Shown piece after piece: positions 1-64,000 of a DNA stretch of 64,000 bases. The stretch's first letter is position 1; every line of letters starts with the position of its first letter. A program made the position numbers and the translations under genes. The notes below the pieces were generated by a model, which did not search any database, was not told the DNA's origin, and saw only the letters and a program-made list of their open reading frames with translations. Source of the stretch: Pelodera strongyloides (Eukaryota; Nematoda; Chromadorea; Rhabditida; Rhabditidae); assembly GCA_036852015.1 (NCBI GenBank), contig JAANDG010000123.1, positions 124,001-188,000 of the forward strand. The letters are read 5' to 3'.

Positions 1-404
1 TCGCTGCCCTGAAAAGCCACAGTTGAGCCGATGGAAACCCTTATGGCGCGCTAAGGGGTTCTATGGTGTGCGGCGAAGTAAACAACATGCGAATCATATT
101 TCCCAGGTTTGTTGATCTTATGGTGTAAAACCGCCCGGGCAGTTGTATGTTCACCATGTGACGCCATTGCGGACCTTAACTCGCCTTGCGAACAATTGTT
201 GGTGGTGGGTGCCGGTAGCGTAATGGTAAATGATAGCTGAGGATGCGTGTTTGACCCTCGCTCGACCGAAACCCCAATTTTGAGTCATTCTCCGTTTTTT
301 CATGACCCATGAAATGAGCTGCAGTGGGCTAACAAGTGTGTGTTGTACCCTGCCACCACCTAGATACAGACAGTTTTTGCCGCGCACGTCCAAGTGAAAT
401 TTAC
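1..404. other. Left-edge non-coding stretch
   Basis: No exon could be assigned. A minus-strand open frame across 151-393 has no convincing similarity to the cysteine-rich paralogue whose next exons are expected here. It may be intron of paralogue A. Confidence 0.3.
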
Positions 405-1026
405 TGGCAAACTCCTGGCTGTGCCCCGACTCCGTTCTTGTTTAGAAGCGCAACTCGAGCCTCATGAAAGTCCCAGTAGGCAGGCAGGGAACCTGCAAAC
501 ATCTTATTATATAAAGGAGAAGAGTTTGTCATTTTCTTTGTTTTTACGACCGCAACGAAAATCAGAATAGCTCAAGTCGGCTTTCGGGTATAAAAGTAGA
601 GTGGGAGCTCAATATTGCAGCAATTACCAAACAACTCCGCCATTACTTTTTCGATGTTTCAGGCGTTTATACTAGGAATGGCAACTTTTCAGCGAAGAAT
701 GCAAATTTGGGGAAGTCCGTAGGCTGATCCCACCTACAGTCGGAGCGCAAGGGCTCTTCGTCCGCCTGGTTCCTTATAACCTACAATTACTACAATAAAA
801 ACCAACGAAATAACACGCACGCACACATACACGCACGCACAGAACGCACACACACGCACATGTATACACAGCAAAATTGCTGCACATCATCTTGTCTGTA
901 ACTAGCCTTTGAATTCGAATCCATAATATCCAATAAATGATTGATAACAAGATCCTAGTAGAGATTGTACTAGTGGATCGCAGTCGCCACTTACTAGACT
1001 GGCACCAGCCAGAAGCAGAACGAGAA
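405..1026 (-). CDS. Partial secreted cysteine-rich protein, paralogue A
   Basis: Two exons are visible. Exon 1026..907 encodes a hydrophobic signal-peptide end (VLVLLLAGASLVSG) followed by a mature start DCDPLVQSLLGSCYQSF. Exon 492..405 encodes LPAYWDFHEARVALL and ends in GVCQ. Both match, in order and intron phase, the intact paralogue at 2,287-5,571. Later exons would lie to the left and were not found, so the gene either runs off the window or is decayed. The donor after position 907 reads GCTAGT rather than GT, a rare GC-type donor or a damaged site. The first coding exon with the ATG was not found. Family not recognised; a secreted role is inferred from the signal peptide only. Confidence 0.5.
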
Positions 1027-2286
1027 CTAAAGAGTGGGACTTTATAGGTGTACGAGCGAAATTGTTGGGCCAAATATGCGCGGCTCAAGCTAGGAGCACC
1101 CGCGGCGTGCTTTGGGTAAGCCGCAACAGATACAGATGTCGGTTTAGCATGCACCCGCACCCTAAAGGCACTCTACATAGACGCGGATGCCAATATTTAA
1201 CTAACAAGATCGCCAATAAGTATCGATTACCTCTATTCATGAATGGTTTTGGCGGAAAGAAACAATGGAGCGTTAGTTCGAAAATTCTGAATTTCAAAAC
1301 TATTTTATATGTTCTGCTAGTCGCCTTCCTTATCTTTTTGTACGAGATTTCGTTGTTTTCCGCGAACCAGGAAGTCTCTGAGAGCAGATCAAAACAGAAA
1401 ATTCACACAAAATTTTGCAGCAAGAACACTTTTAATTTTCCGAATTTAATTGAACATGTGGTGATAACGTTTACGAAGCTCACTGAGCTAAAATGAGGAC
1501 TTCACGCTGCTACTGTATAGATTAACCGATGACACCGGGGCCGGGGTGATCGTAAAATCAGAAAGCTCACGCAGGCCGCGCACGAAAAGTGTTAGCCAGT
1601 GTGGGGCGGCAAAGTCGCGGCAGTGGTGCGGAGAGACAGTGGCGCATGAAAGGCGAACAATTCCGTTCCAAAAGGGGCACCCCAGGCGCAGGTATACCAT
1701 GTTTTGCTTTTGTAGTGCGTAGGAGCGGCGTAGAATCGAATCTTTGTTCGAGTAGCAATTTATTAAAGAGCAGGCAGAAGAGCACGACTTCTTCTTGTTT
1801 CAATTTATAAAAAAAAAACGAATTCGGCGCTATATACAAAACTCAGTGAAACCTTGGGCGCATATGTATTCAGCCGCGGCTGGTTGAACCGACCGGGTGG
1901 TAAAAACGAGGTGAAAACTTGTGAAGGTTTCTTGGATCAGGGCTGGCCACCCATTCCGTAATCAAAGATGGCCTATTCTCTGGAGCGCATTACTTCGGTA
2001 GACCTGAGCGGACTGCAGGGGCCCCTCCGGGGCCCTTAAGAACAGTCCTTGCTTCAACATTTAACCTTTTTGAAGCTTTAGCACAATCGCTACGAACTGA
2101 AAGGCGATGTATGTACACGACTGATCACAACATACCCATTAAGGTTAGAACCTGTCTTCGCAAGAAATATATTTCCGTATCCTCTGTATATGTTGTAGTG
2201 CTACGTTTTACTATTGTATGTAACACATTTCATTTAACTTGACTTTATACAATATACATTTTGCGTGTTTATTAGGAGGAGCAGAG
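1027..2286. other. Intergenic stretch, no gene recognised
   Basis: About 1.26 kb between the two cysteine-rich paralogues. It should contain the missing first exon of paralogue A, but no ATG exon with a clear donor was found. A short GC-rich palindrome (GGGGCCCCTCCGGGGCCC) lies near 2,018-2,036. Nothing else was seen. Confidence 0.4.
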
Positions 2287-5200
2287 TTACTGGTAGGGCG
2301 GGCACTGGATAAGCTTGCCGACCTTGTCACACAAATCAGAGTTGGCGTTCTGAAACAATATTAGTATTAATATCAATATTAAATTTATTAACTATTAAAA
2401 GTGGGCGTGTCCTTACTGTCAGCTGGTATCTTCGGATTAGTTAGGATTAGGCTACCATCAGATAGAACCCAGTTCCTACGACGGCAGCAGTCTCACTTCA
2501 TGTATAAACGCTTACTATAGCTTTCAATTAAAGGGACAGGCCCAAGAATATAAACCTATATTTATTATTTGGTCATCTTATTGTATAAAGTTGGGAGCTT
2601 TGTTTGTTTGTTTGTTTGATTGATTGTGTGTTTGGATTGTGCGTTACGCTCAGGAAGTAGGATTGGTTCAGTAGTTCATGTTCCCATGCACTGAGCCATC
2701 TCACATCCCGAGCGCCCCTCTCACAAAAGTTAAAAAAAGGCTGCATATACGGAATGTGTGTGGCATATCGTTCGGGCGCGTCGGCAGCGCTCAAAGTACT
2801 TCGATTAAAATACAAAGAACATGCAAATCTAGAGCAACAAAAGAAGCAATAAAGCGAGGATTTTAGGATATGCTAATTTTTTGAATCACTTTTGAATCCA
2901 CGTTTCACGTATGTATGAAATAAAAATGTACTAGAAGGTCACCTCAGGCTGCGCAGCCGTCTGGTAATTATATAAAGGATGTTTATTACAATATATACAA
3001 ACTAAATGTCAATCAGATAAAGCCCACTGGAAACACTTCCCCGGGCCCCAGGGTGTATCTGATTGATATTTAGTTTGTATATATTGTAAGAAACACCCTT
3101 TATATAAGTAATGACCAAATAATAAATATAGGTTGATATTGACGGGCCCGGTCCGTGCCTTTAAGGTTAAACCGTACGACAATTACATTATCCGAATGCG
3201 ATAGTGGATATTACCGCACGATAATATCCACTATCGCATTCGGATAATGTAATTGCAAACTAAAGTACAGCACCTCAATGTTAGCTCAATTAGGCCCTAT
3301 TCAATGTGTAATGTCCAATCCTATGCATGATAATTAATCATACTGTAATCTCAAAATAAAAGTTCTGTAACTCACAACTCCAGCCCTGTTAGCTCCGCAC
3401 ATGAAGACTCCGACATTGAAGTTGCATGCCTGGGTGTAGACTGAGGATTGGCACATCAGCCAGTTGTTCTCGGCTCTATTATAATACAGAGTTAAAGGTA
3501 TAATTCAGAGGATTTTTCAAGTCCGTCGTTTCGATTTCAGGAGCAGATTCTCGATAAACTTTTTTTGCTTTGTAACCGTCAACTTTCGGTGCTATGCTTT
3601 CATATCTGACCGGCAGAAAGCGAAATCTAAACTTGAAAAATAAATTCAAAGTAAAAAAACTCACTGGCAAACATCCATTCCGCTCATGATCTGCTGTTTC
3701 ATTGTCGCATCGCATTGCTATAAAAAAAAGAGTATGCATTCATTAATATTAGAAGTAGATTAAAAGTAGAACCAGCTCGGATAAAATCGTGTACTGCTAG
3801 CAGGGAAATGCTCAACGTCTGTATTATAATACTGCTGAAAACGTACATCAAGTGGTGCTCCTTGGGCGGCTCGAACAGTTCCAATACATGTGAAGTCCTT
3901 GATCAGAGCTAAAAAAAAAGGTTATTTATGTAAAATATATACGTACGTGTAATGAAAAGAAACGATTTCTTTTCTTATCAACTATTAAGATAACCTTCGC
4001 GCATGCTTGCCACGCCTCCTATGCACCTTAGGTTGCCAAAGATGCTTGGTGTAAAAGAGGTAAAAGAAGAAGTTAGGGTAATTAAGATAATTAAGGTCAT
4101 TAAATTAATTAAGGAGGTAATTAAGGTAATGATCCTCACTTGTGTATCCATCCGAACACTGGTATCCTCCTACCGCCAGATCAGTGTAGTAGTCCTGAGC
4201 ATCAGTCGAGTTCAAACCGAAGCTCATAAGGCAAGCGGGACCCCAGTTTTGAATACGGCTCGTGCATTGGACTAGGTTGTTGGCGGTTCTAAAAGTCAGC
4301 ATGTTTTATTGAATATAAAAAAGGTCATAGGTTCCTAACATCACATGCACACACCATAGCACAAAATTTCTGTTTCTAATCGCACCTAACGCGGAAGAAT
4401 ACTTGCTCTACTGTGCATTTAGACCGAGTGGGAAACCGGTCCTTTAGTTGTAAATAAGCGGCTCACGGATGCTAAGCATAACCACGAGCGCGCTTTTCTA
4501 CAATAAAAATGAAACCTACTGGCAAACGGCTGGCTGAGCGCCAACTCCACCCTTCTTCAGAATGGCGCCGCGAGCCTCGTGCATGTCCCAGTAAGCGGGC
4601 AGTTGTCCTGAATAATGTTGTTATTTTTATATTTCAAAAGTTTGGGACATCGCTCTATGGATGAAATTAAATCCTACGTCTAACATTGACGAAACACGGC
4701 GAAAAACTGCCGCGAAATTTTCGCGCAACAAAAGGTAGGTGCGATGCGACCGCTGTTAGAATGCGAAAATTGATGTAAAGCCAGATAACAGGTACGCCCA
4801 GGTTTTTGGGAGGAACTGGCGAGAGTCCGGCGAAGACTGAGCGAGGTGCATCATCAAGTTAGCACTCCTTAGCAGAAACCTTAGCAAGGCTAATAATAAG
4901 CCCAAGCTAAAGCCAAATAAACTCTCCTACCGTTGAACGAGAATCCATAATATCCAACGAATGACTGATAGCAGGAACCGAGTAGTGATTGTGTTAGGGT
5001 TCCACAATCAGCCCTGACAAGACTGGCACCAGCAACAAGGAGACATACTGGAATGAATAGTTAAAACGAAATACCGGCCGGTTTTTAAAACGCATCGTGG
5101 ACAACTGAATTCTTAGGTATTTATGCTAATTTGCTCGAATTTAGCTCGCTTTTTTTTCTAATTTACGTTCATTTGCATAAGCTGCATAAGAATGCTGGCC

Positions 5201-5571
5201 TACTCGATGTTTTTCAGAAACCGGAAGGCATTTTGCTTTAAATATCGTTGGCCTGTTATGCGAACGGCTTCACCTTCAAACACCGAGTTCTACATTGTAC
5301 CGTATCATATAATTATGTTGATACCTTACGTACGAGGTATGTTCGAGATTGCCGAAAAGTACTAAAAGGGAAAATGTTTTGTTTATCATAGCTCATTCGT
5401 AGTGTTATTCAACTTATTCTAGACATCACTGTCTGCTGGCCGCGCACCTACGCCTCATTTCTAAGTGAGCGGCCACCCATGGGCGAACAAGTTTTGGCCA
5501 CCCTCAATTAAAAACTGAGGGGCCTCCACCTAAAGCTTGTCATACTTACCTGAGACTGCGAGCTTTAGCAT
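2287..5571 (-). CDS. Secreted cysteine-rich protein, paralogue B (complete, 217 aa)
   Basis: Eight exons join in frame: 5571-5550, 5047-4931, 4607-4520, 4288-4140, 3908-3847, 3717-3665, 3475-3376 and 2349-2287 (stop). The product starts MLKLAVSVCLLVAGASLVRA, a classic signal peptide of about 20 residues, and the mature chain begins DCGTL. The mature part has 14 cysteines, an even number that fits disulfide pairing of an extracellular protein, and no transmembrane segment. Splice donors are GTAAGT, GTAGGA, GTAGGT, GTGAGG, GTACGT and GTGAGT. The product resembles the style of nematode-specific secreted families such as DUF19/T20D4.11-like proteins, but I could not match it to one, so no function is given. 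The last intron (2350-3375) is full of inverted repeats. Confidence 0.72.
2530..3165. repeat. Nested inverted-repeat element in the last intron of paralogue B
   Basis: The left arm near 2530-2577 (containing CCTATATTTATTATTTGG) recurs inverted at about 3106-3165. A second inner arm at 2965-3005 (GGATGTTTATTACAATATAT) pairs with 3070-3112 around a GC-rich loop. Both flank a spacer of about 390 bp. The arrangement suggests one foldback element, or one inserted in another. Confidence 0.65.
3180..3255. repeat. Perfect 34-bp-arm palindrome
   Basis: Arm 3180-3213 is exactly reverse-complementary to 3222-3255, with an 8-nt loop (CCGCACGA). It lies within the last intron of the secreted-protein gene, directly beside the nested inverted-repeat element. 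A perfect arm implies a young insertion or selection or gene conversion keeping the arms identical. Confidence 0.9.
4056..4130. repeat. Imperfect AATTAAGGT simple repeat
   Basis: Repeated units of GTAATTAAG, ATAATTAAG and GTCATTAAA run up to the low end of exon 4 of the secreted-protein gene, on the intron side. Confidence 0.6.
5061..5241. mobile_element. MITE family 1 copy (about 180 bp)
   Basis: Terminal inverted repeats of the type TTAAAGCGAAATACCGGCC / GGCCGGTATTTCGCTTTAA enclose a conserved AT-rich core with ATTTATGCTAATTTGCTCG. This copy lies in the first intron of the secreted-protein gene. No coding capacity. Confidence 0.8.
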
Positions 5572-6297
5572 GCTGCTTTCGAAGTGTTGAGAGTATGAGA
5601 GTATTGAAACTTTTGCACTCAAATGCACACACTCTAGCCTCCTTTTATTTGCTTTTATAACTCTCACGAGGCTAGTTATCTCCCTCTTATCAAAAATAGT
5701 TTTATCGGCTAAAAACCGTGAACGAATAAAACTTCACGTCATTTTTTGGAAAAAAAATAAGATATACTTCTGCAAATGATATGAAAAGAACCACACGACC
5801 AACTACAAACTTTGCCTATTGCTGTTACCAAGCTTCAGTCAGAGGCTGAACGACAGCAGCGGTAAAACTATCCATATCTGGCAGTATTCTTCATTCACTT
5901 TATTATGAGTTAAATCGAATCCTATTTCAGAACAATTGACAAACTCAGTTGCTGCCCGATAAAGTGTGCGCTGTTGCGGCGCGGCAGGCACATTTGCGCG
6001 CCAACGATGTGTGATGGTGAGCGCGGGTCGTGTAAGGTGTACAAATCCATTGGCATACGTTTGGCACAATTGCCCACCTTTTGCAGCTTCACAATGTCAA
6101 AGCCTCATGATTCTAGTTTGCTCCTCATTGAATACCTACGCTGCTGATGAAAATGCTGAGAGCTACGCCTAAAATTCTCTTCTGTAGTTTGTAGTCCAAA
6201 GCCTAAAATTGTCATCGCGAATTTAAAAGCTCCAATGATGTTTGACGTAAGATAATGGGCAATAATCACGCCGACTGAGAACAAGAAACAATGCGTT

Positions 6298-7626
6298 TTG
6301 CGTGCTCAGATAAGGAAAACACTTCTCCTTTCTCCCACAAAAATAATAAAGATAAGGCTAACGGCAAATTTTGAAGTCTGTATTTTGACTCCTACATCCG
6401 ACTCAGAATACATTGAATACAAATGGAGCAAACTAAACGTAACACCTCTCAAATTTCGCAGCGACACCGTAGTTAAGCTTCAACGCACTAATGCTTTTTA
6501 TACTGTGTACAGTGTGTACTACCACCTTCCTGATCTGTACAGTACACCGTGTCTCAGAAAATGGACCAAACTTCGTAAACAAACAGCTACGTTTAACCTT
6601 TTATCTCTGCAACAACGACGTATCAATCAAGACCTTGTATTTGCATTCAAGTTACTCAAGGGAGAACTCTCCATCTCGTTTAGTAAATATTATGCTTGGA
6701 GACCTACTAGAGGTCGTATTTCATCTTTTGAATTGCACGTGCCCTTCTCGAAACTGAATCATTATTATCACAGTTTCTTTATTCGTACGGCTAAATGGCT
6801 AAACAAACTCCCAGATAAACTTTTACGATTACCAAGTTCAAAATCTCTTTGCCGGCGTTTAAAGTCAATGGATAGAAACGATTTGCTCACGATATTAGAT
6901 ATAAGTGCAATTGAGTCCAACTTTCCAGAGTACAACCTTACTTTGTATCGCTGATTTTATTTCGTTCAGATTATGGGAATAAACTGGTAGGGTCCTATAT
7001 TACCCCCTGATGCTTGATTTCCGATGTGAAGAAATGCTGCTTATTTCGGCAATTTCGTCTACGAGGACAATTTTAATTCAAAAATTTCTTTGTTTGCTGA
7101 TTTTTCGTGCTTATTCTTGTGTCTCGTTTTATTGTGATCCAGTTACACCGAGGAGTTCTTTATTTTTTTGGTTGATCGACGCTTTATTGGTGTGCTTCCT
7201 CTTCATAGTTTTGCAAAAAATTGCCACTATCGAGTGGCTTATCCACTAAAAGCCATTTGCGGCGCTGCGATATTTTATTGTAGCGCATAAGGTTTCCTGC
7301 GGGTGGAGGGTATTCACTGTGCTAGTTTTTGAGTACCTGTTGTAATAGCTTTACTTTTACCTAAGCCCACTCGTTCAGTTCTTATCTCGTGGCCAATTTT
7401 TTGAGGTAACAATACAATATCGCCCACATATCATACGATCGCGGCAAATATTTGCAAAACTTGAAATGCCTGACACCATTACCTATACATTACGCTTGAT
7501 TTCCATTGTTTTATTATCAAATCACCTGTTTGCTAATCAACGACAACACGACGAGTTATATACTACTTTCTTTTCATCATTTCATTATGATGCACACCCT
7601 GTGGTGTTATTTAATAAATAAATAAA
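6298..7626 (+). mobile_element. LINE 3' fragment (C-terminal part of ORF2 plus tail)
   Basis: The open frame 6298-6954 encodes 218 aa ending in a pattern typical of the C-terminus of non-LTR retrotransposon ORF2: LLSLQQRRINQDLVFAFK, then SFFIRTAKWLNKLPDKLL. The complete RT ORF at 59.9-61.2 kb carries the matching TSLQHRRIMIDLVECFK and MWNLLPDELV. No RT core (YADD) is present, so the copy is 5'-truncated. About 670 bp of non-coding sequence follows and ends in an A/T-rich tandem tail (AATAAATAAATAAA, about 7612-7626), as LINE 3' ends do. The left border is uncertain. Confidence 0.65.
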
Positions 7627-7920
7627 CGTCCATAAATCTTTATCACATATTTTCCAAGTAATTTCACATTTGCTAAACAACCACTCTCGATCACATAAAA
7701 TCAGACTAGTCTAATAGTCTAATGTGTAACACAACACTTTCGCATATAATCGATATTCTTAGTTTGTCTAATAACTTAAACCGACTGCCGTACGCATGCG
7801 AAAATACTGCATACCATACTAAAACACAACCCACCGTACCCACGGAAAATAAGAGAAAGGGTGTGAAAGCTCCTCAAAAGGCGAACTCAGAAATTCTAGC
7901 TAAACAAAATATCGTGCGAT

Positions 7921-8088
7921 TTAAAGCGATGTAACAGCCGCTTTTTGAAACATTTGGAATGCTGAACCCTGTACTCCCATGTAGTCTACGCGAATGACTG
8001 TGCTTATTCTACATTTTCATTTGCATACAACATATGCGAATACAACGCACATCATACGTTTCAAAAACCGGACGTTATATCACTTTAA
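7921..8088. mobile_element. MITE family 2 copy
   Basis: Begins TTAAAGCGATGTAACAGCCG and ends in the inverted form (AAACCGGACGTTATATCAC then TTTAAAG). The core contains ATGCGAATACAACGCAC. Non-coding, about 168 bp. Confidence 0.75.
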
Positions 8089-8534
8089 AGTGATGGGCTC
8101 CACCGTTAAAAACGCACACTCACCCCCCCCCCCCATTCTCCCTTCTATATAATGCAATTAGTATACTTTCGCGAATAAATATGCAATTCTATATATATTC
8201 TAATACGCCGCTGGGACCTACAGACAGACGCACACACATACACATACCGTAATTCAAAGGGAACTCAAACGTTCAGCTCTGTGCTACCAACTTTCAGTAT
8301 AAAATAAAAAAGGCACGGCATATAGGTCAGACGAAAGCCTAAGCCTAAGCCCATAGATACACAAATCTATCGATAATTATCGAAAGGGCACCACCCACAT
8401 GATAAAAATATACAGGGTAAAGCTACAAGAAACTTCAGCATCAAACAAACTTCTTTGGTTTAAACATGCTACAAATAATACTTATGGCCATCAGTGAAAC
8501 GGGGCTTTAGAAACATCACACAAAAAGGTTAGTC

Positions 8535-8600
8535 AATGTCGGGAATCGAACCCGCAATGGTTTCCCGGGTTCTGCGCCTTATCCAACTGTGTCAATCTAC
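8535..8600 (-). other. tRNA-like segment overlapping the end of YIPF6
   Basis: On the minus strand, directly after the YIPF6 stop codon, there is an A-box-like stretch (CAGTTGGATAAGGC) and a B-box-like T arm (CGGGTTCGATTCCCG), followed downstream by a TTTTT run. The 3' half looks like a tRNA, but the acceptor stem cannot be closed with the 5' flank. It is therefore a tRNA relic or the head of a tRNA-derived SINE rather than a functional tRNA. Confidence 0.4.
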
Positions 8601-11600
8601 GAGTGGGAGACAATTAACCATGAGACGATGAAATAGAAGAGAAATACTGGGTAGACAACCAGAAGACGACGCTTCTCCGGCTGGCTGCCTGCCAAGAAAC
8701 CCATCGCAGCTGAAAAAAAATTAGGTTTAACTTTGACACATGGTTTGTGAAGAATATTTTAGACAAATGTGTTCGCACGGACTGTACGCAAACTGTGACG
8801 GGACACGAAAGTTTTCACATGGGAATGCAGCCAACCCCACACATCCTTCACAAAGCAATTTCATCACAGATAATTTCTCAATACGACTGCACCATCTAAA
8901 GGACCCGTACCCCGGTCACTCAAACCAGAGTCCCCTCTAATATCCACTCGACCACCTACCATAAGTCGCCCAGGCGAACCCAACAGCCGTGATGAGAAGG
9001 CGGACGAAGAACAACTTCTGGAACAGAAGAGTGGAACAGACAAAAGCGGCCATCGAGGGAGGTAGGAGACAGTAGCCGATCACACACAACGATTGGAAGA
9101 ACGAACTGAAAAAAGAAAAGTGTGCTCGTATTCCATACGGGCGGCCCGGATTCGATACCCGGACGGTACACGGCCCGGATTCGATACCCGGAAGGTACAC
9201 GGCCAGGATTCGATACCCGGACGGCACACGGCCCGCCCGGTTCGATATCCGGACGGTACACGACCCGGTCGGTACAAAGTTACAAAGTGCATGAATCCCC
9301 TGTACGGGCAATTTCATTTCACTAGCCTGGCATACTGCAATACATGCGCACTAAAACAATTCACTAGAATCACTAGAAACGAACTATCTCAAGAATCTAA
9401 GACAGTTGGAGTTTCTATTCAGTAACGATAAACGTCTCAAATGGAAGTTTCTGAGGCCGTATTCACCAACACTCATAGAGCCCTCACTGGCCTCCCCACG
9501 GAGCTAAAGAGTGCGTAGAGAGTGTGAGAACAGAACAGATTCAGAGCGGCCGTGAACCTAGGGAGGGCTCCCTGTGTGTTGGTGAATACGGCCTCTGGAA
9601 ACCTTGGTTACGGTACAAACATAAATGACTCACATAGTTCCGCCAAGCAGTTTGATGTTCATCGTGACGATCACGGATCCGAAGAAGGTCAACGAGAATA
9701 CCTGAAGGGCATGATCATTTGCAGAGAGGAAGAAGACATGGGAGTACCGTGGAGTTAGAACACGGGAAAAAGAGTTAGAACACTATACCACAGTGACTTA
9801 ACCAACCACTAGTAAAAGATGAGCCGGCCGCCGGGTACGGCTATCAAACATACACTCTGTGTGCCATGATTTTTTGTAATTTCAAATTCATTGTTGGACC
9901 CCATAACTCCGAAGTCCCGACCTCCCTTTGGAACGTTACATATAGCACTTTGACCTTAAAACGTGTTTTCGAGAATGACAATTACAAGATATTAAGGAAC
10001 TTTAGTCACTAACCTGTGTAAATTGCGGTGCCGCCTCTCCTTTACCATTGCTATGCAAAAGCCTGAAATACGAATTATTACAATTTCATTCACTTGATTG
10101 TTTGTACATCTGAATTACTGCTAAAAATACTAATACTAATAATGAGAGAATCAGACGCTAGACACTCGACATAGGAGCGAGAGATAGCCCAAATACTCAC
10201 AGCGAGAGAGAGACGCAGATGAACAGCGGGCCCCAGAGATCCCACTCTTTGAGCAATTGCTGACGATCCGAAGACGGAATGACCACATGGCCAAATTTGG
10301 CACCCACAGTCATCAGGTCACGCTTCTGAATAATATTCAAAGTAAAATGCCTTCTCTATTCCTAGATTGCAGGTAATTATCAGACTAATTAGCATATTAG
10401 CATAAATACTATAATCCCCCTCCCCCCCCCCGTATCGCACACACCACAAACTACAAACAAATGCTAAACATACAACAGTGTCCCAAACAGGTTCATCGAG
10501 CGTGTTCAGTTCAGTATCGAGGTCCACTTCCTGCATACGGCGGGGCCCGGAGGAGAAAGAAGAAGGCTGTAAACATACATATTATCAGATTTATTATCAT
10601 TCAATCACTTAATATAAACTTTATTGAAAACACACACGTTTTCAACAGGTGTTAGGTGAAAAAAACGCGTCTTCACGAGTCATTCATTTCAAAACATACC
10701 TTACCGAGTAACACCATTTATCGTTAGAGTACAAGCAGCCTCTATAGTACAAGCTATCATGAGCACCCCCCATGCATAAGTCCAGACCCAAACCTACACT
10801 AGAAGCTCCAAAGGTCTGCAAGCCTCATTCACGCCGAGTACTTAGCCTCAAACAATGAGCTTAAAAAAGAAACCTGTGCTGCTGCCGGCCTGGATGATGA
10901 GCCTCCAATATTACCGCTCAGTTGCGCTCTCTCCTTCATCGCATCCTCTTTGGCAGCAATCTCTTTTTCGAGCTAAAGAAATTATAATACAACAGACTAC
11001 GGGCAATATCATTACTGTAGCTGATAACGAAACTAAGTGAGCATGTTAATATATATATAAATATATCCTAACCAGCAGTATCCATTCACAGCCACCTAAA
11101 CTCGTCAACTTTTAACGCGAAATGAGACAAAATAGATATAGAAGTGTAAAGCCAATCCCTTGCGAAACTGTACTACGAAGAGGCCAGCGATCTTCGCTGG
11201 CGCCAATCTACAAATGGTTTAACACTTCGGATTTTGCTGTTACATCACTGTATATGTGTAATTCTACACCCCATCGCAGATTATCAAGCGCTCATTAAAG
11301 CGAAATACCGGCAGGTCTTTGAAACGCATCGAGGACAACTGAATACTTACGTATTTATGCTAATTTGCTCGAATTTAGCTCGATTTTTTATTCTAATTTA
11401 TGTTCATATGCAGGTACTGCATAAGAATGCTGTTGTACTCAAAGTGTTTCAAAAACCGGCCGGCATTTCGCTTTAAAAATCCAAACCCACCACATCAATA
11501 TCGACAGCCGCATTTCCAAATGTGTTGTTCATTTCTCCACCGTTCGTATTGTGAACGGGTGCAATCTGAAATGACGACAACTCACTGAATTGTTCAAAGA

Positions 11601-11921
11601 ATTCGTTTTGCTAACGCTTTCCGTGGCGGCAAAGGATTTGCGTCAAAACCATGGCACCACTGCGCGGCGGCGCACCATTTGGATGGGACCCGGCAGACGG
11701 CCACAGCAGCGCCAACTGTATACCATTCGCGGCATTCGCGCACCCCAGGCATGGTTATTGGGGACTATTTTAGCATTCGCGCACCTCAGACGCTAAAATA
11801 GTCCAAAATTCCCAAATAACTAAGCTTTACATACAAGCTACATCACTAAAATCAGAAAAATCGAAAATTATTAATTAAAAATAAAACTAACATCAGCGGG
11901 GTCGAGGTTGATCAATGACAT
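8597..11921 (-). CDS. YIPF6: YIPF6 homologue, Yip1-domain Golgi membrane protein (240 aa)
   Basis: Eight exons: 11921-11892, 10972-10874, 10566-10474, 10325-10201, 10062-10014, 9701-9634, 9105-8960, 8709-8597 (stop). They join to 240 aa, against 236 aa for human YIPF6. Residues 75-107 (KRDLMTVGAKF ... WDLWGP) align with the family signature RDLK..G..F ... WDLWGP. Later hallmarks are KLLGG, FFQSLCVIGYCLLP and the C-terminal VYPVFLFYF. The hydrophilic N-terminus is cytosolic and is followed by about five membrane segments of the Yip1 domain. The family works in ER-Golgi vesicle traffic with Rab GTPases. A TTTCAG acceptor lies about 50 nt upstream of the ATG, so a 5'UTR intron or spliced leader is possible. 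The intron between exons 6 and 7 carries a MITE and a minisatellite. Confidence 0.93.
9133..9275. repeat. About 30-bp minisatellite, roughly 4.5 units
   Basis: Units of the form GGATTCGATACCCGGACGG followed by TACACGGCCC repeat with small changes. The array lies in a YIPF6 intron, ending under 30 bp from the acceptor of exon 9105-8960. Short open frames here on both strands are repeat artefacts. Confidence 0.85.
9452..9596. mobile_element. MITE family 4 copy
   Basis: Inverted ends GAGGCCGTATTCACCAACAC and GTGTTGGTGAATACGGCCTC enclose inverted GGGAGGGCTCCCT blocks. It sits in a YIPF6 intron. Non-coding. Confidence 0.85.
11295..11476. mobile_element. MITE family 1 copy
   Basis: Ends TTAAAGCGAAATACCGGC and the inverted GGCATTTCGCTTTAA, with the shared core ATTTATGCTAATTTGCTCG. 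It lies in YIPF6 intron 1. Confidence 0.85.
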
Positions 11922-12298
11922 ACAATATAATGGCGGTACTTCTTAGCCGGTTAACCTTTTTCACTTCAAAAGGCGATTCTGAAAATAAACAAATCACTGC
12001 GTAATTACATTTAAATTATAATGAGTTTTCAGGTAGGCATTACAAGAACCTGTACGGTCGGTCATACATACCGGCTCAAAATAGTCACGCGGCCATAACC
12101 CGACTATGGACCCTGACACCCAGTCATGTGACTCAATTCACTCAAGCGCGCATCATATCTCTACAGTAGGAATAGTTACCGTGTGCTATTTAAAAAGGGG
12201 GGAGAGTTCTAGTTGTAACGTCCCAAAAAAATCAGAAAATGAAATGTTTCACGCAATTATTAACAACTACTAGTCTACAAATAGAGTAATAATCAGTG

Positions 12299-12535
12299 GC
12301 ATCCCCGCCTCGATAAAATAGCATCTAACATGAGCCACAGGAAAAAGAAGTTTGGGGGAATTGAGTGTCGAACTGTCGAATATGATCTCAGAACACCTTT
12401 GGTGTATTTAACAAATAAATAAATAAATCGCATCCCCGCCTCGATAAAATAGCATCTAACATGAGCCACAGGGAAAAGAAGTTTGGGAGACCTGAGTGTC
12501 AAATTGCCGAAATAATCCCAGAAGCTGAAATCTCA
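12299..12535. repeat. Tandem direct repeat (about 131 bp) with a retroelement-like tail
   Basis: The sequence from CATCCCCGCCTCGATAAAAT at about 12,300 recurs at about 12,431, with a few substitutions, for some 100 bp. Between the copies is ACACCTTTGGTGT followed by an (AAAT)n run. This resembles the tail of the LINE fragment ending near 7,626. Confidence 0.7.
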
Positions 12536-12816
12536 AAAGTCAGATTAGATATCACATTGCATATCAACAAGTCAAACGAAAATAAACACATCCCAATACA
12601 TAAATCATTTTATCTTGCTTGGATACCATGCACATAATCATAGATACAGAGAAAACAGTAAATCATAAATCAAAAAGTATAATAAAAGCGAATCTCAAGA
12701 AAACCTCTTACGAAATTATAATAAAAGAAATGGGATAAAGAAGACAAATGTAAGAATAAATTAAATCACCGAATTATGAAAGTTTCCCATATAATACAGA
12801 ATACCTACACATGAGG

Positions 12817-12932
12817 AAACGGGAAGCGCCATTTGGTGTCCGGTTTTTTTCTCGAAAACGGTCTGCAAATGGTCTCGAAGTGGTTTCCAAATGGTCGGTC
12901 ACCGGTTACCGACCCCCCTTTCCTGTGTAGTA
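12817..12932. mobile_element. Small inverted-repeat element (single copy here)
   Basis: Ends CTACACATGAGGAAACGGG and, inverted, CTACACAGGAAAGGGG, with an internal degenerate CAAATGGTC-type repeat. About 115 bp, non-coding. Confidence 0.5.
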
Positions 12933-13091
12933 CGAAATAAAACTTTAGGCATTTCCACAAAATCTTAATTCAAATCAAACTTTGGTAATTAAACCACAAC
13001 CGCATAATCAATATCACAAAAACAACTGTTGCACCAGACTATACCAAAACGAAGCTACAAATACAAGAGTTAAATACAGTACGTAAATTTG

Positions 13092-13259
13092 TTAAAGCGA
13101 TATAACATCCTGGCTTTGAAGCGTATGATGAAGAAGGACTGCATTCCCGTGCATTCTACGATTTGAATAAAAAAAACCTACCCAGAATAAATACACCGGA
13201 ATGCACTGAATGCAGTTGCTTAACTCACGTTTCAAAAACCGGATGTTATACCGCTTTAA
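13092..13259. mobile_element. MITE family 2 copy
   Basis: Begins TTAAAGCGATATAACATCC and ends GGATGTTATACCGCTTTAA, perfect inverted ends for the first 9-10 bp. Lies 3' of the syntaxin gene. Confidence 0.85.
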
Positions 13260-13923
13260 TGACATTATAAACTAGAGATTCACTTCTACTGCATAACACA
13301 CGAGAAACTTTGAACATGTATACATGTAGCACTCTAATTGTGAGCTAAGATTATGATCGAAACAAAAAAATAATAATAACAATATTATAGCGCAAATGAG
13401 TTCAGTACAAATTCGTTTAGAAATATTTTACAGTCAAAAAATTCGTCTACGAAAAAAAAGTAAAATTCTGTATATCAAAAACGTATCGGAAATTATCATA
13501 GTTAAATCAAGCACCTAAAGCGCCAAAGCTTTAAATCTCTAAAATTGCGTGAGCACAAATGTAGACCAGATACTCATTCGGATACCTCACGCATAAGGGT
13601 AGAGGTACCTCGGGGAAATGCAATGCCTCCCCGGCCCATTACATTAGGGAAGTGCTACCAGTGGAAGATAGATTCCCCAGCAGAGCTACCCATCTATCTA
13701 GGGAGGTCTCACGAGTATATAGTCTAATATACTATCATCATACCTGTCAGTCATCAAGTCATACAAGTCAAGAATCCAATACAAAATCACCGGCAATTAC
13801 CGTACTTACTTCTAACATTCCAGAAAAAAAATTACAGGTTTAAAATATGGTGAGTTTTAAACGCAAGGACTATGGTACTTACGTAAGAACGGGTTAAGGC
13901 ACAAAAAAAAACCTGGCGTAAGT

Positions 13924-16900
13924 CTATTTTGCTCCGAGATACACCGTCAATCCAATAATCAAACATAGAACGGCCAAAAAGGCAAATAGCATACACTTCT
14001 TCTGGCGAGCCTTCTGTTGGTACTGCACGGCTTGCTGCACGTTGCTCGCGCCCTGAACAACCACTTAGAATTAATTAATAACTTTTGAATCAATTATATT
14101 CCGTAGCTGTAATTAATAAGAAATAATTATGCGCCACGGAAGACCAACGCCGGAAAGCAATCAGATGCTTTCTCCTGTGTGCATGACCATTCACATCGGT
14201 ATGTAATGAAAAAGCCACATGCAATGTCGCTTTAATCAAAAGCAGCCTTCACCAACCTGTTCCACGTGTATGGCCGCATGTTCAACATTTGCTTCGATAC
14301 TGTCCACCATATCTCCTTGCTCGTGCACAATCTGAGCCAAGTCCGCAAATAGCTGGTTGACGTCGGAGACCTCGCGTTCTAGCTTCGTTAGTGCCTAAAA
14401 GAGTAATGTTCAGGTGTAAAGCGGTACAACATCCGGTTTTTGTTGCGTGCTCATGTTGGACGCTGCGACCCCATGAGCACGCAACTTACTGCAACATTGT
14501 CCGATTTTTGGGACTAATATTCATTTGCATGTATATGTATAACAGATTGGAATACAGCTAGCTGTGCGAGGAGATGTCTGTCATATTTTGAAAAACAGGG
14601 TGTTATACCCCTTTAAGAAAACAATCACTAGAAAAAAAAGGATGCATTGACTTCGCCATAGACTATCAAGCTTCTGGAACGTGTTTCGGTAACTGAGAAT
14701 CATAGTTCGGAAACAAGTCCACGGGGTAATATAGCGAGGTACATTAGATATCTTTTGTATTTGAATTGAAACATCATAACATATCGGAACCACTAACGGA
14801 TGGAAAACCACAACCCCAATGGAGCTCCGTCAGGGCCCAAAGGGCCAAAAGGAACTCGATTGATTATGGTTTTTTTTATCGCCCGGGAAAGTACAAACGG
14901 AACAGGGATCGAGTCCATATAACTACGTTCTCAGGCGCGCAGCACGCAAACGCCTAACAGCGTCCGGGGAAAAGAGATGGCTTTTTAACATGGGAAAGGC
15001 GGAGAGGCAGAAAAGAGGTTTCTGTGTCTCGAATTTTTTTGCATCTTTTCCAGCGGACGCAGCTACGCATTTCCGCGCTGCGCGCCTGAGGACCAGAGAA
15101 GGAAAGGTAAAAAAAACTAACCGTTTGTCGCTCCTTGATCTCCTGCAGGTTAAGTTGATTCTGTCGTTGCATCTGGAATGAATATGGTTTGAAACTTGAA
15201 GGCCAGAAGGTATCATCGTATTGTACTCGACGGCATATGTTAGGGCTGGATTGACGCTGGTGTTGAAGAGCTTTGCGCGGGTTTCCCTCGGAATATTCAG
15301 GTCTGTGACGTGACGTCTCCGACATTTCCGTAGGACGCCCACCCGGCTCGAACATATTTACACAAGAACAATATTCTACAAAGATGTACTCTATGCGTTC
15401 TTGCTTCGGACCGGGAACAAAGGAAAATACGTGCAGAGAAATGCTATGAAATATAGTAAGGCTCCCGTTCTCTCCTTTCAGTCACCCTACGGTACCAGGT
15501 AAAACGTCAAACATCTCTTCATCTTCTTCTTTCAGACCCAAAACAAAACATACAAATATACAAGTCCAACAAGCTTCATGTCCCAAATTTCCATGGGATA
15601 CGTATAATAAACGTATCATATGCAAATTTTCCAAAAAAGGGTACAATATGGCTTTAAACTTCTTACCTGCAACTGTTGTTGTGCATCTACCGCCTGCTGT
15701 TGATATTTGGACTCTTCATCCTGTTGAATGGCCTCGTTGCGAACCTACAAACATCACACATTTATTTACTATTTATAAACATCAAAATTTCAATTGCCAA
15801 ATAAATAACAAACCAAAGGGTTTTGTCCCAACAAGGATAAATGGTACTCCAAAGGCAAAAGCAAAAATATGCAAAAGAACGATGACAATAGAAACGTGGG
15901 GAAACGGGAAATAAGGCAGTTGTCAATTCAAAGCGATATAACTGGCTCATTTGAAACACGTGTTCTAAGACCAGTATTTGCACAGGGAAAGGGAACACAC
16001 AGTCCAAAACACATTTCAAAAAGCGGCTGCTATCCACTTTAAGCTGAATTGTCGAAAACCAGCTATACCTTAGCATACCTAATATACGCCAACGTGACTT
16101 AGCTTAGGAAGTCGCATAGAGGGCACAAAAAATAAACATGGTAACCCCCCCCCCGATAATTACAATTACATACTAAATATAAAATACGCAAAGCTTCATG
16201 GGGAAGGGGGGGGGGGGTAGTGGGTAATGATAAAGGGGAAATAATATATAAGAATAAAGCGCCGGGACATGAACCTTTTGCTCACCCGCAACAATCTTTC
16301 TCCTTCGGGTCCAAGTTGCATTGACTAGGAAACAACGTTTATTCCTTTGGAAGTTCGGATTTATTTTCCTAATCTTCGGCATAAAAAACCATTGTGAACG
16401 CACAAAATCATGCAATATTAAAGTGCTACGGCACATGGTTTGTGAACCGTATGCTAGACAACTACATTCCCATTTTCTATTCGCAAATGCGGCACAGAAC
16501 CGCACAGAATGGAATGCAACAACCAAGTTATCATACATGAATTGCAATTGTGCAGTACACGCTTCATAAACCACGTGCCATATCACTTTAGGACAATTTT
16601 TATAAACAAAATAATATAAAATATGAGATAACTAAAATACCTGCTTGATGCTCTCCTTTTCAGTTGATACAGCCTTTCGTTGTGCCGATTGAAGCCGATT
16701 CAGTACGCCGATAAATTCATTCTGTAGCCGTTCACGGTGCACTTTCAGTGATCTCTGCAAGGTTTTAATTTTTAATACTCACAATCATTCAAATATAGAA
16801 TTATGATTCAAATACTGCTCTTGGTGCAAACCCCTTGGCGTAAACCAGTGCGTGAAATAACGCACGCACAGCTTAGCAACGGGATGCACAGCTTAGCTTG

Positions 16901-19486
16901 GCTTAGGCTATCTAAGTAAGAAGCACTTTCACTTTCATGTTGAATATAAGCGCTGTTTCTTTTCTTTTTTTTGTAAATAAACCCCATAAATATAAAGCCT
17001 ACTCACATCCGCATTGCTCCTGTTGACCAAATCCTTCATCAAAATATTCGTTTCCTTTCCCAGAAATTGGGCTTCTTGCGCTTTCTAAACATAACTACTG
17101 ACAACTGGTAGTATAAGAACTAGTAATGTAAGAGGATCGAGAATATAGTATGTAATGTAATAAGTACGGAAAAGAAAGAAATACACACAACAGACTCAGC
17201 ACGCTGCTGGATATGAAAACACCATCCGATTTAGAGCGTGGTGCGGTTATTAGTAACAAATAAATGTTGAATTCTGAGGCTAATTTCAGCGACATAATCA
17301 AGTAACAGGGAAAGCGGCCAATGCTAAGCATAAGAATGGAAACGATGCATGATCCTCACAAAGAGAATAGTGTAGAAATTTTCAAAACTCGGCTCAATCG
17401 AAATTCACTTACTTATCCCCAGGTGTAGCCATTTATCTACGAACCTTCCGTATTTTCGTGTTGTCCAGTATTTCGCTTTACGTTTTTTATGTATTTGTTC
17501 ACGCTGTATTATTTCCATTTGTTCTTTTTCTGAATAAAGTATTAATATATAACATATATATTAATACTCACCTCATTAAACTGCTCGCGAACCTTCCCTC
17601 CAAACTGAGAGCTCTCATTCAGTCTGGGAATCCAGGCCTCAAGTTGGGAGACTGAAAAACAAAAAAAAACCTAAATTATGGATACCGTACGCTCAACTAC
17701 GCAAATCATTCAAGAATTCAAGACTACGCGAACCAAGATGCAAAAACTACATACCCTTGAAAATTTCGAGAATCGTAATTAGTATCGATCAACGGCAATA
17801 AAAAAGATCAATAAATCAATAATGAATACCTTGTTCACTAAGTTGTCGCACATTATGCTGGATATTGCTCACTATCGCATCGCCACCGTCTCGTTCGAAG
17901 TCCATCCTATAAACAAAAATTATTAATTTTTTTCTGACATCTGAATTCAGACTTTATGAGCAAAGGATACTTCAATCAATAAGAAATGAGAAACGTGAAA
18001 CGTCCAAACATGCTAAATAAGATAACTTCAAAGAACAAAACTACAGACATAAGACATAAAAAGTATGATAATTGGTATACAATAGACGAATAGACTACCT
18101 AAAAACACTCTAAATAAGCTACATCATTATTTGAATCGGTACGTGAGATATCTATTAATAAATATGGAGAAAGCACAAGACATTAGATTAAGATAGTAGT
18201 AGCTTTTATCATAGAGCTAAAGAGCACAACATTCCACAATGAACCCTAGATACCGAAAACTCCAATATCAAAAGCCATGTGTTTCATCTAAAATTAATAA
18301 AAAAAACTAAACCATTAGTATAGCTTTGCACTGGACAGTTGGACAGCCAAAATCTCGTACAAACAAAGAAATAAGTCCTAGCGAAATTAAAAGACGTCCA
18401 GAAATACGTACTCAGGAATAAGCATAGGCTTATACTACGGCTGAGACTTACACAATAAGGATGAAAGAGAAAGACATTTTCTGGTTTATTAAATAAATAT
18501 TATATCAATATTAACTCACGATTCAGTTCCCATCCCTATCCCACGCTCGCTCTCATACCGTTTGTAGAAAGTCAAACGTGGCTCATCTTCAAAACGCACG
18601 TGCTTTTCACGCATATCGATGGCTATTTGCTACCTCGCGCGTTGTTTTTGCTTTCTACTTATTTACTCTATCTAATTTGCATACCAGAATTTGCATACAC
18701 AAATATTCAAAACTTTCAAGCACGGTACCGCCGACTAATATACCCAGCTCCAAAAAAAGCTAGTGCGATGGCGGATGTGATATAAACATAACATGCTGAT
18801 CAAAAAAACATATCACAACATACACTACTTTACTGAATACTTTGTCAAAGAACGAACATTATGGCCTGACCATATATGCAATTCGCACTTGCGAAAATGA
18901 CAAATGCCTGTCCATGTTCGAGTCAATGTAAACGACAAGGTCCCGCAGCGATTTTGAATCTAGTACGGATCTATTCCAAAATAGTACGGAACAATTTCAA
19001 ATAGTACGTACGGATCTGATACACTTTCGCTGCAGGACTATGTCAAATGCCTTATTCGCACGGGTTACGGTAGGCATTTGACATGGCCTGAACATGGACA
19101 GGCATTTGTCATTTTGGCAAGTGCGAATCGCAAACATGGACAGGGCCATACGCGAGGTATTTCGGTGCAAAGCCGACAAAACAGTAGAGACAGACACTTA
19201 GGACTACGCTACGGCAAAGGCTCAGCTTAAAACTCAGTTTGAGGATCGTGCACGATTAGAAATACAAACACTTACGATGTGGTTCGGCTCAGGTTCACGG
19301 AACGAATAAATATAGGCATAGGCTAAAGTCAAGGCTCATTTCAGGCGCATACCATTAGGCTTAGGCTTAGGCTTAGACAAGAAAACCAACAAACCTGAAC
19401 ACAAGTCCTCCAGGTGATGAATTCTCCCCGTTGTCACCAAATGTCATGTAACTTTTCTGCACAGAACCGCTCAGACTATTTTGCAT
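13924..19486 (-). CDS. Syntaxin 7/12-type endosomal t-SNARE (278 aa)
   Basis: Nine exons join without phase errors: 19486-19395, 17906-17830, 17651-17572, 17084-17007, 16754-16641, 15744-15667, 15172-15122, 14394-14257, 14052-13924 (stop). The product has a short N-terminus, a helical Habc-type region, a SNARE motif at about residues 190-250 and a C-terminal anchor at about 256-275 (CMLFAFLAVLCLIIGLTVYL). The SNARE core contains IVHEQGDMVDSIEANVEHA, nearly the syntaxin 7/12 signature; the zero-layer glutamine is about Q216. The family drives endosome/lysosome membrane fusion from the cytosolic face. Length fits human STX12 (276 aa). Which of STX7 or STX12 is the closer orthologue cannot be settled here. 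Intron 1 (1.5 kb) hosts a long-TIR MITE and a TTAGGC array. Confidence 0.93.
14416..14616. mobile_element. MITE family 2 copy
   Basis: Starts TAAAGCGGTACAACATCCGG and ends in the inverted CAGGGTGTTATACCCCTTTAA. It lies in a syntaxin intron. Confidence 0.75.
14931..15092. mobile_element. Inverted-repeat element in a syntaxin intron
   Basis: The left end CTCAGGCGCGCAGCACGC pairs with the right end GCGCTGCGCGCCTGAG. The arms continue for roughly 45 bp (including GCGTCCG and GGAAAAGA). About 160 bp, non-coding; open frames across it are artefacts. Confidence 0.75.
15928..16042. mobile_element. Short MITE family 2 copy
   Basis: Begins CAAAGCGATATAACTGGC, ends AAGCGGCTGCTATCCACTTT, with TTTGAAACACGTG and its inverse next to the ends. 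An internally deleted copy of about 115 bp in a syntaxin intron. Confidence 0.6.
16417..16590. mobile_element. MITE family 3 copy
   Basis: Ends ATTAAAGTGCTACGGCACAT and ACGTGCCATATCACTTTA, with GGTTTGTGAA / TTCATAAACC inside. In a syntaxin intron. Confidence 0.75.
18861..19151. mobile_element. MITE with about 65-bp inverted repeats in syntaxin intron 1
   Basis: The left arm (ATGGCCTGACCATATATGC then GACAAATGCCTGTCCATG) is mirrored at 19,083-19,151. About 290 bp in total, no coding capacity. The only copy seen in this window. Confidence 0.8.
19355..19376 (+). repeat. Interstitial TTAGGC telomere-type repeat
   Basis: Three full TTAGGC units and a partial fourth. TTAGGC is the nematode telomere hexamer. 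Two inverse units (GCCTAAGCCTAAGCC) also occur near 8,338-8,352. It sits about 20 bp from the donor of syntaxin exon 1, inside the intron. Confidence 0.85.
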
Positions 19487-20429
19487 GATAATTATCAGCC
19501 GGGCCAATTAATTATCCGAATAATTAACTACGGTGAATTTCTTAGGAATTTAGAGCCACCCCAAGCAACGGATAAATCATAAATACATTCAATCGCATAC
19601 AGCTGTTCCACTTCACAAAATCGAAACTGAGGTTTAGAAATAAACACAGCTCAGAATTGTAGTTTAGAGTAGGTAGGGTATACACCTAGAAATATAATAG
19701 GACGTAGAAGAAGTAGACTTTCGAAGAAGCTTCTCCTCTCAACAGTATACCGTTATTACCGGAATAAAGGGATATAAGTCTCCAATATAGTCTCGGAATA
19801 GTTCAGTTTCAAAAACAGAAGGTTCACCGTCAAGGTCGGCCGTAATAAATTGGCACTGCAGTACTCAAGGGTCAGGTTCTGCTCCACTTGCAGATAAATA
19901 CAGAGTAATTGATTACTTGAGATTATAGATTACCAGTAAGTAGTAAGTAAATAGTAAACACCGTCAGTGGCAGACAAAATAATACTTAATCAGTATCAAT
20001 CAGTATTGGCAGACAAAATAATAATACTTAATCAGTATCACGAGGCGTGAAAATTGAAAATCCAAGGTTCGCTAGTTAAACGTTAAAACCAGTGCCCAAA
20101 CACCGCCTATGTTTATTGCTTGTAATAAACAATCTGATAAAACCAGGCTTGCATCCAGGCGCACACACAACGAATAGCGAATAGAATACAGTATGTAACG
20201 TCAGCAGAATCAGAATAGAATAAGATAAATTTCAAGCAACAAACAGAATCCACGGAAACGATACAGTGTCCACGAATACAGACAAATCAATACCTCTTCC
20301 AATCTTCCAATAGTGAACTGTAGAGATAACAAAGGTGTTCCCCTTCCAAACCAACAATATGTATCACTCGAACACAATAAGTACAATCTCGTATCAAGAC
20401 CAATCAATCAGCTGTGAGGCCGACAGAGT

Positions 20430-21072
20430 TTAGTCCCGTCCCAGTTCTCCGTCCATGACGCTGTTCACTGCGATCCCAATGCGCCTGGCCAAAGTCTACG
20501 GAACATAAACAATATATAGCAGTTCAACGTCCAATGTAAGGCTCAAAACATGTCTTGTCCCAGAGATTCTGAGCAGAGTAGAGAGTAGGCGTGTTTCAAA
20601 AGACAAATTAGTTAGGTATCAGGCAGTCAGGTTACGGTAGAAGGGAAAATGAACGGTTGTTGTAGTCTTGTAGTCTACCTTATAAGCAGTGTTTTGATAG
20701 GATCGTAGATTATCCCTAGAGATCAAGAATGAGCAGTCAAAAGTCTAAAAAAAACACTTTCTCGAATTATTCATTAAGAGTATATAACAACGGATATTGT
20801 TTTAAGAAGTTCACATTTTACAAAAAATGGGAGCAAAAATCGAAGAAATGTTTACCTTTCTCTCCCACAAAAAAGGGAAATTTTCAAAATATATTAAACA
20901 TAAAAATAGGACACGGAGCTCTCTTTCTGTGTAAAAAGGTTTCGCAACCCTAAGATGGTGGATTAATTTCTGGGAAAAGGACGCTAACCAGTAATTAATA
21001 ACCACAACGTTTCTCATAAAGTCTCATAAAAAATCTGAAAATAAAGCTGCTAAGCTAACCTACCTGGTACAT
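20430..21072 (-). CDS. Candidate micro-ORF (24 aa, two exons)
   Basis: ATG at 21072 encodes MYQ to a GTAGGT donor at 21064. An acceptor GTAG at 20496 leads to TLARRIGIAVNSVMDGELGRD and a stop at 20430. The phases match and the second exon has coding-like composition. However, the product is only 24 aa, unknown to me, and the first coding exon is tiny. It could equally be the last exon of an unfound gene or chance. Confidence 0.2.
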
Positions 21073-21801
21073 CGTGCTTCTAAATTTGTCGATTCCTGCA
21101 CATACTTACATTAGTAGGCAAAAACAACCATCGACTAATTCCGCTATCATATAATTATGCTAAATCACCACACAATTACTACAAAAAAGCGAAAACAACT
21201 AAACACCACGCAAAGAAAACCGTCGACCTCTCTACCGTACAAACGAAACTCTCACTATACCATTCATATCGATACTTTTTCTAGTTTCACAACAAAACGA
21301 CGCCAGGGAAAGGACGAGCAAGAAAGATAGGTTCCCAATGAACAATGACATGAAGCTGAAACTATCTAATGAGCGAGAAACATTTTACATTACAAACGTC
21401 TTCAGTAAATTTTCGCCTGTCATAACTCCCAACCCGCTAAATTGCTTTATACATCAAGAAACTAACTATAAGAACAAGGCCAGAAACCAATGATAAATGC
21501 TAAGCAACCATTAGTATTCAGGATTGAAATGAAAACTCAAGCTGATGCTTGCCACATCATAAATTTGGGTTTTAAGTTGTTAATTATTACTAATTCCAAG
21601 GCCAAGAATCAATAACTTCTAAGCAAGGCGTATAATCATTATTAATCTTCAGTAGTGAAATCAAAGAAAAAATGAATCAGATGTTTGCCGCAACGCAAAT
21701 ACGCGGCGAATCAATATACGACAACTAGAGAGCAACGTGTGGAGACAACGAACAGCAAACAAGCGGTTTCGAACAGAAAACAAGCCATGTCGGGAGCAAA
21801 A

Positions 21802-21986
21802 TTAAAGCGGAATGAATACCGGCCGGTTTTTGAAACACGTCGAGTATACCAGCATTATTATGCAGCGTATGCAAATTAACACAAATTAGTATAAAAAATC
21901 GAGTAAATTCGAGCAAATTAGCATAAATACGTAAGAATTTAGTTGCCTACGATGCGTTTCAAAAACTTGCCGGTATTTCGCTTTAG
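21802..21986. mobile_element. MITE family 1 copy
   Basis: Ends TTAAAGCGGAATGAATACCG and CGGTATTTCGCTTTA, with the family core in inverse orientation (AATTAGCATAAATACGTAAG). Intergenic. Confidence 0.8.
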
Positions 21987-22625
21987 CTTATTAGTTCATG
22001 CTGAGAGGAAACCAAAGTATCCTACTTATTTTATGCTGAGGGAGAGGGATTCTAATTAATCAAATTACCGTACTTTAAATTTAGGGGTCTAACCCTGTGT
22101 GCAAAATTGAAACGCCTATGCGTGAGGATAAATGCTTGTCTTTGTCTATAGCTGATTGTGAAACTATTGAAAACGGTGCCAAATTGAATACTAAACTATG
22201 TAATACTGCCAGCAAGATACAACTAATGTTGGTTCAACCCTACATGAAACACAGGTAAAATAGCAACCTTGAAACATTGGGAAAAATATCAACCATGTCA
22301 TAAAACATGTATTTGAAAAACCATAAAATTCTACCAAAAAACTTTATTTGGCGACTCAAAGAAAGAAAACACATTCACAATCAAACGGAAGCACAGCTAG
22401 TATAACTAATAAAAATAAAATCTCCAAGTATCAAAAAATAAATAAAATACATTTGAAAAAACCGTTATACTGTTCTACATTCTCGATATATAAAAAAAAG
22501 AAATACCTTGTCCATTTTTGGCTAAACAAGAGGAAATATGTATAGGCAATGAAAAGAAACATACTGCCCTTCAGTTACGTAAAGTTAATCTCAAAAATAG
22601 TCTCAACCAAGCACAACACAACAAC

Positions 22626-22798
22626 TGAAGTGGCATGACACGTGGTTTTGAGACCTATGCTGCACAATTACATTCCAATGTATTAAATCGATGGCTTTCC
22701 GACACAAAAGGGCATACATTAGCACATAATACATACACGATAATACACTCTGTCCAGTATACATCTCGGACTTCAAACCACGTGTCATATCGCTTTAA
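22626..22798. mobile_element. MITE family 3 copy
   Basis: Ends GAAGTGGCATGACACGTGG and CCACGTGTCATATCGCTTTAA. Intergenic, about 173 bp, non-coding. Confidence 0.75.
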
Positions 22799-23017
22799 AT
22801 TTAAAATCAGAAACAAGCTAAGTATAATTTTGCATCTTCAACTGTTCAAAACAGAAACAAGAGATCCAAACAAAAAAGGAAATCGAAACAAAACAAAAAT
22901 AAACCATCCATAAAGGGTAGAAAACGATAAAGCTGTCTGTTGATGATGACTCGAGCTTTACCTTTCTATCATTTACGAATTGGCAAAAATATCACCGATA
23001 TATATCTCCGAAACTAC

Positions 23018-23150
23018 AGACGCCGTATTCACCAACATGCAGGGAGCCCTCCCTGGCCTCCCCAGGGAGCTAAAGAGTGCGAGAGCACAAGAGATTCAGA
23101 GCACTCGAGAACCTAGGGAGGGCTCCCTGCGTGTTGGTGAATACGGCCTC
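23018..23150. mobile_element. MITE family 4 copy
   Basis: Inverted CGTATTCACCAACA / TGTTGGTGAATACGGCCTC with internal GGGAGCCCTCCCT blocks. Intergenic, close to the 3' end of FCP1. Confidence 0.85.
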
Positions 23151-23531
23151 AGTACTGACAAATCAAAAATGTTTATGATAGGATACATCATACTCAACAA
23201 AACAAAACAAAACGCACAACACAAAATAGAGATCCAACGCAAGTATTCGAAAACTGCCAAATACACGATCCGATCAAAATAGCAAGAGTTAAGACGAGTC
23301 ACAGAGTATATATAAAAAAACGAAGATAAGGCACAAATCCCTGACCTGACCAAAAACTAAATGCAAATCAAACGAGGCAATCAAATACAAAGACAAAGAA
23401 GAAAATAGTGGGTGAAGAATGATGTTAACGTCATATCATACAGTTAATCCAAGAGTTAACGCAATTCAACCAAAGGCGTAACATACTGTAACCACTGCCA
23501 CGCAAAGTAAAATGGGACATCGAAGGGACAC

Positions 23532-23654
23532 CAGAGGCCATATTCACCACTCCTACTCCCTTAGAGATATATTCCCCGGGGACAGAAAATGGCAGACACG
23601 CAGAGAAAAAGAAGGCGAATTCCCCATGGGGAATTGAGTGGTGAATATGGCCTC
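23532..23654. mobile_element. MITE family 5 copy
   Basis: Ends GAGGCCATATTCACCACTC and GAGTGGTGAATATGGCCTC enclose CCCCGGGGACAGAAAATGGC and CCCCATGGGG. Lies about 170 bp 3' of the FCP1 stop. Confidence 0.85.
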
Positions 23655-23822
23655 AGAATTCCAACTAACAAGGGACACGGGTGACGTGACTGATAATCCA
23701 ACCAAAACATACGAGAGAGGCGGAAATGGGGTAAATCTCATACTAAACAAGCAAACAATTAATCGAACAAAAACTACCTGACTCGCTTGAAGTGCGCCCA
23801 AGGTGTACCATCTGTGCGCCGC

Positions 23823-23922
23823 TCACATGCCATCCAATTGATTTTCAATATCCGCGGCCATATCGTCCAGATCCGCATCCTCTTCCTCGTCATACGCCTA
23901 AACAACGATGCTCAATCTGCGG

Positions 23923-23969
<47 letters not shown>

Positions 23970-25369
23970 AGACAAACAGACAAACATACAGACATACAAA
24001 CAGAAAGACAGACACAGGGACAAACCAAGCTATAGAAACGAGTTCTTAACAGCCAAGTATGATTAGAAAAAAACTTTTACAAAGGTAAGAAGATATTACG
24101 ATTATTACGAAACTAACGAGCTCCATCACCGGATCGCCGAAAGTATCAAAAAGGCAATGTCATAAATTAGAAACTATATGTAACCAACGAACCACGTCAT
24201 CATCGGTATCTCCGGCTCCTCCTGTAGTATTCTGCTGGGCTTCCTTGTCCTCATCGGTATCGTCACCATAATCGACATCCGAGCTGAATAAAAATGAAAC
24301 TCAACATTCTATTCTAATAAGGATAAAATAATTGACTATACTTAAAGAGGCGCTACGCGTGGTTTGTGAAAGACACTTGGCATCGTTGTATAATACAGGG
24401 AAATTCAGTAGTCCAGCGGTCCAGCACAGCACACGCTTCACAAACCACCTGTCATAGCACTTTAAAGCTGAGACTTCATTCAAACACCACATAGAGTGTG
24501 CGGCAACCGACGGACTTACCACTGCACCACACGCTGGCGAAACTCAACAACTCACACATCATCCTCATCCCCATCGTCCTCCTCCTCGAGGGTCAGTCTC
24601 CTCTTCTTCCTCCCGGCTCCTCCCTCGTTGGCCAGCTCCACCGACTCACCTCCGTCGGTCAGGTCCGCGTCCGACACATTGTCCTCCGCTTCCGGACATC
24701 TATCACATTTTAGATAAGTTGTGTAAATTGTGTAGAAGATAAGCTGTGAAAAAGGCAACCCATCATATGTGTGTATTGTGACTTGTGACTGTGACCCGTT
24801 CTGTTAGGAAAAAGAAAATAAGCATTGGTTGGGTGACAGAGCGCTACATGTAAAGATCAGCGACCGTATTCATCAACACGCAGGGAGCCCTCCCTAGGGT
24901 CAAGAGCGCTGTGAATCTCATCTGCTCCGGCACTCTTTAGCTCCCTGACTGGGGAGGCCAGGGAGGGCTCCCTGCGTGTTGGTGAATGGGCCTCAGGGTA
25001 AGCGGGATGCGGATGGATGGGACTAATTCCACGTCATAACATACCGGACTGTTTCCTGAGCCGGAAACCGGGAAAGGCTAACGCAGTCCGTGTCCGGTTT
25101 AGAATACAAATCACGATGACATATTCAAAATACGCTAAGCCGTTAGCAACCACACCAGTTACACACCTTTTCCTCGTCTTATTTTCTGTCACTTTCGAAC
25201 TCCCTGCTCCCTCCTCCTCTGTCCCATCTCTCGTTGTATCGTCGCCGGTCGTCTCACCGCCTCCCGTCTCCGGATCGTCCTCATCGTCATCGTCGTCGTC
25301 ACCGAGTGCTTCATCTACCTGCAAGTGTTGACACCTAACCAGACGTTCGTCTTTCTCACGCTCTCCCCC

Positions 25370-25443
<74 letters not shown>

Positions 25444-25506
25444 AAAAAAAACCCCCAAACCACCCACCCCCCCCCCCCCCCACCCCCCCACCCCCCCCCC
25501 CACCCC

Positions 25507-25541
<35 letters not shown>

Positions 25542-28500
25542 TCTATCTCTCTACAACAAGCACATGTACAGGAACATCGTATACATCGGTATAGGCACGA
25601 CTACCCGTAAGTTCCCCAATTTAACGATACCACACCCACATCTATCCGCTCTCCTTTTTTTATAAAGAATATCTTTCATTTACCCCCCCCCCCCTCTCAC
25701 CATATGTCTCAGAAACGATAGCAATCTCTTATAATAGTGAACACTGCCTACAGGTACCCCACAAACTAACACACAAGGCCTGCTACGGAGTAAATCCTAC
25801 CTCATCACACATATTCTTCATATCACCCTTGCCAACAATGGGCAGGTCGCTCAGCTCCTTGATCAGATGCCGTCCGCTCTCATGCCCGCTCTCGGGCACT
25901 ATCGTGTCCTTGGTCAATTCAAAATCCTTCTCGTCGGCCTAAACTAGGAACACCTTGCCCGTCTGCAAAACGATCATAATATAATGAGCTGGATATATGC
26001 TATAGAAATGTATTACGAATTTGAAACACGGAGAAACACCGTGCTCTAATGGAGGGGTCTGTTTAGTTTAGTGATAAGAGTAGTTTATAAGGTAATGCCG
26101 TAAAGATACATATCACTCGGAACACAAAATTGGAATATCACCTTGGAAAAGATCAACGCCTGTCCAGAATTTCTTGAGGTTTTATCGCTTTAATAATATA
26201 CCCAAACTGCAGAGTTCCACGACAATAATTACAAACCGAAGTAAGAGAAACACTCACCTTGAGCCACTTTTCCACACAGGCATAGAGCCAAGCGGGCGTA
26301 ACCACGTGCTTACCCAGCTTTGCTGCTTGGTGCACTTTTCTGAAATTATAATTTTGTGAGAAAAGTGTTTACATTACACCACACATCGTCGACTACACAA
26401 AGAAGACGGTTCAGGACCACCCACGATGCCGTTCCAGACCGCCTATGAAGTCATTGCAGACCACCCACGAAGCCAGTTCAGACCGTCCATGAAAACCACC
26501 CACGAAGTCGTTTAAGACCACCACATTCGATCGAAGGCACCCACGAAAGAAAACACATGCCACTTACTTGCTACTTTCAGTTCAAATCATCAAATCCAAA
26601 ACATAATTACGACCTGATTCCATTTCATACGTTTGAATCTTCCCATAGGGTTCAAGGTTGCATGTTTCAAACAACTTTGATAAAGACCAAGTCGCCAGAC
26701 AAACACTGACGTCACTGACTTGATATCACGCCTAGTCAGAGCAAAGCTCTTGGCCTATGTCAGTCGGACCACCCAGAAGTTGAGGTTCTCACAAACAACG
26801 ATTCTAATAATAACCACGCTCAAACAACCACCAGTGGGAATTTTCTCAACAAGCTCGGGTACGACCACCTGCCGTTTATAATTAAAAAAACCGCTTACTG
26901 TGTTCCCCATCGAGCGGCAATAACGTGAGTGGTTTCCGTGGTTACACTCTCCATGACCTTCGCTCCAAACTGCACGCAGAGACGATAAACAACGGATTGT
27001 CGAGGGTCTTTGATTCCAAGCGGTACAACTCCTGAATATGCACTAACTTAAATGTTGAGAGAGTTATCAGAACCTAACTCTAACCAGCGACCCACCTTTC
27101 TGACGACATACCAATGACACGGCACGACTCAGCAGTGTAGCATAAGAAACAAGTCAGCTTGAATGATACAAACCACCAAATCGCTTAAAGAAATGGAATC
27201 TCAAAACTCAGCAACCAAACTCATGCTCATCAAAAAGAATTAACGAAAACATGAATAAGAAACAGGTAACACACCTGACAAAACAATATGGAGCCCACGC
27301 AGCACCTGCGATTTCAAGTAGCTGACGATCACCTAAAGGGAATAAACGGATTAGTTCAATGAAACTCTGAGCTACAGTTATGCGTCCTAGAGACGAACAT
27401 AGAATTCATCGGGCTCTAGTTCATCGGGGATGAATATAATGGCATGAGTTAAAGCGGAATACGGCCGGTTTTTGAAACACATCGAGTAACCAGCAATGTA
27501 TGCTGCTTATGCAAATTAACATAAATTAGAATAAAAAAATCGAGCTAAATTCTAGCAAATTAGCATAAATACGTAAGTATTGAGTTGTCCACGAGTCCAC
27601 GATGCGCTTCAAAACCCGGCTGGTATTTCGCTTTAATACTCAAATAAAAGGAGACTTCCGCTTCATAAGAACAAGTATTCTAACCAAACAAACCTTCAGA
27701 TCCTTAATCTCTCCCTTGGTATCGTAATGCTTATAAAAAGCCTGATGCACATCGGTTAGTACTCGTTCCACATGTTCCAGCACGTGATCATCATCGTTAA
27801 CTGAAAATTTTCATGCAGAAGCTACTGGAAAGTCGTAGTATCAGTCTATGAACAAAATAAAGCTCACCGCCTAGGGTAATTAACACTAGTACCTAAACTA
27901 CCTAAACTTTCTTTCTTTCTCTCTTCCTCTCCGCTTTTCTGCGTGCTGCCCCTGACTATCTCTAACTAGCAGTTTCAAGAATTTGAAAACACACAACACA
28001 CATACATTCTAAACACTTGTCAGTAACTTACCAGCTAAATCTGCCACCGGTTCATTGGCGTGTCCGCAAGCCGCTGCATTGATATCTCCCACTTCTTTGA
28101 AATAGCGGTAGGGCTTCACCTGTAACACAATACAACTACAAGACTCTACAAAAACGTCTATTAGACACCCTTGTCATCAGGAGCAGAACCTCCATCATGA
28201 ATCTACGTCGAAATTCTACACTTTCAGTGATATCAGCGTCAAGAAAACGAAATTTCCCCAACTTTAGTCATCAAATTTGGACAAAACACATAAAATAAAA
28301 AGAAGAAAGAAAAAAAACTTCAAAGCTATTCAAACCTGCACCAACGCTTCCGAATATTGCCAAACATCTGCGCGATCGTCGATAATTGCAATCAATTGAT
28401 CGCCACACGGAAAGAGCGCCTGAAACAGAACACAATAAACCTACACACATACTTACCTACACGAAACAATAAATGGTGGTTCTTAAAAAGTCATAACTTC

Positions 28501-31263
28501 CGACACTTTATCAGATACTGTATGTATACCCCTGCCTTACTCGAAATCTATCTTCACAACAGCCTACAACGCAGGGCATAAAACTCGTCGGGAAAAGCTC
28601 AAACCCACCATCCAAATTTATGCAATATGCTAATTCGGATGGTGGTTTCGTCAGTCGAGTCGGTTCGTCAACTAGTTTATGCATAAAAGGTTAGGTGATA
28701 ACGCAAGAAAGCAAACTGACCTTCAAATTGAGCGTCTTGTGATGTTGACTGAACAACTCATCTCGCGACATTATCCGATGCCCGAAAAACTTCTTATCCG
28801 GGTCGATGATCTAAATATTTTTATTGTTTACACAAAGAGGAGCACGTTCCAGTTCCAGTGCGCAAATCAGATCGAGGTCTACTCATGGTCCAAAGGGCGA
28901 AGCAGAATGCTTCAGGTACGGAACGCTAGACGAATGATACTGTTAAAGCGAACTACCGGCCGGTTTTTGAAACGCATCGTGGACAACTGAATATGTATTT
29001 ATGCTAATTTGCTCGAAATTAGCTCGATTTTTTTTTTATTGTAATATATGTTCATCTGCATAAGCTGCATAAGAATGCTGGTCTACTCGATGCGTTTCAA
29101 AAACCGGACACTATTTCGCTTTAATGCTTGTAAGCCGACAACAGTATACTGTAATGCCCACCTCAGCAATCCTATGTGCGTACTGTCGTTGTCCGTATGT
29201 GACAATGTGCATCTCATAAAGACGACTCATGTTCTCCAGAAAATCCTTCGTATATGGTCGTATTTTTGTGTAGTGCACTCCTCCATATAAGCTGTATTGA
29301 GTGATTTCGTTCTTCTAAAAACGACCATTACTATAACAACAACACTAAATGTTATTTACATGTAACACAAGACTCGCTTCAACTATAAGTCAAACAGACG
29401 CTGCGATCATCAATTATCAAGTATAAGGTCCTCACAAGTTTCTGAACCACATACTTGAAAACGAAGCCAAGAAACTACAAAAGTCACGCAGCCTGCAAAC
29501 CATTCAAAACAAAATAAACAAATCGAAGAGAAAAGGAAAACAAAATAAGAAAGTCAACTCTTTATCCATACCCCCTCAATATCCGATCCATGTGGCCGGT
29601 TGGTCGTGTGTATAATGGTTTGATCCAAATCCACGAGGAGCACCAGCTTCCTCGCCTTGAGCACGTGTTGCTGATCCGCGTTACCGAGTTGTTTGGCTAA
29701 CTAAATGATTTCTTATTAGCCGGACTCTCGATTACTCGCCCTAAGCCTTTCAATTTAATTCCAGAATCAATGGGATGCACACGCAAATCTGTACATCGGT
29801 GGCTAATAGCAAAATACAGATTCGACATTCGACCAGATTTTCTTTGATCTACTTTGATACTACATCAGATATACTTTGATTTTTCTTTTTCATCGTCTCT
29901 CACGGCGTTGCGCTCTGTTAATGAGTATAATAAATATTCAAATCAGATAATACTACCAAACAACAGAAGTAAACACTGTAAACAGGGTCCTAGTAACTAA
30001 ATTAGAATATGGCAAAAATAAACACACATACCTCATTGGAAACAATCAACTCGGGCACATGATGTATCATCGATACACTAGCTGACGTCACCTCCGCACG
30101 CTGTCCAGCGGCGCCCTCCTTCCTACAACAAGAAATATGACATATTACGACTAACAGTCACAAATCACACTCCGGAATGAAAACGATGCGAATCGGAGAG
30201 ATGCTTCACTGCGACACGCTTACCTAGTTTCCGTAAATCTAGTCGTTTCCTTTTTTACAAAACAATCAAATGAATCAAAACATTCAGATCGGACCACACT
30301 CCGGTTTCCTCGGGCAAATAGTCCCTGGGGACAGAAAATAGCATTCTAATGTGAGAGACGCGGAGAAAAAGACGGGGAATTCCCCATGGGGAATTGAGTG
30401 GTGAATATGGCCTCCGAGGATAGTCAACATACAAGTATAACAGCTAATAAAATATTGTGAAAACAAAAACACCAACCTTCTTAGATCTTTTCCGCACGAT
30501 CCGCACAAGTCTTTAATCACGATGGCGTGGTCGCAGTCGGTGATCTTGGCAACAACAGTTCCCGGTGAGATATGTTCACCTTTCGACGCGTGATTCTAAA
30601 CAACGTCATGTTAACATTATTCTCCATACATAATGGTTTAATTACCCAAGTTTGAGGTACTTATTCCGCCCTCATGATGTCGTAAAGACGAGTTTGCAGT
30701 AAAGACAATTTTACACCTGTGTCTTTGATGTTTATTACGAGAGTCGTAAATGTAAATGCTCGAAGTACCTTGACCATACATAAATAGGCAATAATCCAGG
30801 AACACGAAAAGCAAGGATAGTTAGGATAGATACGATATTGACAACCACGAAAGTAACACCTCGTGAGAAGCCCTTGCATGTGTTGACAGTATACAATCAC
30901 ACCAATGGTTGCTTGCAGTATTCTTTTAACAATCATTTAAAAAAACTGACTGAAAACGTGACCACTCCTTCCACCGCATTTTTTATCTTTCCGGTTGAGC
31001 TATCAGGACGACGGTACTCCAGAATAACCTGAAAATGAACTATTGAAATAAATGTATCTTATATTTAACATATACATCTTAGCACACGTTCAAAATTTAC
31101 AACGGCTGAGACCCATCTAGATAGCTCCAGTCTACCGTGGCCTAGGCTGCAGTAGCAAACCAAGAAAACTAACCTGATCCGGCATCGTATAGCTCATATT
31201 GGTCACTTTATGACCAATTACAACACAGTCCGGTGGCTCGCCTTCCGGGAAAATCACCTCCAT
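23823..31263 (-). CDS. CTDP1: RNA polymerase II CTD phosphatase FCP1 (632 aa)
   Basis: Eighteen exons join in frame: 31263-31174, 31028-30951, 30595-30477, 30122-30032, 29700-29572, 29314-29162, 28810-28721, 28419-28336, 28119-28032, 27800-27694, 27332-27275, 27031-26899, 26339-26258, 25938-25801, 25318-25167, 24699-24556, 24283-24196, 23897-23823. The nuclear enzyme removes phosphates from the Pol II C-terminal domain to recycle polymerase. The catalytic DxDxT motif is DLDQT at residues 150-154; IIDDR (262-266) supplies the later acidic pair. A BRCT domain spans about 343-434 (THVIAARWGTQ; TPAWLYACVEKW). The tail (435-632) is strongly acidic and ends DDMAADIENQLDGM, like the FCP1 C-terminus that binds TFIIF. 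Several introns hold MITEs, and one holds an A/C homopolymer block. Confidence 0.95.
23926..23966. repeat. (CA)n microsatellite
   Basis: About 20 uninterrupted CA units, followed by degenerate CAGA/CATA repeats, in the last intron of FCP1. Confidence 0.95.
24341..24466. mobile_element. MITE family 3 copy (short)
   Basis: Ends TTAAAGAGGCGCTACGCGTGG and CCACCTGTCATAGCACTTTAA, with GTTTGTGAA / TTCACAAAC inside. In an FCP1 intron. Confidence 0.75.
24860..24996. mobile_element. MITE family 4 copy
   Basis: Inverted CCGTATTCATCAACACGCAG / CTGCGTGTTGGTGAATGG with GGGAGCCCTCCCT blocks. In an FCP1 intron. Confidence 0.85.
25372..25541. repeat. Poly-A then poly-C low-complexity block
   Basis: About 70 nearly pure A bases are followed by about 100 nearly pure C bases (poly-G then poly-T on the FCP1 coding strand), in the intron between FCP1 exons 14 and 15. 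Its composition is unlike anything nearby. Open frames reading poly-Phe, Gly or Lys here are meaningless. Confidence 0.9.
26408..26542. repeat. Degenerate 30-35-bp minisatellite
   Basis: About four units built on GACCACCCACGAAG, CGTTCAGACC and relatives, in the FCP1 intron upstream of the last BRCT exon. Confidence 0.7.
27449..27636. mobile_element. MITE family 1 copy
   Basis: Ends TTAAAGCGGAATACGGCCGG and CTGGTATTTCGCTTTAA. In an FCP1 intron. Confidence 0.85.
28943..29123. mobile_element. MITE family 1 copy
   Basis: Ends TTAAAGCGAACTACCGGCCG and CACTATTTCGCTTTAA; ends about 40 bp from the donor of FCP1 exon 6. Confidence 0.85.
30290..30416. mobile_element. MITE family 5 copy, left end decayed
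   Basis: The right end GAGTGGTGAATATGGCCTC is intact and the core CCCTGGGGACAGAAAATAGC is conserved. The left end is eroded. In an FCP1 intron. Confidence 0.7.
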
Positions 31264-31977
31264 TTCTGCTCTTTACTTCTTCAAAATGAAAACGTTGGAC
31301 TAGGAAACATGGGAAAATAAAAACTACTCATCAAATAAACAACAACAACAATAATATTACAACCAACGGTGGAACTACAGTACTATAAACATCTCAAGGA
31401 CACACATGAATAAATACCAGACTCATTCTCCACGCATAATCATCACCCCCAAAATAACAAATATACAAATTTGGGAAAGAACCAAAGAAATAAAGTAAAA
31501 AGCGAAATTTCATAAACGTTTATTCATCTATAAAAATTACAAAAATAAATAAAGGACAACACAGTACAACATTCGGTTTTACAAATCAACTTTTCAAACG
31601 GTAATTACCTTTTGACAACCCAAGTGCACAAGTGCAGGTCAAAACATTTAAAATTCTATTTACAAATAATAAATGGAAATTTTTCAATATGAAAACGAAT
31701 AAAGGAATAACAAAACAAAAACCGGTTCAGTGAACTACACTCTGACAACAAATATGAAATATCTTATAGTATGAAATATAGAATGCCCAAAACCAACATT
31801 TAAAAAAAGTATGGGCATCACTAAATTAGTAAAAATACAAGTGAAAGTCTCACGATTAAAACAGCCTCACATCAGTCGAAAGGAAAAGAGGAATAGGAAT
31901 GATCTTAGCAAAGGAGCTCAAAATTGCTAAAGAAAATGCCCCAGAGAAGACAGACATCAAATACACTTCACATACCT

Positions 31978-32130
31978 TAAGCGGTACGGCACGTGGTTTT
32001 GAAGCGTACACTGTACAACTGCACTCTCATGTATTATAAGCAAATTGTATTTCCAAGTTTTTCCTTCATGGTACAGAAATTTGCACATAATACAGTATCT
32101 GTATACGCTTTGCAAAACACATATCACTCT
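31978..32130. mobile_element. MITE family 3 copy
   Basis: Begins TTAAGCGGTACGGCACGTGG with GTTTTGAAGCGTA, ending in the inverse CGCTTTGCAAAACACATATC. Right terminus partly decayed. Confidence 0.6.
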
Positions 32131-32313
32131 ACCACGCACACAAATAACCAAGACAAAGACTAAAACCAGAACAACATATCATAGAGGTTACAAGGTACAA
32201 GTCTGTCTACACCACGACCACTACACAAACCCACAAGGTGCCAGGAACTAAAATTCATAGCCTATATGCTAACTGATAAAGCTACAATCTTTTGCACAAA
32301 TTGTCACTAAACA

Positions 32314-32443
32314 GGGGCAATATTCACCACTCAATTCACCGAGGGGAACACGTTCTTTCCCTGCAACTCTCACAGTTGAATGCAATTTTCGCTCCCCAGG
32401 GAATATTTCCCCGAGGGAATCGAGTGATGAACATGGCTTCAGA
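32314..32443. mobile_element. MITE family 5 copy (diverged)
   Basis: Ends AATATTCACCACTCAATTC and inverted GAGTGATGAACATGGCTTC, with a CCCCAGGGAA / CCCCGAGGGAA core. Lies just 3' of the RBBP6 stop. Confidence 0.7.
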
Positions 32444-32665
32444 CAGCTGCTTCGATCAAGAAATATATATTCAATGAAACATCGAATGAGGCAAGATGGC
32501 CACCGCTAGCATGCACTCTTTTCTTGGGCACTGGGTACTGGGTAACACAATCATTTGGGAGCTTTCTTCCTATAAATATACCATTAGAATTCAAAAAAAA
32601 AATATTCAAAAAGTGGATACTGAACAAGAATTCGGATTATCGATTACAAAGAGTATTTATATTAT

Positions 32666-35600
32666 CTACTTATCCAAGTCCCACGTTATTCGAATCTTCA
32701 CTCCGGAACTCTTCTGCGATTGAGACGTGTCAAAGACCTGGAAGCAATGTATTCAGCATTCAAGCAGGAGTATCAGGTTAAACACACCGTTCTATACTTT
32801 AATGTACTTTACGCTGGCCCGCTATTCAAACACAGTAATATAATCGACAAACTGAAAATCACATCAACGAACGACACACACACACTTATTCCACTACCTT
32901 TAACCTTTAACGACCTAGAATATTAAAGCGGTGTAACGGCCGATCTTTGCAATGTTTGAATAAATACACTCACACGCATTATATGCAAATGATTATAATT
33001 AGAATAAAAATCGACGCCAATTCGACACCACTAGCCGTAAGACAGTTTTTATACGTATGACAGTTTTTAATATGCGTTTCAAAACCAGCTGTTATACCGC
33101 TTTAAAAGCAACAGAACTAAATAAAAGAATCACTCTCGCTCACCTTGGACGTGTCCGTCCTCGCCTTCGCCTTCTCCTTCTCCTTGCCCTTCTGCTCTTC
33201 CCTTTCCTCCTCTCTCTTCTCTTCGTCGGCCCTCTTCTTAGCACCGGCTTTCGCAGCCGACATCATTCGCATCTCACGAAGAGTACGAAGGCCAATACCC
33301 GGCAGAGCTGAAATACTAGCATGTTAGTTGCGTTTATTACTAAACATCAAAATAGAAAACAAATAACAAAATAGTGTAACAAATACTGCAAGACTCCCTG
33401 GCATCGATTCCATGTATTCGATTTATACCAAGCCCATCCTACTACAATATGCGTACAAATAGTATGCTGTAAAAGCTAACGCTCCCCACTGAAAGCGAAA
33501 GCTCTCAACTCCTCAGCATTTTAGGGTCAATACACAACACCTACAATAACAAAATGTAGAATACATATAAATGGTTTATTTAAGCAACGCAGCAAGAGAT
33601 AAATGAAGATAATATCTTTATGCGTTGCTTAAATAAACCATTTCTATGTATACTAGATAAAAATTGTTGTACATGACATTTCCGACCTTTTGACTTGGCG
33701 TCAGACTTCTCCTTCGGCTCCTTCTCCGCAGCCGCCGTAGACGCAGGTGCTGGGTTTAGTTCCTCAGGAAGAGGAGGTAGATCACTTGACGACGATGCCT
33801 CACTAGCCTTAGGCTTAAAGAAAAAGTAGAATTTTACAATAAGATACTTCGGGAATACGGAATAGTAAACGTTGGGAGGAAGAGTAAACCCATTTTCATT
33901 TTCCCAAATACTACCTCACGGACAAATAAAATAACAACACTACACTACAAACTATTTTCCATATTAAATATGATAATTTTTATTCTTATTCACAATCAGA
34001 AATGAAACCAACCTTTGCATCCTCAGCGACATCCTCCCTTGTTACAGTAACAGAGTCCGTGCTTGATCGTCTTCCTGAATATGTCCGATATCTCTTCATC
34101 ACAAACACATACTCAGCTTGTCGCAGGGAAACAACGTTTTCCACTATTCTCAAAAATATCTTTTTTTCCACTACTTTCTATACATATATCCTCTACGCTC
34201 TACGATTATCCTATATTACGCTATTAAGATCCTCTACGCTGCTACTCAGCGCATTACACATGTAGTGGAGCAGTGGTGAGTGTTACAAGTATCACATACA
34301 TAAATTCCGCTAAAGCTACAATGTGTACATGCTCAAAACTTTTCCAAGCTTCTAGCTAAAAGTTAAAATGCACTGTCGAAAAACAAACCTGCATCTTTCG
34401 CCTTTTCTCTTCTCGTAGGTTTATCCGCTACAACTTCTTCTTTCTTAGAATCTCGTCGCTCACGCTTCTCGTCCCTAAAAATAATACTAGGTCATAAACA
34501 CGTGTGTTGTCCAAAAAAGCCACAATTGTTTCAAAATTTCAAATACACACCGCACACTTCTTCATACATTCTCTTTGCCACACATAGGCTCCGTATTCAA
34601 GCATGATATAGTAAACTAAACTAAACTAAACTAAAGACAGTAGCACTCCAACCAAAACTAAACAACGATGAGCGTACCTGTCACCCTTCGCATCTTTGCT
34701 GTCTCTTCTATTCTCCCTCTTCTCTTCCTTTCTCTCATCCCGCGCACTCTTCTTCCCCTCCTTATCTGACGCTCTTTGTTTCTCTCGCCTCTCCTCTTCC
34801 AGTCTTGCTTGCTGTCGACGTTTCTCGATGATCATGTCCATTTCATTTTTGACCACACGTGGGGGAGTCCTTAATGAAACCATAAGGATATAATGACGCT
34901 TAGGTTAATTTAAGAAATCCAATGGTCATCTATGCAAGCAAACGCCCTAAAGCAGCCATCCTGGCCCTCCCTCATCCTATTTTTAAAAAGATAAGAGTTT
35001 ACGCCGAGTTCTTACGTTCTTAGATAGAAAAAACAAAGACTCACTTCTTCCTCTCTCGTTCCCTCTTTTCGCGTTCTCGCTCCTTCTGCCTGGCCCGTTC
35101 TTTTTCCTTCTCGCGTTCTCGCTCCCTCTCCAATTCCTTCTCTTTCGCCCGCTCCCTTTCTTTCTCCTTCTCTCGTTCGACGCGTCCTCTCTCTTTTTCT
35201 CGTTCTCTGGCCTTCTCCTTCTCTCTTTCCTTTTCTCTCTCCCGATGTTTCTCCTTTTCCTCTCTTTCTCGTCGGTCATCTCTCTTCTCCACCTTGTCTT
35301 TACGATCATCGCGTTTCCGGCTAGAAAACACAGAAATAATTACACACTAGTTATTTCTATAGAATACTACCGCTAAAAACCTAGACATGGTCACGTCATG
35401 TACGTGCCACCTTGCCAACGCAGTATAGTTCAGATCCCTGCTGATGTTAAACAAGTATCATGAGCCTAACCCTACCACCCACGAGCCCCAAGTAAGTAAT
35501 GTCTTGCTCACCTCGCATCTCTATGTTTCTCCTTCTCCTCTCTTCGCTGATGCTCATCGCGATGTCTTCCTTTCTCATCTGTTCTTTCTTTCACAGAAGA

Positions 35601-38600
35601 GGGATAGTTAGGAGCCATTTCGGTGAATCGAGGCCTGAAATTGGAACTTGGAACCATAATCATTCAGCATACAATATATGGACTTATTCGAAAAAAGTAA
35701 AAATGCAGTCAGTGCAACTACAACATGACAATGACAGACTTTTATGTGTAAAGCGAAATGCCGGCCGGTTTTTGAAACGCATCGTGGAAAACTGAATTTT
35801 TACGTATTTATGCAAAGTTGCTCGATTTTAGATCGATTTTTTTAGTCTAATTTATGTTCATTTGCGTATTTATGCAGCATAAGAATGCTGCTGTAGTTGA
35901 TGTGTTTCAAAACCGGCCGGTATTTCGCTTTAACACCCCACAAAAGGAATTCCGGGACTGACAAAACACAGGAGAGCTTGTTATAAATCGAACTCGTAAC
36001 TGCACTTACTTGTCTTCGGTCTGCTCTGTTGCAGTCACAACACTCTTCTTCGTTTCCTTCACATCTCTATCACTATCACGTCGCTCTTTTTCACCAGCAG
36101 CATCGCTGTCCACATCCTTGTGCTTATTTCTGGAAAAAAGGAAAGATTCTAAATTATAACTAGGGACAAAGATCCGTTAATCCGTTTACGCCGGGAAACA
36201 GAGCACGCTGACTCAGCTTCAACCATAACACGGTTAGTTATTTAGTTAGCCCGGGGGAAAAAACTTGAAGATCTGCAAAATAATGGCAGACAGCATAAAT
36301 CCCCAAGCCGAAACATTTCGATCGTAACGACCAAAAGAAAAATAATTTACAATTTTCACCCAACATTCAAAGTTCAAGCCCTTTCAGGCAGGGTTAAGTT
36401 TGCAAATAGTCTACTGAATGACTCAATGACTACATAAATGCTACAGCTACAAAGATTCGAGTTTATAACAATCAACATTAAATTCTGTGAGGGTTACGGT
36501 AGTCTTCAGTAATCTACAAAATGGTTACATAGATGACCCACTTCTTATGCTTCTTCTCCTTCTTGTGCTTCTTTTTCTTTTTCTTCTTTTTCTGACCGTC
36601 ATCGGAGAGGTCATCAGCCACTGATTCCTTCTCGGCAGTTGACATTGTCTTAAATACATGATAAAATAGCAATTTCAGATCCATAAATCCATTACCTTTA
36701 AAGCTATACTCGACTGAGTTTAAAAAATAAAAAAGACTCTCAACATTTACATTGCACAATGCAACACGCTTCGCAGACAATCTCCAATTTCAAATAATCA
36801 ATAATAAACACTTAACGGTTTCTAACACAGAAGTCTCAACATAGCAAGTCCGATGACAAAATAAGAAAAGAAGTGATCAGATCATAACACCATAGGCCAT
36901 ATTCACCACTAAAATTCCCTCGAGGAAATAGTCCCTGGGACAGAAAATAGCATTCTAATATGAGAGACGCCGAGAAAAAGACGGGGAATTGAGTGGTGAA
37001 TACGGCCTCAGGTCTGCTGAAACAAATAAGATAACTCACCAAATCAGTCTTCTCCTCCTTGACTGAAGCCGCATCCTCCTTTTCTCTACCAGAAGCATGT
37101 CCCTCGTCATCTGCACTGTCCAGCTCAAGGCTCGGTATCGGCTAAAGGTTTCACTATGAATGCTCTAGTAAAGCAAGTCGGTACACAGTACACTCCGTAA
37201 TGACGTGGAATAACGTGACCCTTCCAGACAAAGCTCAAAGCCCACAAAGTCGCCATATTCATAGTCAATACACAAACACTGGAACATAAGGGCGCATTCA
37301 AGACGGACATTTTCCGGAAAAGGAAAAAAAAGTGGTTCGAGATTCGAGATGGACACCGAGAAAAAAAATACATGCAAAATAATTGTCGAAAATGCAAATG
37401 TACCGTAATTGAAAATTGAAACTAAAATCAATCGATTATTTGCATGTGTATGCGTGGCAAATGCATTCTTTTCTGGTGGGTCTGGTGCTCTATCTCGAAC
37501 AAAGTTTTCTTTTTCTTTTCCGGAAAAAGTAGGAAAATGTCCATCTCGAGTGCGCCCTAAGCAGTAGAAAACAACAAATTGACTGCCAGAAACCATGAGA
37601 AATTAAAAAAAAATCAGAACTAAAGAAATGCAACTTACCCTAAACTTCTCTTTCGGCAAGGATACCGGGACGGGCGCTTTACACTCAGCGGGAGCCGCAG
37701 CTTCTTGTTCGCTCTCTTCACGGGCAGTGGCTGGTTCCACATCTTCACTTTCTTTCTAAAAAAAAAGAGACTATTGACAATTCTCTTCAAAAACGTGCAA
37801 TAGCTGAAAAGCAAATATTCATCCGTTTTTTCTAAACAAGATTTCTAATCAGCGATTGGTTCTGCACGTAAATACTTGACATAACTCCTTTTTTCAATTT
37901 CAGTAAAAAGGACACCACCTCACACAACTTTTTTATACGACATACAATTAGGGCTTAAAAAGAGTACCATCATTTTACCCCTTCCCATGCAAACAGTTCC
38001 ATCAAAACATTAAATCTTTCCACTTCCATCTGAAAAAGGAAAAGAACTATCATACCTCATGCTCCTCTTCCTCCAGATCGCGCAACTCCTCAGGTAGTTC
38101 AGTCTCAAAAACTGGCTCCTCAACATCCAAAGAGATCTCTTCTTGAGCTCCAACGTCTCTCTCAGCTTTCTGATACTAAAACCAAGCAATGATCAAATAC
38201 AACTGGAACTGTCCATCATTACCATTAACGCACTTTAGGCCACGTTTAGAAACAAAACTATTCTATGCTCACATACAAATCGTGAGTGACATCTACTTAT
38301 TACTCATCAGAACTCAGAACTCAGAACATATTTTCCGTGTCTAAACGAATATAATCGGTTTATGTTAACGACAGTAAATGATGTATCGACTCTCTGAATA
38401 TACACTAGCTTCTAATGCGGAGCCAAAAAAAGAAGGGATAAAAAAATCAATATCCTACCTCTTCCACCTCCCTCAGCTGTGCATCAATCAAGTCCTCATC
38501 ATCTTCCCGTGAATCAGGCCTCTGCTCGTCTGCGATCTCCTCTTCAACCGCAATCTCTTCCTTGTCCGAGCGTCGGCGTCTCTTTGTCGGAGATCCTGGG

Positions 38601-41600
38601 ACTCGCTCTCGAGCTAAGAAAAAACCCATTTTGATTTTAGTGTTCGAAATTTCGAATACAAAAAAAAATAGTAGCTAGCACCCAACAGTACGCTCAGTTT
38701 TATATGTACTACCACTACGCATACTACATAGGGAAGAAGTGAAGAAAATGGGGGCTGCTGCAGCCCAGAACAAATTAATTAACAAACAAACAAACAAACA
38801 AACAAACAAACAAACAAACAAACAAACAAAAAAGTTCCACCTTCATGTCCCCGCTTCCGCCTATCGTCACCACTCTTCCTCTTCGCCTCCCTTTCTCGTA
38901 CAACAACACGCTTCTCTTCGCGTTCATGTCGCTGCAATACATTATTCAATGAACGCGAATAATACAAGATCAATAAATAGTGCCCATGCCCGTTTTGCTG
39001 TGTTAACTGTATTTATTTTTTTAAATTTTGTATGTTTGTGCGCACCTTTATGGTGCAATAAATTATTATTGTTGTTATATACAAAAGAATTTGAAAAACC
39101 AAGAACCATGTGGATATTTCGAAGAATGAATATTCCTCATGTAACTAAACAACGACTGTTATTATCTGTTATCATTTGCTAATCTCAGTGTCTCACAACA
39201 TAATCAAGTTCGAAAATCTCACCTTATCGTCGTGCTTGCTTCGGCCATCAGTTACGCGCTCGCGTTTCTCTCTGAAAATAAACAGAAGTCATATTATAAT
39301 GGAAACACAGAAACAATTCATGAAGGAACATAACATAAACAGCTGAGATTCTCAGACAGTGTATTTCAGGCACTGGACCCGCCGGAGTTAAGTTCTCTTG
39401 CGATGGGTTTAATCTTAACCTTTATATCACAACATACAATTCTACACAACACTTGAGTCTCCACGCTTTCAAGACCTACGCATGATGATCGTATGTGTGT
39501 GAATAAAGATACACACCTCCTCTCCTTATCCCGTCCTCTCTCCTTGCCCTTCTCTCTGCGTCTCCTCTTCTCGCGTTCTCTATCAGAACCGGATGACTCA
39601 GATGACGATTCAGAAGCGGAGCTGGATCGCGAGCTAAAAAGAGTCAGAAATTGAACGTTAATTATACTCCAAGACAAGAGGACGGGAACAAGAACCGAAA
39701 AGTGTCAACAAACTGATATAGTGCACCAAACTATCAAGTCAGTCATAAAAAATAACAGTCTGTGGGGCATCCGTGCAGTAACTATGGTCAGTTAAATCGA
39801 TCTATCTACAGGGATTACTAGGAATGAATTTAACGTATTTTAAAGCAACAAGGAGACGTCAGTAATCAAGTCACGAGAATAGCTTGTGTGGCTATTAAAA
39901 TAAGGTGCTCATCCATTTAGATAGGCTAACGTAAGCGCATTAAGAACATCGAAACCTTCCAAAAATTTCGAATACAGTATCTATCAATCTATCCTACCGT
40001 CTTCTGTGCCTTCGCTTCTCACGATCCCTGTCCTTGCCCGCACCCCGCTGCCTCATCTTCTCCTGATCTTTTCTCGAGATGTATTCCATCCACTTATCCT
40101 CTACCTTAACAGAAACAAACATAAGGAAACAACTTATAAAATAAAATATAAATATGAAATAATACACCTGATAAAATACCATCACATAAACATATCAGTT
40201 GAACCAAACCTTATGCATCTTTTTATATCCACCGTCTATAACTGCGATTGCCATATATGTAAATCGAATGTACCGATGCGAACTGTGGCAGGTAAAAACA
40301 TCAAACATCCATCATTTCAAAAAATATTAAAACCTGCACGCCTTTTAAAGGGACGCGGTCACCGTCTTGACCCTTATGTATACTTTGTGTTTTTATTAAC
40401 TGCACAGTATGAAAAACATGGTGTTGGAAAAAATCCGACGAAAAACGCTGTTTTCAGCGAGAAATTCATTGATTAAAAAAGTTGCGTTCGATCCAAGGTC
40501 CACAGTTAGCCATAGAAAACTAAATGTTATAATGCCCGCGAGGTATTCGACCGATTAATTAGTGGAATAACGTTCGTCGAGTCATTATCAGCATGGCCAT
40601 ATGCTGGACAATTACTAGGGTTACGGTGCGTATTGGTTCGAGGACAAAGTTTTTCGTCATCATTTTACTCGCTGTTGCCGCATTTCTTGCAAAGCATTTT
40701 CCCAACACTATGCGTTATAAATTATGAAGATAATAAGAACACAAAGTATACATAAGGGCCAAAACGGTGACCGCGTCCCTTTAACACACCATACAAACTA
40801 AAGTGGAAGTTCTTTCTCGAAAAAGATAACAATATAAAAAAAATTACATTGGCTGCTCTATTGTACATTCCGGGACCCATGGGCACAGGACCACCAGGCA
40901 CAGCAAACTGAGCAGCGTTGAGATTCCTGGAAGATAACGATTATGATAACAGAAAATAGACATACAGGACGTGCGTGACAATTGACATTATCATTATGTG
41001 GATAAACAAAATGCAAATAGCAACCGCTAGTTAAACAACTAATTCACAACTAAGTTAAACCAATTAGTGAAAACTAGAGAAACTTACAATTCGTAGTTTC
41101 CCGGTAGTATAGGGCGTTGAATAATCTGTTGCAGTCCGGGAATAGGCCCCTAAAATAAACTTCGTTAAATATTTTTGACCAGGAATGCATAAAACAGTTC
41201 TACAATAATATCTATATCCTAAAACAGACTACCAAAAAACGCAATCATTCAAAACATCACTAATTATACTATATTATAAAAAGACACCTACCGAAAGCAA
41301 ACCAGTGGGTCCCAACCCTGGGGGCGGCATATTCAGTGGGTTGCGTACAATTGTTCCAGGTGGAACGAGCGACTAAACGATACTTACTTTTTAGGGATTA
41401 TAATAATAACAACAACAAAGCCAATTATAAAAATAACTCAGGAGCTTTTATGCTCAACCGCATTACCATGTTTTAGTACGACATTCTCTAAGTACGACGT
41501 CTATACAAAGCTTAACAAACTTCGAAACTTCCGAAATTAGCTTTTACACGCACAAGTCTATTTGTTATTCCTCTAGGTCTGAGTAAAGTGTCATTCATTA

Positions 41601-44600
41601 AATCAAAACAAATAAATACCTCCGAACTAGTAGCTGAGATCGGTCCCGCAAGATGTGGGGGTGGTCCAGCATAGTGGGTGGGTCTCTCAACCCCGGGAGG
41701 TAATAACTGAGCCCGGGAGCTCTGTTGTGGGATCATTCCACTAGACATCGACGTTGGTGGGAGGTTGGCCACATTCGCGTACGGTTGTTGCAATTGAGAA
41801 GGATGGGCATGGTGGAGTGGCGGCTAGAGTAACAACTGTTTCGGGTATTGAAAATACACTACTTAATAATAGCACAAATACAAAAAGAGACGCGACAAAA
41901 ATGCAAAGGCAAGACCTAAAGACACTAGGTTTCTATTGGACCACCTTTTAATGAGGAACATCGCTCTTGTTGAAGCATAAACGCTTTATATATTAATGTA
42001 TTTAAAGACAAACACGACAGAAGACTCTATCCTGCTCTATGTCTTTTTTCAAAATTCCTTGGTCTTGCATACGAGTCTAACGGTTACAATAAATTGCCCA
42101 TTTTGTTTGTTTGTATGATGTACGTTACACCCTCCAAGTTCACGTTATATACCAACTCACCTGTTGCGGTGCCACATGCATCTGGTGTTGTGACTGCTGT
42201 GGGGATGCATGACTCGGTGCCAGTCCTTGTCCCATAGAAACAGTCGGTTGTGGCTGCATATGTTGTGGCAGCGACGAGGGAGATTGACCATGTAGTTGTT
42301 GTGTCGCTTGTTGTTGCTGTCGCTGTCCGGCGACAACTCCTGACAGCAATTCCGTCAAGGCGGCCGGCAGACCTGATTGCTGAAAGAAATATAATTGTTG
42401 ATAGAAGTACCTATACAGTTATATTGATATCCATAGCGCCACATTGTGACGTTAGGACAGCTGTTATGGCTCAACGTTTCCATAGATCAAAGAGCTAGGA
42501 AGACGTAACCGACACGATAGAGACACAAAACGGCATAACTCACCGAAGCTTGTTGCTGTCCGGGCTGGCCTGGTGACTGTTGAGCTTGATCGGAAGCTGA
42601 AATTACAACAATAATCACAACAATAATTATCTCCGAAACAATAAATGCCAGAGGAGAAGCCATTGTTATATTCAAAAGGCTCTTGATTAAGACGAAAGCT
42701 TACTAGTAGTTTTTTGATCAAATAAACAAATCAGTAGAGTAGAGCGTTTTCATAAAAGCACAACCGAACAAAATATACCTGAATAATGTCCACTCGCCGC
42801 TGCAACCGGCCCGCTAAACGGACCTGCCAGCTGATTTTCTTGGGTCATGGGTATTGGCTAAAAAGAACTAGCTTTCAAAGGAACTTCAAAAGAACTAGCT
42901 TCATTACAATTCTACACATAGTTGTTTGGCAAACGACTCTCTCTATATATATATACACATCTTTCTCTCCATTCGAAGACTCTCACAATTCCCACTCTCT
43001 CGCTCTTACTCCCTCTAGCAAAGCAAAACAAAACCCCTACCTGCTGAGTTGATGGTACAACTTTCGGGTTGAGTCCAATTCGAACTCTCTGAATCGGTGG
43101 CTCATCGATATTCGGCGAAGCTGTAGCGGAAGCGTATCCGGAAGCTGCGGAAGCCGACTGCAGCCAATCGGACACCGCCTCTCGCACATTCTTGTTCGGT
43201 ACCACGCTGTTCACTATCGACAACTGAAAAAGACGAAGTTTTACAACTTCATAAAGTATAGATTACATAAAAAGAGAGTCGACCAAAAATAAAAGAGTCG
43301 ATACTTTCTGTATAGTATGTATTGGATGCGCACAGCGATAAAACAAAATTCCATCTCCGGCACAACACAATGTCACACCACCACAACATGTTGCAAGAGC
43401 TTACAATTAAGTTTATGTTGAATAAGTTTATATACATTGAGATAACGTTGCGGACATGAGCTTGTCCTCTCCGTTATCTCAAGTAACCTACGATGTTTAA
43501 TTACCATAAACAATGTATATAAACTTATTCAACATAAATATAAACAATATATTGACCAATCTAATATAAGTATTCGCAATAAATAACTCACATTAGCTTC
43601 ATCGCACTTCGGATTCGGACACTTCCTCTCATCACTTTCCATAAGGGCCGTCGTCACACATTCGTTGCAGAACGACTCGCCACAGCATGTTGTCAGAACT
43701 GCATCCTAAAAGAAGACGAAAGCTGAACTGAGGCCATATTCACCACTCCGACTCCCTCGGGGAAATAGTCCCTGGGGACAGAAAATAGCATTCTAATGTG
43801 AGTTACGCAGACAAAAAGACGGGGAATTCCCCATGGGGGATCGATTGGTGAATATGGTCTCTGATCAAGCACCCCTTCATTCCTGTACAGCCATCCGCAT
43901 ATTAAATACCATAAAAATAACGCGTAAATCCAGCTTCAGAATAACTTGCTCACCCTCAATAACTCCTTGCACAGTGGACATATCAGTCGGGGTGGCAGTG
44001 AGCGGTCCGCCGGTGACCCAGAACCATCGTCCAGCTGGGACGACTAAAAATAACAAAATGAAACCATGTGAATTAAATGGGTTGGAAATTAACCCTCTTA
44101 CTCAATAAAAGAAAAAAATGCGAAATACCCCCTAGGTTCATTGTAAGCTCTAGGTCCGTCTCCTCTATTCTACCCGAACCCGAGTGTGCGAACGGCTACA
44201 AACAACTCTAACATGTATAGTCTGACAATTAGTCAGAAGGGATCAGGATCAAACAAAGCATACTTTTATCAATTTGCATGCAATCCAATCTTCTGGGCAA
44301 CATAATTCCCATATGCTAATTCAGCAGTCCAGTATACTGTTCGCTTCACAAACCACGCACAACACCGCTTTAATAAATAAAAACACATACCTTCTTCAAA
44401 TTCCTCGCAATCCAGTGCATCTTCTGTACCACATACTTCCCGGTCGGATGCAGCATTGCATGTGGGTCATCCGCTGTTGTTTCCATCAATTCATCCATAG
44501 GAAGTCCAGTTACACGTTTCGAATTCATCTAAACAAATTATCAAGATGGACCGCAACCATGAAGCTGCGCACGATCATATCCTAAATACTTGCTTACATG

Positions 44601-47600
44601 CTAAATACTCTTTTAGACGCTATTTGATAACCATAAACAAATTCAATTGATAACTAAACGCATTAAGAAAACGATAGTCGAAATGATACTCTGGATTAAG
44701 CACACCTTCAACTGAACTTACAAAATGTCCCTAAAAACACCCGGAATAAACCGATTCCAACATAAGCATGGTTGCCAAAAAGCGCTGCTACGTACTGTAA
44801 CCAGTTTTACAAATATTTCACCCAGGCTAATACTAATTTGTAATTAGAGCCCTATTCAAAAACCAGCTCACAAGTGAAACATTAGCAAAAAGACGCAATT
44901 TTCTGAAACCGAAATGCGCGCACAGAAAATAGGGGCGTTTTGTGTTTGCCGATTCCACACATAAAAAGACTTTGATTTCCGGTTTATATTTTATCTGAAT
45001 TCATTCAGCATTAGATTCACAAACTGTACATAATGAGCAAGAGAGGAGAAATGATCAACAACAAAAATGTACAAAAATAAATAATTATGAGTCGTCGTCC
45101 AGCTGCTTATTCCGGCCTTGAGATTTCTTTCTTCGGGAACGTTCCCAAAAAATATACACACATATGTACAAAAAAAGGGTCAACACTATCCATGATAATG
45201 GTCAGGTTCAATGAGTATTATTAATTAGCACAAAAAAAACACTCTTTGAATTGGAATTCCCAAAACCGCGCACCAACCACCACTGTGAATAATGTCGAAC
45301 CCAAAATACAAAAGGAGAAACAAAAACTCTCTCAGACTTCAAGAACACGTGTACAGAAAGAAAGAAAATTCACATACCCGTACATAGCTCACCCCTCGCA
45401 CACGTTTAAACCGTTTATTATCCGTCTCTCTCAATCAAAAAATTCCAAAAACATAAGTCTCTCTCACTCAGGACACAGGAGAAATAAATGAATTCAACTG
45501 TATCATCACCTGAACGCAGCCAAGAGCAAGTACGGTTGACATGCCACAGTGAACACATTCTGTCAAAGAGAGAATAACAGTCGAATCGTGAAACGTATAT
45601 TCGACAGCTGCATTCCCATAATAAACGACAAAACATTGGGGAATCTAGTTGACCAATATACGTTCCAAAAACAGCATGTTATACCGCTTTAACAATGCTG
45701 CCTGGCAGGACAATTCGAAAACAAACGCCATAGTAATGAAAAGTGATAATCGTAAAAATTCGCCAACCGCGATGACGTCACAAACAAATCGATAAATGAA
45801 AGCGGAGTGTTTTGCTGGATCGGCTCGAATCCCGCACACTCTCACTGAAGCTTTTGTGCTGACCGTTGGGCAATTGTTGTACCAGTGTCCGGTTTGATTG
45901 CATCGGTTGCATACGTACGTGGGCGGTGGAACTCCAGTCATGATGCCTTTCGGTCGCTTTTGGAAGCTGAAAATGAGTTGAGAATTAAAGCGGTACAACA
46001 GCTGGTTTTGTAACATATCCGGGATGCTGTATTCTCATGTGGGTAGTGCATGCATATAACTGCACCACACTGCGAATTTCAGTATAATTATACCCATTTG
46101 CATACAAAGTTAACAACGTATGGGAATGCAGCTGCCCATCATATGTTTCAAAAAGCAGCCGTTATATTGCTTTCAAAAGTGAAGAGATTGGTATAAAGAT
46201 GAACAACTTTATGACGTACACACATCGAAATCAATATAGTAAACTAAAAAATTAGTTTTTACCCTGTGTTGGTGTTTGCTGTCAAGGGGTTAGTTCTACG
46301 AAAAACAAGAAAATTATTATAAACAAAAGTAAACCTAAGGTAAACTAAGGGAAGTAAACCCCAAAAATATTACTTTGAACTGTGGTACTTCATCGCCGAG
46401 ATACTCTTCATATGGGCCAGCTTTTCTTCTTCGGTCATGTGTGCCATTACAATCTGAAAATGTTTTTACTTACAAACAACATGTGTGATTGTGACTAAAA
46501 ATTAAAAAAAAAAACGTTTGTGCTTTTATTAAGCATGTTTATTGGATGACCAAGCCAAGCCATCAGTTTTCGAAAAAATTCTCATGCTCCTCCTCAGTGA
46601 AATAGAGGCCACAGCTACAATCATAATAGCTATAGCTACCTCATCAAGATGACCGATCACTTCATTTCCAGCCGATGTTGAAGTGTCTCCTCCCGTACCA
46701 CTACGAAGAATCAGTCCTCCATTGCCAGTCCTAAAGAGTTTTTATTTTATTTACTTGTATTTTATTTACTAAGGTTCTGAGCCAATCCGAAGGTGTTTCG
46801 TGCGTGAATCCACAACTTCAAGTATGGATCAAAACACGTCAATACATAGTGGCCTATTCATAGGAACACACGAATGGAGGTGGTTTTTCTTTAGCTTGGC
46901 GAGAGAACGTTTCAATAAAACACCATGTTTCGGCCAAATATATTAATCTCTAATTGCTTCCGGAGGTGGACAAAACCAAACCGGAGGTGGTTCGCGCGTG
47001 TTTCAACGCACCAATCTATGCCCCTGAGCAAAAAAAAATAAAAGCGAAAGCCAAAATTGGAGATTGGAGTGAAAAACTGCGATAAGAAAATGAGAAGACT
47101 CACGGAATTTTCGGTAGCTTTTCGGCGCCCTCTTTGGGGACTCTTTGAACTATTATAGTAGCGTTACGCGGTACCATTTCCTCATTGCCATATGTGCGTT
47201 TGGTGTGTGAATTCTGAAAAAAATAGAGTAAGAAAGGAGACTCATAAATAAAGATTATTGTAGTTCTGCACAGTCAATTTTTTAAAGCGAATATGTAGGC
47301 ACTCAAAATGCGCAAAACAAACGCGAAACTAGAGTTTCCACACAAGACGTGAATTTAAATAGGCGGCTGAACATGCAAGTGCGAATATTCGAATTTGCAT
47401 GCGAATATGTCTCTGAATAATGCTATTTGACGATATCTGCATGTATAAATTGAAAAAATTTCCATTGCCCCCGACGATGTGTGGCATCGTCTCAAGTAAC
47501 GCGTTTACTATGGAAAGGGTGAACTTTGTAGTTTATTTTCTGTTAACTGGGAATCTTTGGACAACTGTTGTTGTTTCCTTAATGGGGAACATACATTCTA

Positions 47601-48171
47601 TCAACACAGCTTAACTTCAAAAAGGGCCTACATATTCCCTTTCAACATCGAGTAATTCGAATTTGGAATTTCTTGATGAAGCGACTGTCCGCAACATTGG
47701 TGCTACTTGTGCTACATTCCGATTCGAAATTCGTATACTCCTTTTTGTTAAATTTTTTTTACCTCTTTTCCCGTGTTTTTCCTCCTTGTTTTTTTCCTCT
47801 GCATTTTACGCGTATTAACCTTTTGTCTTCCGGCTTCCGGGAACTTTTTTTGTGAAACAGTATTTATATATATCGTTATACACATTCCCAAAAATATCAA
47901 ACTTTCAAATACCTGCAAAATAAGATCGAATGCTTCCGGTTTGATTTTCTCCTTAGCATAAATTTCCCGCTTGAGATCGCTTCCAAGTATGTGCAGACCC
48001 TCAAAACGAACCTGAAAATACGATAGGTCTTTCCGTGTATAAATAACTGAACAGTGCGACAAAACAAACTATACTCGTACCGCACCTGAAACTTCAACAA
48101 GATACAACTCAGTGTCCACTTACCGTTTTAAGGTCTATTGTTGCACGAAACTTATAGTGGACGGACGACAT
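32666..48171 (-). CDS. RBBP6: RBBP6 homologue, DWNN/RING ubiquitin ligase of mRNA 3' processing (about 1,349 aa)
   Basis: About 36 exons were traced in continuous phase. N-terminal exons: 48171-48124, 48011-47913, 47213-47104, 46730-46640, 46453-46374, 46295-46263, 45966-45864, 44528-44391, 44043-43954, 43705-43592; last: 32737-32666. A ubiquitin-like DWNN domain (residues 1-85, MSSVHYKFRATID) is followed by a CCHC knuckle (CNRCNQTGHWYNNC, about 174-187) and a RING/U-box-like finger (CPLCKELL ... TTCCGESFCNEC ... CPNPKC, about 255-300). Order and spacing match human RBBP6. A Gln/Pro-rich middle and a very long Lys/Arg/Glu tail follow; the end is KSSGVKIRITWDLDK. The family acts in the nucleus in cleavage/polyadenylation and as an E3 ligase. 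A TTTTTCAG lies 27 nt upstream of the ATG. Confidence 0.93.
32926..33106. mobile_element. MITE family 2 copy
   Basis: Ends TTAAAGCGGTGTAACGGCCG and CAGCTGTTATACCGCTTTAA. In the last intron of RBBP6. Confidence 0.85.
33557..33651. repeat. Intronic foldback repeat
   Basis: TACATATAAATGGTTTATTT followed by AAGCAACGCA at the left is mirrored at the right (TGCGTTGCTT then AAATAAACC), with a short AT-rich loop. In an RBBP6 intron. Confidence 0.8.
35749..35932. mobile_element. MITE family 1 copy
   Basis: Ends TAAAGCGAAATGCCGGCCGG and CCGGCCGGTATTTCGCTTTA; nearly perfect arms. In an RBBP6 intron. Confidence 0.9.
36892..37013. mobile_element. MITE family 5 copy
   Basis: Ends AGGCCATATTCACCAC and GTGGTGAATACGGCCTCAGG with the CCCTGGGACAGAAAATAGC core. 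In an RBBP6 intron, close to a splice donor. Confidence 0.85.
37287..37565. mobile_element. MITE with AGGGCGCATTC ends
   Basis: The left end AGGGCGCATTCAAGACGG with CATTTTCCGGAAAAGG is mirrored by the right end (CCGGAAAAAGTAGGAAAATG, then GAGTGCGCCCT). About 280 bp in an RBBP6 intron. A 44-bp foldback at 50,640 has similar AGGGCGCGTTC ends. Confidence 0.75.
38782..38829. repeat. (AAAC)n microsatellite
   Basis: About 12 AAAC units in the RBBP6 intron next to a charged-tail exon. Confidence 0.95.
38950..39080 (+). mobile_element. Probable LINE/SINE 3' end fragment
   Basis: A GCACCTTTATGGTGC hairpin followed by AATAAATTATTATTGTTGTT resembles the 3' terminus of CR1/L2/Jockey-like retroelements. 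No coding part is left. In an RBBP6 intron. Confidence 0.4.
40343..40794. mobile_element. About 450-bp MITE with about 48-bp inverted repeats
   Basis: The left end TTAAAGGGACGCGGTCACCG then CTTATGTATACTTTGTG is mirrored at 40,738-40,794. In an RBBP6 intron. The plus-strand open frame crossing its left end is not a gene. Confidence 0.85.
43408..43550. repeat. Intronic foldback (about 30-bp arms)
   Basis: GTTGAATAAGTTTATATAC followed by ATTGAGATAAC at the left is mirrored by GTTATCTCAA and GTATATAAACTTATTCAAC at the right. Between RBBP6 RING and downstream exons. Confidence 0.75.
43727..43863. mobile_element. MITE family 5 copy
   Basis: Ends GAGGCCATATTCACCACTC and TGGTGAATATGGTCTC with core CCCTGGGGACAGAAAATAGC. 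In the intron that splits the RING finger exons of RBBP6. Confidence 0.85.
45984..46174. mobile_element. MITE family 2 copy
   Basis: Ends TTAAAGCGGTACAACAGCTGG and GCAGCCGTTATATTGCTTT. In an RBBP6 intron, about 20 bp from the zinc-knuckle exon acceptor. A second half-copy ends at about 45,692. Confidence 0.8.
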
Positions 48172-48882
48172 GTTGCAAACGTCATCCACCGGTAAAATCA
48201 CTGAAAAACGAGCGATATTATATAAGAAACGGAAATCGGTGTACTTAAACAAGAGAGGAAGCGCGGCGGAAGAAATGGGTGTAACATTCTTTATCAACTC
48301 AGATAAAAACCCGGTCTCGCTTTATTTTGGGAACCTTCGTCATATTTGTTGTTGATTTCGTCTGTTTACGTTTTTCTTTCTTTTGCCTTTGCTGTAGTTA
48401 TTGTTTTTGTTATATTTTGAGCTGTGCATCAGTTTTACATAAAGTATTCACATCACAACGTATAAAGAAACTAAGCATAATAAAATTTATGGCAACTTAT
48501 TTTATTTTCAAACTTTTCAAAAATTGCGAAAATTCGGGCGTGACAAGATTCTGTAGTGTAATACAGAATACCACAGTGCAAATGTATGCCGTCTACGGTA
48601 GTATTGTGACCTTTTAGCTTTTGGTGCACCGAAAGCTGCAACACTTTTTTAGCTTACTAGGTAGCGAAAACACAAATAAACAAAAACTTAGAATAAAAAG
48701 AAAAACAATTTCAAACCTTTTCAAAAAGAAAAACAATTTCAAACAATTTCGCTATGGGATTTCGTTTTTTTTGCCCAATTTTTTGGGTTTCGTGAAGCAA
48801 ACCATGCTAACAGGGACTTCCTATGATGATGTTGCAAAAAAAGAACATATTTCAACCGTGTGACGCGGGGAGGTATGACTCG
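48172..48882. other. Upstream region of RBBP6 up to the KDZ element
   Basis: About 0.7 kb, AT-rich, no exon recognised. It must contain the RBBP6 promoter or 5'UTR, because the transposon boundary lies immediately beyond it. Confidence 0.45.
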
Positions 48883-49040
48883 TACAGTACATGCATGGCA
48901 AATAAATTCATAATGTCTGGAAGCGGAATCACTACTACGCGTGATCTTCAGGCAAAATGGCGGGAAAAGGCGTGTATTTGAAAATAATTATGTAGTTTGT
49001 AGTTTCTCCAAAATAAATTCCCCCAGTCGGTCGTCGCGCG
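48883..49040 (+). repeat. Left terminal inverted repeat of the KDZ element
   Basis: Starts TACAGTACATGCATGGCAAA. Best conserved against the right end over 48,883-48,975. Contains CTTCAGGCAAAATGGCGGG in common with the right end. Confidence 0.8.
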
Positions 49041-49365
49041 CGCTTCCTTTCTACTCACGTTCTTCTTTCGTCGCTGTTTTCTTTATTAGTTAAAATGTTG
49101 TTTTCTTCTTCTCCATATTAATGTTAGGTTTTAGGTTATCTCTGTTTCTGATCAGATAGGTCGTCCCTTTTGACTTTGGCCGGCTAGCCCTTTGTAACCA
49201 TGTGTGTTTTTCGAGCTGTTTTCGAACTGTCCCCTGTAATAAATGTTCTTCACATGCTATCATTTTATTAAATTTTCCAGAGTTAAGAACTCCCTGTGCC
49301 CGTATATACCAATTATCAATTGTTTATATATATCCATTTTCGGCTCCTGGTTAAGAACATTGAAC

Positions 49366-52300
49366 ATGCCTCTGCCCCGTAGACTTCCGCAAGGTCAGTT
49401 TTTCTTGTTTTGCTCTATTTGCACGTCTGTGGCCCTACAGATAAATTAGGGTTGTCGAGTATATGTGAACGACACTGCGAGGGATTTGCCTTTCGCAGAT
49501 ATTCTGGAATTACGAACACATTCAGTATCTCATGGATGTGAGGAGAATGCAAGGCTTACGTAAACCAACGTACGACGGGAATTTTTAACGTTAGCGCATG
49601 AACAATAGCTAGCCTGTAACTCTCTTTCAGTTTTGTTCTTTTCTACACAAACTTTCATCTTGCCTTCTTTTGTGTTATACTTTACTATGGCGCTTATTTA
49701 TTTTAGATTCGGAATTCTCCCGAAGTCAGGAACATTACCATCTTCATCGTATTCTGGAAAGTGTGACGACTTACAACAAATGTAATGCCAAGCGTCGCCG
49801 TCTGATGGTAATCCATGTGGACGAGCGAGAGGATTATCGTATTATGGGAGCCTATGGTACCCCATCAATGGTTGGATGTGCCCTGACGTCTGGATTATTT
49901 TCTACTTTAGATGGACATTCGGATTCGTTTGCAGAAGAAAAGGTACGCAAATTGATTCAAAATGGCGGAGCAAAGCGAAGTTTTTATTAGTGATCTCTCT
50001 ATACGACGTATCGTACGATATCGATGTTGTACAAATATACTGAAGCCTCCATTGTTTTTAGGTCGCGAATTATCTCCCGTATTTGTGTGCCCCAGATGTC
50101 TGCGAGGTGGAAGAGGCGCCTGCCGACGTACTCCAGGCGTCGATTATGGAACTTTTGTTCCACGTTTCCTGGCCGAACTGCGAAGTCTTCTCTTATCACG
50201 CCCCATTGGGGTGGCCCAGTACGATGCCTTTCCGTCCTTTGTATCAAGGTGAGTCCTGTAAATTAAGTTGAATATTCCTTGGACTTGGACTAGAAACCTT
50301 AAAACCTTTTATATGGAAAAGGCCTGTTCCTTTCTAGTTACTATTTATTATCTAAATGTGTGCACTTGCGTACCTTGTTTGTTGTCCAGGGGAGTTGTTT
50401 TACACTTACGTTTTACACATCTGCATTTTTCAGATAATCACGACAGGAACGCATTGCTGGAAATATATTTTTCTCTGTATGCCGCCTACTACTGGAGAAT
50501 AAATGACCTCTCAATATGCACTCACACCACTGACTGTGCAGGTCGACAGTTTTGTATTGTTTTGCTTTTTATTTATTTTTTGCATTTGATGTATTTATTA
50601 TGTAGCTAAGTGGGCCGTATTGACATATTGATCTCATAAAGGCGCGTTCGGGATTGATTTTCCGATCCCGAACGCGCCCTAACGCATTTGACACTTTACT
50701 GCTACCGTTATATTACGATTGGTTTAGGCGAGATCCATCATTTTGGGGCGTGTTCTTCTTTTTCACCTGTCATCCAGAAACTCATGGGAAGTCCACGAGT
50801 TGTTGCTGACAAAGATATAAGTAAGTGGACATCTTGTTCCGTCTGCGCGAGCACTTCGATGTACCAGTGACGGAGATATGCTGTAAATGGAAATGAATGT
50901 TTATATATATTTATGAAGTCATTTTCTTTTATTTAGAATTCGATGCTCATCGCATGTACGTTGGATGTCGTGGTGTGGGATTCGAACACGAAAAGGTTGT
51001 AAGTGTTATTTAAGCTAATATTGGTATGTATGTGTTTATATAGTTCTTTCACGGCCTACCTCAGTTTCATCGAGTTATTGCAGGTACGAGCTTTAATACT
51101 GGTATGATAGAGCTATGAATTTGCTAATTCTGCCACGTGTTTCATAATTCTGCGTCTCTCTGTTACTTACGGGGCGTTCTTTTTATAGAAAGTTATGTGC
51201 GGCGTTTTTCCATAGGTTTATTTCAGAAGCAGAAGGAGGGGTCATCTACGGAAAATAAAGTGGCGTTGAAAAGGAAGAGGAAGTCTCCGGCGGAAGTCGA
51301 GGTTAGTGCAGCCTGCAGCCTATTTCTAATTGTTTGTATGCTCTGTTTTTCCGCTGTTGGGAAGAATGCTTTTAGTCGTGTGTGTGGCCTTGTCGTTTCG
51401 GCAAACTTATACTTGTCAGTACTGTGTCTTCTCTTAAAAATAAAATAAAAATTGTTTTACGCTTCAAGAGCGTGCTCCTTTATTCTCCTTTTCTCTTCTA
51501 AAGATTATTTAGGATTCGCCTGATCTGAAACTGTTCAAACAGATACAGTCTCTGAAACGAAAGTTGGTTATATTTTTGTCTTGTTTTAGGCTTAAACTGC
51601 CTTAGGCTTAATCTGTATGTGTATGCAAATGTATTACTCGCTTCTTGTCCATAGGGCCCTGGTGGTCATTGGTTCCTTTATAACTTCTTTTTAGGAACGC
51701 ATATTCCACATTTGTTGCGGAAAACTACGGAAGAATAGAGGGGACGTTTACAGAGCGTAATAGAAGGCTCGCAGAGATGTGGAAGACAGCCGATCATAAG
51801 CTATACGCGGTTAAAGTGCAACAAAGGCGCCTGGAAGAGTACCAGGTAGAATATAGACTCAGTATACCTCCATTTTATGTTTATTATTTGCTCGTAGGCT
51901 CGTAGGTATGATATACGACACATACACATCAGCAAATAAAATGGGTGTTATTGCAGAAAATGGTGCAAGAGCGTCGTGCTGGCCTTGCTGCTGAGTCACA
52001 GTCAGAAAAAGCAGCGGAACGCGGTACACGTATCGCCATGATTAAAGGAGGAGGCTCATTGGATGTAAGTGTTCGGTTCCCAGTTATTGAAATAACCTGG
52101 TAAATAATGACCACCGAGACTGCCTAACAAATCAAAATAATACATTTTGAAGGAAATCATACAAATTACGGAGGTGTAGTTTCCCTAGTTTTCTTTCTTA
52201 AAGCACTTTTACTTCATTTGGTTATATTTAATATTATTACTGCAATATTATTGTTCTTATCGCATAGTAAAATTTTCAGGCGTCAGTTGCCCAATCCGCA

Positions 52301-53019
52301 GCAAAAGGTGCGCCGCCCTCGCTCCAGAGGATGGTACCTGCATCCGCTCCTTTTCGTGAAGTGAGTTTTACTTCTTTTCCTTATTATTAGGTACTATTCT
52401 TCTTACCGTTTGTTTGCGAATGTTAGTCTATCGAAGGGATTATTGTTATCAGTAATATTATTAGTAAATTTTCAGGCGTCAGTTGCCAATCCGCAGCAAA
52501 AGGTGCGCCGCCCTCGCTCCAGAGGATGGTACCTGCATCCGCTCCTTTTCGTGAAGTGAGTTTTACTTCTTTTCCTTATTATTAGGTACTATTCTTCTTA
52601 CCGTTTGTTTGCGAATGTTAGTCTATCGAAGGGATTATTGTTATCAGTAATATTATTAGTAAATTTTCAGGCGTCAGTTGCCCAATCCGCAGCAAAAGGT
52701 GCGCCGCCCTCGCTCCAGAGGATGGTACCTGCATCCGCTCCTTTTCGTGAAGTGAGTTTTACTTCTTTTCCTTATTATTAGGTACTATTCTTCTTACCGT
52801 TTGTTTGCGAATGTTAGTCTATCGAAGGGATTATTGTTATCAGTAATATTATTAGTAAATTTTCAGGCGTCAGTTGCCCAATCCGCAGCAAAAGGTGCGC
52901 CACCGGTCCTTAAAATGGTTTCGGCAGAGGACATTCGTTCATTTTCTGATGAAGATGATGGACAGGGGGAAACACTTGGAAGTTTCGATGAAGTTCCACA
53001 GGCGATCATTGTTGATTAG
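49366..53019 (+). CDS. HMG-box protein carried by the KDZ element (about 490 aa)
   Basis: Exons: 49366-49393, 49707-49942, 50062-50248, 50434-50541 (frame-neutral, optional), 50728-50820, 50937-50998, 51044-51083, 51189-51301, 51513-51562, 51695-51845, 51957-52064, three repeated short exons (52280-52360, 52476-52555, 52671-52751) and 52867-53019 (stop). A basic stretch KRKRKSPAEVE precedes an HMG box (NAYSTFVAENYGRIEG ... RLAEMWKTADHKLY), usually a DNA-bending domain. The roughly 250 residues before it (e.g. CEVFSYHAPLGWP, MYVGCRGVGFEHEK, FFHGLPQFHRV) are not recognised. The C-terminus is acidic. Position and orientation suggest a transposition accessory protein; vertebrate HMGXB3 is remembered as pairing an HMG box with a KDZ-like region. 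The second repeat exon has a 1-nt deletion. The start is the first ATG with a good donor; an upstream exon is possible. Confidence 0.7.
50640..50683. repeat. 44-bp foldback in an intron of the HMG-box gene
   Basis: GGCGCGTTCGGGAT and ATCCCGAACGCGCC flank a 9-10-nt loop. The termini resemble those of the MITE at 37,287-37,565. Confidence 0.75.
52280..52866 (+). repeat. Tandem 196-bp exon-intron repeat (three units)
   Basis: Three head-to-tail units of 196, 195 and 196 bp, each with an 81-nt exon (ASVAQSAAKGAPP, then SLQRMVPASAPFRE), donor GTGAGT and acceptor TTTTCAG. Introns are identical or nearly so. The start of a fourth, divergent unit is the terminal exon. The middle unit lacks one C in its GCCCAAT. 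Confidence 0.95.
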
Positions 53020-54133
53020 ATAAATGCGTTTGATATTGTTATTATTAGTATACTTGATATTATGATTATTATTCTCATCTCTCATCTTTATTGTGCACCC
53101 TGTCAATTCCAGTGTTCGCGTGCCTTATTTACCGTTATAGGATATATGTGTCTGTTTTCGCTGTACTTCACTTGTTGCTTTCCCAGAACGTCTTTATCCG
53201 ACATTGTGCTACCTTGGTGTAAGAGGGTGAAATTAGAAGTACACACATATTTGATATTTATTTTAAAAACCCGCTTTCGGTCTTAAAAGAGTCGAATACA
53301 ACACGATTGCTTTACATTCTGGTTCTCCTGCCTAGTATATTAATATTATAAGTTGTGCGATGCACCTTTCAGAAATTGTTTAATGATATTTGCTTTTTAA
53401 CAAGTAGAATGGATTCATGACATGTCGCTGATGCTTTCACTAAAAGGTCTCTCTACATTTTGTCCTTCATTTCGCGCTCCAATTCCCGATGTTTTTATTA
53501 GTCTGTATATGAATTATGAATGTTTGTTTTAATGGGATGTTGGAATTATGAATGTTTGGTTTATTAGGATGTTGTGAAGTATTTTCTTAGGGAATCCTTG
53601 ATTATTTGTCGCGTATCCGTATGCAATAAAATATATTCAATAAAAAATTGTTGGTCTGTTTCCTTGGTCTTATTGTGTGGATGTCTTGTCTTTTTTTTAG
53701 TGATAAAGTGATCGCAAGCTAAAAAAAACTAGCATTTTTTGATCTTTTTTTGTTGACGAAGAAGCTTGTGAATACGGTTTATTGGGTAGAACAAGTTGAT
53801 AGGGAAAAGTACGCAGTTCGTACGAAGAAAACTCAAGTAGAAAGTTTATACTTATTTGCAGCTGGGTCCCGAGCACAGTAGCCATACAATACTTTGCGAA
53901 ACTTTAACCGTCAAAAACCAAGTTCTGCGCACCGTTAGTTGGACAAATAAGTGAGAATTAACTGTTTCTCCAAAGCGCGCATTGGACTAGAAATATGTTT
54001 ACTTATGTACTATGGAAGCAAAACTATACTGCAAGCGCTATGGAGTTTTTAGCCGTACTATCCAATAAGCCCGTGAAAACACAAACGTTGTGATAAAAAG
54101 AAAAATTTGTTATGTAAAAAATTGTAGTTACAA
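53020..54133. other. Spacer between the two genes of the KDZ element
   Basis: AT-rich; should hold the 3'UTR of the HMG-box gene (AATAAA at about 53,627) and the transposase promoter. No repeat or exon was recognised. Confidence 0.45.
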
Positions 54134-57100
54134 ATGGGAAGATACAGAAAGGCGAAGGGACTCGTCGGTCGCAGACCTCCTCAGGTGGAAGAAGCATCAA
54201 GGTACCGTATGATACTTAATTCTCTTCTTGAAAATATGTTGGACGAACCAAACGCATTGCTACTCATATTTGCTATTATGAGTTTATCATAAAGAAATAA
54301 CAACCACAACCATAGAATAAGGTCTGATTTTTACATTGAAAATTAAAAGCATAACTGAAAGACGTAGGGAGAAACTCCGGAATTAAACAATTATGAAACA
54401 AAACGTATAAGGGTGGCTCAAGCGACATTATACAATCAACACATGGAAATAATTGCTTATTTTGAAGCGGTATAATGGAATGTAAGTATAGGAATAACTG
54501 CAGTCCTATGTACTTGCGCTAGATGGTCTCGAAACTCAAAAAACGGAGCCCTTCCTAAACACGATCCGGGAATATGTCATATCCTTTAAAAACATGTCAG
54601 CATTACTAATTACTAAACAACGCACATCAAATAGCAAAACCGAAACTGTTTCTTAATGAGCAATACCGGCCTGTTTTTGAAACGCATCGAGTACACCAGC
54701 ATTCTCACGCAGCTTATGCTCATGAAAATGAGCATAAATGAGAATAAAAAGGCGAGCTGAATTCGAGCAAATTGGCATACATACATAAGAATTCAGTGGT
54801 CCACGATGCGTTTCTAAAACCGACCGGTATTTCGCCTAAAGATTCATATGCCGTAGCTAATATGCAGTAGATTAAGATCCACATTCCACATAAGTCTTTT
54901 TTTTGCAGGAAGAGTTACCTATTTCCAAAGTAAAAGGCAAAGGACTTATATCATTCTGAGAATAAATTGCGTACAAATTAGGTTTCGTGACATACTCAAA
55001 AAATATAAACATAAAAAATAAGAACCGAAACGTAGGAGAAATAAGAACTCAGTAGACTAAAAAATGTAATAAGAACTCTGTAGAAAACAAAGCAATATGC
55101 ATCCTACTTTAGGAACATGCAACAGACACCTACGCCGCGAGTCATCCCTGATGATCGGTCGATGGACCTGGATCTGGAACGTGAGCCGTCGTTGGAGCAG
55201 TATTCGTTACCGCTTGTTTTCGACGGGCTAACCACGTTTGAAGCTGCTCATCTGGAAAATTGTGATCATGGCTTCAAGTACATGGAATATCGCAGAAAGG
55301 TGACTAAATCATAGTATGAGGTCGCATATAATGTCACATTTGGTTCTAAAGGTCGTGTGTTCCCGATAATGTACGTGATTCCAGTTTCTAGTTTGATGAG
55401 ACACGCAATTCCACCGCTAACGTGACTTACTATAGGGGCCACAAAGTGTAAAAAAAATTGTTACAGGTTAAAAAAGCCATGAAGCCGTTGGAGGAATTAT
55501 TTTTAACGACAACTATAGTCCTAGGCTAGATGTTTATATAATAACTTTTATACGTTATAACTAGCACTGTGCATAGGTTTACCTTTGGATAGGATACTTA
55601 AAGCCGTACTGTACCTACTTATGACATCCGTCCGGCAAGAGTCGGGCACGCACACACACTGCATAGGATACATAGGAAATGCTTGTCATATGCAAATTCC
55701 CAAAGTAGGTACAATACGGGTTTAAAGTGAAATACCTACCGGATTTTGAAACGCATCGTGGACAACTGAATTCTTACGTATTTATGCAAAGTTGCTCGAA
55801 TTTATTTCGATTTTTTTATTCTAATTTTGTTCATTTGCATAAGCAGCATATGATTTCTGGTGTACTCGATGCGTATCAAAAACCGGCCGGTATTCCGCTT
55901 TAATGCAGAACAAGACAAGACACCAACCTGGTTGTTCTCGGTTTCTAAAACTGAAATTACATCAAAACTGCCTACCCCCACAAGCGATCATCCGATTATC
56001 TTTAGTATTACATAAACATTTAGGTAACTCTCGTTAACTACCAAGGAAAGGAAGAAACACGAGAACTGATCTTCCAGTCGGCACCTGAATGTACTTGTGT
56101 CAACGAACCTGTCATCCACAATGATGTCCAACGAGCCGGACAGGACTACTTTGTCCATGCATCACTCCTTGTTCGACTTATGGCTTCCGGATTGACCTGC
56201 CAGACACCTCTCAGCGCGTTCCACAAAAGTCTGAAACTGGAGTGTGCAATGATGGGAGATGAAAATGGAGTGGTTGACATCAAGAGATTAACGGTTGGTA
56301 CCGAGCACACATAGCGTAATACAACGCGCGCTTTTGGCTGAATACCCCCTTTGACAGAAATAAATGTTGGTGAAAATGGCCTCAGGAAACGTCTGTAGTA
56401 GAAGGAAGACAAAAGCGAATAGGTTGTATGCTTCAAGGTTACGTACTTTTCAAATGCAGAATGGTGCTCGTATAAGAGAGCATTCTACGTAAAAATGCGC
56501 AACTTAGCAAGAGACTCGAAACCAGGTAAACGTAGAAATAACATATATAATAGGCATATATGATTAAAAAGTAAACTTGGAATTTTAGGCTGCCTACGAC
56601 CTGTTCCGTGACAAAATCGCTACAAAAGAGGCTTGGTTCTGTTGTGAGCAATGCGGTGAATTTCCGGACACGCTTGTCGTTGACGGAATTCAGTTGGGAA
56701 CGAGGCGTGCTATAAGCAACGGAATAACAAAAGAGGTACAGCGTACAGCTAATACATACTTACCTTCATTTGAAGGGCGTAGAAAACCGGCACAATCCCT
56801 AGTTCGGAGCGTCGGGGCATCGGCGGCGTGGGTGAACTCTCTCACGTCATACTGTAATTATTTATTAAAGCGAATGAACCACAGGATATGATATTTCCTA
56901 AAAAATAATCCCCGGGGATGCATGCAAAACGTGAAATGAGCCCTCATCTCTGTATTCATTAGTCATCCAAAGTGTAAAGTGTTGCTCAACAGACAACGCC
57001 AGGAGATTTCTGCTTCTTATCCTTTACTTTATCACACAAATACTCTTTTCAGAATGCGCCAGAGGTCCGAGCAGTTATGCCACACAAAAAAAGGATTTTC

Positions 57101-58876
57101 GTTGCGGAGAAGGGGATCAGGACCAAAGTGAATAAATATGCAAGACGAGAGATCAACGTTACGCAGCTGGCTCCACACATTCCGAAAGAATACGATCATC
57201 TCCGACACTTTTTGGAAGCTTGTGCAGATTCCCACGGACTTTGCGTTCCCGCATGTAAGGACATTATCCTGGACCTTTCATCTGCGTCAAGTGCGCTTGT
57301 GGTCTTCCCTGCACGAAATAACGGCCACGAACTGTTGAAGAACGTTGCCAGTGGTTGGAACCCCTATGATTCTCCGCACAACATGGAAACATTTATGTCC
57401 AATTTCCCAGTTCTTCATCCGGCACTACAATATCTCTACGGAATCCACGGGAATATCCCTGAGGTAGCACGGAAACTATTGGATGCCGTATGTGGAAAGT
57501 TGGAAACGTTGGAGAAGGTTAACAATGGAGACTACGAAGATCTGCCACCTACCGAGAGCTCACTGGACGTGTTCCCATCAATGCCGAAAAAACGAGATCT
57601 TCCCGTGTACAAGAATGACGAGATCATGTTGGAGTGTGATCCAAAGCTGGAAAGTAAGAATACTCATAAAATTACAAATATATGAGATATTTAAGACGAA
57701 CCAGTATAGGGTATAGTATAGTTACGAGTTTAGATGCATTTCTGATAGCAAAGTAAAATAGCATTATGGCATAACACTGATAGATGAGCATTAGCTAGTA
57801 TTTGACATAGTTCGCTGTTAAACACTACGGCAGCGGTCATATACCGAGACTATAACTAGCGTGCAATCCGTGCAACCAGCAACCACTTTCTTAGAAATAA
57901 TATGTTATATGTTCAAAACCACACACCTTTTTCATCAGAAACAATAATCACCCAGTCGGCCTCCCAAATCCAATCTTCTCGATGAAATCGCGAAACGAGT
58001 TAAGGAAGGCTGGTCTGAACCTAAAAACTTGAAAATGGTGTTTCATAAAATTTTCTTCAGAGGGACGGAAGAGACTTTCAAGCGGACTTATGTTGTTCCT
58101 ATGCCAACATGGAAAGACCTACGGGGCTCAAGTTATGGACGGTGGAGAAAGTCCGAAGCATGTCTTCGAAATGCTGATGACACGGTACCCCAAAGATAGA
58201 ATGCCTCAAAGGGTCAGTTAGTTTAAAGTTAAGACTTACTTTACTTCCTCTTTTCGCATCCTCACCGGTATTTGCTTCTGGAGAAGAAGAATAGGTAGTG
58301 GAAAAGCCTTGGCTTCGGAAAAACTGAAATAAATAAAACCGAATCGCTGATGAAAGGAAAACATCAAAATACACGCACCAATACTAAGACGCAGTATACA
58401 TTACACAGTAAGATATGTGATGTGATGTGGCGGATGAGAATAAAGAGTGAAATACATAATGACATGAGCTATGAACATCGAAATAGGCAGGTTAATGATC
58501 TACCTAAGCTAGGATTGCTAAATTAGGATTATAGGAATGAAACAATAGTGTACATTAAAACATTATTTAGGTGATCTACGACAATGCCTGCAGGCTCGCA
58601 GAATATTGTCTCTCCAGAGAGTACCACCTCTTCGCCAACACTGCGTTCTTCGTTGACCGATTCCATGCGGTAAATCACAAAGGATGTGCAAGAGCCGTAC
58701 GAATGAACCACTACAAATGGAGCAGCGATCTTGCCATGCTCAACAGTCAGTGCTGCGAGCAGACAAATGCACAGCTTAAGTACCTCCGCCGCTTCGTCTC
58801 GTATATGTCGCAAACGACTTATATCCAAACAATTAGGCTTTATCTAGCCCACACTAACTGTAGGTTGGGTCTTTAA
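54134..58876 (+). CDS. KDZ-type transposase (576 aa, seven exons, intact frame)
   Basis: Exons 54134-54201, 55113-55299, 56024-56293, 56589-56735, 57053-57653, 58061-58212 and 58571-58876 join without frameshift. The catalytic core pattern fits the Kyakuja-Dileera-Zisupton RNase-H fold: first Asp in LVVDGIQLG (D207), second in VIYDNACRLAEYCLSRE (D479), then VDRFHAVNHKGC and NSQCCEQTNAQL with a candidate Glu (E538). Cysteine pairs before the core (PECTC; FCCEQCGEF) may bind zinc, as in the CxC modules of the superfamily. The enzyme would cut and join the element's ends in the nucleus. The frame is intact despite MITEs in introns 1 and 2, so it may still be active or be kept by the host. Shorter than many KDZ transposases, so a missing N-terminal exon cannot be excluded. 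Confidence 0.82.
54657..54840. mobile_element. MITE family 1 copy nested in transposase intron 1
   Basis: Family ends AATACCGGCCTGTTTTTGAA and ACCGACCGGTATTTCGCC; slightly diverged termini. Shows that the host element predates this insertion. Confidence 0.8.
55722..55902. mobile_element. MITE family 1 copy nested in transposase intron 2
   Basis: Ends TTTAAAGTGAAATACCTACC and CCGGCCGGTATTCCGCTTTA with the full family core. Confidence 0.85.
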
Positions 58877-59399
58877 AATCAACTGCGGAGGGTAGTTATT
58901 GTCATTAACAGTTAGCGTTTTTTTTATTTGATACTGGCATAAAAATTTGACAAAGGAGGAATAAAATTTGTAAACATTTTAAATGTTTGTTAAAGCCATT
59001 GCTTGTTATAGGTTACTACTTAATAATTTTGCGTTGCTACATAGATCAATGCAATATAAAACTGTTTTATGACCCATCCCGTTCTCGTTATGTATGTGGT
59101 TTGTCGCCCTCATATAATTATGTTGCAATGATTAAATAAAGTTCTTATAGCACTGGAGCACAATGTAAAAAAAGAATGTTAATAACAAATAAAAGGAGCA
59201 TAGAAACCTCTAACCATATAAACAGCAAAAGGTATTGCATATTAGCGCTTTATACGGTTTACAACGCAGAAGCATCGTAAAAAATGCGCACCGTGAACAG
59301 ACAGCACAATACATAAGAAAAAGACCTCGCTAAGAAACTAAACTAAAGATAAAGAAAGAAGCACAAAATGCAACAACAATTCAAAAATCGTAAACAAGA
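58877..59399. other. 3' non-coding part of the KDZ element
   Basis: AT-rich, with AATAAA-type signals near 58,960 and 59,134, plausible poly(A) signals for the transposase. No exon seen. Confidence 0.4.
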
Positions 59400-59577
59400 T
59401 CGGACGACCAACCGCGGCGGGCGCACGTGACCCTCCGCTCAAAAACAACTGTTCAGACTACAGACTACATGAAAATTTTTGAACGGTGCGAATTTCCCGC
59501 CATTTTGCCTGAAGACCACGAGCAGTGGCGGTACCGCTTACGGACATTATGAATTATTTTGCCATGCAAGTACTGTA
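59400..59577 (-). repeat. Right terminal inverted repeat of the KDZ element
   Basis: Reads TACAGTACTTGCATGGCAAA from 59,577 on the minus strand; carries TTCATAATGTC and CTTCAGGCAAAATGGCGGG in common with the left end. Confidence 0.8.
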
Positions 59578-59737
59578 GGCGTTCTAGTTGATTTTTTTGT
59601 GTTATGATGGTAGGTTGTGTGTGTGTTTGTGTTGTGCTACATGCAATGTGTGTCTCGTAGGCGCGGCGGCGTATATTGCGCGTTTGAGATGGGCAGAAAT
59701 TTCAGTGTCTGTGCCTCTCACTTTGTCACTATCTGTG

Positions 59738-61242
59738 AGCTAAAAATATATATATAAATACTTTATTGCGTTAAAAAAAAGGCAACAACAAAGCGGGTCG
59801 AGAAAAAAGAAACAAAGAAAAGGAGAATAACAACAAAAACAGCAAAACAAAAACTCAACAATAAACATAACACGAATACACAACAACAACAAAAACGAAC
59901 AGAAATTACGATGAACGAATGTTTCTAATAGACCTCTCATACAAATCTACCAGGTCCATTTTACCTATCCGTTCTTTAAAGGCATCAACAGTGCTCAATT
60001 TTACCAATTCGTCAGGCAACAAGTTCCACATACGAGTAACCCTAGGCTTAAAAAAGTATAAGGACTGATTAGACCGAATAGACTCTTGAAGAAGCGCAAA
60101 GGAGTTACCATTTCTGCGTGACCTGCCATTCATTGTGAACATACCGTATAACATTGGATGTGAATGAAAACCTCGAACAATTTTAAAACACTCAACGAGA
60201 TCAATCATAATACGGCGGTGTTGAAGAGAAGTGAGACCAAAAATTTCAAGGCGTTCGGAATAGGGTAAATCAGTGTACATATCATAATCTACCTTTCTCA
60301 AAGCACGTTTAGTAAAACGACGTTGAACCTTTTCTAATAGATCAATTTCAGCCTTGATATAAGGAGACCAAACAATGGTAGCATACTCTAACAAAGGCCT
60401 ACAAAACGAAATATACGATTTACGGTAAACATCAATACTTGGATGGACAAAAGTACGCAAGACACGATTACAAACTTGAGATGCATTTGAGACTATACGT
60501 TTAATATGGAGTTTAAAGCTGAGATCGGGAGAAAAAAGGACTCCGAGATCACGTACACAATCAGAAACTTTTGGGATGGGCACATTGTTTAAACGGAGAG
60601 GAAAGTCCATAGAACTACCGGTAGCTAGTCGCTGACATTTGGATTCAGAAATAGTCATCTTCCATTTCGTTGCCCAGTTAGCGATGTTGACAAGCTCAGA
60701 TTTGAAATTATTAAAGGCAACGAAAGGTTCTGACTTCAACATAACACGAGAAATTTTCACATCGTCTGCATACATAACAATTGAACTATCACCGAGAGAA
60801 CATTCGTCAATGTCATTAATATAAATTAAGAAAAGTAAAGGTCCTAAAACGCTACCTTGCGGAACGCCACTATGACAAGAATAAATATCAGATAAAGTAC
60901 TACGATACCGAACCTGGAATGTACGATTAGACAAATAAGAACAAATCCAGTTGCACATGAGTTCAGAGACACCGTAATTTCTAAGCTTGTGCAACAGGTA
61001 GCGATGATTTACAACGTCAAAAGCCTTAGCAAAATCAATGTAAACACACTCTACTTGTTCATGAGATTCTTTCGCAGACAACCATTCATGTAAACATAAC
61101 AGAAGTTGTGAAGTTGTACTACGACCCTTAAGGAAACCATATTGATTTAAAGACAAGAAACCATTCAATTGCATGTGACAAGTAAGCCTAGATTTTACAA
61201 CTAACTCAAAGAGCTTACAAAATGATGAAAGTGGGCGTTGTG
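59738..61242 (-). mobile_element. 5'-truncated LINE (Jockey/CR1-like)
   Basis: A minus-strand insertion with an RT ORF, a 3'UTR (59,741-59,905, rich in CAA triplets) and a TATATATA-type terminal tail at about 59,741-59,758. The RT frame starts abruptly near 61,240 (RPLSSFCKLFELVVKS) inside the RT domain, so the endonuclease part is absent. It lies between the right end of the KDZ element and COASY. Confidence 0.85.
59906..61174 (-). CDS. LINE reverse transcriptase, partial ORF (422 aa from first Met)
   Basis: Shows the finger/palm series of non-LTR RTs: YGFLKGRSTTSQLL, VYIDFAKAFDVVNH (first catalytic Asp), SGVPQGSVLGPLLFLIYIND and the catalytic MYADDVKI at about residues 129-136. A thumb and C-terminal region follow (TSLQHRRIMIDLVECFK, MWNLLPDELV). 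The frame is open upstream of the first Met for about 20 codons, then LINE homology stops. No stop or frameshift interrupts the retained part, which suggests a fairly recent but dead-on-arrival insertion. Confidence 0.9.
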   Translation of the reverse strand: MQLNGFLSLNQYGFLKGRSTTSQLLLCLHEWLSAKESHEQVECVYIDFAKAFDVVNHRYLLHKLRNYGVSELMCNWICSYLSNRTFQVRYRSTLSDIYSCHSGVPQGSVLGPLLFLIYINDIDECSLGDSSIVMYADDVKISRVMLKSEPFVAFNNFKSELVNIANWATKWKMTISESKCQRLATGSSMDFPLRLNNVPIPKVSDCVRDLGVLFSPDLSFKLHIKRIVSNASQVCNRVLRTFVHPSIDVYRKSYISFCRPLLEYATIVWSPYIKAEIDLLEKVQRRFTKRALRKVDYDMYTDLPYSERLEIFGLTSLQHRRIMIDLVECFKIVRGFHSHPMLYGMFTMNGRSRRNGNSFALLQESIRSNQSLYFFKPRVTRMWNLLPDELVKLSTVDAFKERIGKMDLVDLYERSIRNIRSS

Positions 61243-61528
61243 TAAATAAAATGACACGAAACTGTTTTGTCCATTTCTGTCCATCTCGAGCGTGCCGTCA
61301 TTATCAGTACAAACCAAGGTAAACACCAAAATCTGACTTCTGTCTCGTATCGCGGCGTTGGAGGCTGATTCAATGCAATTGCCCTCTTCTGAGCCCTCTT
61401 CTGCGCCTTCGTTTTTATTTATGTACTTGGGTTTGTTGATATTCTCTTTTATGTTCACGCTCTACTATTCTCTAATTCTCCAGTAATCAGTACAGTAATC
61501 ATGCCTTTTCCTATTTCAGAATAAAAAC
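61243..61528. other. Short spacer upstream of COASY
   Basis: No exon recognised. A TTTCAG acceptor at about 61,514-61,519, 9 nt before the COASY ATG, marks a 5'UTR intron or spliced-leader site. Confidence 0.5.
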
Positions 61529-64000
61529 ATGAAGGAAACGGGATTGTTAGTTTTGTCTTCTCGCTCGATAAACATAGCCAAGGAACTTCTTAATTCAGCG
61601 ACAAAAACGGTGTCAAGAAAATTGTAAGTTTGCAATTTGTGATTTTCTAGTTTTTGTTTGTATACTAATCTAGCAGTCCCCATTTTGGAGTTTGGAGCTT
61701 ACAAACGTCTGCTCTGCTTACACGCTTGCAGTACGATGTATTGTTATCGGATAATTCGTAATACCGGTCGGTTTTTGAAACACATCGTGGACAACTGAAT
61801 TCTTATGTATTTACGCTAATTTACTCGAATTTAGCTCGTTTTTTTTATTAATTTATGGTCATTTGCATAAGCTGCGTAAGAATGCTGGTGTACTCGAAAT
61901 GTTTCAAAAGCGGGCCGGTGTTTTGCTTTGTTGAACATTTCCAGTTGTGTTGCAGGTATGTTCGCCTGGAACACCCTGGCTTTGAAGCTCTGATACCTCA
62001 ATTGTACCTCTATTCGGCCAGTGTTTGTCCGAACCTTGATGTGAGGATCCTACTTGGGAGTAACATCCCCGCTCATGAAGTTCTTATTGGTACGTGTGTT
62101 TATTTATTTATTTCATCGTTTACCGTAATCGTTGTGGTACTGTGGTACGCTTTCGAATTACTCTAACTCACGAAGCGCTAACATAGTTTGGGTTTTACAG
62201 TAAACTTAAGTGTTGAACGCGATGTGCCAGTAGTTAATACGTATCCTTGATGTGGTTAGATGTTTATAGTAGGAAGATAGAAAAATTTAATTTCTCCAGG
62301 TTCCGAGCAACCAGGAAACGAATTGTTTGTTCCGAAGCCGACGTACAAAGAAATCGTCATGGGAGGCACATTCGATCGTCTACACAATGGTCATAAGGTA
62401 ATATGTTTTCTGCTAGACAGTGGTTAGTCTATTAGTCACGGCGTATTTTTTTTTCTTTGCTCCCGGGTATGAGCTTGAACACTCTTAGTTAGGTGAAAGA
62501 TCCAATGGCTTAATTGTAAGTCGAGATATCTGGAAAGGTGGTGTACTATTCAGCGTGAAAATTTTAAAATGATCTTTGAAAAAAAAATATAATACGAAAA
62601 TTATCTTACACTGTCCTGCATGTTTGCTATTTAGGTTCTCCTATCGAAGGCGATCATTATGGCCGAGGACAAATTACACTGTGGTGTTACGGATATAAAA
62701 ATGATTCAAAGTTAGTGTTTGTTTATTCTCGGCATTCGTGGCACGGATTTACTTTGCGTATCGGTATCTCTGTTAGCGTAATGTGCTTTATGGTGTTTGC
62801 AAGTATGCTGAAAATTTACCGTATTTTGGGACTAAACAAGAATATTTTTTAATTTTCCATATTATACGTATGCAGATTTAGTGTAAAAATAGGGTAGTAT
62901 TGACAGAATCACACCGATTTTTTTGCCATACTTGCAAATCACATTATCTCCCCCCCCTTCCCTACAGCCTGTTTTATCACCCCTTTTTGTACATAAATTT
63001 CGGTCTTATCTTGGATCGTGTAACTTCGCTTTAACTTTCAGAGAAAAACCTCTGGGAGTTAATCAGTCCGGTCGAAGAGCGCCAAAGGGATGTTGAGGAA
63101 TTTGTTGCTGATGTATCTGATGGATTGCTGTAAGTTTTATTATAATTGGGCATTTGGCGCATTCTGTTTATTCTCTGCTTTCCATGTAAAACACTGGCCG
63201 CATATCCGAACTGACGAGGATTATTTAGCATTTGATTATTGTTTAATTGTTTCTAGGAATAAAGGTATAAAACAAAACAATTAAACAGTACTTTTGTTTG
63301 TATTTGTGTGTCAACGTAAGAACACTTCAAAGATCCGGTAAGATTCTCAAGTCGTGGAATGTTACACTATTCAAGAGTTGTGGCAACCGGTAAAATATGA
63401 AATAACGTATTAAATTGTAAGCTTTTTATTATTATTTTTTTCTGATCTTTCCATTTTTTTGTCTTTTGATTATTTACGTTTCAGCTGCAGCACGTTCCCG
63501 ATCTCCGATCCGTTTGGTCCGTCGATTACTATTCCGACCCTTGATGCGATCGTTGTGAGTGCGGAAACACTGAAGGGAGGCGAGGCAGTGAATAGGGAGA
63601 GGAAGGTAGGTTCACACTTTGGGTATCTTTTAGCGTTTTGATTTCAATGCCAAGTTGGCGTTGAGTTTATCTGTGACGGGAAACATCTATGTTTGAAGCG
63701 GTATAACTGCTGGTTTTTTGAAACATATGTTGGATAATATTGTATTTCTATGTAGTGTTAGTGTATGCAAACGACTGCGCGATACTACACCGTGCACCAT
63801 TTTTTATTTTAATAATATTCATTGGCCTATAGGAATGCATTTGTCCAATTTACATTTCAAAATTCGGCCTTATATCGCTTTAGATAATCTCAAGTTGCAT
63901 TGTTGTTTTCATAAACTGGCTTTTTACAGGCTCGCAGCTTGAACCAGTTGGACGTGATAGTGGTAGATCTGTTGGATGATGAGGACCCAATTTTGAAAGA
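61529..64000 (+). CDS. COASY: Bifunctional coenzyme A synthase, N-terminal part (runs off window)
   Basis: Exons 61529-61623, 61956-62089, 62300-62397, 62635-62710, 63042-63129, 63485-63605 and 63930 to the edge join in frame. A moderately conserved N-terminal region is followed by the phosphopantetheine adenylyltransferase domain with its nucleotide-binding motif [12 protein letters not shown] (residues 98-109) and the later [10 protein letters not shown] with NRERK. The enzyme converts 4'-phosphopantetheine plus ATP to dephospho-CoA and, through its C-terminal kinase domain, to CoA. The kinase domain (with its P-loop) lies beyond the window. MITEs occupy intron 1 and the intron after exon 6. 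Confidence 0.92.
61755..61930. mobile_element. MITE family 1 copy
   Basis: Ends GTAATACCGGTCGG and GCGGGCCGGTGTTTTGCTTT with the family core. In COASY intron 1, about 25 bp from the acceptor. Confidence 0.8.
63691..63883. mobile_element. MITE family 2 copy
   Basis: Ends TTTGAAGCGGTATAACTGC and CGGCCTTATATCGCTTTA with inner TTGAAACATA / TACATTTCAA. In a COASY intron. Confidence 0.75.

Follow-up and report, generated by a model that had tools for sequence, protein, structure and literature searches.

The KDZ class of transposases is said to go back to a founding paper by Iyer et al. in 2014, and to our knowledge the biochemistry of KDZ transposition has been little studied. Zisupton target-site duplications measure 8 bp (PMC12730594), and both 8-bp duplications and additional genes have already been described for KDZ elements (PMC12730594, PMC12477816). 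For Zisupton proper, a CxC7 cysteine cluster has been described (PMC12062965). Among nematodes, KDZ (Zisupton) elements have been reported in Pristionchus pacificus and Plectus sambesii; those of Pristionchus have terminal inverted repeats, cores of 8.1 and 8.9 kb and single proteins of 1166 and 1367 aa, with more than 40 genes and no duplications detected (PMC9297572). Assembly of Sleeping Beauty and of RAG1/2 on their ends is aided by HMGB1, which acts as a DNA bender for Sleeping Beauty, and the sites that RAG1/2 pairs are unlike one another (PMC7827188). The accessible text of PMC9297572 does not mention HMG, that of PMC12062965 reports F-box fusions in fish and Caenorhabditis and leaves HMG unmentioned, and that of PMC12477816 has the term HMG-box solely in its reference list. 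No HMG partner of a KDZ element was found in the literature searched, which covered accessible text outside the subscription papers, the founding ones on Zisupton and KDZ among them.

Here we describe a two-gene KDZ-superfamily transposon in a window of 64,000 nt (the whole stretch of DNA analysed, C123:124001-188000 of an assembly of 159.9 Mb in 1171 contigs). In the same assembly, the sequence of the nematode spliced leader SL1 has 315 exact occurrences, against 0 for a reversed control, which makes a nematode host very likely. The initial annotation had placed the element at 48883..59577, between matching inverted ends. These ends are real, with arms of 90 nt at 48878-48967 and 59493-59582 that are 84% complementary, and the limits had to be moved outwards. 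When eight ends were lined up, the common sequence extended on each side 13 bp beyond the TACAGTAC block of that annotation, and the sequence shared by the copies places the true ends at 48870 and 59590.

48870-59590, 10.7 kb: KDZ-superfamily transposon, window copy, ends aligned with related copies
48870..48967, + strand: left terminal repeat, with GAGGTATGACTCG as its outermost 13 bp, a sequence found also at an end of C166, C811, C925 and C319
59493..59590, - strand: right terminal repeat, with CAACTAGAACGCC as its outermost 13 bp when read inward; this end type is also found in C166, C811, C215 and C319

Terminal inverted repeats, a KDZ/Zisupton trait, are present, with matches at just 6 of the outermost 13 bp in the window copy; they are short in C3 (10/13 outermost bp) and C909 (8/13). 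Each element carries two unlike end types, GAGGTATGACTCG at one end and CAACTANNACGCC at the other. One type begins GAGGTA and the other CAACTA, and one of each is found in all seven elements with both ends known. The CAACTA end lies on the gene 1 side in C3, C909 and C204, and the GAGG/GAGT end lies on the KDZ side in C3, C909, C118 and C36. The window copy has its end types swapped relative to the genes, opposite to the arrangement in these five copies. Had the interior been inverted through recombination between the two repeats, the swap would be explained, though not the missing target-site duplication.

Searching the genome with the left end returned both ends of C166 and of C811, and one end each at C215 and C925. 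Alignment of the copies, a check proposed with the initial annotation, fixed the termini and brought out perfect 8-bp target-site duplications in six of the nine elements examined, but none at the window copy itself. This count leaves out C36, whose left side is off the contig, and the single ends C35, C78, C181 and C111. The duplications read AAAAAACA in C3 and AAAAATTT in C909, both KDZ-bearing; CTTATTGC in C166, CAAACTTC in C811, AATTAGGC in C319, and CGAAAAAT in C215/C925, two contig ends that we took, as the simplest reading, for one split element. These last four have the same ends and no KDZ match. The window copy is flanked by the 8-mers GACGCGGG and ATTTTTTT, and a wider look beside it gave just 7/8 matches, within a simple ATGATG stretch. 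Since 45 kb of unrelated window sequence, taken as a control, yielded one 7/8 pair and zero 8/8 pairs, 7/8 pairs were not counted. The other two elements without a duplication are C204, with a fixed left end and a truncated right end, and C118, in which the right end is fixed. Neither of two candidate left ends fixes that side of C118: the one at position 1243 of the joined stretch is family-like but has no duplication, and the one at position 697 is flanked by a 7/8 duplication, though its sequence fits an end poorly.

Some copies are nearly identical. C118 and C36 share 98.8% identity across 8.6 kb, and the match stops at the right end of the element; C204 and C3 are 97.2-99.5% identical by piece and occupy different sites. 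These two pairs point to recent movement. Although both pairs looked like haplotype duplicates, their flanks differ (for C36, the right flank alone is assembled).

As annotated initially, the element holds two same-strand, intron-containing genes. Both lie on the + strand and splice into predicted open frames of 487 and 576 aa; both models were predicted on the basis of splice signals and sequence conservation, and their small exons are uncertain. The downstream gene encodes the KDZ protein.

54134..58876, + strand: gene 2, KDZ transposase; 7 exons, 576 aa, predicted open frame
54134-54201, 55113-55299, 56024-56293, 56589-56735, 57053-57653, 58061-58212, 58571-58876, + strand: gene 2 exons

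Gene 2 matches PF18758 at residues 431-571 (E 2.7e-8; 34.2 bits against a Pfam cut-off of 26.6), which bears out the KDZ-like transposase proposed at the outset. The same family is found in 5/5 members of the gene 2 alignment, including the database protein P0001, the one relative returned by a gene 2 search of the protein collection. Spliced homologues from C118, C909, C204 and C3, which represent three other lineages, have 290-330 identical residues of 522-552. A suspected frameshift near 58060 proved to be a wrong exon choice and is removed by using the splice site of the other copies. D207 and E538 are invariant in all five aligned proteins, P0001 included, and D479 is shared by the four nematode rows, with N in its place in P0001. 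Read off this alignment, D207, D479 and E538 form a candidate catalytic triad in a putative RNase H-like fold. No CxC cysteine-cluster family appeared among the Pfam matches of gene 2 or of its alignment (assuming that the library includes those models), and we therefore filed the element under the KDZ superfamily only, not as classic Zisupton or Zisupton proper.

49366..53019, + strand: gene 1, conserved second protein; 14 exons, 487 aa, GT-AG splicing, predicted open frame
49366-49393, 49707-49942, 50062-50248, 50434-50541, 50728-50820, 50937-50998, 51044-51083, + strand: gene 1 exons 1-7
51216-51301, 51513-51562, 51695-51845, 51957-52064, 52280-52360, 52671-52751, 52867-53019, + strand: gene 1 exons 8-14
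49707..50998, + strand: gene 1 N-terminal region, Cys-x-His ... His-x3-Cys (C179, H181, H191, C195)
51513..51845, + strand: HMG-like region of gene 1, spread over two exons, 51513-51562 and 51695-51845
52265..52901, + strand: 196-bp tandem repeat, 3.2 copies, which triplicates a gene 1 exon

The gene 1 model is least certain at exon 7 (51044-51083) and in the tail exons. The middle copy of the triplicated exon is one base shorter and was omitted from the model. Homologous gene 1 exons were found in C118, C909, C204 and C96, and partly in C3; identical residues number 195/348 in C96, 158/334 in C118, 142/344 in C909 and 127/327 in C204. Searches of the protein collection with one- or five-sequence gene 1 queries gave nothing at E <= 1, by a method that reaches relatives sharing short exact words only, and a viral contig collection held no confirmed relative of either gene. 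Pfam gave no dioxygenase match for gene 1, and sequence and profile searches gave no convincing relative of its N-terminal region. Several matches were set aside: DUF2989, on a partly intronic gene 1 frame, at E 0.0044 and 17.4 bits, below the cut-off of 23.8; FANCAA and DUF4174, lone weak matches in one gene 1 member each; PRTP, likewise in a single member; and PDB chain 4mkm, a lone weak match of the gene 1 profile at E 0.059. The four residues of the N-terminal set, C179, H181, H191 and C195, are identical in 5/5 aligned gene 1 copies and may perhaps bind zinc.

A family search placed at least six KDZ loci in the genome, and a protein search gave the same six; in 14 control genomes the family search found nothing. 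Both genes, in the same order and with the HMG-like exon, are present at four of the six loci (C123, C909, C118 and C204), with gene 1 upstream of gene 2 in each. Among the three two-gene loci outside the window, C909 alone has both ends together with a perfect duplication, and so provides what the initial annotation had proposed to look for, another copy joining the ends to both genes. C3 has the N-terminal gene 1 exons but not the segment in which C204 carries the HMG-like exon; it has a perfect duplication nonetheless. The C36 contig stops before gene 1. At C96, gene 1 is present and there is no KDZ match within the 19 kb taken.

These observations bear on whether the locus could consist of two ordinary neighbouring host genes between unrelated dispersed repeats. 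Such an arrangement would agree with the absence of a target-site duplication at the window copy, but the gene pair recurs at four diverged loci, copies that are 97-99.5% identical occupy different sites, and in the KDZ-bearing copies C909 and C3 ends of the shared type are flanked by perfect 8-bp duplications. Since linked copies with duplications lie at unrelated sites, the host-gene explanation is extremely improbable, and the two-gene KDZ element first proposed holds, its ends not being unrelated dispersed repeats.

We compared the two genes by codon position. For gene 1, differences at positions 1/2/3 were 0.29-0.52 / 0.25-0.40 / 0.60-0.70 (10 pairs), and for gene 2 they were 0.36-0.40 / 0.22-0.28 / 0.60-0.67 (9 pairs, the near-identical C204/C3 left out). 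Silent sites are saturated between lineages, and by these alignments the diverged lineages keep both genes under protein-level constraint, with gene 1 changing faster than gene 2. Trees of the two genes over the four lineages disagree in topology, with weak support (62 and 81).

The initial annotation had regarded gene 1 as a cargo or an accessory subunit. Gene 1 could be carried as a passenger, serving to evade host silencing or to alter chromatin, like the TET/JBP genes on fungal KDZ elements, and be dispensable for the chemistry of transposition. Genes of this sort do occur on KDZ and other elements (PMC12730594, PMC12477816), gene 1 is the faster evolving of the two, and C3 has lost the HMG-like exon. 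The position and orientation of gene 1 are, however, kept in the four lineages found, whereas fungal lineages such as hAT7 and Plavaka exist both with TET/JBP genes and lacking them (PMC12730594). We consider the passenger explanation rather doubtful. Because gene 1 keeps the same place in the four lineages found, whose silent sites are saturated, and both genes are under protein-level constraint, gene 1 looks more like a standing component than cargo, and a working role for it is likelier than that of a passenger. Of the two roles first suggested, cargo is thus the less likely.

We then asked what the C-terminal region of gene 1 resembles. A five-copy profile of this region searched against PDB had HMG-box chains as 18 of its 23 matches at E <= 10, the best at E 0.012; the 18 are repeated constructs of three proteins, HMGB1, TFAM and Nhp6A. 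Control profiles (two column shuffles and one reversal) gave HMG in 0/15 PDB matches. Since the best match of the reversed control, a non-HMG protein, reached E 0.032, close to that of the real profile, the evidence lies in the kind of match and not in the E-value. The whole gene 1 profile matches TFAM at E 0.15, within the HMG-like region. Local profile-profile alignment (hhalign) with six HMG boxes gave P 0.012 and a probability of 3.6%, against P 0.41-0.52 for controls, in a register that places an N-A-Y/F motif on HMG helix 1 and L-x-E-x-W on helix 2. A basic patch (e.g. KRKRKSP) precedes the region in 4/5 gene 1 copies.

Other searches with this region gave less. Global profile-profile alignment with HMG boxes found nothing (P 0.86). 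No Pfam HMG family matches gene 1 of the window, so a match to a curated HMG-box model is lacking; HMG_box_2 comes up in just one of the five gene 1 members, at E 0.28, and ranks below an unrelated family at 0.074. PF00505 was found at 29 places across the genome, none of them at a gene 1 locus. AlphaFold2 modelled the main exon alone (56 aa, no alignment) as one long helix with pLDDT 89.8 (64-85 for the other models), and a Foldseek search with this single-exon helix returned no PDB match. The HMG box named in the initial annotation therefore survives, weakly supported, as a remote profile similarity, seen in the PDB matches and the local alignment, and not as a Pfam family match. The C-terminal region is probably a very diverged HMG-like domain.

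These results also allow for gene 1 being a transposition protein of another kind, in which the helical C-terminal part is some other DNA-binding or dimerizing helix and the ends are recognized by the N-terminal Cys-x-His ... His-x3-Cys region. The invariance of the Cys/His residues in 5/5 copies, the single-helix model and the lack of a passing Pfam HMG match would all suit such a protein. We nevertheless judge it unlikely, given the predominance of HMG proteins among the weak PDB matches (18/23 against 0/15 in controls) and an alignment register that agrees with HMG helices 1 and 2.

The reading we prefer, to which we give about even weight, is that of a KDZ transposon whose gene 1 protein acts as the element's own HMG-like DNA-bending partner. 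The KDZ protein, likely the transposase, would cut and join the element ends, and the gene 1 protein would bend or bridge the unlike CAACTA and GAGGTA ends for pairing. It would do so through its HMG-like C-terminal domain, perhaps together with a zinc-binding N-terminal region. Elements without a KDZ match (C166, C811, C319 and C215/C925) would move in trans. By analogy, an element with unlike ends and an architectural transposition protein of this kind would fit the pattern of HMGB1 with RAG and Sleeping Beauty. The family offers defined ends, 8-bp duplications, recently moved copies, KDZ-less elements sharing the ends and two conserved genes, features that let one assay tell whether a KDZ transposase requires a partner.

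Compared with Zisupton/KDZ transposons of fish, fungi and algae, the element shares the PF18758 transposase, multi-exon structure, large size and 8-bp duplications, and differs in a 576-aa transposase with no CxC family match, a conserved second gene and two unlike end types. In contrast to Pristionchus, at least six KDZ loci are found here, with duplications, two genes and the 576-aa transposase. Fungal TET/JBP KDZ elements likewise combine a KDZ transposase with a second gene, according to the accessible text of PMC12730594, whereas gene 1 lacks a dioxygenase match and is present in all four lineages found. For Sleeping Beauty and RAG1/2 the HMGB1 cofactor is encoded by the host, whereas here the element itself codes for the HMG-like protein; should gene 1 prove to be an HMG-type factor, the element would supply for itself a helper that those systems borrow.

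Vertebrate HMGXB3 joins an HMG box and a KDZ-like region in one protein. It would thus pair the same two kinds of domain that are divided here between two genes, a likeness in domain description and not in sequence, and our literature search found no paper in which HMGXB3 is named together with KDZ or Zisupton. Should gene 1 be an HMG-type factor, host genes uniting HMG and KDZ regions might have arisen from such elements; for HMGXB3, as the initial annotation suggested, such an origin is conceivable. In its fullest form, which we put forward tentatively, the comparison describes a two-component KDZ transposon with its own HMG-type DNA-bending subunit, one that would pair deliberately unlike ends, be a self-contained counterpart of RAG/HMGB1 and Sleeping Beauty/HMGB1, and serve as a plausible source of host proteins in which HMG and KDZ domains are joined.

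At the window element (48870-59590), the two end types are reversed with respect to the genes when compared with the KDZ copies on contigs C3 and C909, and the 8-bp target-site duplication is absent. Three elements of 7.4-7.8 kb have the same ends as the KDZ-bearing copies, each with an 8-bp duplication, and contain no KDZ match:

C811:30322-37799, element with family ends
C319:92037-99459, element with family ends
C166:125597-133349, element with family ends

The C811 element has inverted 3.2-kb arms, 98% identical to each other, and a central 343-bp tandem array.

Repeats lie in and near the window element:

window 52265-52901, tandem repeat in gene 1, 3.2 copies of a 196-bp unit
window 54653-54840, 55722-55903 and 61757-61929, copies of a dispersed repeat roughly 185 bp long (CCGGCC...GAAACGCATCG)

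The tandem repeat leaves one gene 1 exon present three times, the middle copy being one base short, which would shift the frame if included. Within gene 2, one copy of the dispersed repeat lies in intron 1 and another, oppositely oriented, in intron 2; a further copy lies downstream of the element. Similar sequence was found in the stretches taken from C96, C118, C36, C204, C3, C166, C925 and C811. This repeat looks like a MITE.

Gene 1 also occurs elsewhere:

C96:114278-117898, reverse strand, gene 1 copy (locus L037)

No KDZ match was detected within the 19 kb examined around this copy, nor were recognizable element ends found at the locus. Its predicted spliced model is free of stops. This is a solo copy of gene 1, or possibly one retained by the host.
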